From Prevotella sp. (GTDB taxonomy: Bacteria; Bacteroidota; Bacteroidia; Bacteroidales; Bacteroidaceae), in contig JAFZSL010000077.1 in assembly GCA_017619375.1 (NCBI GenBank), forward strand, positions 19,974 through 83,973: a DNA stretch of 64,000 nt. The letters run 5' to 3'. A program made the translations under genes and the position numbers. Shown here one piece after another: positions 1-64,000 of this stretch (position 1 is its first letter; each line of letters opens with the position of its first letter). The notes beneath the pieces are model-generated. The model was not told where the DNA came from. It searched no databases and was given only the letters and a program-made list of their open reading frames with translations.

Positions 1-54
1 CCCTCAATATCCATATTAAAAATATGGTTCGGAAAAAAGCAGTGCTTTATTACC

Positions 55-357
55 CTATCGGATGTCGAATAATTTGAGGAATCCCGTCATGGTGAGAATC
101 TTTAAAACTTCTCCTTCAACGTGGGTCAGTACAAAACTTCCTCCCTTGGCTGCACTCTCTTTCTTCAACTTGAGAAGACCACGAAGCCCAAGGCTACAGA
201 TGTATTCCAACTTTTCGCAATCAAATGTGATGGACTTGTCGGCATGATTCATCAGAGGCTTCAGGTCCTCGAGGAATTGTGTTGCTACGGCGGTGTCAAT
301 CCAACCTGTGAGGGTTCCATAATAGGAACCATTAAGTTCTTTAATTTCAATATTCAT
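55..357 (-). CDS. STAS-domain anti-sigma factor antagonist
   Basis: A 100-residue single-domain STAS protein of the SpoIIAA/RsbV type. Such proteins bind an anti-sigma kinase when unphosphorylated and release it when phosphorylated. The stretch FDCEKLEYICSLGLRGLLKL (residues 45-64) has the usual STAS layout: a buried strand, then the loop and helix that carry the phosphorylatable Ser, with CSLGLRG as the site. It is the last gene of a minus-strand operon after the SLC13-type permease (80 bp gap) and the phosphatase/kinase protein, so the three probably form one regulatory module. The ATG at 357 is the only good start. The final output (which sigma factor or target) is not visible here. Confidence 0.85.
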   Translation of the reverse strand: MNIEIKELNGSYYGTLTGWIDTAVATQFLEDLKPLMNHADKSITFDCEKLEYICSLGLRGLLKLKKESAAKGGSFVLTHVEGEVLKILTMTGFLKLFDIR

Positions 358-436
358 TTTTTCTACTTTTATTTAATTTTCAAATCTTCTTAAACAAACT
401 CCACTTGCAAATACTGTATCAATCATCTTTTTCAAA

Positions 437-2245
437 TCATTGCAACGGGGTGAGTTGAAAAATAATGTTTACAATCAGGATGTTGGCGGCGAGAATGATG
501 AGGTTCATCAACAGACCTATGCGCATGAAGTCACTGAAGCGGTAACCTCCGGGACCATACACCAGCATGTGAGTGGGCGAGCCGATAGGAGTGGCAAAAC
601 TTGAACTGATGCTGACCATCAGGGCAATGAGGAATGGATAGGGGTCATAACCCATTTTCTCGGCTGCTTCATACATAATGGGGAAGAACATGGCACCAGC
701 GGCAGTGTTGGAAATAAACTCTGTGATGAAAGTTCCTACGAAACAGATGGCAGCCATCACGATGATGGGATTGGTGCCACACACATCGAGAATGCCGAAT
801 GCCAGACGCTCGGCAATACCTGTCTTCTGGATGGCCACCCCCAAGACAACAGAGCCGGCGAACACCATGAGAATCTCCCAGTTGATGGCCTTCATTGCTT
901 GATCGACATTACAGCAACGGAAAATCAACATGGCCATGGCAGCAAGGAAGGCGCATTGAAGCAGTGGAATGACATTGAGGGCGGAGAGCACCACCATGGC
1001 TATCATGATCGTTGTGGACACCAGAGTCTTCTTTCCGATATTGGGTACTTGCTCGCTGTCGAAGAACTGCAACTGTGAAGCGAGCCGTTCAGTATTGATT
1101 TTGGCGTGAGGTGAACACTCGAAAAGCAACGTATCTCCTGCTTGGAGAACCACCTGACGTGGTGACTCGTTGATACGTTGGCCACGACGAGCCACGGCAA
1201 CGAGAGTCATGTTGTTGTCCTTCTCGAAAGCGGAATCGCCTATCGTAGTGTTGATGAGATTGCTGCCGAAGGTGATATAAGCAGTGTGCAACTGGCGGTT
1301 TTTGTCCACCTCGTCGAGAGTGAAGATATGATGGTCTGCATTCACGAAACCATGACTCTTCTTCAAGTCGAGCATCTCGTCTATCTGGCCGGCAAAAACC
1401 AAACGGTCGCCTCCCATCAGATATTCATCTGAGGGGACAGGGGACACCAGTTCACGATTGTCATAGTGTATGATTTCTATCAACGTGCCGCCACGAACAT
1501 TCATCAAGCCTGCCTCCTCGATAGTCATGCCAACGTGATCGTTGTCAGAGGGAACAAGTAGTTCTACCGTGTAGTCGGAGGTGGACTCGAAGGCGGTTTC
1601 CGGCGCCTTACGGTCGGGCAGAAGTTTGCGCATGGCAATGATGGAGAGTACACCGACAAAAAGACAGAACAAACCTGGGATGGTGGTTGCCAGAACGTTC
1701 ATGGCCTTGCCTGTGTTGTCGGCATATAGGCCGGAGATAATCAGGTTGGGAGGCGTTCCAATAAGCGTGCACACACCTCCCATACCGGAAGCGTAACTCA
1801 ACGGTATCAATAGTTTTGAGGGAGATATGTTCAATTTCTTCGACCACATCTTGACAATGCCTACAAAGAGGGCCACCACCGTGGTGTTGCTGAGGAAAGA
1901 ACTGAGGGCGGCAACAGGCAGCATCAGTCGTACCACAGCCTTGGAATAACTATTCGGCTGACCTAACAGATGCTTGACTATCCATTGCAGCACACCTGTA
2001 TGTGTCAGTCCGGCGACAACGACAAAGAGCACCCCGATGACCACAACGGAAGTGCTGCTGAATCCAGAGAAGGCCTCCTTGGCATCGAGCACGCCCGTGA
2101 CAAAAAGGATGGCGATGGCTCCAAGGAAAACAAGGTCGGCACGTAGTTTGGTGAACAACAGCACAGAGAACATCGATAGCACGGTGACTATGGTGATCCA
2201 TGCATAGAGGTTGAACCCTAAAAAGACGATAGATTCCATAAGCAT
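437..2245 (-). CDS. SLC13-family (DASS-type) permease with two RCK_C/TrkA-C domains
   Basis: A 602-residue inner-membrane transporter. About six hydrophobic helices come first (residues 8-205), then a soluble stretch (about 215-385) with two TrkA-C-like regulatory domains, each with a DRLVF or DTLLF strand. A second block of helices (about 400-600) follows. The repeated short motifs SNTTVVALFVG and ISNTAAGAMFFP and the later SSSFATPIGSPTHMLVYGPG match the sodium/sulfate symporter family. Substrates in this family include sulfate, dicarboxylates and other anions; none can be assigned here. The gene lies between a SpoIIE-type phosphatase (17 bp gap) and a STAS protein, an unusual place for a transporter. 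It suggests that transport activity is either controlled by, or a signal to, the partner switch (inference). Confidence 0.9.
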   Translation of the reverse strand: MLMESIVFLGFNLYAWITIVTVLSMFSVLLFTKLRADLVFLGAIAILFVTGVLDAKEAFSGFSSTSVVVIGVLFVVVAGLTHTGVLQWIVKHLLGQPNSYSKAVVRLMLPVAALSSFLSNTTVVALFVGIVKMWSKKLNISPSKLLIPLSYASGMGGVCTLIGTPPNLIISGLYADNTGKAMNVLATTIPGLFCLFVGVLSIIAMRKLLPDRKAPETAFESTSDYTVELLVPSDNDHVGMTIEEAGLMNVRGGTLIEIIHYDNRELVSPVPSDEYLMGGDRLVFAGQIDEMLDLKKSHGFVNADHHIFTLDEVDKNRQLHTAYITFGSNLINTTIGDSAFEKDNNMTLVAVARRGQRINESPRQVVLQAGDTLLFECSPHAKINTERLASQLQFFDSEQVPNIGKKTLVSTTIMIAMVVLSALNVIPLLQCAFLAAMAMLIFRCCNVDQAMKAINWEILMVFAGSVVLGVAIQKTGIAERLAFGILDVCGTNPIIVMAAICFVGTFITEFISNTAAGAMFFPIMYEAAEKMGYDPYPFLIALMVSISSSFATPIGSPTHMLVYGPGGYRFSDFMRIGLLMNLIILAANILIVNIIFQLTPLQ

Positions 2246-2262
2246 ATTGAATTAAGGAGTTC

Positions 2263-3867
2263 CTATATTTTTTTTGTAAGCGTCAGCACGTTGTAACCAT
2301 CGGATGTGCGCCGATAGGCCATCGTGTCCATGATGGTTTTCACCAGATGGATGCCAAGGCCTCCGATGGGACGGTCTTCAAGTTCTGCTTCGACGTCGAC
2401 TTCCTCATGCGCGGTGGGGTCGAACGGTATGCCATGGTCCTTGGTGACCAGAGTAAGCACCCCGTCAGAAATCTCCGCAGTCAGTTCCACATGGCCACGG
2501 GTTCCCTTAGGGTATGCATAGTTGATGACATTCGCGACCCATTCCTCGATGGCAAGGTTCAACGTCTTGGCTGTTTCCTCATCGATGCCATGCTCACGGC
2601 ATACGGAAAAAAAGAAGCCGCGCATCCGCCCCACTTCCACCATCTCGTTTTTCATGATGATACGTCGAGGTGCATTTGAAACTCGCTTCTGCGATGTGCC
2701 GTGTCGAAGGAACATCAAGGTCAGGTCGTCACCTTGCTCCGTGCCGTCGGCAAACACGGAGACATGCTGTTTGAGATAATCTACAATCTCGATGGCAGAG
2801 GCTGTCTTGGTTTTCTCCAAATCATGCAACATTCTATTTTCCCCAAACAATTTCCTGCTCCCGTCACCAGCGATATACATGGCTTCCGTTAGTCCGTCAG
2901 TATAGAGCAACAGCGATGTGTCCTCAGGGAATGGCACCTGCTGATCCTCGTAATTGTAGTGGTCCTGCACGCCGATGGGCAGGTTGGTGTCAACCTCCAG
3001 CAAATGACAGTCGCCGTGGGCGGTATAGATGGCTGGAGCGTTATGGGCGGCATTGCAATAGATCAGGTGATGGGTCTTCAAGTCGAGCACCCCGATGAAG
3101 GCAGTGACAAAAACAAAGGAGTCGTTGGCGGAAGCGATGGCATGGTTCATCTCACGCATGATGTTGGCGGGACTTTGGTAATTGCTTGCCAGGTTGCGGA
3201 AGAGCGTGCGGGTGACAGCCATGTAGAGTGAGGCAGGCACCCCTTTTCCTGCTACGTCGCCGATGATGAAAAAGAGTTCGTCGCCCTCGACGATGAAGTC
3301 ATATAGGTCGCCCCCAACCTCTTTTGCAGGCGTCATCGAGGCAAAGAGGTCAAGGTCGTCGCGTTCCGGGAAGACGGTGGGAATCATACCCATCTGGATG
3401 TCGTGGGCGATGGCAAGTTCGCTTAGCAGCCGCTGCTTGCTGGCGGTGGTTGATTCCAAGTCTTCAACATACTGCTTCAGCGATGTCTGCATAAACTCAA
3501 AGGCCTTGCGCAGTTCCCATAACTCGTCTTGGGAGTTGATTTCTGGCAGTGGTGTTTCAAGATTGCCTTTTGCTATACTTACCGCCGAATCAGCAAATTG
3601 CTTCAGTGGTTTGACCATCCTAAAGATGGCAATGGTACAACTGACGAACAACGATGCCAGCCCCACAAAGAACACGACCGTACCATATTTCACGATTTGA
3701 TGAGTCATCGGCAGCGACATGCTGTCTTCCGTGAAATAGAAAAACAATAGCACAGCCACAAGAAATACCGCTGCCGCAATAGTCATGATTTTGAAACTGA
3801 GTCTTGCTGCAAACGACTTCTGGTATGCCAAGTCATACTCGTATTCAAAATTCGGTTCTTCTACCAA
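2263..3867 (-). CDS. membrane HAMP / SpoIIE (PP2C) phosphatase fused to HATPase anti-sigma kinase-like domain
   Basis: A 534-residue protein with two membrane helices (about 27-46 and 61-82) and a HAMP linker (83-135). The PP2C/SpoIIE domain (about 150-380) shows VGGDLYDF (184-191), GDVAGKGVPASL (203-214), DGLTE and GDDLT, which are metal-binding motifs. A GHKL/HATPase domain (about 400-534) shows EEWVANVINYAYP and GGLGIHLVKTIMD. It therefore joins an RsbU-type phosphatase and an RsbW-type kinase in one chain, with the STAS partner two genes downstream. No periplasmic sensor domain is evident between the helices. The start is TTG at 3867: no in-frame ATG lies upstream before a stop, and the next ATG (codon 28) would begin inside the first membrane helix. 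A consensus promoter lies at 4002-4033. Confidence 0.9.
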   Translation of the reverse strand: MVEEPNFEYEYDLAYQKSFAARLSFKIMTIAAAVFLVAVLLFFYFTEDSMSLPMTHQIVKYGTVVFFVGLASLFVSCTIAIFRMVKPLKQFADSAVSIAKGNLETPLPEINSQDELWELRKAFEFMQTSLKQYVEDLESTTASKQRLLSELAIAHDIQMGMIPTVFPERDDLDLFASMTPAKEVGGDLYDFIVEGDELFFIIGDVAGKGVPASLYMAVTRTLFRNLASNYQSPANIMREMNHAIASANDSFVFVTAFIGVLDLKTHHLIYCNAAHNAPAIYTAHGDCHLLEVDTNLPIGVQDHYNYEDQQVPFPEDTSLLLYTDGLTEAMYIAGDGSRKLFGENRMLHDLEKTKTASAIEIVDYLKQHVSVFADGTEQGDDLTLMFLRHGTSQKRVSNAPRRIIMKNEMVEVGRMRGFFFSVCREHGIDEETAKTLNLAIEEWVANVINYAYPKGTRGHVELTAEISDGVLTLVTKDHGIPFDPTAHEEVDVEAELEDRPIGGLGIHLVKTIMDTMAYRRTSDGYNVLTLTKKI

Positions 3868-4001
3868 AACGAAATAATTAGATTTAGTTCAGTGAACAAT
3901 TATAAAAAAGATATGACAGATAAAGTGTCGATAAAGATGATTTTTGGTTATGAATCCATAGAGTTTTGTCTCTCATGTATTATTGTCTCGAACAATATTT
4001 G

Positions 4002-4033
4002 CAAATATACGACATTGGTCGGAATTATGCAAA
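4002..4033 (-). promoter_or_regulatory. consensus Bacteroidota promoter for the SpoIIE/permease/STAS operon
   Basis: On the minus strand TTTG (4030-4033) is followed after 20 bases by TATATTTG (4002-4009), matching the sigma-ABfr pattern TTTG-N19/21-TAnnTTTG. It is about 135 bp upstream of the TTG start at 3867. Confidence 0.75.
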
Positions 4034-4342
4034 TTTTATGAGGCTTTTTATATATCACTTACATAACACTCCTTGACCTTTGGCCAAGGATGTCCAGGCA
4101 GATTTAACGCTACGGAAAGCCGTTCTCTGTTGGTCTACGGACTTTTAGGACTAAAAGGACTATAGGCGCCAATGGCGCCTTGTAATTTGTCTAAGGAGTC
4201 AAGGAGTATGGGAGTTTTTCATGCGCCAACGGCTCATCCTCCTTTACTCCTCAACTCCGTAGACAATATGGACAACACCAACGCCAACAATGTTCTGGTT
4301 GCAAACAGCGGATTAACATGAAAAGAAAAACTTAGTTTTCCT
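4034..4342. other. intergenic region with a shared short repeat and a small palindrome
   Basis: No gene is seen. A 31-bp stretch at 4134-4164 (CTACGGACTTTTAGGACT and on) recurs almost exactly at 50732-50763. A perfect GGCGCC-aat-GGCGCC hairpin follows at 4165-4179. The rest shows only short plus-strand complementarities. Confidence 0.5.
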
Positions 4343-4622
4343 TTTGTATTTCTCTCGACTTTTCGTAACTTTGCCACTTCATGGCGAAGTTACTGCTTCT
4401 CGGAATAAAAAATGAACTCGTTCGTTTTGTTCTTCTCTCGACTTTTCGTAACTTTGCCACTTCATGGCGAAGTTACTGCTTCTCGGGATAAAAAATGAAC
4501 TCGTTCGTTTTGTTCTTCTCTCGACTTTTCGTAACTTTGCAACTGCGTTGTGAAGTTACTGCGTCTCGGGATAAAAAATGAACCCGTTCATTTTGTTCTC
4601 CTCTCGACTTTTCGTAACTTTG
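4343..4622 (+). repeat. 83-bp tandem repeat carrying four consensus promoters ahead of rsfS
   Basis: Three full units and one partial unit, each offset by exactly 83 bp. Each has TTTG (4343, 4426, 4509, 4592), a 19-base spacer containing CTCTCGACTTTTCG, and TAACTTTG (4366-4373, 4449-4456, 4532-4539, 4615-4622). All four are full matches to TTTG-N19-TAnnTTTG. The -7 box lies in the left arm of an inverted repeat (GTAACTT...AAGTTAC), and the -33 box abuts a second one (AAAATGAAC..GTTCATTTT). Any copy could transcribe rsfS-ftsH-cdsA. Related units occur at 9152-9266, 38512-38622 and 61681-61711. Confidence 0.85.
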
Positions 4623-4710
4623 CAACCTTGAAACATCAAAAGGTGGGAAAAAACAAAGACACCACCTGTAAAGAAAACTAAAAGAATAGCATACAATTAA
4701 AACCGATTGA

Positions 4711-5070
4711 ATGGACAACGCAAAGCAATTAGTAGAAAACATCACAGCAGGAATCCAGGAAAAGAAAGGCCATGACATCGTGGTGGCCGACATGAAAAGC
4801 GTGGAAGGCGCCATCTGTCGTTATTTCGTCATCTGCCAAGGCAACTCCCCCATGCAGGTGGAGGCCATCAGCGACTCCATCAGCGACACCGTGCGTGAAA
4901 AGATGGGTGAGAAACCCGTGAAAGTGGTGGGACTGACCCTCGCCCACTGGGTGGCCATGGACTATACCGACGTCATCGTCCATGTTTTCCTGCCTGAGAC
5001 AAGAGCATACTACAACCTCGAGGCGCTCTGGGAAGACGCCAACCTCACCCGCATCCCCGACCTCGACTAA
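4711..5070 (+). CDS. rsfS: ribosomal silencing factor RsfS
   Basis: A 119-residue protein of normal length for RsfS (Iojap/DUF143). This factor binds ribosomal protein uL14 on the large subunit and blocks subunit joining when nutrients run low. Typical family segments are visible: DIVVADMK near residue 22, CRYFVICQGNSPMQVEAISD (31-50), and the C-terminal GLTLAHWVAMDYTDVIVHVF followed by RAYYNLEALWEDA. It opens a plus-strand cluster with ftsH 36 bp downstream and then cdsA. Transcription probably starts from one or more of four tandem promoters at 4343-4622; the nearest -7 box ends 88 bp before the ATG. Confidence 0.95.
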   Translation: MDNAKQLVENITAGIQEKKGHDIVVADMKSVEGAICRYFVICQGNSPMQVEAISDSISDTVREKMGEKPVKVVGLTLAHWVAMDYTDVIVHVFLPETRAYYNLEALWEDANLTRIPDLD

Positions 5071-5106
5071 GGAGGCGTGGAACACACCCACTGAACCCCA
5101 AACATT

Positions 5107-7155
5107 ATGGAAGACAAGAACAAAGACAAAAAAAACAATATGCCCAAGTTCAACATGACCTGGGTATACGTCGTCATTCTCATCGCCCTCGGCCTGCTGT
5201 TCTTCACCAACAACGGCGGAGACGGCCAGAGTGGCGGAGGCGGCATTGCGAAGAAAGAGAACTATAGCAACTTCAAGGAGTTGGTGATGAAAGGCGCCGC
5301 CGATGAAGTGGTCGTCAACAACGAGGAGAAAGAACTTCGGATGTATGTGAAACCTGAATTCATACAAGAAGTCTTCCAGGCCGACGTGAAGCAAACAGGA
5401 AAGAACCCCTACTTGGAGGTGGAATTCGGTTCGGAAGACAAACTGGAAGAGTTCCTCGACGATGCCAAGGAAAAAGGGAAATTCAACGGCCACCTCAACT
5501 ACAAGAATGAGAAAAGCGGAGACACCTTCAACACCTTCCTCAACATCTTCACCATCCTCTTCTTCGTCATCATCATGGTGATGTTCTTCAGACGCATGGG
5601 TGGCGGAAGTGGAGGTGGCGTGTTCAACGTAGGAAAGAGCAAGGCCAAGATGTATGAGAAAGGCAACGACCTGGGCGTCACCTTCAAGGACGTGGCTGGA
5701 CAAGCAGGTGCCAAGGAGGAGGTGCAGGAAATCGTCGACTTCCTCAAGAACCCGCAGAAATACACCAACCTTGGTGCAAAAATCCCAAAGGGCGCACTCC
5801 TCGTAGGGCCTCCGGGAACGGGAAAGACCCTGTTGGCCAAGGCCGTGGCAGGAGAGGCCGGCGTGCCCTTCTTCTCGATGAGCGGCTCCGATTTCGTGGA
5901 GATGTTCGTCGGAGTGGGAGCCAGCCGCGTACGCGACCTCTTCCGGCAAGCCAAGGAGAAGTCGCCATGCATCATCTTCATCGACGAAATCGACGCCGTG
6001 GGTCGCGCACGTTCGAAGAACCCCGCCATGGGAGGCAACGACGAGCGCGAGAACACCCTCAACGCACTCCTCACCGAGATGGACGGATTCGGCACCAATA
6101 GCGGTGTCATCATCATGGCCGCAACCAACCGCGCCGACATGCTCGACTCGGCACTCCTTCGAGCAGGAAGGTTCGACAGGCAGATACATGTCGACCTGCC
6201 CGACCTCAATGAAAGGAAGGAGATTTTCATCGTCCACCTCAAACCCGTGAAAGTGGACAACTCTGTGGACATCGACCTTCTCGCACGACAGACACCGGGA
6301 TTCTCCGGAGCCGACATCGCCAACGTGTGCAACGAGGCCGCCCTCATCGCGGCACGGCGCAACTCCGGGACCGTCTGCCGGCAAGACTTCCTCGACGCTG
6401 TCGACCGCATCATCGGCGGCTTGGAGAAAAAGACCAAGGTGATGACCGCCCACGAGAAGCGCACCATCGCCATCCATGAGGCAGGACACGCCACCATCTC
6501 CTGGTTCTGCGAGCACGCCAACCCACTCATCAAGGTCTCCATCGTGCCGAGAGGAAAAGCACTTGGAGCAGCATGGTACCTGCCTGAAGAAAGACAGATC
6601 ACCACCAAGGAGGAGATGCTCGACGAGATGTGTTCGCTGATGGGCGGACGGGCAGCAGAAGAACTGTTCACCGGCCACATCTCCACCGGAGCCATGAACG
6701 ACCTCGAGAGGGCCACCAAGAGCGCATACGGCATGATAGCCTACGCCGGAATGGGAGAAGAACTGCCCAACATCTGCTATTACAATCAAGAGGCGCAGTT
6801 CCAACGCCCCTACAGCGACACCACGGCCAAAATCATCGACAACGAGGTGCTCAAGATGGTGAACGAACAATACGACCGTGCCAAGAGCATCCTCTTGGAA
6901 CACAAGGAGGGACACAACGCCCTGGCCGAACTGCTCATCAGCCGTGAGGTGATTTTCGCAGAGGACGTGGAGAAAATCTTCGGCAAACGCCCATGGGTGA
7001 GCCGCTCACAGGAAATCATGGGAATGGACGCTCCCGAAGAGCAGTCAAGCCTGCCTGAAGAGTCTGACTTGTCCGACAACACCGACAATTCAGAAAACCC
7101 CGAAAATTCCGAAAAAACCGACAACTCCGAAAAACCAAAAGACGAGCAGGCATGA
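5107..7155 (+). CDS. ftsH: ATP-dependent zinc metalloprotease FtsH
   Basis: A 682-residue membrane AAA+ protease that degrades misassembled membrane proteins and regulatory proteins. Two membrane helices (about 17-34 and 140-160) flank a short periplasmic domain. The AAA+ module follows, with GPPGTGKT (about 235), the Walker B segment [12 protein letters not shown] and the arginine-finger region [11 protein letters not shown]. The zinc motif HEAGH lies at about 457-461. The C-terminus is a low-complexity acidic tail rich in Asn, Ser, Glu and Lys. All key residues are present. The stop overlaps the cdsA start (ATGA at 7152-7155), which suggests translational coupling. Confidence 0.97.
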
Positions 7156-7994
7156 AAAACTTCATCACCAGGACCATCACCGGGGTGCTCTTCGTCGCCG
7201 TTTTGGTGGGTTGCTTCTTCAACGCCACGGCGATGATCGTGCTCTTCGCCCTCATCACCGGACTCACCCTATGGGAATACAGCGGACTGGTCAACCAATG
7301 GGACGACATCCAGGTGAATCGTTTCATCAGCGTAGTGGCGGGCATATACCTCTTCCTCGCCATGGCAGGATACTGCATCGGCATAACCACGGGGACCGTG
7401 TTCATACCCTACCTCATCACCGTCCTCTACCTCATCATCTCGGAACTCTTCACCAAAGCCGCCAACCCCATCAACAACTGGGCGTACACCATGCTGGGAC
7501 AGATGTACATCGCACTGCCCCTCTCCACCATCAACATCCTCGCCTTCCAGATACAGACCAACCAGGAGACTGGCTACAACTACCTCCTGCCGCTCAGCAT
7601 CTTCATCTTCCTCTGGGTGAACGACACCGGTGCCTATTGCACCGGCTCGCTCTTCGGAAAGCACAAACTATTCCCCCGCGTCTCGCCAGGGAAAAGTTGG
7701 GAAGGAAGCATCGGTGGAGCCATACTCGTTCTCGTGGCGGCAGCCATCATAGGATACCTCACCGAGAACAACGTCAACAGCATCTCCATCCCCATCTGGA
7801 TGGGACTGGGATTGGTAGTGGTGGTTTTCGGCACCCTGGGCGACCTGGTGGAGTCGCTCTTCAAGCGAACACTCGGCATCAAGGACAGCGGCAACATCCT
7901 CCCCGGACACGGAGGGATGCTCGACCGCTTCGACTCCTCGCTCATGGCCATTCCGGCAAGCGTCATCTACATCTACTCCCTGTCACTGTTCTGA
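7152..7994 (+). CDS. cdsA: phosphatidate cytidylyltransferase CdsA
   Basis: A 280-residue integral membrane enzyme that makes CDP-diacylglycerol from phosphatidate and CTP, the branch point of phospholipid synthesis. It has about eight hydrophobic helices. The cytidylyltransferase signature is complete near the C-terminus: SPGKSWEGSIGG (about 176-187), then GDLVESLFKR and IKDSGNILPGHGGMLDRFDS with the metal-binding acidic residues. It overlaps ftsH by 4 bp and is followed after 4 bp by the metallophosphoesterase gene, so it is internal to the rsfS operon. Confidence 0.95.
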   Translation: MKNFITRTITGVLFVAVLVGCFFNATAMIVLFALITGLTLWEYSGLVNQWDDIQVNRFISVVAGIYLFLAMAGYCIGITTGTVFIPYLITVLYLIISELFTKAANPINNWAYTMLGQMYIALPLSTINILAFQIQTNQETGYNYLLPLSIFIFLWVNDTGAYCTGSLFGKHKLFPRVSPGKSWEGSIGGAILVLVAAAIIGYLTENNVNSISIPIWMGLGLVVVVFGTLGDLVESLFKRTLGIKDSGNILPGHGGMLDRFDSSLMAIPASVIYIYSLSLF

Positions 7995-7998
7995 CCTG

Positions 7999-9099
7999 AT
8001 GCGCCCCATGTTTTTCATCTTCTTTCTTGCCCTCGTCCTTGGCAGCATGGGGTATGTACTCTGGCACGTCTGGTGCATCCTACCTTTCACCAAGGCAGTG
8101 AAATGGGTGGTTACCATCGCTATGGCAGCCTGCCTCCTTAGCATGTTCTTCTTCCTCGGGGGAGCACTCGACAGGATGCCCCTCGGCTTGGCATCCGCTT
8201 GCTACGACATCAGCACATCCTCCATTATCATCCTCCTCTACCTCTTTCTCCTTTTCATCGTGGCCGATGTGGCCCGACTGCTCCACCTTCTCCCGGCAAA
8301 ACTCCTGCATGAGAGTTGGACCGGCAGCGCCGCCATCCTCGCCATCATGCTCGTGCTGTTCATCGGAGGCAACATCCACTACCGCAACAAGGTAAAGGTG
8401 CCCCTGCGACTCACCACCACAAAGCACCTTGGGAAGAGTTACAAGATGGTGATGGTCAGCGACCTGCACATAGGCTACCACAACCGTTGTGCCGAACTGT
8501 CACGGTGGGTGGACCTAATGAATGCAGAGCATCCCGACATCATACTCATCGCCGGCGACATCATCGACAACAGCGTCAGGCCACTCTTCGAGGAGCACAT
8601 GGCAGAAGAGTTCAAACGATTGGAAGCACCCGTCTATGCGTGCCTCGGCAACCACGAATATTTCAGCAAGCAACCCCTGGCCAGGAAATTCTACAAAGAT
8701 GCGGGCATCCGTCTCCTCATCGACGAGCAAGCGGTCGTCGACAGCGTCATCACCATCATCGGAAGAGACGACCGCACCAATCGCCAACGCAGCGAACTCG
8801 ACTCCCTGGCCCGGCAAGCCGCCAACAGCACCTACACCATCGTGCTCAACCACCAGCCCTACGAACTGGAAAAGGTGGCGCAAAACCACATCGACTTCCA
8901 GTTCAGCGGACACACGCACCGCGGACAGATATGGCCCATCTCATGGATCACCGACCATGTCTACGAATGCTCTCACGGACTTTGGCAGCAAGGCGACACA
9001 CGGGTGTATGTCAGTTCCGGTCTTGGCATCTGGGGAGGAAAATACCGCATCGGCACCCAGTCGGAATATGTGGTGGTCACCCTTGAAGAAGAGCAATAA
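7999..9099 (+). CDS. membrane-anchored metallophosphoesterase (YaeI/YkuE type)
   Basis: A 366-residue protein with four N-terminal hydrophobic helices (about 1-130) and a calcineurin-like phosphoesterase domain (about 145-366). The metal-binding blocks appear in order: VSDLHIGYH, IAGDIIDN, CLGNHEYF, VLNHQPYE and SGHTHRGQIWP. This group includes UDP-diacylglucosamine-pyrophosphatase-like and general phosphodiesterase enzymes. The actual substrate is not evident. Placement directly after cdsA makes a membrane or lipid-related substrate plausible (inference). It is the last gene of the rsfS-ftsH-cdsA cluster. Confidence 0.88.
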   Translation: MRPMFFIFFLALVLGSMGYVLWHVWCILPFTKAVKWVVTIAMAACLLSMFFFLGGALDRMPLGLASACYDISTSSIIILLYLFLLFIVADVARLLHLLPAKLLHESWTGSAAILAIMLVLFIGGNIHYRNKVKVPLRLTTTKHLGKSYKMVMVSDLHIGYHNRCAELSRWVDLMNAEHPDIILIAGDIIDNSVRPLFEEHMAEEFKRLEAPVYACLGNHEYFSKQPLARKFYKDAGIRLLIDEQAVVDSVITIIGRDDRTNRQRSELDSLARQAANSTYTIVLNHQPYELEKVAQNHIDFQFSGHTHRGQIWPISWITDHVYECSHGLWQQGDTRVYVSSGLGIWGGKYRIGTQSEYVVVTLEEEQ

Positions 9100-9151
9100 G
9101 GTGACGAAACGGCACAAAATATGCCATCCACCTCCAAAAATGACACATTTT

Positions 9152-9266
9152 TTTGACGATTTGCAAAAAATGCATTATTTTTGTATTTCAAACGAAGGTT
9201 GGATGCACCTCGGAAAAGGAAATTTGCTTGCAAATCATACTCTTCTCTCTGTATTCACAACCTTTA
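9152..9266 (+). promoter_or_regulatory. promoter unit plus a degenerate second unit, 83 bp apart
   Basis: TTTG (9152-9155), 20 bases, TATTTTTG (9176-9183). The leader then holds GGATGCACCTCGG (9200-9212), a hairpin ATTTGC-tt-GCAAAT and a decayed second unit, TTCTCTCTGTATTCAC then AACCTTTA (9259-9266). The two -7 positions are 83 bp apart, the same period as the repeat before rsfS. Confidence 0.7.
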
Positions 9267-9293
9267 TCCAATAAATCCATAACCATCAACACA

Positions 9294-10559
9294 ATGAGAA
9301 CACTGCACAACATGATCATCATGACGCTTGCGCTTGCATTCTCCATGCAAGCAGCAGCGATCGACATCAAACTGAAAAAAGACAAGGCCGTCGTCGATGG
9401 CATCACCTACACCATCAACGCCAAGAAGCAAACGGCCAACGTGACCAGAGGACAAGATGCATACGTGGGCGATATCGTCATCCCAGAGAAAATCACCGTC
9501 GACAGCGTGACGCTCTATGTGGAGGAAATCACCATGAACGCATTCAAAGACTGTCCGGGACTCACCTCCGTCATCATTCCGGAATGCATCACCAAAATCG
9601 GGTCCTCTGCCTTCGAGGGATGTGCCAGCCTTGCTGAAATCACCATCCCCTCACGCATTGTGAACTTGCCGGCAGACTTGTTCAAGAACTGCACCAGTCT
9701 GACCAACATCATCCTGCCTGAAGCAACGAAAAGTTTCTCCCCTGAACTCTTCAGAGGCTGCAAGTCGTTGGTGGAATTCGAGGTCCCCAACGGAGTGACC
9801 GAAATACCCTCCAACTGCTTCACCGACTGCAACGAACTGCGGCACATCACCTTGCCCAGTGGATTGAAGAAAATCGGCTCCAGCGCCTTCGAGGGATGCA
9901 CCAGCATGGAGTACATCGAAATCCCCACAGGCGTGAGCAGCATCGGCAGCGAGGCCTTCAAAGGCTGCACCAGCCTCAGGGAATTCCATTCACCCTCCGG
10001 ACTCAGCACCATTTCCGCCAACACGTTCAAAGGATGCGTCGAACTGAAGGAAGTGGAACTTACCAATGCCACCTCCAAAATCGAGCACGACGCCTTCAAC
10101 GGCTGCTGCGCACTCGATAGCATCTTCCTGAGCAACTCCATCTCCTCCCTCGGCAGCAGCGCCTTTGAGGGATGCACCTCCTTGAAGAAAGCCAGGATAC
10201 CCAACAGCATCACCGACATTCCAAGCGACCTCTTCAAGAATTGCAGCAGCCTCGTGGAAGTGAACTTCCCCAACTCACTGAAGAAAATCGGCAGTGGAGC
10301 CTTCGAAGGATGCGCAAGCATGACGGCTGTCTCACTCCCCGTCTCCCTCAAGGAAATAGGCGGTAGCGCCTTCGACAAGTGCAACAGCATCCGAGATATC
10401 TGGTGCAACAGTTCCACTCCTGTGAAAATCGCCGCCAACTCCTTCGGCAAAGCCACTACAAAGGAAGCCATCGTCCATGTGAAGAAAGGAGCCGCCACCA
10501 ACTACAACCTGGACAAGCAATGGAAGAAATTCCTCAATATCGTGAATATGGAAAACTGA
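9294..10559 (+). CDS. BspA-like leucine-rich-repeat (LRR_5) secreted protein
   Basis: A 421-residue protein that begins with a signal peptide (hydrophobic MIIMTLALAFSMQAAA, residues 7-22). Fourteen or so LRR_5 repeats of about 23 residues follow, with the pattern GSSAFEGCTSLxxIxIPxxVxxI. This is the Treponema pallidum/BspA-type LRR common on Bacteroidales cell surfaces. Such proteins are often adhesins or bind host or matrix proteins; no specific ligand can be read. I chose the ATG at 9294 because an upstream in-frame extension would precede the promoter -7 box at 9176-9183 and bury the signal peptide. A strong terminator lies at 10694-10723. Confidence 0.88.
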   Translation: MRTLHNMIIMTLALAFSMQAAAIDIKLKKDKAVVDGITYTINAKKQTANVTRGQDAYVGDIVIPEKITVDSVTLYVEEITMNAFKDCPGLTSVIIPECITKIGSSAFEGCASLAEITIPSRIVNLPADLFKNCTSLTNIILPEATKSFSPELFRGCKSLVEFEVPNGVTEIPSNCFTDCNELRHITLPSGLKKIGSSAFEGCTSMEYIEIPTGVSSIGSEAFKGCTSLREFHSPSGLSTISANTFKGCVELKEVELTNATSKIEHDAFNGCCALDSIFLSNSISSLGSSAFEGCTSLKKARIPNSITDIPSDLFKNCSSLVEVNFPNSLKKIGSGAFEGCASMTAVSLPVSLKEIGGSAFDKCNSIRDIWCNSSTPVKIAANSFGKATTKEAIVHVKKGAATNYNLDKQWKKFLNIVNMEN

Positions 10560-10693
10560 AAAAAAATAGAAAATTGAAAATAGAAAATTGAAAATTGAAA
10601 ATTGCATTTTTGGAGCAGCGAGAGCAGAGTCAAACTTGTTTGAACTATGCCGAGTCGCGACAAAAATCAGCGAAGCTAAAATTTAAAATATCA

Positions 10694-10723
10694 GGGCCCG
10701 CGACAAAATCGCGGGCCCTTTTT
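10694..10723 (+). terminator. rho-independent terminator after the LRR gene
   Basis: A perfect 10-bp stem GGGCCCGCGA (10694-10703) and TCGCGGGCCC (10709-10718) with a 5-base loop, followed by TTTTT. The 130 bp before it holds only AT-rich GAAAATT-type repeats. Confidence 0.85.
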
Positions 10724-10754
10724 ATGTCATAGAGACTGTGGAGGCTATAGGAAA

Positions 10755-11384
10755 TCACCTTGTCAAGTCAAAACCGATGCGCACCCCGTCATAGTTTTTG
10801 GACAGTTCGCCAATGGTCGACATCGTCGCATTGCCACTTGCAGCACCAACGGCCTGCAAGACGGTCAACAGTTTCTGTGACTCGAAGAGCAAACTCATGC
10901 CCGTGGTGTTGAGCATCACATATGCGTTCATGTTCAGAAGCAATGTCTTGAGCGCAATCTGTCCGCTGTTGGGATCCAGGACGTATGTGCCGCTTACCGT
11001 CTTCCCCGCCACTTTTCCAGAGAAAGTATTATCTTGTTTGAAAGTGAAGTAGGTGTTGGAAGAATTGATGCCAAGGGACGCGAAGGTCGATGCCAACTGA
11101 TTCTCCACCTTTTGTGCAGCCACCTCGCCGCCTGCCTGTGCCAATACGTTCTGACTGGTGAAGGCACAACCTGGAGAAGCATATTTCCATGTACCTATCA
11201 GATTCTGCTCAGTCACCTTGTTGGTTCCCAGCAAACCTCCCAGGACATTGCCCAACACACTGGCACCATCAACACCACTGAGAATGCCGTCCAAACCTGT
11301 ACCCGTTCCGGCACCACCCATGTTGCCGCAGCCAGCCATCATCAGCGCCGCCACGGCCATAACAATCATATTCCTTTTTTTCAT
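10755..11384 (-). CDS. DUF4923-like lipoprotein
   Basis: A 209-residue lipoprotein. The N-terminus MKKRNMIVMAVAALMMAGC has a lipobox with Cys19. Next come a Gly-rich linker and a domain with NLIGTWKYASPGCAF, FKQDNTFSGKVAGKTVSGTY and FESQKLLTVLQ. This layout resembles the DUF4923 family of Bacteroidales outer-membrane lipoproteins, whose function is unknown. I placed the start at 11384 rather than at a further upstream in-frame codon because the lipobox must be near the N-terminus. A -7-like box, TATTTTTG, lies on the minus strand at 11419-11426. It is transcribed away from the relaxase remnant. Confidence 0.8.
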   Translation of the reverse strand: MKKRNMIVMAVAALMMAGCGNMGGAGTGTGLDGILSGVDGASVLGNVLGGLLGTNKVTEQNLIGTWKYASPGCAFTSQNVLAQAGGEVAAQKVENQLASTFASLGINSSNTYFTFKQDNTFSGKVAGKTVSGTYVLDPNSGQIALKTLLLNMNAYVMLNTTGMSLLFESQKLLTVLQAVGAASGNATMSTIGELSKNYDGVRIGFDLTR

Positions 11385-11544
11385 ATCATAAGATTTTTCA
11401 CGATAAAACAATTTTCGGCAAAAATACACAAAAATCAGAAACACGAAACCTATTTGATGTTGAAAAAACAAAAAAAACGTCAAAATGTTAGTTTATCATC
11501 CCATCCTCTTGATTTTTCATCTTTTTTCAAGAAGAAACTATTGA

Positions 11545-12720
11545 CAGAAATCACTATTCCCCATAAGAAAGCCAAACCTTCATGCCCATATCATATGGGA
11601 CTGGATGAACCACGACACTGGAAAGTCATACAAACTCAATGCCGATGACATGTCAGAAATGCAGGACATGGTGGCTGAGACATTGGTGATGGAACGTGGG
11701 AGGAAAAAGGCAGAGACGGGTCTTGACCACCTGGAGCGTAATGACTTCATCCTGCAAAAGCAGAGAGAGGAACAAAAACGGCTTCAGGAGGAAACCGAAA
11801 AGGCTCTTGCCAAGAAGAAGGCAGCTGAGACACAGGCAGCCGAAGCCGAGAGGCAAAAGGCGGCAGCAGAGCAGCAGACGGCAACGGCCAACGCAGAGAA
11901 AGCAGAAGCCGAGGAAAAAGCCAGGGAGGCCAAGGAACAGCTTGCAACTGTCGAGGAACAGACGAAAGCCAAGGAAGATGCCATTGTCGAGTTGGATGAA
12001 CGTATCTCCAACAAGACAAGGAAGGACAACACCCTTGCCGCCGGGCTTATACAGAAAACCCATCAAGATAAGGTGCTGACTTCTGAGATTCAGTCAAAAC
12101 GTAGGAGTGTCAGGTCTCTTGACCGTGAAATCGAGAACAAGAGCGACATTCTTGATGGACTTGATGAGGAAATATCCGAAAAAGAAGAAACGATAAGCGG
12201 GCTTGATGCTGCCATCACGACCAAGACAGAAGAGATTGGCACACTTGATGCCGGCATTGAGGACAGAAACAAAACTGTTGGTGAACTTGACGAGCAGATA
12301 AACAGCTTATTGCTTGCTAAGCAGAATGCTCAGCTTAGTGGTGATTGGAAAGAGAAATTGCTACGGTCATTGGCTCTCTTGCTCTACAATTCAGATGAGA
12401 ATCTGAGGTCTTGCGTGAAAATCATCCAAGACTTCGCCTGTGCAAAACGCGCTGGCCGGGGTGGTGAGTACAAGGCTTGTTTCTGGGATCAAGAGTCATA
12501 CGTACTCAAAAGTTACATGGTTGCATTTTGCAACGCAACACAAGTAACAGTACTGCATGTGGCGAATTTCCTTACCTGGTTGGCTGGCGAGTTGGGCAAA
12601 TTCAATGACTATGAAAAGGGACGCGCCGCCCGGGAAGTCAACGATGTCGCCCTTGGTAAATACGATTGGCGCATCCAAAAACATATTGACAGAGGCGGTG
12701 GCAGAGGTAGAGGACGATGA
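11545..12720 (+). pseudogene. 5'-truncated MobV/Pre-type relaxase remnant
   Basis: The open frame runs from a stop at 11542 to 12720; the first ATG is at 11605 (371 residues). The start reads HAHIIWDWMNHDTGKSYKL, a stretch I know from the middle of Bacteroides mobilization (plasmid recombination/MobV) proteins just after the HxH metal motif. The N-terminal catalytic third is therefore missing. After that come a long coiled coil (about residues 40-240, rich in Glu, Lys, Ala) and the usual C-terminal domain with ENLRSCVKIIQDFAC and FLTWLAGELGKF. No missing N-terminus is found in other frames upstream, where the DUF4923 gene lies. It marks the left border of the accessory island and the former presence of a mobilizable element. 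Confidence 0.75.
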
Positions 12721-12762
12721 AACAATATCAGATGTTGTAATTTCTGAAGTTTGGTTTACATA

Positions 12763-12804
12763 TTTAGCCCGGCAATAGTTTCATTTGACTATTGTCGGGC
12801 TAAA
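12763..12804. terminator. bidirectional terminator between the relaxase remnant and the R-M operon
   Basis: A 17-bp stem with one G-T wobble: TTTAGCCCGGCAATAGT (12763-12779) and ACTATTGTCGGGCTAAA (12788-12804), with an 8-base loop. It is A/T-flanked on both sides and lies between convergent genes. Confidence 0.8.
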
Positions 12805-12811
12805 AATATCT

Positions 12812-12892
12812 TTATTTTTTCGGAGGTGGGGGCGGTGGAGATACAGGTTTCACCACTTCTAATTCCCTTTGGTTTGGATTATCATTACTCAT
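12812..12892 (-). CDS. 26-residue proline-rich micro-protein, translationally coupled
   Basis: A small ORF of 26 codons ending in PPPPPPKK. Its ATG (12890-12892) overlaps the TGA stop of the two-TM gene upstream in an ATGA (12889-12892), the same kind of overlap seen between other genes of this operon. It is followed within 8 bp by the operon terminator. The N-terminal half is polar (SNDNPNQRELEVV); there is no membrane helix or signal peptide. No homologue is recognised. The overlap and the position inside the terminator boundary are the evidence that it is translated. A random sORF here cannot be excluded. Confidence 0.5.
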   Translation of the reverse strand: MSNDNPNQRELEVVKPVSPPPPPPKK

Positions 12893-13485
12893 ACTCTTTG
12901 ATTATTTATGTTATTATTGAGAAAGTTTCTGTTGAAATAGTCTATTGTCTTTTTACGGATGTTTATTCGCTCATCATCTGTTAAATCTCGACATAGGCGA
13001 TTTAATCTAGATTCCATATCGACATCTGTTTTAACAATACTATTAAAACGGGATTCCATCTTAATGTCATCAACATCAGTATTTAAATAATAACGCTCCC
13101 TAAATAGTTTTTCCAATTTTTGTAAATATTCTTTGTAAAAATCGTATATCTTATCTATTTCCTTCAATTCTTCTTCCGCTTGAATAAAATTAGGTAAAAA
13201 CTCCTTAACTGTTGTGGTAATTGCAACAAAAAGAGCTAAGGAAAAAACTATCCATTTTGATAATTCACAATTATTAATAAGAGCGAGAAAAGCACAGATA
13301 AATGCTGAAATGATAGTAAGATAAGTTATTCTTCTATTGAGTCTTCTCTTCCTGTTAGTATAAAAATCTATCTGAAAAAGAAAACCTTTGACTTTATGCA
13401 TTTCATCCCAAACCCTATCAACAATCATTGATTCTTCGGGATCTTGGTTTTCGATAATCAATTCTTCTTCCATATTTTTCCCCAT
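12889..13485 (-). CDS. two-TM membrane protein, SLATT-like
   Basis: A 198-residue protein: a charged N-terminal helix (about 1-48), two close membrane helices (about 55-75 and 80-102), then a long charged helical tail. This is the layout of SLATT-domain proteins, proposed pore-forming effectors in phage-defence systems, but no signature is strong enough for a firm assignment. It overlaps the upstream 112-residue gene by 68 bp in another frame and the downstream 26-residue ORF by 4 bp. It therefore belongs to the methyltransferase/HNH operon, where a membrane effector would act if restriction fails (inference). An alternative start (MEEELI) lies 12 bp downstream. Confidence 0.65.
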   Translation of the reverse strand: MGKNMEEELIIENQDPEESMIVDRVWDEMHKVKGFLFQIDFYTNRKRRLNRRITYLTIISAFICAFLALINNCELSKWIVFSLALFVAITTTVKEFLPNFIQAEEELKEIDKIYDFYKEYLQKLEKLFRERYYLNTDVDDIKMESRFNSIVKTDVDMESRLNRLCRDLTDDERINIRKKTIDYFNRNFLNNNINNQRV

Positions 13486-13756
13486 TGTTGAGAAATCGGA
13501 TATATTTCATAATTGCAGCAGAATATGCTCTATGATTAGCAATATTGATGGGATGCAAATTTATTTTGCTATATAAAGCCCATAATTTATCCAAACTGTC
13601 TATGTCAAAAAGACTTTCAGTTTTCAATTCCTCCATCAATAGTTGTTTCATAAAACAGCTTCTAATAGATGTCTGATAGTTCCTGATAGTCCTTGCTGAT
13701 AACGTGCTTAAAGATTTATAGAAGGCAATTTCTCTTTCTATCATTTTATAAACCAT
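13418..13756 (-). CDS. small integrase-N-terminal-like (SAM-like) DNA-binding protein
   Basis: A 112-residue basic, helical protein. The segment SARTIRNYQTSIRSCFMKQL with a later NIANHRAYSAAIMKYIRFL resembles the core-binding helical domain of tyrosine recombinases. In Bacteroidota this domain also appears next to or fused with restriction endonucleases. No catalytic recombinase domain follows, so it is probably a stand-alone DNA-binding or recognition partner. It overlaps the HNH gene by 11 bp upstream and the two-TM gene by 68 bp downstream. The first ATG (13756) overlaps the HNH stop; MIERE at 13744 is an alternative. Confidence 0.6.
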   Translation of the reverse strand: MVYKMIEREIAFYKSLSTLSARTIRNYQTSIRSCFMKQLLMEELKTESLFDIDSLDKLWALYSKINLHPINIANHRAYSAAIMKYIRFLNNGEKYGRRIDYRKPRSRRINDC

Positions 13757-14969
13757 TATAGTTTTCCCATCTCCAACGGATAAATTCTCTATTTACATAA
13801 TCAGGAATGAAGATTTTGGGAGGTATGGTTGCTCCATACGACCACCGAGCTTTATCTGATAAAAAGACTTCTCCATCAACTGATATACGAAGATGCCCTG
13901 AATCAAATAGATAATGAATATCCATTCTCATGGCAAATCCATTAGCCGCTGTATCTTCACCTTTGTATTTGTAAGGTTTGATATGCGCAGCTTCCAATAC
14001 TTCGGGCATTTCTACATTGGTAACAACACATCTTTTGCATACTTCCAATACGGCTTTTCTGAATTTTGCTTGATTGGGTCTTCTTTGTGAATAGACTATT
14101 TTCCTTTCTGTGTCAGATGCCAGGGAGGTTGAAATGATGCTATATTTAGCTTTCAAGATTTCTTGTATTTCAGTATCTATCTCAAAGTTATATGTGTACC
14201 GTTCTTCCTCCCTTTTGGCAGCTTCACTTTTAAAAAGATAGCCATAATTCGACAAGAATAGAAGGTATTCCCTTGCGATTCTAAAATCATTTGCCTCTGG
14301 ACAGCAATTAGGCCAGGAAGAAATATTCAACTCTTTTGACCGATATTTAAGGATATAATCTACATAACTCTTGATTTCTCGGTTTGGGGTTCCTGAAAGA
14401 GGTATTATTATTTTTACTAATTCATTTGTCGTAATGTATGCTGACATTTCATTTTCTTCTGCCAATTCGTGGACTATGCCTAAAATCAATTTGAGTGGAT
14501 AAAACTCCAAGCCAGCATTTTCCCAAAGTTTACATTCTGCTTCAGATTGAATTGCTCGATTTGGCAGTTTAAATGAGACGATGGTTTGAGCTGAAAATTC
14601 AGTTTGAGAAATTTGGTGATTTGCCACTTTTCTGCCAAAGTCTGTTAGCGTTATTATACCACCTGTTCTTTGAGAAGGTATTAAGTTTAATGCTTTCCAG
14701 TATTGCCCAGAATTTCTAATTATATTTCTTTCGCCGGTACGTCCCCTTAAATCAACATTTACACCAGAACCAATCAAGTCATCAGATAGGCTTATTAATT
14801 CCGATGCAAATTCATCTGAACTATATTTATATTTCCCCTCAAGTTTTGCCATTCTGAAAAGAACACCCAACAATACTACTGGGTCATTTATACCCTCTGT
14901 ACATTGAAGACATGCCCATTTCCATTTAAATCCAGGAAAGGGTAATAGTGGTATATAATTATTGTTCAT
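13746..14969 (-). CDS. HNH restriction endonuclease (HNH_2 nuclease, AlwI-like N-terminus)
   Basis: A 407-residue protein. The C-terminal part (about 300-375) is an HNH_2 nuclease: CKRCVVTNVE, then LEAAHIKPY (325-333), NGFAMRMDIHYLFDSGHL (343-360) and LRISVDGEV, with the His and Asn residues in place. The N-terminal 250 residues have the feel of AlwI-type enzymes (FPGFKWKWACLQCTEG, then winged-helix-like segments) and probably give sequence recognition. It overlaps the second methyltransferase by 4 bp (ATGA), so it is the restriction subunit of the adjacent system. Two cognate C5-methyltransferases suggest an asymmetric site (inference). Confidence 0.8.
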   Translation of the reverse strand: MNNNYIPLLPFPGFKWKWACLQCTEGINDPVVLLGVLFRMAKLEGKYKYSSDEFASELISLSDDLIGSGVNVDLRGRTGERNIIRNSGQYWKALNLIPSQRTGGIITLTDFGRKVANHQISQTEFSAQTIVSFKLPNRAIQSEAECKLWENAGLEFYPLKLILGIVHELAEENEMSAYITTNELVKIIIPLSGTPNREIKSYVDYILKYRSKELNISSWPNCCPEANDFRIAREYLLFLSNYGYLFKSEAAKREEERYTYNFEIDTEIQEILKAKYSIISTSLASDTERKIVYSQRRPNQAKFRKAVLEVCKRCVVTNVEMPEVLEAAHIKPYKYKGEDTAANGFAMRMDIHYLFDSGHLRISVDGEVFLSDKARWSYGATIPPKIFIPDYVNREFIRWRWENYNGL

Positions 14970-15895
14970 ATCTTGTTAGTTAGATGATTAAATTGCTCAG
15001 CCAAAGCTTTTGCTAAAAGTGGTGGTACGGCATTCCCAATTTGTCGGTAGATAGAAGATATCCCTCCCTCAAAACGATAATTATCAGGAAAACTTTGTAT
15101 CGTAGCAAGCTCACGACAAGTCATCCTTCGTAGATTATTTGGGTGTGGGAGGATAACCACCCCACCTCTATCATCGCCACGAGCTGTCACCGTAGGGGCA
15201 GGTTGATCATAAGCGATGGGGCGATGCCCTAAATAGCCATTGAAGTTGAGCTTGTATTTAGAGTATATATGATTGGGTATGTTATTTGGCAGATCTGGGT
15301 CAGGAAAATGCTCCAAAGCTTCGCCTGCACCGACCCATTTCTTTGTAAACATAGAAGGTTCTTTGCTATGGGTAGGCATTGGATATTGATAATGTAATCC
15401 TAAATCATTCCTTACTCCTATAATTATGACTCTAAACCGTTTTTGTGGTACTCCATAGTCAGCAGAATTAACAAGTTTATATTGAACATCATAATGAAGA
15501 GAGCGAAAATCCGACAAGATATTCTGAAAGACAACACCTTTGCCTATGCTTAGGATGCCTTTCACATTTTCTGCCAAGAAGAATTTTGGAGCCTTGTCTC
15601 TTATGATACGAATCATCTCCAAATATAACTTGTTGCGTTCATCGTCCTCATGACGACCTGTATTTGCAACAGAAAAGCCTTGACAAGGGAAGCCACCAAT
15701 AACTATATCACAATCAGGTATATCATCGGAAGATATTTGGCTAATATCTTTTTCGACAATATGATTTCCTATATTTCTACGATATGTGAGAACTGCATCG
15801 TGAAACAAATCATTAGCCCATACAATGTGATGACCTGCTTGAATGAAACCTAAATCCAAACCACCAGCGCCACTAAATAAAGAAACTACATCCAT
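14966..15895 (-). CDS. DNA cytosine-C5 methyltransferase (second of pair)
   Basis: A 309-residue m5C methyltransferase with the ten-motif order intact: FSGAGGLDLG (7-16, SAM binding), PCQGFS (70-75, catalytic Cys71), ENVKG (109-113), QKRFRVIIIG (151-160), a short target-recognition region (about 165-255) and RQIGNAVPP (284-292). It is clearly paralogous to the gene upstream but differs in the recognition region (for example YLGHRPIAYDQPAPTVTARG). It overlaps that gene by 10 bp and the HNH gene by 4 bp. The pair probably protects the two strands of one non-palindromic site. Confidence 0.95.
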   Translation of the reverse strand: MDVVSLFSGAGGLDLGFIQAGHHIVWANDLFHDAVLTYRRNIGNHIVEKDISQISSDDIPDCDIVIGGFPCQGFSVANTGRHEDDERNKLYLEMIRIIRDKAPKFFLAENVKGILSIGKGVVFQNILSDFRSLHYDVQYKLVNSADYGVPQKRFRVIIIGVRNDLGLHYQYPMPTHSKEPSMFTKKWVGAGEALEHFPDPDLPNNIPNHIYSKYKLNFNGYLGHRPIAYDQPAPTVTARGDDRGGVVILPHPNNLRRMTCRELATIQSFPDNYRFEGGISSIYRQIGNAVPPLLAKALAEQFNHLTNKI

Positions 15896-16812
15896 CTTTC
15901 TTGATTTTCAATTCTTGCAAGTTCATTTCCAAGTATTTCGCCAAAGTGTACTGGAACAGCATTTCCAATTTGTCGGTAACAGCTACCCATATTTCCATAA
16001 AAGACAAAGTCTAATGGGAATGTTTGTATCACTGCACTTTCTCTAATTGTAAGCCTTCTTTGGCCATTATAATGAGGGATGGCGCAGACACCGCCCTTTC
16101 CATTGCCTCTTGCTAATATTGTCGGAGATGGTAAGTCAGGATTGGTTTTCCTATGGGCTGTAAAATTTCTTACTACTATTTTATAGTTTGAGCCATAATT
16201 GTTTGGGTCATGTGTTGTATCTCCAGCTTGTGGTAGATGCTGCAAAGCATCCTTTATACTCACCCAATTTTTTTTACTATGGGTAGGTTTGGGAAAATGG
16301 AAGAGCATATTTTCACCCAAATCATTTCTTTGGCCAATAATAATCACCCTCTCTCTATGTTGTGGCACCCCATAATCAGCCATATTGACTAAATGATATT
16401 CAACTTTATAACCAGCTTCATTGAAATCTTTAATAATCGTTTGTATGATTGTACCACCACCTAAAGAAAGAATACCTTTAACATTCTCTGCAATAAAGAA
16501 ACTTGGTTGCTTGGTTAGAATTGTACGATAAAAAAACTGATACAACAGGTTTCTATCATCATCTACTGTCCTTCTCATATTTGCTATTGAGAAACCTTGA
16601 CATGGAAAGCCACCGACAACAACGTCTCCATTGGGTATGTCGTCTATCTGAATATCTTTAATGTCAGCTTGGATTATATTAGGGTCAACGTTTGCTCTAT
16701 AAGTGGCCACAGCATTTTCATCTATGTCATTAGCCCAAATTATACGATGACCTGCCTGGATTAGTCCTAAATCCAAACCTCCGGCTCCACTAAAGAGAGA
16801 AATAATATTCAT
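15886..16812 (-). CDS. DNA cytosine-C5 methyltransferase (first of pair)
   Basis: A 308-residue m5C methyltransferase and the first gene of the operon. Motifs: FSGAGGLDLG (7-16), PCQGFS (70-75), ENVKG (109-113), QHRERVIIIG (151-160), recognition region about 165-250, QIGNAVP (281-287). All catalytic residues are present. The codon usage is AT-rich compared with the housekeeping genes on the left, consistent with horizontal acquisition. A -7 box TATCTTTG lies on the minus strand at 16839-16846, 27 bp upstream of the ATG; no good -33 box pairs with it. There is no controller (C) protein. Confidence 0.95.
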   Translation of the reverse strand: MNIISLFSGAGGLDLGLIQAGHRIIWANDIDENAVATYRANVDPNIIQADIKDIQIDDIPNGDVVVGGFPCQGFSIANMRRTVDDDRNLLYQFFYRTILTKQPSFFIAENVKGILSLGGGTIIQTIIKDFNEAGYKVEYHLVNMADYGVPQHRERVIIIGQRNDLGENMLFHFPKPTHSKKNWVSIKDALQHLPQAGDTTHDPNNYGSNYKIVVRNFTAHRKTNPDLPSPTILARGNGKGGVCAIPHYNGQRRLTIRESAVIQTFPLDFVFYGNMGSCYRQIGNAVPVHFGEILGNELARIENQERWM

Positions 16813-16838
16813 TTTTTCGATAAAGAATTATGTGCCTG

Positions 16839-17007
16839 CAAAGATACGAAATATTCAGCAGACAATAATTAAGTAAAGGCTTTTTATTGTTCAATTCAAT
16901 CCTATATTAGTTTTTATTTATACATCATAGTATCCACACAATTGTACCTAAATTATGAACCGCCATTGATTTTCAGACAGTTGGAATGACCGAGGTACAA
17001 TGGCGGT
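16839..17007. promoter_or_regulatory. intergenic promoter and overlapping inverted repeats
   Basis: Minus-strand -7 box TATCTTTG at 16839-16846. Further on, ACCGCCATTG (16959-16968) pairs with CAATGGCGGT (16998-17007), and ATTGTACC (16941-16948) pairs with GGTACAAT (16994-17001). The right arms overlap, so only one can form at a time. They sit just after the stop of the DUF262 gene at 17028 and could end its transcript. Confidence 0.5.
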
Positions 17008-17027
17008 ACAGAAAGCCGTTTTGATAG

Positions 17028-19484
17028 TTATCTATCTGATTCTTCGTTTTCTTGTATTGTATTCTCAACCTGTTTAAGTCCTTGAATCATGTTAATTATA
17101 TTATCATATTCATGTTCTTGATTGCAATACTTGAATTTCCATTTATCATTATTCCTTATGATACTGATATTATTATTGTCGTACTGAATACTACATTCTA
17201 TAGATTTTTTACCATCAGTATATGACCATGTTTTAAACTCCCATTTATCATCATCATTACTCTCGTGTAATTTTTCATATATGTATCGCAAATAAAGTTC
17301 AGAAATTTTATTTTTTTTGTTGAACAAACTGTTCCGACCACCTTTGGAGAGATAATATTGTGTTCTGCTATTACCTTGCGGATCTGCTTTGTAAGTGACT
17401 TTATATAGGATAGTTCCTGTGCAATAATCAATTAGTTGAGGACAGTCAACAAGTAGTTGTTTCCATTCATCTATGTTGGATGAAGTTTGCACCTCTGTGC
17501 TTGGATTCATATTGTTATCACAAATTATTTGTTTGCAAGCTTCTTGGCAGTTTTCAAGACCGTTTTTGCGGGCTGGCTGCTTATCATATTCATTGGGGTC
17601 ATCGTTCAGTAAACGATGCCAACCAAAGTCACGATTCTCTTTGCCCTTATTGAAAAATGAGAATTGCTCAACTTTTTCAATATTGAATTCTTCTTTTTTC
17701 TGTTTCGACAATCCCATATCTTCTAATTGCAAGGGGTATGAAGAATTTTTGTTATTTAGCAATAATCGCTCTAATTGATGATTTTTGGCAGGCAGCAGCT
17801 TAATAGCACTTTCTGCATATTTTTTGAATAATTCTAAATCATAGGAGTCAGCAGTCTTTTCACAGTATTTTAGCAAGAAAAGAATGCGTCCAATAAGACA
17901 ATCATTATCCTCATATTTAGCAATAGCTTCAGGCCATTCCTTTGTATTCGACAGATTATATTTTATTCTCTCTTCCTTGAATTGCATGTTGAAGTATTGA
18001 GGCAAACTTTGGGTATCGGCCAGTTCTTTGTCAAGTCCGAAATTCTGTTTGTCCTTTAGCTCATATATTTTTTTGACACCTCCTCTCATTTCATTTTTAC
18101 TGTTGATGATGGAGTTGCAAATAAGATTGCGGCAGAGGCGGAGCCATTGGTGTTTCCTTTCATCATTATCAATAGAGTCAGTAAGAATTACCGAGAGCAA
18201 TAGCAACTGTGTTTCGTAATCTGGTTTATCTTTAGTGATGAATTTATTCCATGTTTGAGTGAGACCTATAGGTTTGACAAAATCGTCATTCCATTTATTC
18301 TCATTTTCATTCCAAAGTTTACCCATTGCTATAAATGCACCAACAATTATTTTCGCAGCATCATTGTTAAGTATATTATTTGCTGTTAAATATGCATAGT
18401 TTTGTTCTTCATCAGGTATGAAATCTTTTCTATTTGCATTAACCAGTAAACTGCCAAAAATCTTATCATCGAAGACAATCTTGCCATTACAGTTCGTTTT
18501 TGTATCATTGTTATCACTATAATTTGCATAGTTGAAACTCAATATCATTCGCACAAAACGCATCATCTCAGTATCAACAGAAGCAGGAGTCTCATCTCTT
18601 CCTTTTTTATCTTCTTTCTTTTCTTCTTCTTCGAGTATTGCTATTAATGGAAACCAGAACATATTCGTCCATGTAGTGTCAATATCTTTTTTAAATGATT
18701 TCTTGACATCACCTTCAAGAATATCTTCCTCAAAACTTGCCTTAAAGTTTTCGAAAGTAGTCAGAGCTAGTCCACGAGCATTCATCTTCACATAGAGATC
18801 GTCGCCTAAAGTAAAGTTCTCCTCAAAGACCAATACGTAGAAGCGCAAATGCCCATCATCTTTTGCCATTTTATCAAAATAACAACTTATACTGTTATCA
18901 TTCCTAAACTCATCATCCATTGCGTCAAGCATGGTCAGCATACCTTCCACCGTCGGGTCTTCAATCCACATAGAGAGGAACCAGTTCTGATTTTTTATAT
19001 TCCAACTGATGCTCTTACCCTCTATAAAAGAGTTTGGTGTGTTCAATATGAGTTTTTTACAGAATTCTTTCGCGGAATCTCTTGTTTCATATAGGAATTT
19101 CACTTCATCTTTATTGACTTCATCATTATTGTTTTCTGACAAATGACTTAGGAAAGTTTCGTAATTATTACTTTTATATGCAAGAAACCAATACAATAGA
19201 AACAGTGTTGTGAGTCTCTGCTGGCCATCTAAAGGACTGAAGTAAATTTTATTGCCGTCTTTCTTTTGTACTCCATATACAAAATCAAGATTTATCCGAG
19301 GACAGTCCTCCTTAAGTGCTTCATGAAGGTTCTTCAAAAATGATTCTCGGACTTGCTTAGCCTTGAATGTTTTCCTTCCCTGAGCATAATCACGCTGAAT
19401 GCGGGGAAACCGAAGATGATATTCATCAACTAATTTCCAAAAATTATACACAACGGCAGTATTTATTTTCGATTGTTTTCCCAT
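17028..19484 (-). CDS. DUF262 (ParB/GmrS-like) protein, partner of the upstream nuclease
   Basis: An 818-residue protein with the DUF262 core: FPRIQRDYAQGR (26-37) and PLDGQQRLTTL (85-95), the nucleotide-binding motifs of the GmrSD/RloF group. The remaining long region is helical and charged, and no HNH or DUF1524 motif is visible, so it is probably the NTPase or recognition half. The start is placed at 19484 (MGKQSK), 4 bp after the upstream stop, instead of a further in-frame codon that would overlap it. In known GmrSD enzymes DUF262 couples NTP use to cleavage of modified DNA. A similar role here is inference. Confidence 0.8.
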   Translation of the reverse strand: MGKQSKINTAVVYNFWKLVDEYHLRFPRIQRDYAQGRKTFKAKQVRESFLKNLHEALKEDCPRINLDFVYGVQKKDGNKIYFSPLDGQQRLTTLFLLYWFLAYKSNNYETFLSHLSENNNDEVNKDEVKFLYETRDSAKEFCKKLILNTPNSFIEGKSISWNIKNQNWFLSMWIEDPTVEGMLTMLDAMDDEFRNDNSISCYFDKMAKDDGHLRFYVLVFEENFTLGDDLYVKMNARGLALTTFENFKASFEEDILEGDVKKSFKKDIDTTWTNMFWFPLIAILEEEEKKEDKKGRDETPASVDTEMMRFVRMILSFNYANYSDNNDTKTNCNGKIVFDDKIFGSLLVNANRKDFIPDEEQNYAYLTANNILNNDAAKIIVGAFIAMGKLWNENENKWNDDFVKPIGLTQTWNKFITKDKPDYETQLLLLSVILTDSIDNDERKHQWLRLCRNLICNSIINSKNEMRGGVKKIYELKDKQNFGLDKELADTQSLPQYFNMQFKEERIKYNLSNTKEWPEAIAKYEDNDCLIGRILFLLKYCEKTADSYDLELFKKYAESAIKLLPAKNHQLERLLLNNKNSSYPLQLEDMGLSKQKKEEFNIEKVEQFSFFNKGKENRDFGWHRLLNDDPNEYDKQPARKNGLENCQEACKQIICDNNMNPSTEVQTSSNIDEWKQLLVDCPQLIDYCTGTILYKVTYKADPQGNSRTQYYLSKGGRNSLFNKKNKISELYLRYIYEKLHESNDDDKWEFKTWSYTDGKKSIECSIQYDNNNISIIRNNDKWKFKYCNQEHEYDNIINMIQGLKQVENTIQENEESDR

Positions 19485-19488
19485 TTTC

Positions 19489-21792
19489 TTATTTCTTGTT
19501 GTTTTGTTCCTGTTTATAATCTGCATATGTACCTTCAATTTTCTCAAAAGTATCTAATGCCTCTTTTATCGCAATGGTGTAGGCTTCTGCATCAGATTCG
19601 TCCCACACATACAACTGATCAAATCTTCTGCTGTATGTTTTCTGGAATACCCGTTGCGTGCAAGGAGGTACAAAATACCCATTCTCTAGTTCATTTTGGA
19701 TGGTTATACGCTTCACAGGGAATATGGCATTGCCATAACCTCGATTGATGCTCATGTTTAGTAAAGTAAGATTTCCAATTTTATCCTTATTTTCATCTTT
19801 GTTTCTTGCATCGCTATTATCTTTTTCGCCTCCGAAACTATTTACGAAAAATCCTAAATTGTTCACAAGTGTCTGGATTTCTTCAATAATAGATTTATCG
19901 TTTTGATTGTTAACAATGAAATCTTTCAATTTTTCGCAGAGTTCTCTTTTGTTATCTGATTCTTTGTCAGTATCATTTGGGGTCTCCCTTTTCTCGGTAG
20001 AACTTGTTTCATTGACTTTGGGGAACACCTTATCAAGAGCCGCTTCTATCTTTTTTTTATCATTCTCTTTGAAATCTATTAATTTTTTGCCTTCAAATGT
20101 GGATCCATTTTTTTTCTCGATTACACCTTGTTTAACGAAGTCTTCTTCCTTTATACCGGTGAAATATTGAAGGACAGCAAGCGCCCACAGTTTAGCCTCG
20201 TTGAGATCTTTCCTTAAGGCATTGAAATCTGTTTGAGAAGCAATATGTTCAATGTCCCATCTTTCATCTTTATATCTGTTAAAGGGGAAACGTTCTTCTC
20301 CTTCTTGCATCAGTATGGTATGAATGTTAAAGAACAAGAGTATTCTACGGATGACCTCGTTGTCCTGCCCATAGTGTAAGTTGTCAATGTCAATAGCATT
20401 ATAGCTATCAATATTGCCCTTATTATTATCAACCTTTGTTGTCAGTGACTGTTGGATAAGCTCTTTAATCTTCTTGCGTAATTGATCCTTGCTCCATTTT
20501 TCACTATCACTATATAAACCATTGATTAGATATGATATAATGGTTTTTTTAGCACTTTTCTCATCATGCTTAGGTTTTACCTCTATCCAGGGTGTTGTTG
20601 CTACGAGATATCCTATTAAATGATAGTATTCCTTATCTCTATACCAATCTTTAATGGTTGCCATATAATTGACTACCTTAGTCCAGAAATCTTGAATCGT
20701 CTTGATTGGAGAAGTATTCTCATCTCTTATACTATCATATAGTTTATTAAAGGCTTGCATCTTGTCTTCTCCCTTATCAACCTGCTCTATTAAGTTGAAG
20801 ATATATTCTAGACGTGTTTCATATACGAAATTGGTTTCCTTGTTGTAGATGAAGTTCCAAAGTTCCTCATCATGAAGATCACGCTCAAAAACATCCCATT
20901 CACGTGATATTTTGTCGTATTCAATTTGCGCTTCTTTGGAATCTTTTATTAGATTCTGTATGGCATATAAAAGGCGTTGATCCTCTTCAATAATCATGGG
21001 GTCTGTTTTTGAAGGAACCTGTTGGTAGTTGCTCTTCTGAAGAATAAGACCCTTGATTAATTCACCACATGTTAGTGGGATTTTTCCGCTATTGAGATTG
21101 GTGAATGTTTTTATGTCTTTATTATAAGTGTCTTCATCTGTGGACCGGGAAATTTCAGACCAAATAATCTTGGTGTTATTGAGCAGAATCTTGTAAATTG
21201 TAGAGGCTTTAACATCTTTACTTATTGTTGATCTTATGGAAGACTTGATTCTATTATCAAATGTGGAAAAAACTTCATTAATGTGAAAATGATTTAGACT
21301 AATTCTTGAGAATTCTTGCTTTTGTTTCGATTTCTCCTTACTTTTAATAGTCTCTTTAAACATCTTTTGCCAATCCCTAAATGTCTCATATCGAATATCA
21401 AAAGATGGTTCATCAATGTCGTCTGTTTTCAATTTATTTTTAAAACATGCGTATAACAGCAACCAAATGGTAGTCAAACGTTGCTGACCATCAATCACAT
21501 CATAGATAATTTGAGAGCCATCATTTTTCTCAAAAGAACGACATAGGGATATTGGTTGGAGATAGTATGCAGAGACATTTTTGATTTCTTCGTTGTAATT
21601 GCCACGATCGCCTATTAGTTTCTGCTGCTTACCATAAGAAATTAGGTCGTTTAACAGTTGGTTGGCCTGAATTTTAGTCCATTTATATCCTCTTTGATAA
21701 CCAGGTATTCTGAAAGATATTTTATCTTTAATTTTTTTTAGAAGCTCATCGATTGTCAAAACTTCAATTGGGGTGTTGCTTGACGTATTCAT
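19489..21792 (-). CDS. DUF262/DUF1524 HNH nuclease (GmrSD-like)
   Basis: A 767-residue protein with a DUF262 N-terminus (IPGYQRGYKW at 29-38; VIDGQQRLTT at 99-108) and a C-terminal DUF1524 HNH nuclease (DIEHIASQ at 513-520; GNLTLL at 673-678; SINRGYGN and FPVKR just after). All family catalytic positions are present. GmrSD-type enzymes of this build restrict phage DNA with modified cytosines; this one is paired with a second DUF262 protein 4 bp downstream rather than being single. It lies 5 kb from two C5-methyltransferases, so its specificity must tolerate the host m5C pattern (inference). A -7 box TATATTTG lies at 21828-21835. Confidence 0.85.
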   Translation of the reverse strand: MNTSSNTPIEVLTIDELLKKIKDKISFRIPGYQRGYKWTKIQANQLLNDLISYGKQQKLIGDRGNYNEEIKNVSAYYLQPISLCRSFEKNDGSQIIYDVIDGQQRLTTIWLLLYACFKNKLKTDDIDEPSFDIRYETFRDWQKMFKETIKSKEKSKQKQEFSRISLNHFHINEVFSTFDNRIKSSIRSTISKDVKASTIYKILLNNTKIIWSEISRSTDEDTYNKDIKTFTNLNSGKIPLTCGELIKGLILQKSNYQQVPSKTDPMIIEEDQRLLYAIQNLIKDSKEAQIEYDKISREWDVFERDLHDEELWNFIYNKETNFVYETRLEYIFNLIEQVDKGEDKMQAFNKLYDSIRDENTSPIKTIQDFWTKVVNYMATIKDWYRDKEYYHLIGYLVATTPWIEVKPKHDEKSAKKTIISYLINGLYSDSEKWSKDQLRKKIKELIQQSLTTKVDNNKGNIDSYNAIDIDNLHYGQDNEVIRRILLFFNIHTILMQEGEERFPFNRYKDERWDIEHIASQTDFNALRKDLNEAKLWALAVLQYFTGIKEEDFVKQGVIEKKNGSTFEGKKLIDFKENDKKKIEAALDKVFPKVNETSSTEKRETPNDTDKESDNKRELCEKLKDFIVNNQNDKSIIEEIQTLVNNLGFFVNSFGGEKDNSDARNKDENKDKIGNLTLLNMSINRGYGNAIFPVKRITIQNELENGYFVPPCTQRVFQKTYSRRFDQLYVWDESDAEAYTIAIKEALDTFEKIEGTYADYKQEQNNKK

Positions 21793-22177
21793 TCTGTTGC
21801 AGTTCTTTTATTTTTTGCAAATATAATCATTATTTCGGAAATTTCCTAATATCTCTTATTATTTGATTGACATATAGATTCATTCTGCTTAAATGAAAGA
21901 TTGACAAGCCACAACTTAATGTCATTTCGGATGGTTAATTAACCCAAACTAATCTTAAACCATATTTAATACAACGGCTTCACTACTTTTAAAAACCACG
22001 CTTTAAGGAGACTGAAAATCACCCAAAATGCCCATCGGAAAAAATTGTACCGTTAAAAATTCAGCCATTTTGCTCCACCATTGATTATCAATTACTTACA
22101 AAGATAAATAGGGCTTCCATATGAATAGGGATTACTTCCTAACTAAAGAGACGATACACCGAATATAAGTCGAACCT
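21793..22177. other. AT-rich intergenic region
   Basis: Apart from the -7 box of the DUF262 operon (21828-21835), I see no gene, RNA or clear repeat here. It separates the DUF262 pair from the ATPase remnant. Confidence 0.5.
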
Positions 22178-22860
22178 GAAACTCGGCCAAAACGAAAGAA
22201 TTTATCATATTTTGGCGGGATTATCGAAACAGTTCATCTAATGTAACGATGTCATTGATATGTGAGCGATGCTTGGAATCGCTAACCCCGAACGTCGTGA
22301 CGTATACCACATATATGGAGTGAGTCGGCTTGTGAATCTTGGAATTCCGAAGTGCAGATATTCTGTCGGTAATGTCCTCGGCGTCAGAGTCTTTGAGTAT
22401 ATATTTTCCCTCAGAGAATTTCATCTCGCAGATGTAGTCGGCTCTTTCTGCCGTAGCCGGGATAAGCAGATCGACCTGCACACCTTCTTTTTCCGGCGTT
22501 TTACCATACCAGCAGTAAGGCGTTGCATACTCCTTGATTCTAAGAGCATCCACAAGCTGTGGCATGTGTTCAATGACCAGCAGTTCAATAGTGTTCCCAG
22601 CCCAAGTGTAAAAGGGCTTACTTCTCTGCACTGTGCGCCAGGAAGTGAAATTGGTATCTTCCACAAAACGCAGGTAGAAAAGGGTGAAAAAGTCTGTAAG
22701 TTGATAGACGGTCTCTTTACGGGGGCCGCCATAGCGAGAGTAACTGCGGATAACGCCGGAATCCATCAGATTCTCGAGAACGTCCGAGAAGGAACCATCT
22801 ATATATTCTTAGAAATTCAGCCAAAATCAACAACATTTATTCGTTTTGGCTGAATTTCTA
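22178..22860. repeat. inverted repeats flanking the ATPase remnant
   Basis: A perfect hairpin of 17 bp (AGAAATTCAGCCAAAA and its complement, 22810-22826 and 22844-22860) lies at the break of the ATPase gene. A 19-bp copy, GAAACTCGGCCAAAACGAA (22178-22196), lies in inverse orientation at its other end, matching 22840-22858 at 17 of 19 bases. Confidence 0.65.
22221..22808 (-). pseudogene. C-terminal remnant of an AAA-type ATPase (DUF234/DUF4143-like end)
   Basis: The frame is open from a stop at 22809-22811 to 22221. The first ATG (22766) would give 181 residues, but the homologous reading starts before it (GSFSDVLENLMDSGVIRSYS). YGGPRKETVYQLTDFFTLFY and VQVDLLIPATAERADYICEM are typical of the C-terminal PDDEXK-like part of Bacteroidales AAA ATPases with about 370-480 residues. 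The P-loop half is absent. The break falls at a long inverted repeat (22810-22860), so the gene was probably cut by a rearrangement there. Confidence 0.7.
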
Positions 22861-22916
22861 TAATTCTTATATTGTATGTAATATTGTACAAAACTCTGCG
22901 AAATGTCACTCCGATT

Positions 22917-23867
22917 TTATACTTCCTTTTCCAGAGCCTTCCGTTTCTCTTCTTCCTGTCTCATTTTGTCCTTTTTCGACAGCGTAGAATTGAGTTCCAT
23001 ACCTTTTACGGCTGCAGAAGCATAGGAGCCAAGACTGTTATTGCCCACCAAATGGAGCAAGGTGCCTGCAAGCTGGTTCATCTTAAAGTAGTCAGGATAA
23101 ACATCGGCAAAGTCATCGCAAACCTTATCGGCAATGCCAAAGAGTGTGGCATAGACGAGATACTCGCTCCATAAAGGTAATTCCCTGATCTGCCTGTCGG
23201 CAATCAATGAGAAATCCTCGAGGAAATGCTTCAAGCCGAATACCTGACGGGCCACCTCATAGTTGCGTGCCATCTTCTTCTCCTCATCGCTAAGCGTTTG
23301 TAACTCCTTGACGAAGGGTTCAAAGTAATCGCCACGGGCACGCATGTACTGCTGTAATTCGCGCGGTTGCAACACACCGTCGAGTCCTGCGGCGCCTTTC
23401 ATTAGGCAGTAGAATTTCCACTCCAGGCTTTGCTGTTCGCTCTCACTTGCATTCCATTCGGCCACGGTGAGCACGGTGTGTGACTCAGAGCCGTAAATGG
23501 TAGGCCGGTTTTCTATGAGGATAGCCTTCTTATTGAACAAGCGCAGGAAAAGAGCACCAAATAGCCCGCTGTAGTTTGTGAGGAGTTCAGGCGAGAAGGC
23601 ATTAGTGACTGTTGCCGCCACTTTCATGTTGCCTTTAGCGGGTGGATCTCGGAAATAGCAGCCATCCTTTGTGAGCCGCTTTTTCAGCATCCAGCGGCGC
23701 AGGGGCTGCAGCGAAATCAGATACCAGACGATGCCGAGTGTCTTACGCCACATACCTACAAACACAATGACAATAATCACCGGAACCAGTATGATAGCCC
23801 AAAGTAAGAGCCCCATCTCTACCCATTCGGGCAATGAGGGTATAATAGCAAGGATAGGATTTACCAT
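22917..23867 (-). CDS. membrane protein resembling the C-terminal region of DUF2207 proteins
   Basis: A 316-residue protein with an N-terminal membrane helix (about 15-40), a second hydrophobic stretch and a soluble domain. The segment LPLWSEYLVYATLFGIADKV (about 228-250) resembles the conserved block near the C-terminus of DUF2207 membrane proteins, but the large extracellular DUF2207 domain is missing. The upstream gene (23894-24982) is a paralogue with the same block (VWPEYVAFGYVFSMGDQVLK). Function is unknown. It ends in a charged, Lys/Glu-rich tail. The two genes lie 26 bp apart, so co-expression is likely. Confidence 0.6.
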   Translation of the reverse strand: MVNPILAIIPSLPEWVEMGLLLWAIILVPVIIVIVFVGMWRKTLGIVWYLISLQPLRRWMLKKRLTKDGCYFRDPPAKGNMKVAATVTNAFSPELLTNYSGLFGALFLRLFNKKAILIENRPTIYGSESHTVLTVAEWNASESEQQSLEWKFYCLMKGAAGLDGVLQPRELQQYMRARGDYFEPFVKELQTLSDEEKKMARNYEVARQVFGLKHFLEDFSLIADRQIRELPLWSEYLVYATLFGIADKVCDDFADVYPDYFKMNQLAGTLLHLVGNNSLGSYASAAVKGMELNSTLSKKDKMRQEEEKRKALEKEV

Positions 23868-23893
23868 CTTAGACTTGATAATTATATACTTAA

Positions 23894-24982
23894 TTAAATG
23901 TCGTAAAATTCGTCATGATGCCAAGCCAACGGCAGCAAACCCAAATAGAAGCTGGCCGTATCCTCAGCGTAAGGAGTACCATCGGCCGCTGCTTCCAGCA
24001 ACTCTCCGAGAGCCTTTCGATGGGGCTCACTACTGAGTATCAGACTCAGCGTACTGTTAGCATTGAGTTGTGACTGCACCTTAGATAGTTTCTTTAAAAC
24101 TTGATCTCCCATGCTGAACACATAGCCGAAAGCGACATACTCGGGCCACACGCGCCGCAGTTCCAAACGGTTCTCAACGTCGAACGATGCCTCTCCAAAC
24201 GAGTGGGGCAACCCTTTCAGGAAACGTTTCATGCCATAGATGTTGCACTTCTCCTTCTTATTGTAAGAGTGTATGCTGACACTCGTGTTCAGCAGGTCGG
24301 CAAAACGTATTTGGTTATCATAGTCGTAACCCCTGTCGGCCTTCTTGGCCCTCGATGGCTTGTAGCCCAACACGTTGCGCAGAGTCTTCGGGTAGACAAT
24401 CCCGTTATTCTTCGCTGCCGACTGTTCCAGGAAACGGTACAGAGTCCGCTCAAAAGCCTGGTCAATGCCGTCGCTTGGAGAGTCTTTCCACTCTTTAAGC
24501 CGAAACACGGGTGAAGATTGGTCGAACACCAACACCTCGCGCGCCACAAGCCGCCAAAGGCCAGCACGAACGACAGGAATCTTATTGCGGAAGATGGCCG
24601 GTGAGAGTCTGAAGAGCATGCCTTGCGTATCGGTGATGCTCCCATAGAGAGCCAGATAGGGATAAGGTTCTTGTGAAAACCCCACGTTAAGCCAGCGTCG
24701 TATTATCTTGCGCAAGGGCTTCAGCGTACAGATACTCCATATGATAATGGTAATGTTGACCAGCGACATCACCATCGTTATGGTTTTTGGGGAACCAATC
24801 ATGCCAGCGTAGAACAGACCGACAATCCACGCAAAGAATCCCAATTCAACGCACAACAGCATTGAGCCGTCAAATGTGTGATATTTCTGCCAGCCAAGAC
24901 AGAAGAACAACACGGCTAACACAAATCCTGTCACATATTTCTTGAAAACATATTTAAACATACTGAAAACTAAATTATCCAT
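23894..24982 (-). CDS. membrane protein paralogous to the downstream gene
   Basis: A 362-residue protein with three or four N-terminal membrane helices (about 10-115) and a soluble C-terminal domain. FLKGLPHSFGEAS and VWPEYVAFGYVFSMGDQVLK align with the downstream paralogue's equivalents. I cannot name the family with certainty; the closest pattern is the C-terminal region of DUF2207 proteins. No enzyme motif is visible. It belongs to a minus-strand set with the 174-residue membrane protein 42 bp upstream. Confidence 0.6.
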   Translation of the reverse strand: MDNLVFSMFKYVFKKYVTGFVLAVLFFCLGWQKYHTFDGSMLLCVELGFFAWIVGLFYAGMIGSPKTITMVMSLVNITIIIWSICTLKPLRKIIRRWLNVGFSQEPYPYLALYGSITDTQGMLFRLSPAIFRNKIPVVRAGLWRLVAREVLVFDQSSPVFRLKEWKDSPSDGIDQAFERTLYRFLEQSAAKNNGIVYPKTLRNVLGYKPSRAKKADRGYDYDNQIRFADLLNTSVSIHSYNKKEKCNIYGMKRFLKGLPHSFGEASFDVENRLELRRVWPEYVAFGYVFSMGDQVLKKLSKVQSQLNANSTLSLILSSEPHRKALGELLEAAADGTPYAEDTASFYLGLLPLAWHHDEFYDI

Positions 24983-25024
24983 GCCCTATTATCTGTGAAC
25001 AGAGACCGTTCCCCGTTCATTCGT

Positions 25025-25549
25025 TCATTTCGGTCGTTTTACGGTATTTTTCTTTTTAATGGATTTAATGACAAACTTGATGAGGAGAATAAGGGCAATT
25101 ATCAGTACGACAATGAGCCCCAAGGCAGTTGCAAGCAGATTGCCCCCTCCTGTATTGGCGACAAAGACCTCGTCGTTCTTGGAGTCATAGTACAGGGTTA
25201 TGCCCCTCTGCTTGTTGTAGTCGTTATAGATATATTCCGGGATTTCAAGTTTGTAGTTTTTCCCTTTGAACATTACATCCATATAGTATTCATAGTCGTC
25301 TTTCTCCACGTCATCATCAGCATACCCACTACGATTCTTCTTGCTCTTGGGCAGGTCGCTGTAAACCTTCGTGATGGTATAGCCGGTGATGGGCTTCTCT
25401 TGTCTTTCTATGGCCGTGTTGTGTACCCACTTTTTTACGGTGAAATAGCCATAAACTCCAAATCCTAATACCAAGGCGATGATGATGACAAATATCCACT
25501 TGGTCGACAAGTTGATACCCATGTCGTTTTGAGATTGTTTGTTCTTCAT
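25025..25549 (-). CDS. two-TM protein with an exposed domain (DUF3592-like)
   Basis: A 174-residue protein with a membrane helix at about 18-38, a middle domain of about 95 residues facing the other side (VYSDLPKSKKNRSGYADDD, YYMDVMFKGKNYKLEIP, RGITLYYDSKNDEVFV) and a second helix at about 137-162, followed by a Lys-rich tail. The topology and the ITLYYDSKNDEV strand are like DUF3592 proteins, of unknown role. First gene of the set with the two paralogous membrane proteins downstream. Confidence 0.6.
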   Translation of the reverse strand: MKNKQSQNDMGINLSTKWIFVIIIALVLGFGVYGYFTVKKWVHNTAIERQEKPITGYTITKVYSDLPKSKKNRSGYADDDVEKDDYEYYMDVMFKGKNYKLEIPEYIYNDYNKQRGITLYYDSKNDEVFVANTGGGNLLATALGLIVVLIIALILLIKFVIKSIKKKNTVKRPK

Positions 25550-25612
25550 AATGGAAATGATTTGATTTTTTGCAAATATGTGATTTTTCGTTGAAAAAAA
25601 TTTTTCAAAAAC

Positions 25613-25799
25613 TTACATAAATACCTCAAGAATACGTAAATAGGCGCTCAGCTGACTGAGATATGTCGGTTTGAAGCCTTCCCGCTTTATTTCGACACAA
25701 ACCCAAGCTACCAACTCACGATTGAAAAAGAGCAAATCTGGACCAGGCGGTTCCTTATGCAATTGCTCACTGATTTGCTTGATAGCCCCTTTTCCCCAT
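25613..25799 (-). pseudogene. remnant of a YhcG/DUF1016-type PDDEXK nuclease
   Basis: A short open stretch reads WGKGAIKQISEQLHKE, then LLFFNRELVAWVCVEIKREG and FKPTYLSQLSAYLRILE before a stop at 25613. The first part matches the N-terminal region and the second the catalytic C-terminal region (ExK, FKPEY) of YhcG nucleases, joined by an internal deletion. No start codon remains, so it is inactive. Confidence 0.65.
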
Positions 25800-25811
25800 T
25801 CTCACTTGCCG

Positions 25812-26348
25812 TCCATCCTAATAGTTTTCTGTTAACGAAATGTAGTCTCGCTCGTTGATGGTTACGACTGTAATCTGCGTATTTTTACGATTATCTTTGC
25901 CATATTATCATTTCTAATGTAGATACATAGATTATGTTGTTAGAAAACTTGCGATTGTCCTAAACATATTCGCATACTGTGAGCAAAGATACATCCTTTT
26001 TTTCAGTTTTCGAGCATTTACAAGGGAAATTTAGGCTTTCATATAAATTCCATATGAAGAGACGCATAACCTAAGAGGTCAACTATTCGTCAAGGCAATA
26101 ATCTACTGAATACATTATGATTGATATTTCCACGCGGTGAGTGGAGAATCAAAAGCAATCCATTGTGAACGCTGTGAGTTCACAATCTATTAGAACTGAT
26201 ATTAAGTAAAATGACTTAATCTTCAAACCTGAAGGACTGAAATCTAAAATATGCAAGAATACTGTAAAGAGGAATATTCTCCATCCACCCTTGATCAATG
26301 TATGGCTTCATGGAACAACGCAACCCTATTTTTTCAAATAGACAATTA
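25812..26348. other. gene-free AT-rich region
   Basis: No gene is recognised. It contains isolated -7-like boxes (TATCTTTG at 25892-25899, and on the minus strand at 25984-25991) without good -33 partners, and an imperfect copy (26157-26191) of the palindrome at 33594-33630. Confidence 0.45.
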
Positions 26349-26434
26349 TTTTGCCAATTATGTGAGGGAATAATTTGGAATTTTGCCAATTTTGTGAGGG
26401 AACAACTTGTTTTTTTGCCAATTTTGTGAGGGAA
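26349..26434. repeat. three 22-bp direct repeats at a 32-bp period
   Basis: TTTTGCCAATTTTGTGAGGG-AA at 26349-26370 (one mismatch), 26381-26402 and 26413-26434, with 10-bp spacers. Too short and too few for a CRISPR. It lies 54 bp beyond the 3' end of the radical SAM operon. It could be a protein-binding array or the leader of a lost gene. Confidence 0.7.
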
Positions 26435-26487
26435 TTTTCACATACATCATAAAGTTTTTAATCGATGCGGATGGAAGTTTGTAAAGA

Positions 26488-27771
26488 TTAAAAAGATCTA
26501 TTATAAAACAATGAAAGCACACTACCATAATGAAGAAATCCTTTGGGTGTCAGATATAACATCGTGCCAATCTTTTCAATGTAATTATTGTTCAGCAAGA
26601 AGTCCAATTCATTTTCAAATACTACATTAGGGTCAGAATGAAGTATTTCCTCCATCACAGACAAATCTATCATTCCGCAATAGCCACTGATGGCTACATA
26701 TTTTGAAAGAAGTTCTCTTGGCGGAAGTTTGTAAGAGTCACCGCCTTTTTCAAATGTTTTCTTAGAAAGGCAGAATTTCAGCGACTCACCATTTTTCCCA
26801 ATGTTATATGAGATTCCTGTATCGTTTTTACTCTGTGCAGCAATACCGAATCCTTTATAGGAACCATTTTTCATCATGCGATGCTGGAGGTATGACGACA
26901 AGCCATAGTCACCAATCAATGAGAATGTGTTCATGCCAAAGCGTCCTTTATATCCCAGCCCTGTTATTAAATCATAGAGGTGCGAATATTGCTCAAAACG
27001 TTGCTCGGCAGTTGCAATAGGATACCTGTTTAGCATATTTGTTCGAAGTTCATAAACAGTTAGGTGCTCGGGCATCAATTTTTCCACGACCTTCATTGTG
27101 GCTTTCATTTCTTCTTTCGTCTGATGAACAAAACCGTACATAAGATCCAGGTTGATGGTGTTAACGCCCTGCTGTCTGCAGATGCGGAAGATATCGGCCA
27201 TCCTTTGTGTTTGTCCATTATCTCTGTTGTTATCTCGCAGAAAGGTACAATTCGTACTCTGCAATCCGAAGGAGATTCGGCTGAAGATATCAGAATGTTC
27301 GCTAATGATTGCTATCTTTTTTTCATCAATCGTATTAAACGTCGCTTCTATACTGCCCTGAAAGTCTTTCGCCCTTTTGATACGTCTGGCATATCCGGCA
27401 GCCATTTTAATAAGCATTGCAAAATTCTCTATGCTTAAGGCTGTCGGTGTGCCACCTCCAATATCAAAACCTCTCAAAATGGTTTTCCCAGTGACATATT
27501 GCTCCACGAACTCATGCATGTCGCCGTCAACGATATCCAGATATTCATGTTCTATGGAATCTGATGTCTTTTTATACTTGATGTATTCGCAATATCTACA
27601 CAAACTTTGGCAGAATGGTATGTGTATGTAAAACGACAAGTCGTCGACATCATCAAACGACAACGTATCTGATACCTTCCATGTACTCCAGTCGGAAGGA
27701 TGCAAAGGATAGGAAGTGTTGTAATCACTTATATCCTTTCTGGTCTCAAAAAGCTTTTCTGTCTCAGTCAT
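26488..27771 (-). CDS. HemW/HemN-like radical SAM enzyme
   Basis: A 427-residue radical SAM protein. SFYIHIPFCQSLCRYCEY (about 45-62) holds the CxxxCxxC iron-sulfur motif; GGGTPTALS, IEATFNTIDEKK and RISFGLQSTN follow as in HemW/coproporphyrinogen-III-oxidase-like proteins, with a C-terminal winged region (LTPKGFLHYG). It is the last gene of a tight operon, starting 2 bp after another radical SAM gene. HemW-like proteins act in haem handling or methylate or modify other substrates. The operon context with an unknown protein argues against simple haem insertion, but the substrate is unknown. Confidence 0.8.
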   Translation of the reverse strand: MTETEKLFETRKDISDYNTSYPLHPSDWSTWKVSDTLSFDDVDDLSFYIHIPFCQSLCRYCEYIKYKKTSDSIEHEYLDIVDGDMHEFVEQYVTGKTILRGFDIGGGTPTALSIENFAMLIKMAAGYARRIKRAKDFQGSIEATFNTIDEKKIAIISEHSDIFSRISFGLQSTNCTFLRDNNRDNGQTQRMADIFRICRQQGVNTINLDLMYGFVHQTKEEMKATMKVVEKLMPEHLTVYELRTNMLNRYPIATAEQRFEQYSHLYDLITGLGYKGRFGMNTFSLIGDYGLSSYLQHRMMKNGSYKGFGIAAQSKNDTGISYNIGKNGESLKFCLSKKTFEKGGDSYKLPPRELLSKYVAISGYCGMIDLSVMEEILHSDPNVVFENELDFLLNNNYIEKIGTMLYLTPKGFLHYGSVLSLFYNRSF

Positions 27772-27773
27772 TA

Positions 27774-28664
27774 TTAGAAAATTATATTGTTGTCGTGAAA
27801 CCCTTGTCTAAGATGTTGGCCGTCGAAGACAACTGACGATTCGCAATAGTTCGGATTCATATAATTACGCATATAGATTTCCACAATTCTACCGTCTCTA
27901 TTATAGAGATAATTACTGCATTTACAATTCTTTCCTCTGTTCTTGGATTTGGTAAAATAGACGTGTGGAATGCTGTCAATCCTTATCTCTTCAAGATCGA
28001 TGAAATGCTCCTTGCTGTATTTGTTGACAGGCATAAGACCGACAAAACCAATTCTGGGAATGCCAATGTCGATTGTCCTGTCGAGCATCTTCTTGGCTTC
28101 CTTGGGCGAATCTATATACCCTCTGATAAGATTACAACTCAGATTCAGTTTGTCGATATCTATTCCTTCAAATTCTATTGCCTTTGAAGGTATGTGACAG
28201 TTGTATATCTCAGAGAGAACACCCATGTCATAATGGTGCATGGAAATAGATATGGAATCGAAACGTGCCATGCGCATCATTTCCTGTGACTTTGGCAGCA
28301 GGCCATTCGTGTTCAAATGCAAGTGGATGTGTTGATATTTTGGTGATGCATTAAGTTTCTCTATGATTCGGTTTACAGTTTCCGGCACAACCGAAGGCTC
28401 ACCTCCTGTGATGTTCAATCGGTTAAGGATTATGCGCTGATTTAATATTTCATCAATACAGGCAAATAGTTTATCCACATCAAACAGATGTCGGTCCTGT
28501 GTGTGACCGGCATTTGAGCAGAAAGGACAGTTTGCATTACAAGCATTCGTCACTTTGGCGAAAAGATTTAGACTCGGCGGAACAGGAACTCCTAAGGAGT
28601 CCCCGTTCCCGCACCCCATGCGTTTAATCAGGATGTTATGACCAAACAGTTTATACTCAGTCAT
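27774..28664 (-). CDS. MoaA-like radical SAM enzyme
   Basis: A 296-residue radical SAM protein. FAKVTNACNANCPFCSNAG carries CxxxCxxC near residues 40-50, NITGGEPS is the SAM-binding motif and HLHLNTNGLL is the strand that follows. The C-terminal part has CKCSNYLYNRDGRIVEIYM, which may hold extra cysteines, though no full SPASM set is seen. I place the start at ATG 28664 rather than an upstream TTG (28688), which lies close to the preceding gene's stop. It sits 2 bp upstream of the HemW-like gene and 36 bp after the unknown 300-residue gene, so the three act together (inference). Confidence 0.8.
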   Translation of the reverse strand: MTEYKLFGHNILIKRMGCGNGDSLGVPVPPSLNLFAKVTNACNANCPFCSNAGHTQDRHLFDVDKLFACIDEILNQRIILNRLNITGGEPSVVPETVNRIIEKLNASPKYQHIHLHLNTNGLLPKSQEMMRMARFDSISISMHHYDMGVLSEIYNCHIPSKAIEFEGIDIDKLNLSCNLIRGYIDSPKEAKKMLDRTIDIGIPRIGFVGLMPVNKYSKEHFIDLEEIRIDSIPHVYFTKSKNRGKNCKCSNYLYNRDGRIVEIYMRNYMNPNYCESSVVFDGQHLRQGFHDNNIIF

Positions 28665-28700
28665 TGATGAAGTTATTATCCTTGGCAATTACCTTTAACC

Positions 28701-29603
28701 CTAATCGCGTTCTGTGTCCGAAGAAGAACATCCTGATTTTTTGTCAAGGATGCTCTGAAGTAATCCATGCTCATACCAGAACGGATAACGGTTGGGACCT
28801 TTACCTTCACCGCAAGATTCAATGAATCTTCTCTCGTCCTCTACTGCTACCAGGACAGGCCCATAAAATTCTTTTGTATTTGGGAAAAAGACTTCAGGAT
28901 GGCAAGGTCCGTCATCAGAATAATGAGCATCCACTAATGCTTCAAGCCCCATTTCTTTTTTACCCGTCTGATATTCGTCAATCATTTTTTTCTGAAGTTT
29001 CTCATTATCCAAAACGCCATTTTCATCAGATATATATTCCCATAGGGAATCAAGTGCCCAGAAGAACGAAAAATAGGGATAAGCATGTCCACCCATTGGA
29101 AAGCAGAAGAACATTTTGTCATTCAGCCAACTTTTACTAAGGTCTCCATCAGGTGTTTCTTCATCGAATAAGTGTTGACAAAAGTCTTCACGGATTTGTT
29201 CAACTGAAGTATATTTGCGAAAATAGTTGAAATACATCAACAATCCAACAAATTTGAAAACGTCGCGTTGGGCCATTATTCTTTCATACTTGTCATCCTT
29301 ATCGGTCGTGATGCTTTCAAGAAGCTTTTCTCTGAGTGCATCACAATCAAGTTGCCCATTATGGAAAAGGCTTTCATCATTCAATAATCCCGCATTAACA
29401 TGCTGTCGCGTCAACTCCCCGATTGTTCCCCGTTTCATATATCTGTCCATGATAGGGGCAATTCCATCATAAACTTCTTGAGCAGATTTGAAATGTTTTT
29501 CCTCGTTGAGTTCCTTAATGATATCGCAGAGAGTCTGCACTTGACCATATTCCTCTTGTGTGGAAAGACGTAAAGATGAAAAATGTTTTGGTTTCATATT
29601 CAT
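28701..29603 (-). CDS. unrecognised 300-residue protein of the radical SAM operon
   Basis: I do not recognise this protein. It is acidic and mostly helical, without a signal peptide or membrane helix. It has an aromatic, His-containing stretch (FFCFPMGGHAYPYFSFFWAL, about 165-190), a later HYSDDGPCHPEVFFPNTKEF and a Ser/Cys-rich C-terminus (GCSSSDTERD). The Cys-rich tail at the extreme end is a possible modification site, but this is only a guess. Position as first gene before two radical SAM enzymes suggests a substrate, scaffold or partner. The start is ATG 29603; MKPKHF, 6 bp downstream, is an alternative. Confidence 0.55.
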   Translation of the reverse strand: MNMKPKHFSSLRLSTQEEYGQVQTLCDIIKELNEEKHFKSAQEVYDGIAPIMDRYMKRGTIGELTRQHVNAGLLNDESLFHNGQLDCDALREKLLESITTDKDDKYERIMAQRDVFKFVGLLMYFNYFRKYTSVEQIREDFCQHLFDEETPDGDLSKSWLNDKMFFCFPMGGHAYPYFSFFWALDSLWEYISDENGVLDNEKLQKKMIDEYQTGKKEMGLEALVDAHYSDDGPCHPEVFFPNTKEFYGPVLVAVEDERRFIESCGEGKGPNRYPFWYEHGLLQSILDKKSGCSSSDTERD

Positions 29604-30054
29604 TTTGTTTATAAGGTTTATAATGTCATGTATTAATACCAGATATTGAGAAAAGGTAAATCATTATTATCCACAAAAAATCGCCAAGTGTAATCTTGCA
29701 CTATTCAATCAAATAAAGAATGATTTTTGTAAATTGTAAATTTCTATTGATTAATCTTGTATGAATATTGTCTGATGTGCAAATACTTGTACTTGTCTCT
29801 CGACTGTTGGCAATTCGCCAGCCATTGGCGGGCGAATTATCGTAATAGACCATTCTTCATAGAATTGTCTCATATTTTTCAAAGAGCTTTTAAGGGTGCC
29901 GGACAGGCAGAGCGTCAGCGAATGTAGAAATACACCATTCATCACATTTTTAGGCAGAATATCCCAGATTTTTAGCGATATCCTCAACTATCCGTAAATT
30001 TGCAGTGTCAAATATGACAAAAAAGTCGAAGAATTAATTTAAATAGTGATTAAT
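29604..30054. other. divergent intergenic region
   Basis: Contains a minus-strand open stretch (29751-29987) that I do not recognise and consider non-coding or a remnant. The -7 box TAAATTTG (29995-30002, with TTTA at 29971-29974) is a plausible promoter for the gene at 30055. Confidence 0.45.
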
Positions 30055-30849
30055 ATGAAAAGAATAGTATTTTGGTCAATATTATTAGTTGTGACCTTGT
30101 TCATGTCAATGACAGCCCAAGCTGAGACACAGGACGTAGGCGGACGAGTAATAGACCAAAACGGTGAGCCGCTCGGGTTTGTAAGTGTGGCCCTGCTCTC
30201 GGCAGACTCCACTTATATCCAGGGTGCTACGAGTGATGAGAACGGTGCGTTTATGATTCATACAACAGATGCCTGCTGCATCCTGCGTCTCTCGTTCATT
30301 GGTTACAAGACAACGTTTGTCGATGTAAGCGGTACGGACGTGGGTACCATACAAATGGACGAAGACCTGCCGGTGCTCAGTGAGATTATCGTAAAAGGCC
30401 AGATGCCGAAGACGAAACTGACGGGCAACTCGATGGTGACCACCATTCAGGGAACCGTTTCGTTTAACTCGCCTTTAATGTATATTGATTCGGATGGCAT
30501 TGCCCACCACTATGGCTATGAGGAAGGCACGAAGAAAACGATATTGATTTCGACAGCAGGACTGCCTAACATGAAGGGAAACTTCGACGGGCTGCTGTTT
30601 GCCATGCACCATATGTATGGCAAGAATATCAGTTACATCTGCTGTGCCGAGGGATCGCTCTTTATAAGTCCAAACACCGAGAGTATAACCAGTCCTTATT
30701 TGGCCAAAGTAAGACAAGCAGGTGCAGAGTACAAGGAAACAGAACGGATATCAGATGATACTCAGACTTATCTCGATACGCCGATGCTTCCTGCCGAAGC
30801 ATTCGTTAAGACCGTCAATGGTATTTTTGAAGGAATGTTGAAAAAATGA
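30055..30849 (+). CDS. chimera: carboxypeptidase-regulatory-like N-terminus fused to a flavodoxin-like C-terminus
   Basis: A 264-residue protein. Signal peptide (1-23), then a CarboxypepD_reg-like beta-sandwich (about 27-105: GGRVIDQNGEPLGFVSVALL, GFxIxTT-type turn, FIGYKTTFVDV). The start of an outer-membrane beta-barrel family follows (SEIIVKGQMPKTKLTGNSMV, TTIQGT), which normally continues into a barrel of several hundred residues. Instead the frame passes into SFNSPLMYIDSDG, then GNFDGLLFAMHHMYGKNISY and TPMLPAEAFVKTVNGIFEGM, the C-terminal half of a flavodoxin/FMN-reductase-type protein. The FMN-binding N-terminal half is missing. This looks like an in-frame deletion join; a working product seems unlikely. 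Confidence 0.65.
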   Translation: MKRIVFWSILLVVTLFMSMTAQAETQDVGGRVIDQNGEPLGFVSVALLSADSTYIQGATSDENGAFMIHTTDACCILRLSFIGYKTTFVDVSGTDVGTIQMDEDLPVLSEIIVKGQMPKTKLTGNSMVTTIQGTVSFNSPLMYIDSDGIAHHYGYEEGTKKTILISTAGLPNMKGNFDGLLFAMHHMYGKNISYICCAEGSLFISPNTESITSPYLAKVRQAGAEYKETERISDDTQTYLDTPMLPAEAFVKTVNGIFEGMLKK

Positions 30850-30910
30850 TTTCATACTCCTGCTGGAACAACATCGAAGGAGTAACGAAAATGATAGGTA
30901 TTATTGTTAA

Positions 30911-31189
30911 ATGATTATCCGCATCTATCCGTATATGACGCTGAAAGCGTCACCTCTCAATAACCGTAGTGTCTGCGGCATGTCAGAAGGGATTGCCTGC
31001 ACTCTGAAAGAGTGCCCCATCAGCAACATTTGGGCGACCCCTTCAGGGTCGATGCTCTTCCATCGCATTTTCCATCCAGGGGTGCTACGCACACCCCGGC
31101 TACTGAAAGGTGACCCTTCCAGGGTCTCGTGCGCTCCGGCTACAGAAAGATGACCTTTATGGGTTTACGGCAAATAGCGGATAATCATT
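30911..31189. mobile_element. 279-bp MITE-like element with 8-bp target duplication
   Basis: Perfect 13-bp inverted ends AATGATTATCCGC (30911-30923) and GCGGATAATCATT (31177-31189), flanked on both sides by TATTGTTA (30903-30910 and 31190-31197). Inside are five short hairpins, such as GACGCT-gaa-AGCGTC (30938-30952), CACTCT-gaa-AGAGTG (31000-31014), GACCC-cttca-GGGTC (31036-31050) and GACCCttccaGGGTC (31112-31126). There is no transposase, so movement would need one in trans. It ends 15 bp before the ATG of the next gene. Confidence 0.75.
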
Positions 31190-31212
31190 TATTGTTATAT
31201 AATATAAGAAAT

Positions 31213-32016
31213 ATGGGAAAAATGAAGTTCTGTCAGAGTTGTGGAATGCCACTGGCTGACGAGGTACTCGGCACAAATGTTGACGGTAGTAAGAACGAAG
31301 ATTATTGCATGTATTGCTATAGGGATGGAAAATTCCTGCAGGACTGCACAATGGACGAGATGATTGAGCATTGCGCCCAGTTCGTAGGTGCTGTGAACGG
31401 ACGGAGCAGCGAGAGCCATGCAAGCTCGTTTGCAGATGGCCGAGTCGTGACGGACGAAGGCAAAGCCAACGAGGGTTTGCCCAATCCGATTACAAAAGAG
31501 GAGTATATCGGACAGATGAAGATGTACTTCCCTCAACTGAAACGTTGGCGTAAGACACTTGCCGTTAGCGATGATGAGGCTATGAAGGTCAATCCAGCTT
31601 TGGCTGGGATTAAAGAGCTTATCGCCCAGATGGCCGACTCGCTGCCTATTGCCTATATCTCATCAGTAGATAATGAGGGCTATCCCTGCACTAAGGCCAT
31701 GTTGGCACCACGTAAACGCGAGGGCATCAAAGTCTTTTATTTTACCACAAACACCTTCTCTCTGCGTGTAGCCCACTACAAGGCGAATCCCAAGGCCAGC
31801 ATCTATTTCTGCGATGCCAAGGGTTTCAAGGGTATGATGCTTCGTGGCACGATGGAAGTGCTGACCGATGCTAAGAGTAAGGAGATGATTTGGCGTAAGG
31901 GCGATACGCAGTACTATCCTGGTGGCGTGACAGATCCCAACTATTGTGTACTAAAGTTTACTGCCACCGATGGCCGTTTCTATAGCGATTTTTATCCACG
32001 TAGTTTTTTCCTTTAA
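31213..32016 (+). CDS. zinc-ribbon / pyridoxamine-5'-phosphate-oxidase-like fusion protein
   Basis: A 267-residue protein. The N-terminus (MKFCQSCGMPLADEVLGTN, then DYCMYCYRDGKF) is a putative zinc ribbon with two Cys pairs. The rest (about 115-267) is a PNPOx-like flavin-binding barrel of the general stress protein 26 type (PIAYISSVDNEGYPCTKAML, KVFYFTTNTFSLRVAHYKAN, YYPGGVTDPNYCVLKF). Members bind FMN or similar cofactors and are tied to stress defence. The start at ATG 31213 fits the zinc ribbon. A longer frame upstream runs into the MITE-like element and is rejected. It stands in a group with an isochorismatase-like gene 3 bp downstream. Confidence 0.82.
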   Translation: MGKMKFCQSCGMPLADEVLGTNVDGSKNEDYCMYCYRDGKFLQDCTMDEMIEHCAQFVGAVNGRSSESHASSFADGRVVTDEGKANEGLPNPITKEEYIGQMKMYFPQLKRWRKTLAVSDDEAMKVNPALAGIKELIAQMADSLPIAYISSVDNEGYPCTKAMLAPRKREGIKVFYFTTNTFSLRVAHYKANPKASIYFCDAKGFKGMMLRGTMEVLTDAKSKEMIWRKGDTQYYPGGVTDPNYCVLKFTATDGRFYSDFYPRSFFL

Positions 32017-32019
32017 AGT

Positions 32020-32499
32020 ATGCAAACGAAAGCACTTGTCGTTATCGACATCCAGAATGACATCACGAAGCACTACCGCGACATTGTTAACAATATCAAC
32101 ACTGCTGTCGAATGGGCAGTATCTGAGGGGATGCACGTCGTCTACATCAAGCACAACAACATCACCGCCGGCACCCGTACCTTTAAGCCTGGCACTCGTG
32201 GCGAGGAGTTGGTACCAGAATTAAAGGTCGTTTCGGATAATATCTTTGTGAAGACAAAGAGTAACGCTTTGACGAGCGAAGCGTTTTGCTCGTTCATTGA
32301 GACTAACGGTATCACGGAGTTCTATATCGCGGGTGCTGATGCTACCGCTTGTGTGAAGTCCACTTGTTTCAATATGCGAAAAGCAGGCTATACGGTGTAT
32401 GTTTTTTCTGACTGTGTCACCAGCTATGATCTAAAGAAACTGCCAGAGATGTTGGCCTACTACGCTAAACAGGGTTGTGAATTAATCACTATACAATAA
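32020..32499 (+). CDS. isochorismatase-family cysteine hydrolase
   Basis: A 159-residue cysteine hydrolase. The catalytic triad pattern is present: Asp10 in LVVIDIQND, a Lys at about 78-80 in NIFVKTKSNA and Cys111 in GADATACVKS, each as in the nicotinamidase/isochorismatase fold. The protein is shorter than typical nicotinamidases and lacks their zinc-binding His set, so the substrate is unknown. It is 3 bp from the zinc-ribbon/PNPOx gene and 20 bp before the DUF3795 fusion gene. Confidence 0.85.
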   Translation: MQTKALVVIDIQNDITKHYRDIVNNINTAVEWAVSEGMHVVYIKHNNITAGTRTFKPGTRGEELVPELKVVSDNIFVKTKSNALTSEAFCSFIETNGITEFYIAGADATACVKSTCFNMRKAGYTVYVFSDCVTSYDLKKLPEMLAYYAKQGCELITIQ

Positions 32500-32519
32500 G
32501 AAATAGACGATCTAATAAT

Positions 32520-33233
32520 ATGGGTTATAGAGAAGAGGCTATAGAATGCGTTAAGGATCATGTCCTCCCGTTACATAAGCAAATCTATGCCAAGTATAAT
32601 GGGGATTTCGACAAGATCTACTCGGAAGGGTACGATAGCAAGTGGTATCAGGGTCGGGTTATTGTGCCTGGGGAGGTTTATGAACTGAGTTATCTGGATT
32701 GTTCGTGCCCCAAAGTGAAATGTGGACTCAGGAGCAATCCGGAACAATGCGAATGCTCCAGGCAAAGTATTTTATATATTCTGTCGCAGCTTGAACCTGG
32801 CAGCCAGTTCGATGTCCGGATTGAGAATACGATTCTCAGGGGAGGCGATCGTTGTACTTTCAGGATAGCGAGGCGTGCCGGTATGAAGCGATTGACTGCC
32901 GTCTGCGGGCTCGACTGCGAGAAGTGCGATGCCTACATTGCCACGAAGAACAATGACCAGGTACTGCAGGAAAAGACGGCCAAACTTTGGGCAGAACTGA
33001 ACAATGCTCCTATTCTTCCTGAGCACATCAACTGTGAGGGTTGCCGTAAGGACAGTGCCAAGACGGTGTTTTGCAACGCGTTGTGTGAGATTCGGAAGTG
33101 CGCCATCCCCAAAGGATTAGAGACCTGCGGTGATTGCCCGGAGAAGGAAACTTGCCCTAAGGTCGGCGCCATCTGGCAGCACAATCCTCAGGCCAAGGAT
33201 AACCTTGAAGGGCGATCGACATTCCTCAAATAA
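32520..33233 (+). CDS. fusion protein with C-terminal DUF3795 cysteine-rich domain
   Basis: A 237-residue protein. The N-terminal half (about 1-115) has SYLDCSCPKVKCGLRSNP, CECSRQSILYIL and TILRGGDRCTFRI, resembling the small L-2-amino-thiazoline-4-carboxylic-acid-hydrolase-like family. The C-terminal half is DUF3795: VCGLDCEKCDAYIATKNND, then INCEGCRKD, FCNALCEIRKCAI and CGDCPEKETCPKV. The many cysteine pairs suggest metal binding. The two domains also occur separately in Bacteroidota; here they form one chain. Role unknown. Confidence 0.75.
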   Translation: MGYREEAIECVKDHVLPLHKQIYAKYNGDFDKIYSEGYDSKWYQGRVIVPGEVYELSYLDCSCPKVKCGLRSNPEQCECSRQSILYILSQLEPGSQFDVRIENTILRGGDRCTFRIARRAGMKRLTAVCGLDCEKCDAYIATKNNDQVLQEKTAKLWAELNNAPILPEHINCEGCRKDSAKTVFCNALCEIRKCAIPKGLETCGDCPEKETCPKVGAIWQHNPQAKDNLEGRSTFLK

Positions 33234-33362
33234 CAACTACCCTCAAATTCCTTGGGACCGCCTGTCTGTTGTCCTGTAATCCGGCAGGTGCGGATATTAT
33301 GAATTACGTCTTCGTTTTTCACTTTCATCTGATTCTGGAGGTGTGAACTTTTATTTCTTTTT

Positions 33363-33394
33363 TTTGCTGTAGAAATGAAAATATGTTATCTTTG
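33363..33394 (+). promoter_or_regulatory. consensus promoter without an annotated downstream gene
   Basis: TTTG (33363-33366), 20 bases, TATCTTTG (33387-33394). The next 267 bp before the convergent TlpA-like gene hold no plus-strand ORF of note, only a GC-rich stretch, direct repeats and a palindrome. It may produce a small RNA or be a leftover of a deleted gene. Confidence 0.55.
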
Positions 33395-33533
33395 CATTTG
33401 GAAAGATTAGAGGCGACAGCACCTACCTCTTCATTTGGCTGACCGGGGGTTTTAGACGGCGGCAGCGTCTTTCCATTTTGATGGCTGAGTATACCTTACA
33501 TTTTGGGTGTAAGTGTTGTCCATGATTGCAAAT

Positions 33534-33630
33534 CCACCTGAACATTCTTGGCGTTGTTTGCCACCTGAACATTCTTGGTGGTCCAGAAAATCAAAATCCA
33601 TTGTGAACGTTGTGAGTTCACAATGGATTT
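33534..33630. repeat. direct repeats and a perfect 15-bp palindrome
   Basis: CCACCTGAACATTCTTGG occurs at 33534-33551 and 33561-33578 (27-bp period). AAATCCATTGTGAAC (33594-33608) and its complement (33616-33630) form a perfect stem with loop GTTGTGA; a decayed copy lies at 26157-26191. Next to the 3' end of the TlpA-like gene, it could act as a terminator. Confidence 0.65.
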
Positions 33631-33661
33631 CAACAAAACAATCTTTGTCTATTCCCCTTTA

Positions 33662-34381
33662 TTAATTGTCTAATAACTTCAGGATGGCTTCACGGACATT
33701 GGAGGCCATGCTGGGACGCGGAGCATCATTGGTGACGATGGTGCCATTGGTGTCAACCAGCAGATAGGTGGGGAAACTGCTGATGTTGAGATATTCCTCC
33801 ACTGCCTGTTGCTGATTGTAGGGCAGCCGCAGGTTCACGCAGTTCTCTCCATCAAGTCCGATGGTTTGTGTAGCCTTCTGCCAAGCCTCTTCGGGCGAAT
33901 TGTTGGCAAAGTACATGTAGGTGACGGGCAGTCCTTTGAGGGTTTCGTGCAATTCCTCCAGGTGTCCCATCTCTTTCATGCAAGGACCGCACCATGTCCC
34001 CCAGAAGTCCACGTAGATGACGCGGCCGCGATAGGGAGCGATGAGTTTCTGAAAGATGTCCTTGCCTTCCTCCATGTTCTCGATTGACTTCTTCGCCAAT
34101 GCCTCGGCTTCCTCGGCAGAAACGGGTGCATTCGCAGCCAAGGCCTGGTTGATGTGGTTTTGCAACCGGACAAAATATTCGGCACCAAGTTGACTGCGCA
34201 AGTATTCCTCGCGCTCGGGTGTCAGGTCGAGTCCACAATTAGACAAGAAATAACATGATTTCATCATCTGCTTCACCTCGTACGATGCATCCAAGGCATC
34301 TATCACCGAGCATTTTTGTTTAAACTGATACAGTTTAGAGTCTGATTCTTCCCCAGGGATTTCCTTCTTTCTTGTTCTCAT
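33662..34381 (-). CDS. TlpA-like thioredoxin-fold protein without signal peptide
   Basis: A 239-residue protein with a thioredoxin-like domain in its C-terminal half: VIYVDFWGTWCGPCMKEMGH (121-140) holds the redox WCGPC (Cys131/Cys134), and ISSFPTYLLVDTNGTI carries the cis-Pro. The N-terminal 110 residues match the end of the helical region seen in larger Bacteroidales AhpC/TlpA periplasmic proteins. There is no signal peptide, unlike those relatives, so it is probably 5'-truncated and perhaps now cytoplasmic. Its ATG overlaps the helicase stop (ATGA, 34378-34381). A frame extending further into the helicase gene is a shadow. Confidence 0.7.
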   Translation of the reverse strand: MRTRKKEIPGEESDSKLYQFKQKCSVIDALDASYEVKQMMKSCYFLSNCGLDLTPEREEYLRSQLGAEYFVRLQNHINQALAANAPVSAEEAEALAKKSIENMEEGKDIFQKLIAPYRGRVIYVDFWGTWCGPCMKEMGHLEELHETLKGLPVTYMYFANNSPEEAWQKATQTIGLDGENCVNLRLPYNQQQAVEEYLNISSFPTYLLVDTNGTIVTNDAPRPSMASNVREAILKLLDN

Positions 34382-35820
34382 TCCGCACCGCCCTCCGTCT
34401 GTGTCTTGGGCCAATTGACAAGGAAGAGCCTTGAAGTCGCCCTGGTGAAAGCGGTGTAGAGCCAGTGGATGTAGTCGGGAGTAAGCATGTCGTCGGTCAT
34501 GTAACCTTGGTCGACATAGACGTGCTCCCATTGTCCGCCCTGGGCCTTGTGACACGTCACCGCATAGGCGTATTTCACTTGCAAGGCGTTGTAGTAACGG
34601 TCGTCCCTCACCTTCAGCATGCGCTGGTGCATTTGGGCGACATCCCCATAGTCGGACAACACCCCTTGAAACAGAGCCTCGCTCTGCTCACGGGTGAGCG
34701 ATGGCGACTCGGAAGTGAGGGAGTCGAGCATGACGGTGGCCTCCAACTCATAGTCGTCATAGTCGGGAAAGGTCATCACCACATCGGTGAAATGAAAACC
34801 ATAGAGTGCTTGGTGACGGCGGACACGCCTCACCCTCACACGGTCGCCATTGGCGATGAACTGCAAGGGGCATTGCTCATCCTTTTCCTGTTCCGCCCAG
34901 AAATAGTTGTTGCGCACCACGATGAGCATGTCGCCAGTACAAAGTTCCTCCTCCCTCCCGAGCACGCTGCCGCGGATGCCACGGTTGTAGATGTTGGCAC
35001 GCTTGTTGGAACGGGTGACGACTATGGTTTCGTCCTGCCCCACCTCGCCGTAACTGCCATGGAGCGACTCGATGAGTTCGTCGCCCATCACCAGGCGGAT
35101 GTCAGCAAAGCCATGGAAGCGGATGCGGGGCAAGGCGGTGGCCTTGTCATGAGTGATCATATGGCGCACGACGGTGGCGTTGTATAGGATGCCCGACTGC
35201 TGGCTCTGCCGCAACACCTCGTTGAGGTCGCAGTGATAAGCCTTGAGGCCATACCCCTCCAGGAAGGCGGGCTGCAAGGCGGGAGACTCCACCTCGCCCA
35301 CCGGAGGCAACTGCGCCTTGTCGCCGATAAGCATCAGCCTGCAATTGCTGCCACCATAGACGAAGCGCACCAAGTCGTCGAGCAGCCGACCGCTGCCAAA
35401 GGCCGTCTCGCCTGCGTCCATGTTGGAAACCATCGACGCCTCGTCGACGATGAAAAGGGTGTCGCGATGAAGGTTGTCGTTGAGGTTGAACCCCGTCATC
35501 TCACCGGTGAACGTTTTCTGACGGTAAATCTTCCTATGGATGGTGAACGCCGCATGGCCGCTATTGAGGGAGAACACCTTGGCCGCCCTCCCCGTGGGAG
35601 CGAGAAGCATCACCTTCTGCTTCAAGGCCAGCATGGCCCGGACGATGGCTCCTGCCACAGTGGTCTTGCCCGTACCGGCCGCACCGCACATCACCATCAC
35701 GGCGTGGCTCTCAGGGTCGGAGGCGAAGCGTGAGAACATCTTCACCGCCATCTCCTGCTCACCAGTAGGATTCACACCCAATGCTTGGCGAATCCGCCAA
35801 GACAACTCCTCTTCCACCAT
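34378..35820 (-). CDS. RecD-like ATP-dependent DNA helicase
   Basis: A 480-residue superfamily 1 helicase of the RecD2/AAA_30 type. Motifs: CGAAGTGKTTVAG (about 45-57, Walker A), LFIVDEASMVSN (Walker B), IGDKAQLPPVG (motif III), VVTRSNKRAN and VTCHKAQGGQWEHVYVD with YTAFTRAT (motifs V-VI). It is much shorter than RecD2 (about 740 residues), lacking its N-terminal domains, but such short helicases are common in Bacteroidales. It follows the DUF805 gene by 31 bp. A role in DNA repair or recombination is likely; no RecBC partner is seen. Confidence 0.88.
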   Translation of the reverse strand: MVEEELSWRIRQALGVNPTGEQEMAVKMFSRFASDPESHAVMVMCGAAGTGKTTVAGAIVRAMLALKQKVMLLAPTGRAAKVFSLNSGHAAFTIHRKIYRQKTFTGEMTGFNLNDNLHRDTLFIVDEASMVSNMDAGETAFGSGRLLDDLVRFVYGGSNCRLMLIGDKAQLPPVGEVESPALQPAFLEGYGLKAYHCDLNEVLRQSQQSGILYNATVVRHMITHDKATALPRIRFHGFADIRLVMGDELIESLHGSYGEVGQDETIVVTRSNKRANIYNRGIRGSVLGREEELCTGDMLIVVRNNYFWAEQEKDEQCPLQFIANGDRVRVRRVRRHQALYGFHFTDVVMTFPDYDDYELEATVMLDSLTSESPSLTREQSEALFQGVLSDYGDVAQMHQRMLKVRDDRYYNALQVKYAYAVTCHKAQGGQWEHVYVDQGYMTDDMLTPDYIHWLYTAFTRATSRLFLVNWPKTQTEGGAE

Positions 35821-35851
35821 GGGTCACATCTTACGATTATTATCTCCCATG

Positions 35852-36508
35852 CTACGCCTTGTCTGCTGGAGGCAGTTTCTCGTTGAGTTTGCGACGATAC
35901 TTGGACGACCTGCCCCAACGGTTGCGCTCCTTCTGGCTGTCCTTGAAAGCCACGAAGGCAATCACCCCTGCCAGGACGATGAATGCCAGCAACAACACCC
36001 AGCCTATGACGCCCAGGTCGATGTCGAACGAACGGGCGGCATGTGTCACACGATGCACATGCCAGGCCAAGGCGACGAAGACGAGAAACTTTGCATAGGG
36101 CACCCATGCCTCCATCCCTACATCATGAAACCTTCTCACCTGGGCAGAGAACAACAAAAAGATGAAGATGTAAATAGGAATGGAGTAGGATTTATACTCA
36201 TAAGGAAACATCTTCGTCTTGTCCAAGGAGCTGTACTTCTGCAACAGGATTTGCTCACCGGAGTCCAGCCAGATGAGGAATCCCAGATAGGTAACCACGG
36301 CGAAGAGAACGGAAAAGAGGAAAAACCACCAATATTCCGACCGCCGCATGCGACCTTTGAAGTTGAACAAGTTGGAAAAACCTGCCCACACGCCCTCCAT
36401 GAAGTTGACCCTGCGAGTGGACGACCTGTGATGATGGTGATGTCTATGTGACCTATGGGAATGCTCCCCATGAGAAGCATGATGATGGTCAGAACTTGAT
36501 GTATCCAT
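35852..36508 (-). CDS. DUF805 membrane protein with His-rich N-terminus
   Basis: A 218-residue membrane protein. FNFKGRMRRSEYWWFFLF (about 48-65) and QVRRFHDVGMEAW are the DUF805 signatures; four membrane helices follow the usual plan (about 58-80, 112-130, 138-158, 168-190). The first 32 residues contain about 15 histidines, an unusual feature that could bind metal ions such as nickel or zinc (inference). The C-terminus is basic. Function of DUF805 is unknown. It belongs to the dacB-helicase gene run. Confidence 0.8.
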   Translation of the reverse strand: MDTSSSDHHHASHGEHSHRSHRHHHHHRSSTRRVNFMEGVWAGFSNLFNFKGRMRRSEYWWFFLFSVLFAVVTYLGFLIWLDSGEQILLQKYSSLDKTKMFPYEYKSYSIPIYIFIFLLFSAQVRRFHDVGMEAWVPYAKFLVFVALAWHVHRVTHAARSFDIDLGVIGWVLLLAFIVLAGVIAFVAFKDSQKERNRWGRSSKYRRKLNEKLPPADKA

Positions 36509-36599
36509 TTTCCAACACGATGTTGATTAATATGACCGCAAAAATAAATAATTCAAAGCAAAAATGCAAGAATATCCCCTAAAAACCTTTCCACCATGG

Positions 36600-36869
36600 T
36601 CACACCACGTCCCATGGCGCATCCTTCCCGTCCCTGACTGCCGTCTGGCCCGGCAGCAACTCAGGCAGGTTTTCCAATGAAGGGTCCAACGCCAGCACTT
36701 CCTCAACGGAACACACGTCAAGGTCTTCTTCTGTGAAGTCGTCCGAACCCAACACTTCCCAATCTCCCTCAAGGTCGAGATGCACACACGTGATGTCATC
36801 GTCGCCTTGAATAATCTGCCGTGTGGTCACCACCGGCTTCCATTGTTCATCATTTTTCAAAAAGGGCAT
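36600..36869 (-). CDS. small acidic protein of unknown function
   Basis: An 89-residue acidic protein (many Asp/Glu, ending DAPWDVV) without signal peptide, membrane helix or cysteine motif. I chose ATG 36869 (MPFLKN), 22 bp after the dacB stop, because upstream in-frame codons would lie inside dacB. I do not recognise the family. Its position between dacB and DUF805 in one run of minus-strand genes makes it likely to be expressed. Confidence 0.5.
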   Translation of the reverse strand: MPFLKNDEQWKPVVTTRQIIQGDDDITCVHLDLEGDWEVLGSDDFTEEDLDVCSVEEVLALDPSLENLPELLPGQTAVRDGKDAPWDVV

Positions 36870-36891
36870 ATGAATACTGTTTTGGGGTATG

Positions 36892-38106
36892 TCACTTGCA
36901 AATGGCCTCGCAGACCTTGTCTTGGAAAGCACGTCCGTCGGAGGCCTTTACCAACCCCTGGTTGAGGATGGCGAAACAAAGGGTGTGGCCGTTAGACGCC
37001 TGGCAGAAGCCGCCCAAGGTGGAAACACCTGTCACCGTCCCTGTCTTGGCATGGACATTCCCACGGCACACTCCCGACGTCATGCGTTTCTCCAACGTAC
37101 CGTCCACGCCGGCGATGGGAAGCGTCGGATAGAGATGGTCATAGATTTCCCTGTTGTCGTAAGCGTGGCGCAACAGTCGAACGATAAGTTCGGCGGAGAC
37201 ATAGGAATAGTGTGACAGGCCGCTGCCATCGGCGAAGGTGTAGTCCAGCGGGTCGAGGCCCATGCGGTAAACCAGGCGCTTCATCGCTCCGGAGGCATCG
37301 GCTGCCGTGGCCGTCTGTGGTGAACTCGCCTTGGCTATCTGGTAGAACATCGACTCTGCATAGAGGTTGTCGCTCTCCTTCATCATCCTGTAGAGCACCT
37401 TGTCGATGCTGCTCCGATAACGGTAGATTTCCGTGCACCTCTGCGGCCGACGTCCCTTTGCCGTGGTCACATCCAGTTGGATGCCCGACGAACGCATCTC
37501 TCCCATGAGGGCGCTGACAAACTGGTCTTTCTTGTCCACAAGGAGGGGAGTCAACCGACTGTTGTCATCGTCCCAGCACCAACCGCTGCCATAAGCCATC
37601 GTGTCTTTCATCGAAACGTCTGCCACCACCCTTCCCACGATATGGCGGATGCCAAAACGGCGGATGCTGTCGGCAAACGACCTGAGGTCGGAACGGGTGA
37701 TGGTGGGGTCGAAGCCACCCACGCAATATAGGTCGCCACGAAGGGTGTCACCCACCAATTGACCGCTGTAGCAGATGGATGTTTGGTAGCCATAGTCGCC
37801 ACCGAGCATGTCGAGTGCGGTGATGGAGGTGACCAATTTCATCACGGAGGCGGGACGCTGACGATGATACTCGTTATGGACAAACACCGTTTGGTTGGTG
37901 GTCAAGTCGTATACCATCAGTCCCAACTGTGTGTGACCCAATAGTTTGTCGCCCATCAACTCCTCAAGCCTGTAGCGAGTGCCCTCATACCAACCCTGAT
38001 AGGCATCACCCTGCCTCTGCATGTTGTCAGTGAAAACGACCTCTTGTGCATGCAGAACAAAAGAAAATGCCAAAAACAGGAGGGATAATATATGTTGTCT
38101 TCTCAT
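36892..38106 (-). CDS. dacB: D-alanyl-D-alanine carboxypeptidase / endopeptidase (PBP4)
   Basis: A 404-residue peptidase S13 enzyme that trims or cuts peptidoglycan cross-links in the periplasm. Signal peptide 1-20 (ends FVLHA). The active-site triad is present: SVMK (Ser87, Lys90), SDN (in MKESDNLYAES) and KTG (AKTGTVTG), with GGFDPT and DGSGLSHYSYV as family motifs. It overlaps the upstream PH-like gene by 4 bp (ATGA at 38103-38106). It is somewhat shorter than E. coli PBP4 (477), as is usual in Bacteroidales. Confidence 0.95.
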   Translation of the reverse strand: MRRQHILSLLFLAFSFVLHAQEVVFTDNMQRQGDAYQGWYEGTRYRLEELMGDKLLGHTQLGLMVYDLTTNQTVFVHNEYHRQRPASVMKLVTSITALDMLGGDYGYQTSICYSGQLVGDTLRGDLYCVGGFDPTITRSDLRSFADSIRRFGIRHIVGRVVADVSMKDTMAYGSGWCWDDDNSRLTPLLVDKKDQFVSALMGEMRSSGIQLDVTTAKGRRPQRCTEIYRYRSSIDKVLYRMMKESDNLYAESMFYQIAKASSPQTATAADASGAMKRLVYRMGLDPLDYTFADGSGLSHYSYVSAELIVRLLRHAYDNREIYDHLYPTLPIAGVDGTLEKRMTSGVCRGNVHAKTGTVTGVSTLGGFCQASNGHTLCFAILNQGLVKASDGRAFQDKVCEAICK

Positions 38107-38507
38107 TTCTTTTCAAAATAATGGGTTCGTTTATTCATTTCTTTCATGAAAGCCTCATCATTCTCAGTCATCACGCTCACCATGCGACGGGAACCATATT
38201 CCACCAGCACATAGCGCACAAGACCGAAACATGAATGCTTCATCTCCGCACCTGTCACATCGGACAAAGGGATGGAGACAGGACGCGAGAACCTTCCATG
38301 ACTCACCACAAGACGATTGTCGTCGGTGAAGACATAAGTGGTGTGTATCAACCGCTCCACGACGAAGACGTCGATACAAAGCACCAATGCAGCCACTACC
38401 GCCGTTGAAGATGTGCGTTGCCAAAAGAAGAACAGCGCTACAGCGGCAAGTAGCAGCACCCATGCCAGGCCGAGAACCGTCACACGATGCTGAAAAGTCC
38501 TTTTCAT
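38103..38507 (-). CDS. membrane protein with bacterial PH-like domain
   Basis: A 134-residue protein with two N-terminal membrane helices (about 10-30 and 36-55) and a small beta-rich domain with TYVFTDDNRLVVSHGRFSRP and VSIPLSDVTGAEMK, as in bacterial PH (DUF304-like) proteins. Function unknown. It leads the dacB operon and overlaps dacB by 4 bp. A promoter -7 box ends only 5 bp before its ATG (38512-38519), so the mRNA from that copy would be leaderless or nearly so; a second copy lies 80 bp upstream. Confidence 0.75.
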   Translation of the reverse strand: MKRTFQHRVTVLGLAWVLLLAAVALFFFWQRTSSTAVVAALVLCIDVFVVERLIHTTYVFTDDNRLVVSHGRFSRPVSIPLSDVTGAEMKHSCFGLVRYVLVEYGSRRMVSVMTENDEAFMKEMNKRTHYFEKK

Positions 38508-38511
38508 TTTG

Positions 38512-38622
38512 CAAAGGTAGTGAAAACCGAGAGAAAAGCAAAATAAGCTTGCTTATTTTCTTATCCGAGGTGCATCCTACCTTCGCGTAAGCAAAGGTAG
38601 TGAAAACCGAGAGAAAAGCAAA
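38512..38622 (-). promoter_or_regulatory. two tandem consensus promoters, 80 bp apart
   Basis: Minus strand: TTTG (38539-38542)-N19-TACCTTTG (38512-38519) and TTTG (38619-38622)-N19-TACCTTTG (38592-38599). The unit has the spacer CTCTCGGTTTTCAC, the leader element GGATGCACCTCGG, a hairpin AAAATAAGC-aa-GCTTATTTT ending at each -33 box, and CGAAGGTA complementary to the upstream -7 box. It is the same family as the repeat before rsfS. Confidence 0.85.
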
Positions 38623-38690
38623 ATAAGCTTGCTTATTTTCTTTTCAGAGGTCAACAAATGAAGTTCCTGTCACAACTATGATTTGGTTGT

Positions 38691-39000
38691 TCACAACCAC
38701 CCCGCGCCCCTCCTTAGCCTAAGGAGGTTTTTTCACAACCACCCCGCCCCCTCCTTGTCCTAAGGAGGGTTTTTCACAACCACCCCGTGCCCCTCCGAAG
38801 GAGGTTTTTTCACAACCACCCCGCCCCCTCCTTGTCCTAAGGAGGGGCACCTACCCTCCCCCCGTCCCCCTCCCGACATCGGGAGGAGGCTCAACCGCAC
38901 CTACGCGGTGCTCGTTCATTAAGGTACCGCTCCCTTAAAAGCGGTCGCCGTGATTCCTTACGCAACAAAGTTGCGATTTTCCATGTTCGCTGCGCTCACC
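38691..39000. repeat. tandem AAGGAGG-hairpin repeats joined to a 190-bp dispersed repeat
   Basis: Four units of 36-42 bp start at 38691, 38733, 38774 and 38810: TCACAACCACCCCGC then a CCTCCTT...AAGGAGG hairpin, with T-runs after the first three (terminator-like). From 38811 to 39000 the sequence is repeated, inverted and about 97 percent the same, at 61850-62038. No gene is seen from 38623 to 39357. Confidence 0.8.
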
Positions 39001-39261
39001 TTGCTCAATGACTGAACTCAACTTCTGAGTTTGATTACTGAGTTCAATTTCTGAGTTCACGTTCTAAAGTCGGTGATAATGGCCGTGAGCAAAAGACCCG
39101 TGCGCATATTCCCTTTCCCTCGAGGGGATATGCACACCAACACTTTGCACAAGATATTTTCGGATATTTCGGCTATTGCGTGATTGTTTCAGGTGGTAAG
39201 CGTTTCGTGGTCACAAATAAAAAAAACAACAATCATGTTATGCTTTATGCATTTTTTCATT

Positions 39262-39269
39262 TATCTTTG
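39262..39269 (+). promoter_or_regulatory. -7 box upstream of the CotH-family gene
   Basis: TATCTTTG at 39262-39269, 88 bp before the ATG at 39358; the -33 region is poor. It lies downstream of the longer in-frame start at 39184, which supports the shorter protein. Confidence 0.55.
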
Positions 39270-39357
39270 CTACATCATTCCAGAATCAAGCCGTGCGATG
39301 CCATGGCCCATCTTACTTCAAAAACTGTATGATTCTTTCAAATTCCACCCGTCCAAG

Positions 39358-41613
39358 ATGCCCCCACTCCGAAGCACCATCATATCACTACTCCTTCTCC
39401 TCGCCGTCAACATGACAGCCGTAGCGCAAGATGATTTCCAACTCCGCATCGCATCGGTCGGGATGGAAGACATCAAGAACGACTGGAGCGACAGCACCGC
39501 CATCTTGCTGCCCATACCCACCTGCGCCTACGCCAATATCACAGGGATATCGGCACTGCCCAAGACAAAGACGGCCAATTACCACGGATGGCTGGAAGTC
39601 TACGACGGCAACGGCAATTATTTCAAGAAACGCATCATCATCAGCGCTCAAGGAAGGAGCGCCGTGTCCTATGCGAAAAAGAACTTCAAGATAGACTTCT
39701 GCGAAGATGAATGGATGGGCGAGGAGACAACCGACGTCACCTTCAGCGACTGGGTGACACAGGATGGATTCCACCTCAAGGCCTTCAGCTTCGACTGGTT
39801 CAAAGGCACGGGAATACAAGCCTACCGCACCTATGACCTTATGACTCGCGACCGTGGGGAATACGGACGTATCTGGGAACGGGCGAACATCAACAAGCCC
39901 GATGTCAAGGCCCTCTGCCACCCCGACGCTTTCCCCGTCGTCATCTACTTCAATGGGAAATTCCAAGGACTCTATTGCTGGCAGCTGAAGAAGCACCGCA
40001 AGAACATGAACCAGAAGAAGAACAACCCGGACCAAATCCACCTTGAAGGCTATCCACTCAACAAGCCCAACTTCTGGAATGGCGTGATCAATTGGAAACA
40101 GGTCTGGGTGCGCACGCCCAAGGACCTTTACGATATGGACGGCAAGGTGTACGACAGCGACAACCCCACCGAACTGATGGACGAAACCTCGCCCTATTAC
40201 AATTTGGAAACAGACGACGCAAAGACCAAGGAGCGCAAGCAGAACTCCGCCCTCGTGAAAGCGCACCTCGTAGAACTGAGCCATCGCTTCGAGGAACTCA
40301 ACACCCTTGTAGACAATGGTGCCAGCAAAGCCGAAATGCGCGCCGTCCTGGAGCAGATTTTCGACGTGCCTGGAATCATCGACTACATGCTCCACAACCT
40401 GTTGACCGTCAACTGGGATGGCGTGTGGATGAACTACCAGTGGTTCACCTACGACGGTTACAAGTGGTATGTGGCGCCATACGACCTCGACAACACTTTC
40501 GGATATGGGTCATACCGCATACTGCCCGGTGGCTATTACAACAATTTCAAACTGCTGTCCAAAGAAAACTTCATCCACAGCCCCACTTACTGGGTGTATA
40601 TCTATTTCAAACAGGATATGTTCAACCGCTGGGCGGAAATCAGGAACCAGGGATTCGTCACACCGGAAGTCCTCGCCTCGCTATTCGACACTTGGTACCA
40701 TTCCTTCGGAGAGGAAAACTACCGCTTGGAAAGAGAGAAATGGCCCACCAGCCAAAGCCTGCTGCCCGACATCGACAATGCGCCATGGGAACAACAGCCT
40801 TTCAATTACAACACCTTCAAGGACGCTCCCACCTGGGACGCCAACTCCACCTATAAAAAAGGCTATGTAGTGAAACTGGTGAACCGCATCTACAAGACCA
40901 ATGCGGACACAAAAGGCGTCAACCCCTATCAGCAAATCGGCAAGCTGGACAGCCTGGAACGCATCTATCCCTATCTGGTAACCCATATCAAGGCCTTGGA
41001 CCAACTCACAGGCTACACCTTCTCGCCGACCTTCATGTCACACATGCTCTACGTCTCGGCTGTGGGATGGGCCACCATCTGCCTGCCATTCCAGTTCGCC
41101 GTGCCAGAGGGAATGAGCGTATATGCCGTGAATGGCAAACGGGCGGATGGCAGACTCAACCTGGTGAAGGTGTCGTCGCCCGAGGCCAACAAACCCTACC
41201 TGGTGGAGGCTGCACCCGGCAACTACCTGCTCTCCGGCTATTCTGAAGAGCGGGACGGGGAGGAGAACGAACTACTTGCGGAGGGTAGCTTGCGCGGCAC
41301 ACTCGCCCCTCACTATGTGCCGGAAGGCTGCTACGTGCTGCAAAACCACAACGGGAACGTGGGGTTCTACAGGGTTGCCGAGAACGGCAAGGTGAGAATG
41401 GGGGCCAACAAGGCATGGCTGGTGCTCGACGAGAACGCATCCAACAACTACGTGCTTGATGACTACACCACCGATATCGCCAACGCCGCTGGCGACTCCC
41501 CGCAAGTGACAGACATCTACGACATGCGGGGCGTAAAGCGTTCCAACATCGGCAAAGGCATCAACATCATCCGATACAGCAACGGAAAGACGGTGAAGGT
41601 TATTGAAGATTGA
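39358..41613 (+). CDS. secreted CotH-family protein with C-terminal sorting tail
   Basis: A 751-residue exported protein. Signal peptide about 1-23 (SLLLLLAVNMTAVAQ), then a CotH-type kinase-like domain: IISAQGRSAVSYAKKNFKID, FDWFKGTGIQAYRTYDLM, FPVVIYFNGKFQGLYCWQLK and VAPYDLDNTFGY with the DxDN-like motif. The C-terminus ends IYDMRGVKRSNIGKGINIIR followed by YSNGKTVKV, the pattern of Prevotella C-terminal domains used by the type IX secretion system, whose SprA pore is encoded next door. Start placed at 39358 because the signal peptide begins there and the promoter -7 box is downstream of the longer start. Surface location is likely; substrate unknown. Confidence 0.83.
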   Translation: MPPLRSTIISLLLLLAVNMTAVAQDDFQLRIASVGMEDIKNDWSDSTAILLPIPTCAYANITGISALPKTKTANYHGWLEVYDGNGNYFKKRIIISAQGRSAVSYAKKNFKIDFCEDEWMGEETTDVTFSDWVTQDGFHLKAFSFDWFKGTGIQAYRTYDLMTRDRGEYGRIWERANINKPDVKALCHPDAFPVVIYFNGKFQGLYCWQLKKHRKNMNQKKNNPDQIHLEGYPLNKPNFWNGVINWKQVWVRTPKDLYDMDGKVYDSDNPTELMDETSPYYNLETDDAKTKERKQNSALVKAHLVELSHRFEELNTLVDNGASKAEMRAVLEQIFDVPGIIDYMLHNLLTVNWDGVWMNYQWFTYDGYKWYVAPYDLDNTFGYGSYRILPGGYYNNFKLLSKENFIHSPTYWVYIYFKQDMFNRWAEIRNQGFVTPEVLASLFDTWYHSFGEENYRLEREKWPTSQSLLPDIDNAPWEQQPFNYNTFKDAPTWDANSTYKKGYVVKLVNRIYKTNADTKGVNPYQQIGKLDSLERIYPYLVTHIKALDQLTGYTFSPTFMSHMLYVSAVGWATICLPFQFAVPEGMSVYAVNGKRADGRLNLVKVSSPEANKPYLVEAAPGNYLLSGYSEERDGEENELLAEGSLRGTLAPHYVPEGCYVLQNHNGNVGFYRVAENGKVRMGANKAWLVLDENASNNYVLDDYTTDIANAAGDSPQVTDIYDMRGVKRSNIGKGINIIRYSNGKTVKVIED

Positions 41614-41650
41614 CCTTCGGTCGAAGTTGCTCACGCTCGGCAGAACTCAA

Positions 41651-41741
41651 GCAAGCTTGGTCTGCTCTCGCTTAATCGCAACTTTGAAAATTAATTTTAA
41701 GCATGCTTGGTCAGCTCCCGCTTAATCGCGACATTGAAGAT
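41651..41741. repeat. two 41-bp direct repeats, 50 bp apart
   Basis: GCAAGCTTGGTCTGCTCTCG and on at 41651-41691 matches 41701-41741 with about 7 differences. They lie between the CotH and dockerin genes and contain CTTAATCGC(A/G)AC. Confidence 0.65.
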
Positions 41742-41750
41742 TGAAGATAT

Positions 41751-42065
41751 ATGATACCATCAAAAAAATATGTTTTAGGCATTTTTCTGGCTTGCTGCAT
41801 CCAAGCTGGTGCCACCACAATACAAGGAGACCTTGACGGCGACGGCAATCTCAGCATCATCGATGTCACATTGCTCGTCTCACATGTATTGGGCGAGCAG
41901 CTGGTCAATACCGACAATGCAGACATGAACGGAGACCATGAAGTGAACATCACCGATGTCATGCTCCTCGTGAATGCCATCCTACACCCAGAAGACAACC
42001 ATCCTGGCACCCAGGAAGGAGATGCCAACCCCGATTTGCCAGTCCTGGCTCCGTCAAGGCCCTAA
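41751..42065 (+). CDS. small secreted dockerin type I-like protein
   Basis: A 104-residue protein with a signal peptide (about 1-21) and two calcium-binding dockerin repeats: GDLDGDGNLSIIDVTLLVSH (26-45) and ADMNGDHEVNITDVMLLVNA (58-77), each with the DxDxDG/DxNGD loop and the following helix. A Pro-rich tail ends the protein. Stand-alone dockerins occur in non-cellulosomal bacteria and usually sit at the C-terminus of secreted enzymes; here there is no enzyme and no cohesin in the window. It is 137 bp after the CotH gene and may be co-transcribed. A strong hairpin at 42101-42133 ends the unit. Confidence 0.78.
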   Translation: MIPSKKYVLGIFLACCIQAGATTIQGDLDGDGNLSIIDVTLLVSHVLGEQLVNTDNADMNGDHEVNITDVMLLVNAILHPEDNHPGTQEGDANPDLPVLAPSRP

Positions 42066-42100
42066 GCATCCAGAAACGATGAAGATTTTTGTGAAAAATG

Positions 42101-42133
42101 ACTGAGGGGCGGGCACAAAACCCGCCCCTCAGT
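42101..42133. terminator. strong bidirectional hairpin between the dockerin gene and sprA
   Basis: A 13-bp stem ACTGAGGGGCGGG (42101-42113) and CCCGCCCCTCAGT (42121-42133), 7-base loop. It lies between convergent genes; no long T run on the plus side. Confidence 0.7.
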
Positions 42134-42245
42134 GTCGTTATGACGATTTGACGATATGACGTAATAACGTTATAACGGAATAACGATATAACGACACAAA
42201 GACATTATGAAATGACGTCATAACGTCATCCCGTCAATTCCGAAA
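42134..42245. repeat. degenerate TGACG/TAACG repeat tract
   Basis: About 110 bp built from short words such as TGACGATT, TGACGATA, TAACGTTA, TAACGATA and ATGACGTCAT, several of them palindromic, next to the 3' end of sprA. No gene. Confidence 0.6.
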
Positions 42246-42254
42246 AGTTCCTTA

Positions 42255-45200
42255 TCATCGTGTGAGTGAGAACTTCAGGCTGAGGCCGAAATCGCGGGTG
42301 GTGGTGGGATAGCTGTTGCTGGAGAGCAGAGGCGTGTTGGTCTGCGAGTCGAAATAGAAGGTCATCGTCATCAACTTCGAGATGGTGTAGTCGGCATTGA
42401 GAGACAGCTTGAAGGCAGTGTTTCCGTTGCTGGCCTGACTGGTCATCGAGGCGATATCGCGTGTGATGTTGGCCTGTTTCTTGTAGGTCAAGTCACACCT
42501 GAGGTTGAGGTCGTGGTTGAACTGCTTGGAGTTCTTCGACGTGTTCTGACTCTTGTTATTGCCACTGTCGTCAGCATCATTATTCCCTTTCTTGCCTTTC
42601 ACTTTTCTGGAACCGCCACCAAAGAGGCTGGAAAACTTGAAGTCGTTGATCTTGTATCCGAAACCAAGCACGATATCCTTGCTCGTGGTCTCGTTGATTT
42701 GTACGCTGGTGGTGCTGAGGGTGAGCACGCGTGTGTTCCTATACTCCAACTTGCATGTGAGGTTGTTGAGGAGTGTGACATCGACACCGATGAGCGGCGA
42801 AAACTGCTCGTTGATGCTGACGGTGGAGATGTTGAACATGCTACTTGGTGTTGGCAAACCTGTTGTGGCGTCGGTGATGAAACCAAGGCCGTCCATATAC
42901 TCAAGCCATGTGCTGTAACTGGAATAGGAGCCTACGGCGAAGACGCTCTTGTAGGTATGGTTGATGTTGACGCTCTTGAAGAGGTCCCTGAAGGGTGCCA
43001 GTTTGCTCAATCCGCTATATTTAATGGTCCAGTTGGGCAGCATCCTTGCCAATGAGGGGAAGAGGTCGAGCGATTTCCCGCCGATGTTGGTATAGGTGGA
43101 GATGAACGCCGGGATGAGCACGTCGGAACTGTACATTCCCACGGTGCTGGTCTCGGGATTGAAACTTGCTCCACCCATGGGACCTCCGGCAGGATAGGTG
43201 GACCCTGCATACTGCGCCTCGACCCTGTCGCGGAATTCGGGAAGCGATTTGCAGAACTTGACGAATGAAGGCGAATGATAGCCATTTGTAGCACTCCCCA
43301 TTCCCTCAAGGGCTGTTTTCAGGGAGATGGTGGTGATGGTGAACTGTCCGCTTCTTGTCGTGGGTGTTCCCACATACATGTATTGTATGCTCCTTGCATC
43401 TGTTTCCGTCCTGCTGGCGTTCAAGTCGATTTTGAAGTCGCGTGCCGGCTCCAGGGTCATTTTGAGTTGCAGGTCTTTTGTCGCGTTGGTGGTGGCCGGC
43501 GTCGCCACGCTGTCGGCTTGTAGCAGCCAGTCGTTTCTCCTCGCCTTTTCGATGAAGTCGACATCGGTGAAGCCGAAGGCGAAGTCGAGGCCCGGGCTGA
43601 GGATGTCGCCCCTCCTTTGTCCGAACGCCGAACCGATGGATGGCATGAATCCAGGTAGTGACATGCCCCTCTGGTCCCTGTAGGTGAGACTGATGCTCCT
43701 CACCAACATGAGCCCCCGTGCTATGACTTGCGCCGTCTTGTACCACGCCTTGTCGTCGAGAGGTTGCTTGGGAGTGACAGAGATCTTGATGGTGACGGCG
43801 GAGTCGGCCTTGTTGAACACCTTGATCTTGTTGTCGTCCACCACCTTGTATTTCACATCGACGGTTTTGCCATCCTTGTTCTTGGCGGAGACGATGAGCC
43901 TCTTGCTCTTCTTTCCGTGGGAGACCACGATGGAGGTGTCGGCCTTGATGGTGATTTCCTTCTCAAAGGTGTTCTTGTTCTTGGGCAATTGTGACTTCGA
44001 CTTGTTGTCGGCCTCCTTGCCATCCTCCTTGCCGTCCTCATTGCTGTCCTTGGGCTTCTTCGCCGGCGTCTTGGTGTTTTTCTTGGCGTTGGTGGTGTTG
44101 CTCTTGTTGAACCTTTCGTTGGTTTTCTTGAGGAAAGGCACGTGGTCGTAGAGCTTTTGCAAGTTGAAGGCGCCGTTGATGTTGAAGGTGCGGTGGTTGG
44201 TGATGGTGTTGCCAAGCGTGGTGCCGTCTTCCAATTGCGTGCCCCTCACCCATCTGTATTCGGAGTCATAGGTGATGTCGGAGGTCGTCACCCAGTCGAA
44301 GATGGGTATGAGGTTGAATGGCACGTGGTAGGACGCCTTGAAGTTCTGTCCGTAGTCGAGCGGCTCACCCATTTTCTTGATGGATGTCCATACGGAATCT
44401 TTCCATGCGGTGTAATGGTCGGGATAGAGGTCTTTGTTGATGGGTGTGTAAGGTTCCTCTATCTCTGCGTGCGTGCCGCTGGAGAAGTTCAGGTGCAGGT
44501 TCTTGGTGAAGTCCCACCTGATGGAGAAATCCCTGTTCCAGAGGAATTGCTCGCTGAACGAAAGCGGCAGTTGCGAATCTTCTAGGCTTTCCATGTCGCG
44601 CTCCTGCAACTCATAGTACATGCGCTTGATGTCGGAGTTGAAGGTGATGTTTTGCGGGAGGTAGTTGAAGCCGAGTTTTTTGGGGAATTCGAGCCATTTC
44701 GACTTCGACTTGATTTTCTTGAAGGGTTCCCACGCCTTGTAGACGGGCGACCAGGAGTAGGACAAGGAGCCGTTCCATGAGGAATCATCCTCATAGACGA
44801 TGGTTTCTCCTGTGGTCCTGGTGTGCTGGTGGCTGTAGGAGAATGAGAAGTTGGCGGGGTCGTATGGCATGGGGTGCCCTTTGGTCGACACGCCCACCCT
44901 GACGTTGGAGAGGGAGAAGCTGGAGGAGGTGACTTTCTTGACGACGATGGATTCGATGGAGTCCCTGTCGTGCTTGCTCATCGCCTCCAAGGCGTCGTCC
45001 AGTTCCATGTCGGTGTCGAGGGGGTTGTACTTCGGCTTGGTTGTCTGGTTGGAGTAGGAATAATAGAGTGGTGCCGACACCTTGGCTTTGTCGGGGAAGA
45101 ATTTTCCGAGTTCGAACTGCGTGGTGACGGTGTAGTTCTGCAAATTGTCCTTGGAGCGTGTGGCGACGCCGTCCTCCAAGCCTCCGAATCCTTCCGAGGT

Positions 45201-48200
45201 GTATCGTCCGGCGACGTTGATGGAGCCGAAGTCGGAGAGTTGCACGTTGAGGTTGCCTTGCGCAGCCCATCCGCCTTCGTTGTTGTATTCCTTGAGACGG
45301 AGTTCGTTGACCCACACCTCGCCAGACTTGGACTCCCCGGAGAGGTTCCTCACACCGATGATCATGGTCTTGACCTCTCCAAGCGAGGGGTTGCCCATGA
45401 CGGTGATCTTGTTGGCTGGCCTGTCCTCGTCGTATGCGGAGAAGGGTTGGTTGTATGACGCCGTCCCCTCTGCCTTGGCCTTGTTGCGTTCCTTCTTGAT
45501 GGCGGTGAGGGCTTCGAGTGGTATGTCCACCATGTTCTCCTCCGGCCATACCACTCTCTTGTCATTGGCGGAGTATTTGTCATAGTGGCCTGCCGGGGTG
45601 AGCTTGAGTGGCACCTCGTATTCATAGTAGTTGCTCTTGTAGTCGCTTCCCAGGCGAACAAAGACGGCCAACTGGTTGTCGGCGAGGTTGGTGGTGTTCT
45701 CGTTCAGCGTGTTGGCGTGGGTGAACAACTGCAGACGCCTGTATTGTCTCAGGTCGAGGTTGGTGTTCTTGTACACACACTTCGACTCCCCTGTGCCAAG
45801 GTCGTTGACCACGATGTCGAGCGCCTGCTCGTTGCTCTCCACGAGTTGCGGCTGTGTGGGGTCCTGCACACGTGAGATGCCTGGAGGGAGGATGTAGTTG
45901 ACGGGGGTCTTGTCGTTGTTCTCCTCGATGTTGACAGCGCTGACGGACATGTAGCCGGAGTTGGAGGCGCTGTTGGTGAGGTTTTGCGTATACACACGCC
46001 ACTCTCCCCTGACAAGGTCGAGGCTTCCGAATCTCATGACGATGGGCTTCTTGAAGTTGGTGAGGAACATGCGCATGAACCTGACGGAGGTGAAGTCGCT
46101 GATGGCTCCCACCTTCTGCTCATACCTGTCGAGGGGTATTCTGAACTGGTACCAAGTCACCTCGTAACGCTCTCCGTTTCTCAAGGTGCCGCTACCCACC
46201 CTGCTGTCGACGATGAAGTTGTGTCCCACGACGAGGTCTTCGGGCCTGATGGAAACGTGGTATTGGTAGTATTTCTCATACTCGTTCAGGGTGTTGTCCT
46301 GATTGATGTCCTCCACGTCGGGGGTGGTCTTGTAGGAGGTGTCGTAACTTTCGCTCCTCATGTCCGAGTCAGGAGTGTTGCCTTGCGGGTTGTTGATACG
46401 CTTGTATCGCTGGAGGATGGATGCCTGGGTCTGGTCGTAGTCGCTTCCACGGAAATAGTGGTAGTCGTCATTGGCCGGGTCGGCATAGATGCTGTCCCAC
46501 ACCTCCTGAGACACCTTGCCCCTGATGGCGTTGAGATATTCCTGGTAGCCGTCGAAAGTCTGCTCTTCCTCGTCGGTGAGTCCGTTGAATCCCACATCCT
46601 GCTGGCTTCTTCCCGAGACAGCGAAGGCATAGGTGTAGGTGGTGGTGGTGGGCACCTTTCCCCACTGGGTGAGGGCATAGCTGCTGGACCCGTCGACGGG
46701 CATTCCGCTCTCGTGGAATTTCTTTCCGTCGCGGAGGATGTCCTCGCTCACCTCTCCGAGGTTGATGTAGAAGTCGCCTCCATAGTCCGAGGCGTCGTCC
46801 TTCCCATTGGTGTAGATGAAGGGGTCGAGGAGCCAGAATTCGATGTACTCGATATTGGCGGTCTCGAAATCGTTGGTTTCCAACTTCCTCATCATGCCGC
46901 CCCACTTGTTCTGGGGGACGTCGAACCGTCCGTTGGCGTTGATGTCGGTATTGAAGTTATAGGGTCCTCTTTCCTCTGGGTAGTAGGCGAGGTTGAGCAC
47001 GGGCAGCGTGGAAGTGGCTCCGCTGTACGAACTTTGGTCTCTGTTGGGATAGAGCTCGCGGACATACACCTCGCGGACATAGTGGTTGGAGAGTTGGTCG
47101 AGGTCGCTCTTGATATGCCCCGGAGTGAGCGACGAACTTCTCCTTGTGAAGAGCGGGTCGATGTTGTACCAGGCCAGGAGGCTTCTGTTGTAACTGCTGG
47201 TGAGCCCCGTCTTGTCCTTGTATTCACCGAACATGGTGGGACAACTGGAGATGATCCACGTGGTGGGCTGGGAGACATCGATGGTGTTCTTCGTGTTCTC
47301 GAAGTCGTCGAGATAGGAGGCGTTGTCCTGTGTGCCGTGTGCCTGGCCGGCGATGAGTTGTGCGAACTCTGCCGAGAGGGAGATGTTGGAGGGCTGGGTG
47401 ACATGCAGGAGCGGGAGTTTGTCGAGAAGGTTGGTAAGCCACTGCGACTCCTTTTTCCAGTTGAGGTTGACGCCCCAGATGGTGTTGTTGAGGGGTTCCG
47501 ATCCCATGGGCACCTTGGTGGTGAGCGACTGCTCGGAGAGGTGCCTGAAGGTGCCGCTGAGTTGGAAGTTTTTGTTGAAGTCGTACTCCCAGTTGAGTCC
47601 GAACATGGTTTTCCGCGATTGCCCGTAGTCGGTGTTGCTTTCACACGTTGCCTTGATGTCGGGTTGCGCATCGAGGATGCTCTGGTTGATGATGGTGACC
47701 TCGCCGGCGGAATAATCGACGGTGTAGTCCGACCCCTCCTTCAGCTTCACGCCGTTGGCGGTCACCTCCACGGAACCTTGCGGCACGTTGTACGCTCCAA
47801 GGGAGATGACATTGGCGGAGGAGCCTCTGAAACTACCGGTGAGGATGTACTTGTCCTTCTCTGCGATTTGCTTGGCCACCGTCTTGGTGGAGTCATAGAG
47901 TTCGGTGTAGCTGTATTTCTCTGCCGTGACGGGGTCCACACCCTTGCTGACGAGATATTTGTAGAGGTGCTCTCCGAAGGGTTCTGCCTTGGGAAGGAAT
48001 ACGCGCCCTTTGGAGACGGTGTATCCTGCCACATAGTCGAAATACCCGTTGGGGTGCGCCTTCATATTGTTGTCGAGACGGTCGGCGTCGATGTATTTGA
48101 TGATGGTCTGGTCCTTCACCTGCGGTTCAGGGATGTAGGTGAGATAGACGCCGGCGGTGTCGCTTTGGAACTTGATGTCGAGCCTGAACTTGTCCTTCTC

Positions 48201-49898
48201 CACGGATGAGGCGAGGTAGTAGACGTTTTTCATCATCAAGTCCCAGTTGGCCTGCTGTGGGTTGTTGCTGGTGTTCTTGAGCGACTTGACGAAGAGGCAT
48301 TTGTTGACGTCTGTGAGGTCGCTGGCGAACTCACCCACTTGGTAGGTGACGCCTCCGTAGGTGTACTCGTAGGCCACGGCGAGCACCTGGTCGGTCTGCA
48401 ACGCGGTATTGAGGGAGACATATCCCAAGGCATTGTTGACGGTGTATTCCGAGGAGTTAAGCAACCTGGCCTGCTCCAGTTTCTCATAGTCCACGCCTCC
48501 GATGAACTGTGCATCGAGGACGGACGAGGTCTGGTCGATGTCCCTTGCATCCGCCAGGGCGGTGGTCATCTGCTGATAGAGCGGGTTGGCGTTGTTGGAA
48601 GGCGGCGTGCTGTTGCCTCCCTCGCCCAGTTGCGGCAGTGCGATGATGTTTCTGGTGTTGTTGTTGTTGCCGGTCTTGTTGGTTACCCAGATTTCCACGC
48701 GGTTGATGGTGACGCCTGTGGTGAGGTTGGGAAGGGTTTTCATCGCTCCGTCGTATTTCGCCCTGAAATAGTGCGAGAGGAAGAAGTGCCTGTTCTCTTC
48801 ATAGTTGGCGACGTCTATCTCGAAGGGGGTGAGTTGCACGCCTCCTTTGGATGACACGCTGGATGAAGAGGATTTCTTCTGTGAGATGACGGTCTGCAAC
48901 TTGAGTTTGCCGAATTGGAAGTCGGTGCGCAGGCCGAAGAGGGCGCTGGCGCCCGTGATGAGCGAGGAGTTGCCTGGGAACGACACGTTTCCGCCCTCGA
49001 CGAGTTTGATGATTTCATCTTCCTTGCCGTCATATTTCAACTTCATGCTTTGTGCGTCGAAATCGAAGGTGGCGTCGGTGTTGTAGTTGATGTTCATGTT
49101 CACCTTGTCACCCACCTTGCCGTTGACGTTGAGGTTGATTTTCTCGTCGAAGTCCATCGTGGTGGTCTTGCGGTTGCGGATGGGGAGCGAGGGGTTGTCG
49201 ATGTTCTTGAAGGTGGCACCGAACTTCAGTTCCGCCGTTCCCTGCGTCTTGATGCGCACGCCGCCGGGACCGAAGATTTTCTCTGCCGGTCCGAGGTCGA
49301 AATGCATGTCCATGAAGTCGAACTTCTCCTTGCCCTTGGTTTGCAGAACCTCTTCGTTCTTGGAACGGAAGAAGTCGTAAATCATCTTTCTCTCGCTCCA
49401 CTTCATGTATTCGTCAAAGGTCATCATGGTAGGCGTGGAGACATAGGTGCCCGCCACCTTGTTGCCGATGATGTATCGCTCGATGGTGTCGTTGTATTCC
49501 ACCGTCTGCTTCATGTTTTCCGGGCGCTGCAGGTCGGCGGAGCCTTGTGAGAGGTCTTCGTCGAAGATGGGCTGCGTGCGCTGGATTCGCCAACGGGGAT
49601 GGAGGAGGGAGTCGGGTATTTCCTCGTCTGTCTCGATGATGGGCTGTGCCTTGATGGAATCGTTGACACCCTTCTTTGCGCCATTGCTGCCGGGGCCGTT
49701 GTTGCCTGCCTGCGAAGTGGCGTTGTTCCGGTTGTTCCTGTTGCCCCTTGCCCTTGTGGGGTCGTCCTGCGGGGGACGGTTGCCCTGTTGCTGCCTTCGT
49801 GTCAAGTCGTCTTGCGGCAATACCCATCTGTTGCCCGCCATCACTGTGATGGCGCACAAGAAGATGAGGAATCCTATGATCCGCAAGTTGGGTTTCAT
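42255..49898 (-). CDS. sprA: SprA, outer-membrane translocon of the type IX secretion system
   Basis: A 2547-residue protein, the expected size for SprA/Sov (about 2400-2500), the giant beta-barrel through which T9SS substrates leave the cell. Signal peptide 1-21. N-terminal Asn/Gln/Arg-rich linker, then the conserved SprA blocks FGPGGVRIKTQGTAELKFGA, TTTMDFDEKINLNVNGKVGD and NMNINYNTDATFDFDAQSMK, repeated barrel segments and a C-terminal FGLSLKFSLTR strand. A long Lys/Asn-rich insert lies near residue 1930-2000 (NAKKNTKTPAKKPKDSNEDG). Its presence means the organism can secrete proteins such as the CotH-family product next door. ruvA precedes it by 79 bp. Confidence 0.96.
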   Translation of the reverse strand: MKPNLRIIGFLIFLCAITVMAGNRWVLPQDDLTRRQQQGNRPPQDDPTRARGNRNNRNNATSQAGNNGPGSNGAKKGVNDSIKAQPIIETDEEIPDSLLHPRWRIQRTQPIFDEDLSQGSADLQRPENMKQTVEYNDTIERYIIGNKVAGTYVSTPTMMTFDEYMKWSERKMIYDFFRSKNEEVLQTKGKEKFDFMDMHFDLGPAEKIFGPGGVRIKTQGTAELKFGATFKNIDNPSLPIRNRKTTTMDFDEKINLNVNGKVGDKVNMNINYNTDATFDFDAQSMKLKYDGKEDEIIKLVEGGNVSFPGNSSLITGASALFGLRTDFQFGKLKLQTVISQKKSSSSSVSSKGGVQLTPFEIDVANYEENRHFFLSHYFRAKYDGAMKTLPNLTTGVTINRVEIWVTNKTGNNNNTRNIIALPQLGEGGNSTPPSNNANPLYQQMTTALADARDIDQTSSVLDAQFIGGVDYEKLEQARLLNSSEYTVNNALGYVSLNTALQTDQVLAVAYEYTYGGVTYQVGEFASDLTDVNKCLFVKSLKNTSNNPQQANWDLMMKNVYYLASSVEKDKFRLDIKFQSDTAGVYLTYIPEPQVKDQTIIKYIDADRLDNNMKAHPNGYFDYVAGYTVSKGRVFLPKAEPFGEHLYKYLVSKGVDPVTAEKYSYTELYDSTKTVAKQIAEKDKYILTGSFRGSSANVISLGAYNVPQGSVEVTANGVKLKEGSDYTVDYSAGEVTIINQSILDAQPDIKATCESNTDYGQSRKTMFGLNWEYDFNKNFQLSGTFRHLSEQSLTTKVPMGSEPLNNTIWGVNLNWKKESQWLTNLLDKLPLLHVTQPSNISLSAEFAQLIAGQAHGTQDNASYLDDFENTKNTIDVSQPTTWIISSCPTMFGEYKDKTGLTSSYNRSLLAWYNIDPLFTRRSSSLTPGHIKSDLDQLSNHYVREVYVRELYPNRDQSSYSGATSTLPVLNLAYYPEERGPYNFNTDINANGRFDVPQNKWGGMMRKLETNDFETANIEYIEFWLLDPFIYTNGKDDASDYGGDFYINLGEVSEDILRDGKKFHESGMPVDGSSSYALTQWGKVPTTTTYTYAFAVSGRSQQDVGFNGLTDEEEQTFDGYQEYLNAIRGKVSQEVWDSIYADPANDDYHYFRGSDYDQTQASILQRYKRINNPQGNTPDSDMRSESYDTSYKTTPDVEDINQDNTLNEYEKYYQYHVSIRPEDLVVGHNFIVDSRVGSGTLRNGERYEVTWYQFRIPLDRYEQKVGAISDFTSVRFMRMFLTNFKKPIVMRFGSLDLVRGEWRVYTQNLTNSASNSGYMSVSAVNIEENNDKTPVNYILPPGISRVQDPTQPQLVESNEQALDIVVNDLGTGESKCVYKNTNLDLRQYRRLQLFTHANTLNENTTNLADNQLAVFVRLGSDYKSNYYEYEVPLKLTPAGHYDKYSANDKRVVWPEENMVDIPLEALTAIKKERNKAKAEGTASYNQPFSAYDEDRPANKITVMGNPSLGEVKTMIIGVRNLSGESKSGEVWVNELRLKEYNNEGGWAAQGNLNVQLSDFGSINVAGRYTSEGFGGLEDGVATRSKDNLQNYTVTTQFELGKFFPDKAKVSAPLYYSYSNQTTKPKYNPLDTDMELDDALEAMSKHDRDSIESIVVKKVTSSSFSLSNVRVGVSTKGHPMPYDPANFSFSYSHQHTRTTGETIVYEDDSSWNGSLSYSWSPVYKAWEPFKKIKSKSKWLEFPKKLGFNYLPQNITFNSDIKRMYYELQERDMESLEDSQLPLSFSEQFLWNRDFSIRWDFTKNLHLNFSSGTHAEIEEPYTPINKDLYPDHYTAWKDSVWTSIKKMGEPLDYGQNFKASYHVPFNLIPIFDWVTTSDITYDSEYRWVRGTQLEDGTTLGNTITNHRTFNINGAFNLQKLYDHVPFLKKTNERFNKSNTTNAKKNTKTPAKKPKDSNEDGKEDGKEADNKSKSQLPKNKNTFEKEITIKADTSIVVSHGKKSKRLIVSAKNKDGKTVDVKYKVVDDNKIKVFNKADSAVTIKISVTPKQPLDDKAWYKTAQVIARGLMLVRSISLTYRDQRGMSLPGFMPSIGSAFGQRRGDILSPGLDFAFGFTDVDFIEKARRNDWLLQADSVATPATTNATKDLQLKMTLEPARDFKIDLNASRTETDARSIQYMYVGTPTTRSGQFTITTISLKTALEGMGSATNGYHSPSFVKFCKSLPEFRDRVEAQYAGSTYPAGGPMGGASFNPETSTVGMYSSDVLIPAFISTYTNIGGKSLDLFPSLARMLPNWTIKYSGLSKLAPFRDLFKSVNINHTYKSVFAVGSYSSYSTWLEYMDGLGFITDATTGLPTPSSMFNISTVSINEQFSPLIGVDVTLLNNLTCKLEYRNTRVLTLSTTSVQINETTSKDIVLGFGYKINDFKFSSLFGGGSRKVKGKKGNNDADDSGNNKSQNTSKNSKQFNHDLNLRCDLTYKKQANITRDIASMTSQASNGNTAFKLSLNADYTISKLMTMTFYFDSQTNTPLLSSNSYPTTTRDFGLSLKFSLTR

Positions 49899-49977
49899 TT
49901 TCTCGACATTTTTGAGGGCTTGGCTTTGTCTGACTGGTCTTTAAAGTCCTTAAAGTCTGACCGGTCGGCCTCCACCC

Positions 49978-50595
49978 TTACTTGATAAGTTTGAGTGCCT
50001 GTTTGATGACCTGCTCCACGGGCAGGTCGGGTTGCTGTTTGAGTATCTCCCCCACGACTTTCGCGGAGGGTGCCGGCGAGAAGCCAAGCATGGTGAGTGC
50101 GCTGACGGCCTCGTTTCTCACTTCCTTGTTGATGACGTCTACCGGCTTTCCTGCCTCTACGGTGGCCTGTTGCATCAGGTCAGTGTTGGCGATTTTGTCC
50201 TTGAGGTCGACGATGATGCGTTGTGCCGTCTTCAGTCCGATGCCTTTGACGCCTTTGATGGCTCTCTCGTCGCCGCTGGCGATGGCGTTGCAGAGTTCTG
50301 CCGGTGTGAAGGAGGAGAGGATCATGCGCGCGGTGTTGGCGCCCACGCCAGAAACGGAGATGAGCTGCCGGTAGAGTTCGCGCTCTTCCTTGGAGAAGAA
50401 CCCGTAGAGCGTGAAGGAGTCGTCTCTTCCTCCAGTGACGATGGCCTCATGGACAAAGAGTCTCACCTCTTTCTTGTTCTGTATGGCCGTAAAAGTATTG
50501 AGCGAAATGGACAGCGCATAGCCCACTCCGGCCGCCTCGACAACGGCCATGGCTGGGGTGATGTCTGTCAGTTCGCCCCTGATGTATTCTATCAT
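49978..50595 (-). CDS. ruvA: Holliday junction branch migration protein RuvA
   Basis: A 205-residue protein, normal for RuvA, which binds the four-way DNA junction and loads RuvB. N-terminal OB-fold (MIEYIRGELTDITPAMAVVE), two helix-hairpin-helix motifs (ISVSGVGANTARMILSSF and IKGVKGIGLKTAQRIIVDLK) and domain III at the C-terminus (NEAVSALTMLGFSPAPSAKV). It lies upstream of sprA, an arrangement that recurs in Bacteroidales. Confidence 0.96.
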   Translation of the reverse strand: MIEYIRGELTDITPAMAVVEAAGVGYALSISLNTFTAIQNKKEVRLFVHEAIVTGGRDDSFTLYGFFSKEERELYRQLISVSGVGANTARMILSSFTPAELCNAIASGDERAIKGVKGIGLKTAQRIIVDLKDKIANTDLMQQATVEAGKPVDVINKEVRNEAVSALTMLGFSPAPSAKVVGEILKQQPDLPVEQVIKQALKLIK

Positions 50596-50731
50596 TGATG
50601 TCTATTTTTGTATATATACGATAGAATAACGATGAAGTGGCGTGGTTTATTGCATTCAGGAGACTAATAATGCTGCGATGGACCCAAAATACGCACATCT
50701 TTAATAAGAATAAAGGTCAGGAGGAATTAAC

Positions 50732-50763
50732 ACTACGGACTTTTAGGACTTAAAAGACTATAG
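50732..50763. repeat. copy of the short repeat found at 4134-4164
   Basis: CTACGGACTTTTAGGACTTA and following bases, 2-3 differences from the copy at 4134-4164. It lies in the 226-bp gap between ruvA and the activase gene. Confidence 0.7.
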
Positions 50764-50821
50764 ACTACTTTTCCGGCAGGACATTTGGGAAAATTGGGGG
50801 ATATGGTGTATTTTGGGGTGT

Positions 50822-51733
50822 TCATCCACCGATGAGCACCTCCAGCCCCCATTGGGAGAGCAGATTGGCGCATCTTTGTTGCATTTCCTCGTCGGGCACT
50901 CCCATGGCGAGGTGTTCGGGGTTGTAGGTCGAGCCCATCCTCCGGTGCTTGTCCTTGCCCACATCGTGGTAGGGCAGCAGGTGTACGACGGGTCGCACGC
51001 CTGGCAGGGATGCGATGAATTTTGCCGTTTGCTCCATGTTTTCTTCGTCGGCATTCACCCCTGCTATCAAGGGGATGCGGATGGAGAAGGCACAGGGGCG
51101 GTACTCAGCCAACCATCTGATATTTCTCATTATCAACGTGTTGTCCGCTCCGCAATAGCGGCGGTGTTTCTCTGGGTCCATCAACTTCAGGTCGACAAGC
51201 ATCAACTCGCAGGATGCAGCCACTCTTTCCACAACCTCTGGTGAGGCATGGAGCGAAGTGTCCACGGTGCGGTGGAACCCTCTCCTTCCCAATTCTTCCA
51301 ACAAGCGGATGGTGTATTCGGGATGCATCAACGGTTCGCCTCCGCAGAGGGTGACCCCTCCCCCGCTGTCTTCCATCACCTCACGCTCCTTCTCCAATTC
51401 CACCATCAACTCTTCCATGGGCCATTCCTTCCCGCAGAGTTCCAAGGCCGTGGTGGGACATTCCTCGGTGCATCGTCCGCAGAGGGTGCAAGCGTCGGGG
51501 AGCAGGCGCATGCCGTTGCTGCCTGTCTGCAAGGCGTGATGCGGACACACCTGGACACAGGTGCCGCAGCCCATGCATCGCCCTTGCCTGTAAAGCAGTT
51601 GCTGTCGCGGAGACCAACTCTCTGGATTGTGGCACCAGACACACCTCAGCGGACATCCCTTGAGGAACACCGTGGTGCGTATGCCCGGGCCATCATTGAT
51701 GGCGTAACGCTTGAGGTCGAAAAGATAATCCAT
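50822..51733 (-). CDS. hypE: glycyl-radical enzyme activase, HypD-activating (HypE)
   Basis: A 303-residue radical SAM activase. The radical SAM motif is [15 protein letters not shown] (CxxxCxxC, about 25-40). A ferredoxin-like insert with two 4Fe-4S clusters follows: [16 protein letters not shown] and [16 protein letters not shown], as in activases of PFL-like dehydratases. [14 protein letters not shown] is the SAM/substrate motif. The start is ATG 51733; a longer frame to 51778 lacks the family N-terminus. The partner GRE (hypD) lies 840 bp upstream, separated by a GxxExxY gene. Named as the HypD activase because of that partner. Confidence 0.85.
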
Positions 51734-51781
51734 AGTTATTATAAATAAAGTAACAAATCGCCTACGGTGAATAGCCAAAGG

Positions 51782-51837
51782 AGTCGCCTACGGCGAGAAA
51801 TGGTAAGAAAATGAATAAGAAAATGAGAAGAAAAATA
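51782..51837 (+). repeat. copy of the GAAATG/TAAGAAAATG repeat 3' of the GxxExxY gene
   Basis: CGCCTACGGCG hairpin (51786-51796) followed by AGAAATGGTAAGAAAATGAA and TAAGAAAATG. The same unit design lies in inverse orientation at 52335-52585, on the other side of the GxxExxY gene. Confidence 0.6.
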
Positions 51838-51893
51838 TTTTTACCATAATCAATATAGGTGGGTTCTATAAAATGTCGACATAAGAAATGGCA

Positions 51894-52319
51894 TCAGAGT
51901 AAGTGTATTTGTTTTATCTTGCCAGTAATTGTTTCTCGCTCATACCATTCGCTATAAAGACGGTCGCCACCAAAGTTGATCAACATACCATATTGCATAT
52001 GGGTCAAATGCATATAGTTCCATAACTGCTGGCGATGAACCAAGTCGACATGTGCGATTGCTTTCAACTCTAATATGATATTATCATTTACGACAACATC
52101 TAATCGGTAAGACTGATCCAATTGCACATCATCCCAAAAGATGGGCAGATAAACTTGGCGTTCTACTTTGTAGTCTCTCAACCTTAAGAGATAGACAAGT
52201 GCTGCCTCATACGCCGACTCCAACAAACCAGGAGAATACTTATTATGAACTCTCATCGCTTCACCTGTAATCACTCTGAAGAAATCATATTTCCTATTAT
52301 GTTCTTCAATTAAATCCAT
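51894..52319 (-). CDS. GxxExxY protein (small PDDEXK-like nuclease fold)
   Basis: A 141-residue protein of the GxxExxY family. GLLESAYEAAL (about 31-41) gives the name motif, and YRLDVVVNDNIILELKAIAH (about 71-90) holds the D...ExK pattern of PDDEXK nucleases. These solitary genes are scattered in many genomes and have no established role. Here it sits between hypE and hypD, whose products work together, flanked by inverted copies of a simple repeat. That suggests it was inserted as a cassette (inference). Confidence 0.85.
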   Translation of the reverse strand: MDLIEEHNRKYDFFRVITGEAMRVHNKYSPGLLESAYEAALVYLLRLRDYKVERQVYLPIFWDDVQLDQSYRLDVVVNDNIILELKAIAHVDLVHRQQLWNYMHLTHMQYGMLINFGGDRLYSEWYERETITGKIKQIHLL

Positions 52320-52334
52320 CTTTATATTATTTCA

Positions 52335-52585
52335 AATGATCTATTTTCTTTCACTTTTTCTTACTATTTCTGCCCGTCAGGGCGCTCCCCATGCCACACC
52401 ATCATCAGCATCTCCAATTCATCCATTTTCTTACCATTTTCTTACACATTTTCTTATCATTTCTGCCCGTCAGGGCACTTCCTATGCATACCATCATCAG
52501 CATCACCATTACATCTATTTTCTTACCATTTTCTTACACATTTTCTTATCATTTCTGCCCGTCAGGGCACTTCCTACATCACGCC
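52335..52585 (-). repeat. three tandem ~92-bp repeats at the 3' end of hypD
   Basis: The hairpin word TGCCCTGACGGGCA occurs three times (TGCCCGTCAG on plus at 52371, 52464, 52556; spacings 93 and 92 bp), each followed on the minus strand by GAAATG and TAAGAAAATG repeats. The hypD stop (52574) lies within the first unit read from hypD. The hairpins may stop transcription. Confidence 0.75.
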
Positions 52586-54976
52586 ATCATTCTCCGTCCT
52601 CGCGATGATTTCGTTTTGCAGTTGCTCCGTCATGTCGTTGAAATAGTCGGAGTATCCGGCGACGCGCACGAGGAGGTCGCGGTAGTCTTCAGGATGTTGC
52701 TGGGCATCGCGTAGAGTGGCGTTGTCGATGATGTTGAATTGGATGTGATGCCCTCCCATTTTGAAATAGGTGCGTATGAGACTGGCTAATTTCCTCATAT
52801 CCTCCTCCCTTTTGAGCATGTTTGGCACGAAGCGTATGTTGAGCAAGGTCCCACCGCTTTTCGTCTGGTCGAGTTTTCCCAATGACTTCACCACGGCTGT
52901 GGGGCCGTGGGTGTCGGCGCCATGTGCGGGCGAGGTGCCGTCGCTGATGGCGAAATGGGCGAGACGTCCGTTGGGGGTGGCTCCGCAGACCTGTCCGAAA
53001 TAGTTGTGGCAGGTGGTGCTGAGCATGTTGAGGTGTGTCTGTCCACCCCGGGTGTTGGGTCTTCCCTCGATGGCTTTCACCAGGTCGTCGTAGATGCGTA
53101 CGGCGATGTTGTCGGCCTCGCTGTCATCATTGCCGAAGAAGGGTGTGTGGTTGAGGATGTACTGCCGCATTTTCTCCTCTCCCTTGAAATTGTCGCGCAG
53201 GGCGTCGAGCATCTGCCGCATGGTGTATCTTTTCTCGTCAAACACGTGTTTTTTCAAGGCGGAGAAACTGTCGGTGAGCGTGCCTAAGCCTGTACATTGT
53301 ATGTATGTGGTGTTGTATCGTGCCCCGCCACCGTAGTAGTCTTTTCCCTTTTCTATGCAGTCGTCGATGAAGAGGCTGAGAAACGTGGCAGGCGCATAGA
53401 GTGAGAACATCCGCTCGATGTAGTTGTTCACCGCGAGTTTCATGTTGACGAAATGCTCCATCTGACTGCGCCACGCCTCATAGAGTTGCTCGAAGGAGTC
53501 GAACAGCGTAGGGTCGCCCGTCTGGAGGCCGAGGCGCTTCCCCGTCTCAGGGTCCACGCCGTCGTTAAGTGTGATTTCAAGGATTTTCGGGGTGTTGAGG
53601 TATCCGGTGAGGAGGTAGGCTTCCTTTCCGAAGGCACCCACCTCGATGCATCCCGAGCACCCTCCCTCCCGGGCGTCCTCCACCGTCTTCCCGGCGCGCA
53701 CCATCTCTTGCACATAAGTATCGGTGTTGAAGATGGAGGGGTAGCCGTGGCCTTGCCTGATGACCTTGATGCCTTCGATGAGGAAAGCGTCAGGGGTGTC
53801 GTGGGCGATGTGTATGCTCAGGCCGGGCTGCAACTGATGCAGTTCTTCCTGGATTTCCAAGATGATGGAGGAGAGTTCGTTGGCGGCGCTGCGTCCCTCT
53901 CGGTCCACGCCGCCGATGTTGATATTTGTGAAATCGTTGTATGTCCCTGATTCCAAGGCCGTCACGCCGACCTTTGGCGGTGCCGGCTGGTTGTTGAATT
54001 TCACCCAAAGGCAACTCAGCAGTTCCTTGGCATCTTCGCGTGTCAGCGTATGGCTTTCCAACCCTTTCTGATAGAAGGGGAAGAGGTGCTGGTCGAGATG
54101 GCCGGGATTCATCGAGTCCCAACCGTTGAGTTCGGTGACGGTGCCGAGATGCACGAACCAATACATCTGTATGGCTTCCCACAGGTCTCTTGGCGCATGG
54201 GCGGGCACGTGATGACACACGTCGGCGATTTTCAACAGTTCTTCACGGCGCCGGGGGTCGCTCTCCTCGGCTGCCATATCCTCTGCCAGACGGGCGTGGC
54301 GCTCGCCGAAAAGGATGGCGGCGTCGCATGAGATAGCCATGGCTTCCAGTTCCTGCTGCTTGTCGGTGGCCTCGGGGTCGTGGATGTAGTCGAGGGTGGC
54401 GATGCGCCGTTCGATGCGTTCCTTCACGTCAAGCAACCCCTCGTGGTACATCTTGCCATCCATGGCGGTGTGGCCGGCGGCACGCTGTTCCATGAACTCA
54501 GTGAACACCCCGGCGTGGTAGGCTTCCTCCCATTCCTTTGAGACATGGTTGAAGATACGCTCGCGCTGAGTCTTGCCCTTCCAATAAGGAATCACCTCGC
54601 GCTCATAGGTGTCGATGTCTTCCTGACTGATATGATAGGGTTGCAGTGGGCGTTCGTTGAGCGTATGTAGGTCTTCCACCGTGTGGCAGGTGAGTTCCGG
54701 GAAGGTGGGGACGGCCTTGGGCCGTGGTCCGCGTTCCCCCACGATGAGTTCGTCGGGGCCTATGTAGATGGTCTTTTTCTGACACAGTTCAAAAAAATTG
54801 CGGGCACGCAACACGGCGATGGGCATCGTGCCGGCATTGGCCTTGTAGAAGGCTGTCTCTATCAAGGCGCGTTCGATGCTTAGCGTGGTGGGCGTGTCGA
54901 AATTCTGCTGTCGCAAGCGCCTGATGCGGGCGTTCATGCCCCTGTCGTTCTCGGGATGTTTGATGGTTGGTTTCAT
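52574..54976 (-). CDS. hypD: trans-4-hydroxy-L-proline dehydratase (glycyl radical enzyme HypD)
   Basis: An 800-residue glycyl radical enzyme that removes water from trans-4-hydroxy-L-proline to give pyrroline-5-carboxylate. GGCSGCIEVGAFGKEAY holds the thiyl Cys443 and Glu445, and RVAGYSDYF holds the radical Gly774. From memory, the substrate-site residues of the C. difficile enzyme are His160, Asp278, Ser334, Asp339, Phe340, Cys434, Glu436, Tyr450, Thr645 and Gly765. Each is matched here at a constant offset of +9 (His169, Asp287, Ser343, Asp348, Phe349, Cys443, Glu445, Tyr459, Thr654, Gly774). Start at ATG 54976 (MKPTIK). It is 27 bp after an ATPase gene; no pyrroline-5-carboxylate reductase is in the window. 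Confidence 0.88.
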   Translation of the reverse strand: MKPTIKHPENDRGMNARIRRLRQQNFDTPTTLSIERALIETAFYKANAGTMPIAVLRARNFFELCQKKTIYIGPDELIVGERGPRPKAVPTFPELTCHTVEDLHTLNERPLQPYHISQEDIDTYEREVIPYWKGKTQRERIFNHVSKEWEEAYHAGVFTEFMEQRAAGHTAMDGKMYHEGLLDVKERIERRIATLDYIHDPEATDKQQELEAMAISCDAAILFGERHARLAEDMAAEESDPRRREELLKIADVCHHVPAHAPRDLWEAIQMYWFVHLGTVTELNGWDSMNPGHLDQHLFPFYQKGLESHTLTREDAKELLSCLWVKFNNQPAPPKVGVTALESGTYNDFTNINIGGVDREGRSAANELSSIILEIQEELHQLQPGLSIHIAHDTPDAFLIEGIKVIRQGHGYPSIFNTDTYVQEMVRAGKTVEDAREGGCSGCIEVGAFGKEAYLLTGYLNTPKILEITLNDGVDPETGKRLGLQTGDPTLFDSFEQLYEAWRSQMEHFVNMKLAVNNYIERMFSLYAPATFLSLFIDDCIEKGKDYYGGGARYNTTYIQCTGLGTLTDSFSALKKHVFDEKRYTMRQMLDALRDNFKGEEKMRQYILNHTPFFGNDDSEADNIAVRIYDDLVKAIEGRPNTRGGQTHLNMLSTTCHNYFGQVCGATPNGRLAHFAISDGTSPAHGADTHGPTAVVKSLGKLDQTKSGGTLLNIRFVPNMLKREEDMRKLASLIRTYFKMGGHHIQFNIIDNATLRDAQQHPEDYRDLLVRVAGYSDYFNDMTEQLQNEIIARTENDGVM

Positions 54977-55003
54977 AAATAACAGAATAAACAAAAAACT
55001 CAA

Positions 55004-56146
55004 TCATAATCGCTTGAGCCATAAGTCAAAGAAACGGTCGTAGATGATGAAGCCTTCATTAATATGATAAACGAGGTCTTTTTCCACAAGTGCAGCCAAG
55101 GCTTTCCTCACGCTGCTGGTACCAGACAATTCATACTTTCGAACAAAGTTGTTTGACTGGGGCTGGGCAACAATTCCAGCATCAGCAATGGCTTTCAGTA
55201 ACCGTTGCTGGTTCACGCTCAGGAAAGACATCAAGGTCTCATATTGGTCGGCCTTGTCAGCCAAAATAACTCGGATAGCCTCTCTTACCTGGCTTTCATC
55301 AGTGACGCGCTTTTCTTGTTCATACAGTCGGTTGAGAACCGATTGCATATACCATGTATATCCATTGAACCGACGATACAAGCCATGGAAGACTTGTTGA
55401 GAGAAACTTCCACCTCTTTTCACAAAGAAGCGATTAGCAAAATCATAATAAATCTCCTCATGCAAAGATTCCAGACTCATCATGACTGTACTCTGATAAA
55501 AAGGACGCTTGGGGGAACCGAACATCTCATACATCAAGTGTTGCCTGCTGCCTGAAAAGATGAAATGGACATTATGGATGAATTGGATATGCGAACGCAA
55601 CAAAGCCTCTGTTCCCAACTCGCGATAGTCGGCAATGGTCTGGAACTCATCGATGGCAAAATACACTTCCTTTTCACAATTCTTCAAATATTTGAAGATG
55701 CTGTCAATGGTGTGTTCCGTCTGACTACGATCGATGCTGACAGACACCGTAGGACTTCCCGTTATCGGGTCAAGGCTAATGACAGGTCGCCACATGCTGA
55801 AAAAACTAAGTACTTTGTTTATGGCTGTCTTCGAACCGACCATCTGCTCTTGTATGATGGCCTTTCCCAAGGTTTGAGCGAGGTCATGCTGGTCGTGTGT
55901 ATGAAAGATGTCGGCATAGATGCATACGGCATCGGGGTCCTTTTCCTTTATACATTGAAAAGTGTGCTTGATTAAACCCGTTTTCCCAATTTTTCGCGGA
56001 GAAACGAGTGTTAAGTTTCTTCCATTTTTCAAATTTGATATTACTTTTTCTGTTTCTTCCGTACGGTCACAGAAATAGTCCGAACCTTCATATCCCTCAT
56101 AAATAAAGGGATTCAAAAGTTTTTTTGTTTTACTTTTCCTCTTCAT
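55004..56146 (-). CDS. AAA-type ATPase (archaeal ATPase-like, PF01637 group)
   Basis: A 380-residue P-loop ATPase common in Bacteroidales. NPFIYEGYEGSDYFCDRTEE opens the protein, TLVSPRKIGKTGLIKHTF (about 44-61) is Walker A in its family form (PRKIGKT), YFAIDEFQTIADY is Walker B and IFSGSRQHLM is the sensor. A winged-helix end follows (SVRKALAALVEKDLVYH, then IYDRFFDLWLKRL). Cellular role unknown. The promoter is well defined (56198-56228), and the 5' leader carries three 14-bp direct repeats. hypD starts 27 bp after its stop, so read-through into hypD is possible. Confidence 0.88.
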   Translation of the reverse strand: MKRKSKTKKLLNPFIYEGYEGSDYFCDRTEETEKVISNLKNGRNLTLVSPRKIGKTGLIKHTFQCIKEKDPDAVCIYADIFHTHDQHDLAQTLGKAIIQEQMVGSKTAINKVLSFFSMWRPVISLDPITGSPTVSVSIDRSQTEHTIDSIFKYLKNCEKEVYFAIDEFQTIADYRELGTEALLRSHIQFIHNVHFIFSGSRQHLMYEMFGSPKRPFYQSTVMMSLESLHEEIYYDFANRFFVKRGGSFSQQVFHGLYRRFNGYTWYMQSVLNRLYEQEKRVTDESQVREAIRVILADKADQYETLMSFLSVNQQRLLKAIADAGIVAQPQSNNFVRKYELSGTSSVRKALAALVEKDLVYHINEGFIIYDRFFDLWLKRL

Positions 56147-56155
56147 TCTATCTTA

Positions 56156-56197
56156 CCTTTGGTGTCACACCATTGGTGTCATACCTTTGGTGCCATG
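56156..56197 (-). repeat. three 14-bp direct repeats in the ATPase leader
   Basis: Plus-strand units CCTTTGGTGTCACA (56156-56169), CCATTGGTGTCATA (56170-56183) and CCTTTGGTGCCATG (56184-56197), lying between the -7 box and the ATG. In mRNA sense they encode overlapping five-codon mini-ORFs (ATG GCA CCA AAG GTA TGA, then ATG ACA CCA ATG GTG TGA). Confidence 0.75.
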
Positions 56198-56288
56198 CAA
56201 AGATAGTGAAATTCGTGTGTAATGCAAAGAAAACAAAACAAAAACTTTGAGATTTGTTTGGTTTTCTTCTTTTCTTTACCTATATTTG
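56198..56288. promoter_or_regulatory. back-to-back consensus promoters
   Basis: Minus strand: TTTG (56225-56228)-N19-TATCTTTG (56198-56205) for the ATPase gene. Plus strand: TTTG (56257-56260)-N20-TATATTTG (56281-56288) for the pseudouridine synthase, whose ATG (56297) is only 8 bp after the box, implying a very short leader. Confidence 0.8.
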
Positions 56289-56296
56289 TCCCCAAA

Positions 56297-57187
56297 ATGA
56301 AGAAATCAAATTACGACAACGAACCGAAGTATGACCATTATGTGGTGAAGGAGGAGGCTCCTTTGCTGCAGTACTTGCTGGCAACCTTGAAACAAAGCCG
56401 GAGCAAGACGAAGGCCACCCTTCAAGGGCACGGCATCAAAGTTGACGGCAAATGCGTCACACAGTTTGACTTCCCCCTAAAACCCGGGATGAAAGTCTCT
56501 GTGAGCAAGTCGAAACGCAATGATATCTTCAAAAGCCGCCATGTCAAGATTGTCTATGAGGACAAATACCTCATCGTGGTGGAGAAGAGCGCCGGCATCC
56601 TGTCGATGGCGGCCGGACAAAACTCCCCTAACGTGAAATCGGTGCTCGACAACTATTTCGAGAAGTCGAAGCAGCGTTGCCACGCCCATGTGGTGCACCG
56701 GCTCGACCGTGACACCAGTGGCCTGCTGGTCTACGCGAAGGACATGGAGACCGAACAAATCCTGGAGCACAACTGGCACGACATCGTCTACGACCGTCGC
56801 TATCTGGCTGTCCTGTCGGGGGAGATGGAGAACGACGGCGGGACCATCGCCAACTGGCTGAAAGACAACAAGGCTTTCGTCACCTATTCCTCACCGGTGG
56901 ACAACGGAGGCAAATATGCCGTGACACATTACCACACGCTGGCACGCACCACGGAACACTCGCTGGTGGAATTCAAACTGGAGACCGGACGCAAGAACCA
57001 AATCCGCGTCCATGCGGCAGACATGGGGCATCCGGTGTGCGGCGACCACAAATATGGCAACGGCGACGACCCAGCACACCGTCTATGCCTGCATGCCTAC
57101 CTGCTCTGCTTCTACCACCCCGTCACAAGGGAGCGGATGGAGTTCGAGGCTCCCATCCCGCCTGCTTTCAAGAAATTATTCAAATAA
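56297..57187 (+). CDS. RluA-family pseudouridine synthase
   Basis: A 296-residue RNA pseudouridine synthase. An S4-like N-terminal domain (about 13-75, LLQYLLATLKQSRSKTKATL) precedes the RluA catalytic domain. The signature VVHRLDRDTSGLLVYAK holds the catalytic Asp, and the C-terminal LVEFKLETGRKNQIRVHAAD and GHPVCGDHKYG complete the family pattern. The target uridine (23S rRNA or tRNA) cannot be told. Start at ATG 56297 fits both the promoter at 56257-56288 and the domain; the frame upstream to 56222 runs through the promoter and is rejected. Confidence 0.92.
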   Translation: MKKSNYDNEPKYDHYVVKEEAPLLQYLLATLKQSRSKTKATLQGHGIKVDGKCVTQFDFPLKPGMKVSVSKSKRNDIFKSRHVKIVYEDKYLIVVEKSAGILSMAAGQNSPNVKSVLDNYFEKSKQRCHAHVVHRLDRDTSGLLVYAKDMETEQILEHNWHDIVYDRRYLAVLSGEMENDGGTIANWLKDNKAFVTYSSPVDNGGKYAVTHYHTLARTTEHSLVEFKLETGRKNQIRVHAADMGHPVCGDHKYGNGDDPAHRLCLHAYLLCFYHPVTRERMEFEAPIPPAFKKLFK

Positions 57188-57208
57188 CTTACTTAAAAGC
57201 CCAAAACA

Positions 57209-57427
57209 ATGGATCCACAAGAATTGATTGGTTCAGGAAATACAATGAGTACCCTGGCAAGCATTGTCGTCATCATCGTGGCGCTTTTCTTGTTCAAGAA
57301 AGTCGCCAGTTGCGCAGCCAAGATTGTCATTTTCGTCATCTTGATGGGCATCCTGGCTCTTGCCTATTATTTCAGCCAAGAGCATGACGTCGATGGAAAC
57401 CCAAGAATCGAGATAGTGAATGAATAG
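57209..57427 (+). CDS. small single-pass or two-pass membrane protein
   Basis: A 72-residue protein with two adjoining hydrophobic stretches (about 13-30 and 36-54) and a polar C-terminal tail (FSQEHDVDGNPRIEIVNE). It starts 21 bp after the pseudouridine synthase gene in the same direction, so it is probably co-transcribed. I do not recognise a family. Confidence 0.6.
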   Translation: MDPQELIGSGNTMSTLASIVVIIVALFLFKKVASCAAKIVIFVILMGILALAYYFSQEHDVDGNPRIEIVNE

Positions 57428-57480
57428 CCTGTAACTTATTGTTTTTCAAGCGAGTTTTACTCCAACCCTCTCCTCATTTT

Positions 57481-58365
57481 TTATAATATCAAGCCGATGG
57501 TGGTGAGAAGCCCGTAGACGAACATATTACGGGCGTTTTCGCCGAGGATGCCGTTGAGGCGCTCACCCGTGTTGATGGCGACCATCCTGCGCCATGTGAA
57601 CACGTGAAGGGCGAGGTAGCCCAAAGGCAGGACAAACGCCCAGGGTCTCCCTGCCAACCAGAAACATACGCCCATGGCACAAGCGACGACACCCAACATG
57701 AGAAAGAGCCACTCGCTGGATTTCGGACCGATGCGCACCACCAGCGTGGTCTTTCCCGTGCGCTTGTCGTTGTCCCTGTCGCGATAGTTGTTCACCACCA
57801 AAAGGGTGTCGATGACCAGTCCGCAAGCCAGGGAGGCCGTCAACGCCTCTGTGGTCACCGTGCCGCGCTGGAGATAGAAGGTGGCGCATACCGGCACGAG
57901 GCCGAAGAACACAAGTACCAAAAGGTCGCCCAACCCGAGATAGGACAAGTGGGTGGTGTAAAGGAAGCAGAAGAGCACGCAGGCCACACCTACGGCCACC
58001 ATCTCCCATCCCCCATAGGCCACAAGGGGCAGTCCAAGGAGGCAGGCCGTGCAGGTGGTGATGAGGATGGCCTTGCGCATGGCTTCAAGGGTGACCCACC
58101 CTTGTGCACAGGCACGTTTCGGCCCCAGTCTATGTTCATCGTCTACGCCTTTCTTGAAGTCGAAATAGTCATTCACCAGGTTGGCATCCACCTGCATCAC
58201 CAAGGCGAAGAGCATACACAAGACGGCGGGTACGAGACGGAAGGCGGAAGCTCCACCATCAGCCCAGGCAAGCGCCAGCGCAATCATCACCGGAACGGAG
58301 GCACCTGTCAGTGTCTTTGGGCGGGCGGCAAGCACCCAAGCCTTGGGGGAATTGGTCTTGATCAT
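57481..58365 (-). CDS. menA: 1,4-dihydroxy-2-naphthoate polyprenyltransferase MenA
   Basis: A 294-residue UbiA-type prenyltransferase with about nine membrane helices, catalysing the prenylation step of menaquinone synthesis. The first Asp-rich site is NLVNDYFDFKKGVD (about 62-75) and the second is VVNNYRDRDNDKRTGK (about 190-205); PKAWVLAARPKTLTGASVPV opens the protein as usual for MenA. No other men gene is in the window. Full length and intact. Confidence 0.94.
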   Translation of the reverse strand: MIKTNSPKAWVLAARPKTLTGASVPVMIALALAWADGGASAFRLVPAVLCMLFALVMQVDANLVNDYFDFKKGVDDEHRLGPKRACAQGWVTLEAMRKAILITTCTACLLGLPLVAYGGWEMVAVGVACVLFCFLYTTHLSYLGLGDLLVLVFFGLVPVCATFYLQRGTVTTEALTASLACGLVIDTLLVVNNYRDRDNDKRTGKTTLVVRIGPKSSEWLFLMLGVVACAMGVCFWLAGRPWAFVLPLGYLALHVFTWRRMVAINTGERLNGILGENARNMFVYGLLTTIGLIL

Positions 58366-58416
58366 AAGTCTTTTTTATGGGAGGGAATAGGAGGTCTTGG
58401 TAGGGAATAGGACTTC

Positions 58417-59013
58417 CTATAGATTCGAGACTACTGGAGATTCCAATATGGAGTCTTGCTCTTGAGCGGGTTGTGGTGGCGGTGGTGTCTTGAGCGTGAT
58501 GCTTTCGAGGATGGCTTTCACCTCGGGTTGTTCGAGGGAGAGGTTTTCCATATACACCTTGGCGATGCCGGGAACGGGAAGAGGAGCATAGAGGGTGATG
58601 GGGCTGTCTATGGCATTACTGACGACCACCTTCCACGTGATGCCATTGGCGGTGACATCATCGGCGACCACCGAGGAGCCTTCATCGTTTTTCAGTTTCT
58701 GGTCCACGCTGTTCTTCACCGTGAAAGGATGTCGGGGAAGGGCTTCCAACCGGAACGACCCTTTTGCAGCCCATCGTGCAGGATTGTCCGGGTCGGGGAT
58801 TTTGAGGTCCACCAGACTATCGTCTTCTTCGCGCACCTCCCATCCCGGCGGGAAGGTGGCAGAGAAGTATTTTTTATCCATTTGGATAGGGGTTGCGGGC
58901 GTTTCCTCTACAACGGTGGAAGCGGTATTGTCCCCTTCATCGGCTTTGTCCGTCTTTTTGCAGGCCGCTAATCCCACGATGACGGCACAAAATATCAATA
59001 GTTTTTTCATCAT
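58417..59013 (-). CDS. lipoprotein of unknown function
   Basis: A 198-residue lipoprotein. MMKKLLIFCAVIVGLAAC has a lipobox (LAAC), followed by an acidic linker and a domain with YFSATFPPGWEVREEDDSLV, ARWAAKGSFRLEAL and PVPGIAKVYMENLSLEQPEV. It ends in a Pro-rich tail. The start is ATG 59013 (or 59010); an in-frame extension upstream covers the CTAG-rich repeat and is not supported. Probably anchored in the outer membrane. No specific family recognised. Confidence 0.7.
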   Translation of the reverse strand: MMKKLLIFCAVIVGLAACKKTDKADEGDNTASTVVEETPATPIQMDKKYFSATFPPGWEVREEDDSLVDLKIPDPDNPARWAAKGSFRLEALPRHPFTVKNSVDQKLKNDEGSSVVADDVTANGITWKVVVSNAIDSPITLYAPLPVPGIAKVYMENLSLEQPEVKAILESITLKTPPPPQPAQEQDSILESPVVSNL

Positions 59014-59125
59014 CACACATTTGTTGGCTTGTCGGCCTGGGTATGGATTGGATTTCGCGCCCAAAATTAAGAAAAAAAGTCGAGACCGATGATGATTCAC
59101 CCCTTTTTTTTCAAGTGCTCCTTGT

Positions 59126-59170
59126 ATCACTAGTTTCACTAGTTTCACTAGTATTTCTAGTATCACTAGT
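59126..59170. repeat. CTAG-rich tandem 9-mer tract
   Basis: TATCACTAG, TTTCACTAG, TTTCACTAG, TATTTCTAG, TATCACTAG: five adjacent 9-bp units, four containing the palindrome ACTAGT. It lies upstream of the lipoprotein and before the next plus-strand promoter. Confidence 0.75.
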
Positions 59171-59224
59171 AATAAAGGAATATAGGAATCTGTCAATGAT
59201 GCAAAAAGAAAAAGCGTCCACTAT

Positions 59225-59255
59225 TTTGCCAAAAGCCAAAAAAGCACTACCTTTG
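59225..59255 (+). promoter_or_regulatory. consensus promoter for the FabK-like gene
   Basis: TTTG (59225-59228), 19 bases, TACCTTTG (59248-59255), 29 bp before the ATG at 59285. Confidence 0.8.
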
Positions 59256-59284
59256 GACCAAAGAAACCAAAACCTCATACAGAC

Positions 59285-60229
59285 ATGAACAAAAACAGAA
59301 TCACCGAATTGTTCGGTATCGAGTTTCCCGTCATCCAAGGCGGTATGGTGTGGATAAGCGGTTGGCGTCTTGCCGCCGCCGTGAGCAATGCCGGCGGCCT
59401 GGGATTGCTCGGAGCCGGTTCGATGCACCCCGAGACGTTGGTGGAACACATCCGCAAGATGAAGGAAGCCACCGACAAACCCTGGGGCGTGAACGTCCCG
59501 TTGATGTATCCAGAAATCGACCGCCTGGTCGACATCCTCATTGCAGAGGGCGTGAAAAACGTTTTCACCTCTGCCGGCAGTCCGAAGAAATACACCGCAC
59601 GCTTCCACGAGGCAGGCATGAAGGTGGCACACGTCGTGTCAAGTTCCAAATTCGCCCGCAAATGCAAAGAGGCCGGTGTCGACGCCGTGGTGGCGGAAGG
59701 TTTCGAGGCCGGAGGGCACAACGGGCGCGAGGAGACCACCACGATGGTGCTCATCCCACAGGTGCGCAAGGCGACGTCGCTGCCGCTGATTGCAGCAGGG
59801 GGCATCGCCTCCGGAGAGTCGATGCTTGCCGCCATGGCCCTTGGTGCCGAGGGTGTGCAGGCAGGCACGCTGTTCGCCTTGACGGAGGAGAGCAGCGCTT
59901 CGGAAGCCTTCAAGCAGCGGTGCACATCCTTGGAGGAGGGTGACACGATGCTCACTCTCAAGGCCATCTCCCCCACCCGACTGGTGAAGAACGACCTCTA
60001 CACCCGCATCGTCGAGGCAGAGAAGGCAGGAGCCGCCGTGGAGGACCTGAGGGCCATCCTGGGAAAGGCCGCCACCAAACGTGGCATCTTCGAGGGCGAC
60101 CTCGAAAGTGGTGAATTGGAAATCGGACAGATAGCCTCCGCCATCAAGGAGGTGCTGCCGGTGAGCGCTGTCATGAAACGCCTCATCGATGAGTTTGATG
60201 CTGCCAAGGAAAGAGTGATATCAATGTAA
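59285..60229 (+). CDS. FMN-dependent nitronate monooxygenase / FabK-type enoyl reductase family protein
   Basis: A 314-residue TIM-barrel flavoprotein of the 2-nitropropane dioxygenase/FabK family. FPVIQGGMVWISGWRLAAAV opens it, EGFEAGGHNGREETTTMVLI carries the AGGHNG motif with the catalytic-site His, and LPLIAAGGIASGESMLAAMA and GAEGVQAGTLF bind FMN phosphate. Members either reduce enoyl-ACP (FabK) or oxidise nitronates; the sequence alone does not settle which. Single gene with its own promoter and a terminator at 60270-60292. Confidence 0.88.
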   Translation: MNKNRITELFGIEFPVIQGGMVWISGWRLAAAVSNAGGLGLLGAGSMHPETLVEHIRKMKEATDKPWGVNVPLMYPEIDRLVDILIAEGVKNVFTSAGSPKKYTARFHEAGMKVAHVVSSSKFARKCKEAGVDAVVAEGFEAGGHNGREETTTMVLIPQVRKATSLPLIAAGGIASGESMLAAMALGAEGVQAGTLFALTEESSASEAFKQRCTSLEEGDTMLTLKAISPTRLVKNDLYTRIVEAEKAGAAVEDLRAILGKAATKRGIFEGDLESGELEIGQIASAIKEVLPVSAVMKRLIDEFDAAKERVISM

Positions 60230-60269
60230 AATTAATCAAACATCAGGCGTTCGCCCGTTCCCCGTAGGA

Positions 60270-60292
60270 GCCGGTTTGACCGGCACTTTTTT
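60270..60292 (+). terminator. rho-independent terminator
   Basis: GCCGG (60270-60274), loop TTTGA, CCGGC (60280-60284), then TTTTTT (60287-60292). It ends the FabK-like gene and meets the 3' end of the convergent MATE gene. Confidence 0.75.
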
Positions 60293-61673
60293 ATTCTTTC
60301 ATCTTCCTCATCCATTTCCCTCGGAATAGTCTTGTGGTGAGGAGGACGCCTCTGAAGGTGAGTTCTATGGCCATTGCTATCCACACACCCACAAGGCCGT
60401 AACGGAGTGACAACACATAGGCGAGGGTGAGCCTGACCACCCACATGCTGCCCAGGCTGATGATGGCAGGCTTCAAGGTGTCGCCGGCGCCGATGCACAC
60501 ACACACCGCCACGATGGAGGCGGCAAACATCGGTTCGGCGAAGGCTTCTATACGAAGACATCTCGCCCCAAGGTCGATGATGGCATCCACGGGAGTCATC
60601 AGCGCCATCATCTCCGGTGCGAAGACGAACATCACCATACCCATCATGGCCATCACCACCATTCCGGAGAACAACGTCATACGGGCGAAACTGCGGCAGA
60701 GGTCGCCACGACGCGCCCCCATGCTCTGGCCTATCAGAGTGGTGGCGGCCTCGCCGATGCCGTAGCCAGGCATGTAGCATAAACTCTCCGCCGTGATGCC
60801 GAGGGTGTTGGCGGCGATGGCGATATTGCCAAGTGGCGCCACAATCATCGTCCCCACGATCTGCGCCCCGCTCATGAGCACCGACTGCGCCGCCATGGGC
60901 AGTCCGATTTTCAATGCGTTGACAAGGTAGTCGCCCACCCAGACGAAACGCTCCCCCACCCTGCGCAAAGAGAGCATCTTGTTGCGGAACACGGCGATGT
61001 AACCCAATGCAAGACCACAGATGACTGCCGACAGCGCACTACCGATGGCGGCGCCCATCACGCCCAAGTGGGCCTGGTAGATGAGGAGGTAGTTGAAACC
61101 TACATCGAGGACACACATGATGATGCTCATCAAACTGGGGATGCGCATGTTGCCGGAACATTTCAGCATCGCGCCGGCAAGACTATTGAGTTGGAAGAAG
61201 GGAATTGCAAGGGAGAAGATGAGGAAATAGAGTGAAGCGTCACGGGCGATGTCTTCTCCACCACCCAACCAGAAAGGCAGGGGACGGGCGACGACTATCG
61301 CCACTGACATCATCACCAACGAGATGACGGTGGTGACGATGAGGGCGTGACGGAACACCTGGCGGGCCTTGACGAAGTCGTTGGCGCCGATGAAATGGGC
61401 CACCTGCACGGAGAAACCCATCGAGGCGGCACCTGTCAGACTGAAAAACAGCCACGTAGTGGTTTCCACGAGCCCACATGCAGCGGAAGCCTTCTCACCC
61501 AGATGCCCCACCATGGCTTGGTCGATGAAAAACATCACCACGCTGGTAATCTGAGCCAATATGGAAGGGATGCTCAACTGAACAATCAAGTTGAACTTCT
61601 CACCTCGGGTCAACGGCTTTCCATCGCGTATGAAACCCAGCAGTTCGTCACTTTTCCCTTTAAACACTTTCAT
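60291..61673 (-). CDS. MATE-family multidrug/sodium antiporter
   Basis: A 460-residue inner-membrane exporter with twelve helices. LSIPSILAQITSVVMFFIDQ and AMVGHLGEKASAACGLVET open the first MatE domain; the second contains KIGLPMAAQSVLMSGAQIVG and GIGEAATTLIGQSMGARRGD. Start set at ATG 61673 (MKVFKGK). An in-frame extension to 61799 would run across the promoter (61681-61711) and is rejected. The -7 box ends 8 bp before the ATG, so the transcript is nearly leaderless. Substrate unknown. Confidence 0.92.
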   Translation of the reverse strand: MKVFKGKSDELLGFIRDGKPLTRGEKFNLIVQLSIPSILAQITSVVMFFIDQAMVGHLGEKASAACGLVETTTWLFFSLTGAASMGFSVQVAHFIGANDFVKARQVFRHALIVTTVISLVMMSVAIVVARPLPFWLGGGEDIARDASLYFLIFSLAIPFFQLNSLAGAMLKCSGNMRIPSLMSIIMCVLDVGFNYLLIYQAHLGVMGAAIGSALSAVICGLALGYIAVFRNKMLSLRRVGERFVWVGDYLVNALKIGLPMAAQSVLMSGAQIVGTMIVAPLGNIAIAANTLGITAESLCYMPGYGIGEAATTLIGQSMGARRGDLCRSFARMTLFSGMVVMAMMGMVMFVFAPEMMALMTPVDAIIDLGARCLRIEAFAEPMFAASIVAVCVCIGAGDTLKPAIISLGSMWVVRLTLAYVLSLRYGLVGVWIAMAIELTFRGVLLTTRLFRGKWMRKMKE

Positions 61674-61680
61674 GGAAATG

Positions 61681-61711
61681 CAAAAGTAGTGAAAACCGAG
61701 TGGAATGCAAA
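61681..61711 (-). promoter_or_regulatory. promoter unit of the hairpin-repeat family before the MATE gene
   Basis: TTTG (61708-61711), 19 bases ending CGGTTTTCAC, TACTTTTG (61681-61688). The -33 box lies in the right arm of a hairpin (AAAGCAAAAA...TTTTTGCTTT), preceded by GATGCACCTCGG (61739-61750), as in the units at 38512-38622. Confidence 0.8.
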
Positions 61712-61849
61712 GCAAAAAGAAAATTTTTGCTTTCATTCCCGAGGTGCATCTGAAGATTGAAGATTGACCTTTTTCACATCGTGAGAAGGTAGGATGCACC
61801 TAATCATATAACAAAATTGTCGATGATGTCGAATGGACGTTTGATCAAG

Positions 61850-62038
61850 GTGAGCGTAGCGAACAAAGGTAATCGCAACTTTGTTGCGTAAAAAATCACG
61901 GCGACCGCTTATAAGGGAGCAGTACCTTAATGAACGAGCACCGCGTAGGTGCGGTTGAGCCTCCTCCCGATGTCGGGAGGGGGACGGGGGGAGGGTAGGT
62001 GCCCCTCCTTAGGACAAGGAGGGGGCGGGGTGGTTGTG
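61850..62038. repeat. inverted copy of the 190-bp repeat at 38811-39000
   Basis: From GGTGAGCGTAGC to GGGGTGGTTGTG the sequence is the reverse complement of 38811-39000 with only a handful of changes. It includes the CTCCTCCCGATGTCGGGAGG hairpin and the AAGGAGG hairpin. No gene lies between 61712 and 62177. Confidence 0.85.
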
Positions 62039-62138
62039 AATCATCCAAGCCACCATCAAATCATTCGTGAAAGGACAAAAAGCATCGTCCTGGGACGAAT
62101 AAGCTTGAAAAAAGTTGGAAGTGAAGGTGTTTTTTTTA

Positions 62139-62146
62139 TATCTTTG
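62139..62146 (+). promoter_or_regulatory. -7 box for the beta-helix-like gene
   Basis: TATCTTTG at 62139-62146, 31 bp before the ATG; the best -33 match is TTGG (weak), near 62116. Confidence 0.55.
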
Positions 62147-62177
62147 TGCCAAACACCTACAAGAATGATAGTTGCAG

Positions 62178-64000
62178 ATGACCAAGAACACCTACATAAA
62201 GACGAGAGATAAGAAGAGACGCTCCTGGCTCCAACCGAACACAAACCCCGCATCACCTTTCCGGTCAGAGCACACACCCCATCTTCAATCTCTTTTGCTG
62301 TTCCTCGCCCTATGCCTGTCCCTACCCCTCATGGGACAGCCGAAGCCAAAGAAGGTGCTATATGTCCCCATGGACTACTCCACCTGCGGCTATCACGCCT
62401 CCGAACGCACCATCCCGGATGTCTCCACCGCCGTCTTCGTTCCCTGGCATGAAGGAGATTGCTCCGCCTTCATACAGGCAGCCATCGACCAAGTGTCGCA
62501 ACAGAAGGCCGACCGCTCTGGTCATCGCGGTGCCGTGGTGCTCGACGAGGGGACGTTCCGCCTCGACCATCCGCTGCGAATCACCACCTCCGGAGTCACC
62601 CTCTGCGGCATGGGACGCGACAAGACCGTCGTCACCCTATATGGTCCCGACCGGGGTGCCATCGTCTATGTGGAAGGCAACGCGCCAAAGGCCGGCGGCG
62701 ACACGCTGCACGTCATAGGCAAGGTGGCTGCCGGCAGCACCACCCTCCCACTCGACCGCAACACCCTGCGCCCCGGCGACCGCATCCTCATCACACGTCC
62801 ATGCACCCGTGCGTGGATAGACCACCTGGCGATGGCCGACTTCGGCGGTGGCCTTGACTACACGGGGTGGAAACCCACCGACATCGACATCACATGGGAC
62901 CGCACCGTAACAGCCGCCGATGGCAACACCATCACCCTCGACGCGCCCATCACCACCTCCCTCGACCCAGACTATGGCAGTGCGTTCGTCATACGACACA
63001 CCCCGGAAGGCGAACTTACCGAGTGCAGCGTGGAGGACCTGACGCTGGAGGCTGCCGTCAACACGTGGAACGTCAAAGACGAGGACCACTGCTGGGACGG
63101 CATCTTCATGGAGCACACCCGCGACTGTTGGGTGCGCCGTGTCAACTTCCGACACCTCGCGGGAAGCGCCGTCAACCTGCAGAAACACACCTCCCGCATC
63201 ACCGTGGAGGACTGCATCGCCACGGAACCCGTCTCAGAGACGGGGGGATGGCGGCGCAACGTTTTCCTCACAAGAGGACAACAGTGCCTCTTCCAACGCT
63301 GCATCTCACGACAGGGCATCCACGACTTCGCCGCAGGATTCTGCGCCGCAGGACCCAACGCCTTCGTGCAGTGTGAGGGCGAGGAGGCCCTCGGCTTCAG
63401 CGGTAGCATCGGCTCATGGGCGGCGGGACTGCTCTTCGACATCGTCAACATCGATGGCAACGACCTACGATACGCCAATCTCGAACAATTCCAGTTCGGC
63501 ACGGGGTGGAACACCGCCAACTCCATGTTTTGGCAATGCACCGCCTCCACCATAGAATGTTATTCTCCCGACACCGACAACCGCAACAGCGGCCATGGCT
63601 GCTGGGGCACGCTCACCGGCAACGGCGAGTGGACGAGCAGCAACGACCACGTGAGTCCGCGCTCGCTCTTCTACGACCAACTGCAACAACGCCTCTCCAC
63701 GCTGCCCGCCCCCCGCAACGACCTCACCGCTTTCATCGACAGTCTGGCGCAACTCCTCCCCCTTTCCACCAACGCCACTTCCTCTCCCACCGTGGAACAG
63801 GCGATGGAGATGGCGCAGGAGTCGCTCACACAACCACGCCTCACCATGGAAAAATGGATCGAGGAGAGATTGAAAATTGAAAATGGAAGGTTGAAAATGG
63901 AAAATGGAAGAAGGGGAGAACCCAATTACACTATCCCCTCCCCTCGAAGGGGAGAACCCAATTACACTATCCCCTCCCCTCGAAGGGGAGGGGCCAGGGG
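62178..64000 (+). CDS. secreted right-handed beta-helix-like protein, incomplete at the window edge
   Basis: An open frame from ATG 62178 to the last base with no stop (at least 607 codons). After a basic stretch there is a signal-like hydrophobic segment (LLLFLALCLSLPLMG, about 40-54). The mature part has pectate-lyase-fold features: FIQAAIDQVSQQ, VVLDEGTFRLDHPLRITTSG, VTLCGMGRDKTVVTL, then VEDLTLEAAVN, WVRRVNFRHLAGSAVNLQKH and repeated short strands. FGTGWNTANSMFWQC and HGCWGTLTGNGEW resemble large Bacteroidales proteins of the DUF4955/DUF6298 kind. At the end the frame passes through GAAAATT-type and 36-bp repeats (63875-64000), so the true end may be disturbed. Probably a surface polysaccharide-related protein (inference). 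Confidence 0.7.
   Translation, partial: MTKNTYIKTRDKKRRSWLQPNTNPASPFRSEHTPHLQSLLLFLALCLSLPLMGQPKPKKVLYVPMDYSTCGYHASERTIPDVSTAVFVPWHEGDCSAFIQAAIDQVSQQKADRSGHRGAVVLDEGTFRLDHPLRITTSGVTLCGMGRDKTVVTLYGPDRGAIVYVEGNAPKAGGDTLHVIGKVAAGSTTLPLDRNTLRPGDRILITRPCTRAWIDHLAMADFGGGLDYTGWKPTDIDITWDRTVTAADGNTITLDAPITTSLDPDYGSAFVIRHTPEGELTECSVEDLTLEAAVNTWNVKDEDHCWDGIFMEHTRDCWVRRVNFRHLAGSAVNLQKHTSRITVEDCIATEPVSETGGWRRNVFLTRGQQCLFQRCISRQGIHDFAAGFCAAGPNAFVQCEGEEALGFSGSIGSWAAGLLFDIVNIDGNDLRYANLEQFQFGTGWNTANSMFWQCTASTIECYSPDTDNRNSGHGCWGTLTGNGEWTSSNDHVSPRSLFYDQLQQRLSTLPAPRNDLTAFIDSLAQLLPLSTNATSSPTVEQAMEMAQESLTQPRLTMEKWIEERLKIENGRLKMENGRRGEPNYTIPSPRRGEPNYTIPSPRRGGAR
63911..64000. repeat. 36-bp tandem repeats at the window end
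   Basis: AAGGGGAGAACCCAATTACA and following bases start at 63911, 63947 and 63983 (36-bp period, identical where complete), including the CCCCTCCCCTCGAAGGGGAG palindrome. Because 36 is a multiple of 3, the beta-helix frame stays open as a 12-residue repeat (RRGEPNYTIPSP). Confidence 0.8.

Follow-up and report, generated by a model that had tools for sequence, protein, structure and literature searches.

The Correia repeat-enclosed elements of Neisseria are palindromes of ~100–150 bp that occur in many copies and can supply the promoter of the next gene. They have fixed inverted repeats and a short target duplication and, to our knowledge, are not known for arrays of whole promoters or for covariation between an arm and a -7 box. 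The REP/BIME sequences, which go together with RAYT (Y1) transposases, are numerous intergenic palindromes that form arrays and DNA hairpins. The attC sites of integrons have a conserved GTT/AAC core.

The nearest Bacteroidales repeat that we found described is BrickBuilt, a MITE reported from Porphyromonas gingivalis strains that has a 23-nt repeat, IS-like ends GAGACCTTTGCA and bidirectional promoters; it differs from the repeat studied here in its ends, its unit and its range (PMC4596501). Promoters of the Frpo kind are described in the leading regions of conjugative elements, and their secondary structure mimics double-stranded DNA (PMC11541004). The -7 consensus TAnnTTTG comes from start-site mapping in Flavobacterium psychrophilum, and this box is known outside the Bacteroidales (PMC9723704). 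A literature search covering the best-ranked matches and few subscription journals yielded no description of the repeat studied here.

Here we describe what, as read from the DNA, is a family of ~65–90 bp palindromic modules of the Bacteroidales, each unit of which forms one long imperfect palindrome. Its units and the Correia elements are both multicopy palindromes that can provide the next gene with a promoter. Unlike the REP/BIME sequences, the units have variable stems, most of the counted ones contain a promoter, and no Y1 transposase was found in their host genome. An integron attC site was rejected as an identity, as arms such as CTACCTT, CTATCTT, and CTATATT have no GTT/AAC core. The likeness to BrickBuilt lies in a dispersed intergenic Bacteroidales repeat with inverted ends and internal tandem repeats, and with promoter activity in BrickBuilt; moreover, some BrickBuilt ends contain ACCTTTGCA, which resembles the -7 box (PMC4596501). 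In contrast to BrickBuilt, the arms of the units vary with the -7 box, the repeated unit is a whole promoter, and several Bacteroidales groups are involved. The units also have neither the GAGACCTTTGCA ends nor the 23-nt repeat, a separation made by description and not by alignment. With Frpo and ssi the units share promoter boxes placed in the stem of a folded strand, yet they are genomic and multicopy and in the window stand before genes like rsfS, unlike the conjugative leading regions described for Frpo (PMC11541004). They have the -7 box of the Bacteroidota sigma-A promoter and, in the counted units, its -33 TTTG at ~17–22 nt, whereas their left arm, CTCGG word, and nested palindrome are absent from the sigma-A consensus (PMC9723704).

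The window, that is, the whole 64,000-nt stretch of the Prevotella sp. genome that was analysed, contains 14 occurrences of TTTG-N18..22-TAnnTTTG, as compared with a mean of 0.93 and a maximum of 6 in 60 dinucleotide-preserving shuffles. The preliminary description had listed four promoters 83 bp apart upstream of rsfS, one promoter and a decayed second unit upstream of an LRR gene, two units 80 bp apart at a PH/dacB operon, and a single unit at a MATE gene. All of them were confirmed at the positions given in Table 1, the spacing at rsfS being exact and the gene called dacB being a peptidase S13 by Pfam. The tandem repeat score (TRF) of the rsfS array was 481. The genes behind the units, namely rsfS, the LRR gene, the PH/peptidase S13 operon, and the MATE gene, have the Pfam names RsfS, LRR_5, Peptidase_S13, and MatE; the match of the PH domain was slightly under the cut-off (22.5 vs. 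22.9 bits). Two members lay beyond the four loci of the preliminary description, one promoter-dead and one weak. The promoter-dead member belongs to the class T4 and starts 5 bp past the end of an ORF, as delimited by a crude ORF rule.

Table 1. Members of the repeat family and the rsfS gene in the window (positions count from the first nucleotide of the window).
Feature	Position	Strand	Promoter	Score (bits)	Details
rsfS array, first promoter (basal)	4285–4377	+	4343–4373; TTTG at 4343, end of TAACTTTG at 4373	27.9	Inner palindrome, without left arm or CTCGG word
rsfS array, unit 2	4382–4460	+	4426–4456; TTTG..TAACTTTG	95.9	Left arm GCGAAGTTAC, CTCGG word, inner palindrome, CTCTCG, -7 box GTAACTTTGC
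rsfS array, unit 3	4465–4543	+	4509–4539; TTTG..TAACTTTG	94.8	
rsfS array, unit 4	4548–4626	+	4592–4622; TTTG..TAACTTTG	87	
rsfS, 3' of the array	4711–5070	+			PF02410
LRR gene, promoter 1	9152–9183	+	TTTG..TTATTTTTG		
LRR gene, decayed unit	9190–9270	+		68.6	Decayed -7 box CAACCTTTA; outer arms AAGGTTG/CAACCTT still complementary
Weak promoter-less member	10601–10673	-		23.8	Words CGACTCGGC..CTCTCGCTG; arms by eye ATTTTTG/CAAAAAT
PH/peptidase S13 operon, proximal unit	38508–38588	-	38512–38542	84.6	Arms AAGGTAG/CTACCTT, word GGATGCACCTCGG
PH/peptidase S13 operon, distal unit	38588–38670	-	38592–38622	49.1	No recognisable left outer arm
Promoter-dead 72-bp member of the T4 class	41619–41690	+		42.4	Arms CGAAGTTGC/GCAACTTTG, words TCACGCTCGG/CTCTCGCTTAATC
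MATE gene unit	61677–61763	-	61681–61711; TTTG..CTACTTTTG	34.8	GGAATG..CATTCC forms the base of the inner palindrome; no recognisable left outer arm

Other repeats are also present in the window. Another dispersed repeat, 200 bp or more in length and with GC-rich hairpins and arms that are 95% complementary, occurs at 38809–39008 and 61841–62040 in opposite orientation. A 92-bp unit that lacks the words typical of the promoter units is repeated in tandem at 52343–52590 (2.7 copies), and about three tandem copies of the 32-bp unit ATTTTGCCAATTTTGTGAGGGAATAACTTGGA lie at 26348–26435.

When the units were read side by side, they showed a common plan. From the 5' end, it often starts with a mini-hairpin (GGC-TTC-GCC, GACC-TTC-GGTC, or others), followed by a left outer arm, typically CGAAG plus four bases, and a left word ending in CTCGG. 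Then come a variable inner palindrome, a right word starting with CTCG (variants CTCGATTTTTC, CTCGGTTTTCA, and CTCGCTTA[AT]TC), and finally the -7 box itself as the right outer arm (GTAACTTTG, CTACCTTTG, CTATCTTTG, CTATATTTG, TTAACTTTG, and others). Of the two promoter boxes, the -33 TTTG thus falls within the 3' arm of the inner palindrome, whereas the -7 TAnnTTTG falls within that of the outer stem. Read in reverse complement, the left arm repeats the -7 box of its own unit, in most cases with a single G-T close to the foot of the stem. At least eight different complementary end sequences occur among the units, most of them matching the unit's own box. First units of arrays and some solo units (the MATE unit, the distal PH/S13 unit, L069, and L104) have no left arm, and one array (L005/L011) alternates different inner palindromes. 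The word CTCGnTTnnTCGTA was found upstream, with up to three mismatches, in 83 of 125 units and in 13 of 125 shuffled ones. In G065, a related genome, the mini-hairpin and left arm (TTTTGGCTCCGCCGAAAGTAC-like) stand about three times before one unit (L202, 2025–2255), and the left half alone seems to multiply there.

The distribution of the family was examined with covariance models. The first model (R1) was built from eight units of the window and two other host loci. It gave at least 138 matches at E ≤ 10 and 102 at E ≤ 0.01 in the host genome (4.26 Mb, 99.98% complete), so that the units were not absent elsewhere in the genome, the point on which the preliminary description had set its profile search as a test. 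The same search extended to related Prevotella genomes, where R1 at E ≤ 0.01 matched 17 of the 23 other sampled genomes of the genus, with at least 1 to 74 matches each, and six had none. A second model (R2) at E ≤ 1e-4 matched at least 39 of 246 other Bacteroidales genomes and 0 of 197 others in a sample drawn across the phylum; the 20 of these 197 that were listed belong to other orders of the same class. Per genome, 150 candidates were scored in the host, 116 in the genus, 26 in the phylum, and 21 in the Bacteroidales, the last two under stricter filters, and all copy numbers and genome counts are lower bounds. A pattern with one base free per side hit at least 119 contigs. Among the 80 titles listed were Prevotella, Bacteroidaceae, Muribaculaceae, Alistipes, Minthosoma, and Porphyromonadaceae; all 80 are presumably Bacteroidales, judging by name. 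Cultivated carriers among these hits include Prevotella ruminicola KHT3 and Prevotella sp. AGR2160. A phage origin was examined with the single pattern TCTCGNTTTTCACTANCTTTG, which gave 0 matches in viral contigs.

Many host matches lie in arrays with a spacing of 72–88 bp, for example, four in a row on contig C61, five on C48, and three each on C34 and C11. Arrays of the promoter type run to the contig ends on C11, C17, C23, and C54, and T4 copies do so on C45 and C62, which is expected if near-identical units break the assembly. For the unit tables, 103 of 128 matches were carried over; the 25 that were dropped were overlapping loci, several T4 copies, and weak second copies. Pairs of carried units had a median identity of 0.84 when both lay in the same array (29 pairs) and of 0.60 when they came from different arrays (5224 pairs).

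The pairing of the arms outside the host genome was examined by a search of genome contigs with a pattern in which one base per side was free and the other arm bases were fixed. The two free bases were complementary in 120 of 125 distinct units, whereas 10000 shuffles gave 46 on average and never more than 66; here and below, the shuffles preserve the make-up of the columns and not the relatedness of the units. With both arms free and only the words T...GCTCGG and CTCGCTTA.TC given, at least eight of nine arm positions were paired in 103 of 120 units (shuffled mean 79, maximum 87), a set that includes contigs fetched with the one-base-free pattern. For units of the GATGCACCTCGG type, the arms-free test is a weak one: at least six of seven positions were paired in 14 of 16 units (shuffled mean 10.6, maximum 14) and, in a looser set, in 19 of 22 (mean 14.1, maximum 19). 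Only the 'n' position of the -7 box stood out in this type (15 of 16 vs. 5.7 when shuffled).

A gapless alignment of 40 units from named genomes (66 nt) showed 12 pairs that had changed on both sides, a number reached by 0 of 500 shuffles. The rows had been picked for at least seven of nine outer-arm pairs, which favours the outer stem; 10 of the 12 pairs lie in the inner stem. The structure was 96% paired, and sliding it by one to three columns reduced this to 30–50%. Three further pairs between the words were added by RNAalifold. The base before CTCGG and the base after CTCG formed a Watson–Crick pair in 177 of 200 distinct units from all loci examined (G-C 98, A-T 38, T-A 22, and C-G 19), whereas the shuffled mean was 72 and the maximum 92. 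As for DNA folding, five window strands folded only modestly better than their shuffles (z from -0.3 to -2.0) and three units of named genomes showed z from -2.8 to -5.1.

A -7-like box (up to one mismatch) also stands upstream of 98 of the 125 units, 38 of these boxes being mismatched. The same box was present on both sides in 80 of the 98, the boxes differed in 14, and the arm fitted neither in 4. Where they differed, the left arm followed the unit's own box in 13 of 14 cases, about four of the assignments being doubtful. Pairing of the left arm with the upstream -7 copy is therefore disfavoured, with 80 of the 98 units uninformative on this point. The upstream copy is recurrently changed from TAACTTTG to TAACGTTG on the named contigs L240, L243, L260, L267, L293–L295, L297, and L317; this suggests either an inherited subfamily or selection against an upstream start.

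Promoter content was counted in two sets of units. Of the 86 promoter-type units carried over from the host genome, 71 had TTTG-N18..21-TAnnTTTG and 73 had the -7 box, a share biased upward because R1 was built from promoter-bearing units. In named genomes, where the pattern left the -33 box unspecified, TTTG stood 17–22 nt from the -7 box in 100 of 125 units and in 6 when the inner part was shuffled. The predicted promoter role of the units is well supported by these counts. The 3' half would act as the housekeeping (sigma-A-type) promoter of the gene behind it, and an array would offer several start points and probably more transcription; in this way units might set or multiply expression, as the preliminary description proposed. 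That the repeat carries a consensus promoter, as the preliminary description had it, thus holds for most counted copies and fails for the T4 class (0 of 17 units).

On the reverse strand, TTTG stood 16–22 nt from TAnCTTCG in 64 of 125 units and in 4 when shuffled. The unit thus comes close to a bidirectional promoter, and we infer that one side of it may be broken by the G-T position. The same counts bear on a single-stranded promoter of the Frpo kind. In such a case, folding of the template strand would render both boxes double-stranded and allow RNA polymerase to start on single-stranded DNA after transformation or conjugation. The reverse complement, with TTTG before TAnCTTCG in 64 of 125 units as against 4 shuffled, is in line with this, as is the double-stranded DNA mimicry reported for Frpo (PMC11541004). 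Of the Frpo feature itself, both boxes being double-stranded, the pairing is backed by covariation, while the reverse -7 box has a C (TAnCTTCG) and the reverse -33 box is found in the 64 of 125 units only. However, the window units precede ordinary genes (rsfS and the S13 peptidase) and no known leading region, their folding energies are modest, and the T4 copies have no promoter. We therefore consider this explanation quite improbable.

The T4 class comprises 17 carried units that follow the same plan, most of them with the arms CGAAGTTGC/GCAACTTTG, and a promoter was found in none of them. The class is under-counted, since T4 copies on other contigs or contig ends are among the dropped rows. 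By a crude longest-ORF rule, 8 of the 17 follow a same-strand ORF at a distance of 5–17 bp. Other promoter-less copies, whose arms are very different and yet complementary, are CGACCATTT/AAATGGTTG (L166) and ATAAATCGC/GCGATTTTG (L051); at L278, the arms CGAGACTGC/GCAGCCTTG have one mismatch. As promoter-less copies keep both the words and the complementary arms, the fold and the words appear to be what makes a member: judged by these copies, it is the nested palindrome with conserved internal words, and not the promoter, that defines the family. The T4 class shows that the repeat can exist without a recognisable promoter, which would then be one use of the family.

These copies also bear on the reading that the units are ordinary strong promoters with a preferred spacer (CTCG..), AT-rich upstream palindromes, and occasional duplication. 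The 3' half does occur alone: in ~1 Mb of G065, 10 of 21 extended-spacer promoters had, under the criterion applied, no complementary left half, although some of the 10 look like partial left halves. However, the arm and the -7 box, as well as the spacer pair, change together in several Bacteroidales groups, and the words are conserved in the promoter-dead copies. In addition, 0 of the 197 other genomes of the phylum sample had a match, although the -7 box is known outside the order (PMC9723704). Ordinary promoters are thus a very improbable explanation.

The type of mismatch was examined in 125 units, over the seven flush pairs with which the inner stem begins. Of the 875 cells, 755 were Watson–Crick, 13 G-T, 12 A-C, and 95 other. 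Selection on one RNA strand should prefer one of the two mismatches, whereas they are equally frequent here; this favours maintenance of complementarity at the DNA rather than the RNA level. Two features speak against maintenance at the DNA level: the conserved stretches that stay unpaired, and the recurrent G-T near the base of the outer stem. The latter was found in 188 of 239 units of a loose set and a Watson–Crick pair in 12, many of these units having been fetched by a pattern that fixes the G-T.

The opposite reading is a structured RNA: the unit would be transcribed from an upstream promoter and fold in the 5' UTR as a stabiliser, attenuator, or terminator, with the pairing selected in RNA. 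The strong compensatory changes agree with it, and so do the placing of each array unit within what the preceding promoter would transcribe, the recurrent G-T wobbles of the outer-stem base on the plus strand only, and the place of T4 copies just 3' of genes (8 of 17). Meanwhile, G-T is no commoner than A-C in the inner stem (13 vs. 12), and the -7-like box that would drive transcription stands upstream of 98 of 125 units, yet is mismatched in 38 of them. Rfam 15 had no match at gathering thresholds within the window, and in eight further loci it had three matches, all under the gathering scores. The best of these was to Acido-Lenti-1 RNA at L056 (503–548; 27.2 vs. a cut-off of 37 bits). Taken together, we regard a structured RNA as a doubtful explanation.

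The turnover of units was examined by comparing the host genome (G000) with G065, the closest among 60 genomes drawn (FtsH 93% identical). The comparison covers ~1.0 Mb of the 5.1 Mb of G065, for which the record gives 7% contamination. Eighteen promoter-type loci were displayed against the G065 flanks in global alignments, in which gaps outside shared stretches are arbitrary. The number or type of units differed at nine of the 18 (rsfS, L015, L032, L096, L098, L099, L104, L108, and L111), the direction being ambiguous because recombination loss of units looks like gain. For instance, four promoters precede rsfS in G000 and one in G065, and the -7 box and downstream sequence of unit 4 are common to the unit-free orthologous promoter of G065. 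The inner palindrome was replaced at two further loci (L036 and L065). Five loci were alike (L030, L031, L068, L107, and L116), L031 of G065 having a repeated left half, and two (L094 and L100) fall in neither group. At L036, the G000 arms AAGTTAA/TTAACTT correspond to AAGGTAA/TTACCTT in G065, both sides having changed together at a single orthologous site; at L030, the arms of G065 were not compensated.

The cleanest case was L108, where G065 has two extra 73-bp units in direct repeat right behind the -7 box, as against a single promoter, preceded by the same palindrome, in G000. At rsfS, L015, L096, L099, and L104, the shared sequence starts at or near the -7 box, which could reflect insertion at that place or plain conservation of the box. 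The 87-bp units at L028, L059, and L030 were 91–94% identical with flanks of 46–59%, and those at L010 and L011 were 89–90% identical with flanks of 44–49%. Dispersal of units to new loci is thus supported, as far as such comparisons go. L020, L032, L063, L104, and L106 share a longer upstream repeat. At several of these five loci, sequence resembling the end of the other dispersed window repeat (at least 200 bp), with a tail like CATTTTGTGTGTTGCCCAATTCGTTACTCGG, leads straight into the first unit, so that some units terminate a larger repeat. At L155 of G065 (~11250–13160), an extra gene, which we take to resemble an AAA-ATPase/PD-(D/E)XK gene, has tandem units directly upstream and lies between the units and the following gene of G000.

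Five T4 loci were also compared with G065, and no T4 copy was found in any of the five G065 segments. Both flanks aligned at three of them (L072, L076, and L077), with a clean empty G065 site in GAAGATT heptamers at L076 and L077. At these two loci, heptamer-like repeats GAAGATTGAAGATT adjoin the gene ends in both genomes, and the T4 copies are inserted within them. Similar heptamers are also marked at 41600–41620 and 61750–61770 of the window.

The preliminary description had proposed a family of mobile or duplicating promoter cassettes. The differing unit numbers of the two species and the near-identical copies at unrelated loci bear out the mobile or duplicating part. A fixed cassette, on the other hand, does not fit, because the 5' arm changes along with the -7 box of its own unit.

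The same comparison bears on a transposase-driven MITE with terminal inverted repeats and an incidental outward promoter, whose arrays would be nested insertions. Near-identical copies at unrelated loci, species-specific occupancy, inverted ends, and T4 copies in heptamer repeats that are empty sites in G065 speak for such an element. Nevertheless, the ends are variable (at least eight sequences, most of which follow the -7 box of the unit itself), whereas a transposase requires ends that stay the same. A clean short target duplication was not seen: at the filled site of L201, set against L108, the flanks are repeats of the promoter's 3' half, and the heptamers at T4 sites would mask a duplication. 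Nor did the host genome contain a Y1 transposase, the sole transposase class searched: PF01797 had 0 matches in this 99.98% complete genome. We consider a MITE of this type unlikely. PF01797 was matched at E ≤ 0.001 in 8 of 13 genomes searched, including G016, which itself has no R1 match. RAYT/IS200-type mobilisation was rejected as the resident mover, since PF01797 was not found in the host genome.

What the sequences themselves show is the family with its pairing and tandem arrays, the turnover between two species, and the promoter-dead class. The reading that we consider probable, although by no means certain, is a promoter-bearing palindrome of the Bacteroidales that duplicates in place, has one arm re-templated from the other, and disperses. 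Extra units would arise by unit-length duplication or by insertion right behind an existing -7 box, which would leave a module between direct repeats of the promoter's 3' half. One arm would most likely be re-templated from the other by fold-back template switching, with selection for the hairpin perhaps helping, and copies would also spread to new loci. The two unpaired internal stretches and the outer-stem G-T argue against pure template switching, since copying alone would erase them.

A bolder form of this reading, which we offer as a tentative possibility, is a self-copying promoter. Here, the module would be a fold and not a fixed sequence: the replicating strand would fold back and write the -7 box into the opposite arm. 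A whole unit would then be added, so that the array would be built from the gene's own promoter, with arms re-templated from their partners. With its boxes written twice, the folded template strand could also serve as a promoter.

If the promoter-bearing palindrome behaves as proposed, many genes of carrier genomes would start inside a recognisable palindrome of variable copy number, and this would be one way in which gene expression comes to differ between gut and rumen species. The arrays may also explain contig breaks. The family would provide a natural promoter library for an order poor in genetic tools. With its coordinated changes at two distant positions and hardly any wobble intermediates, it would also open fold-back template switching in the intergenic DNA of bacteria to direct testing. 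If the self-copying form is true, bacteria would breed and stack promoters without a dedicated transposase.
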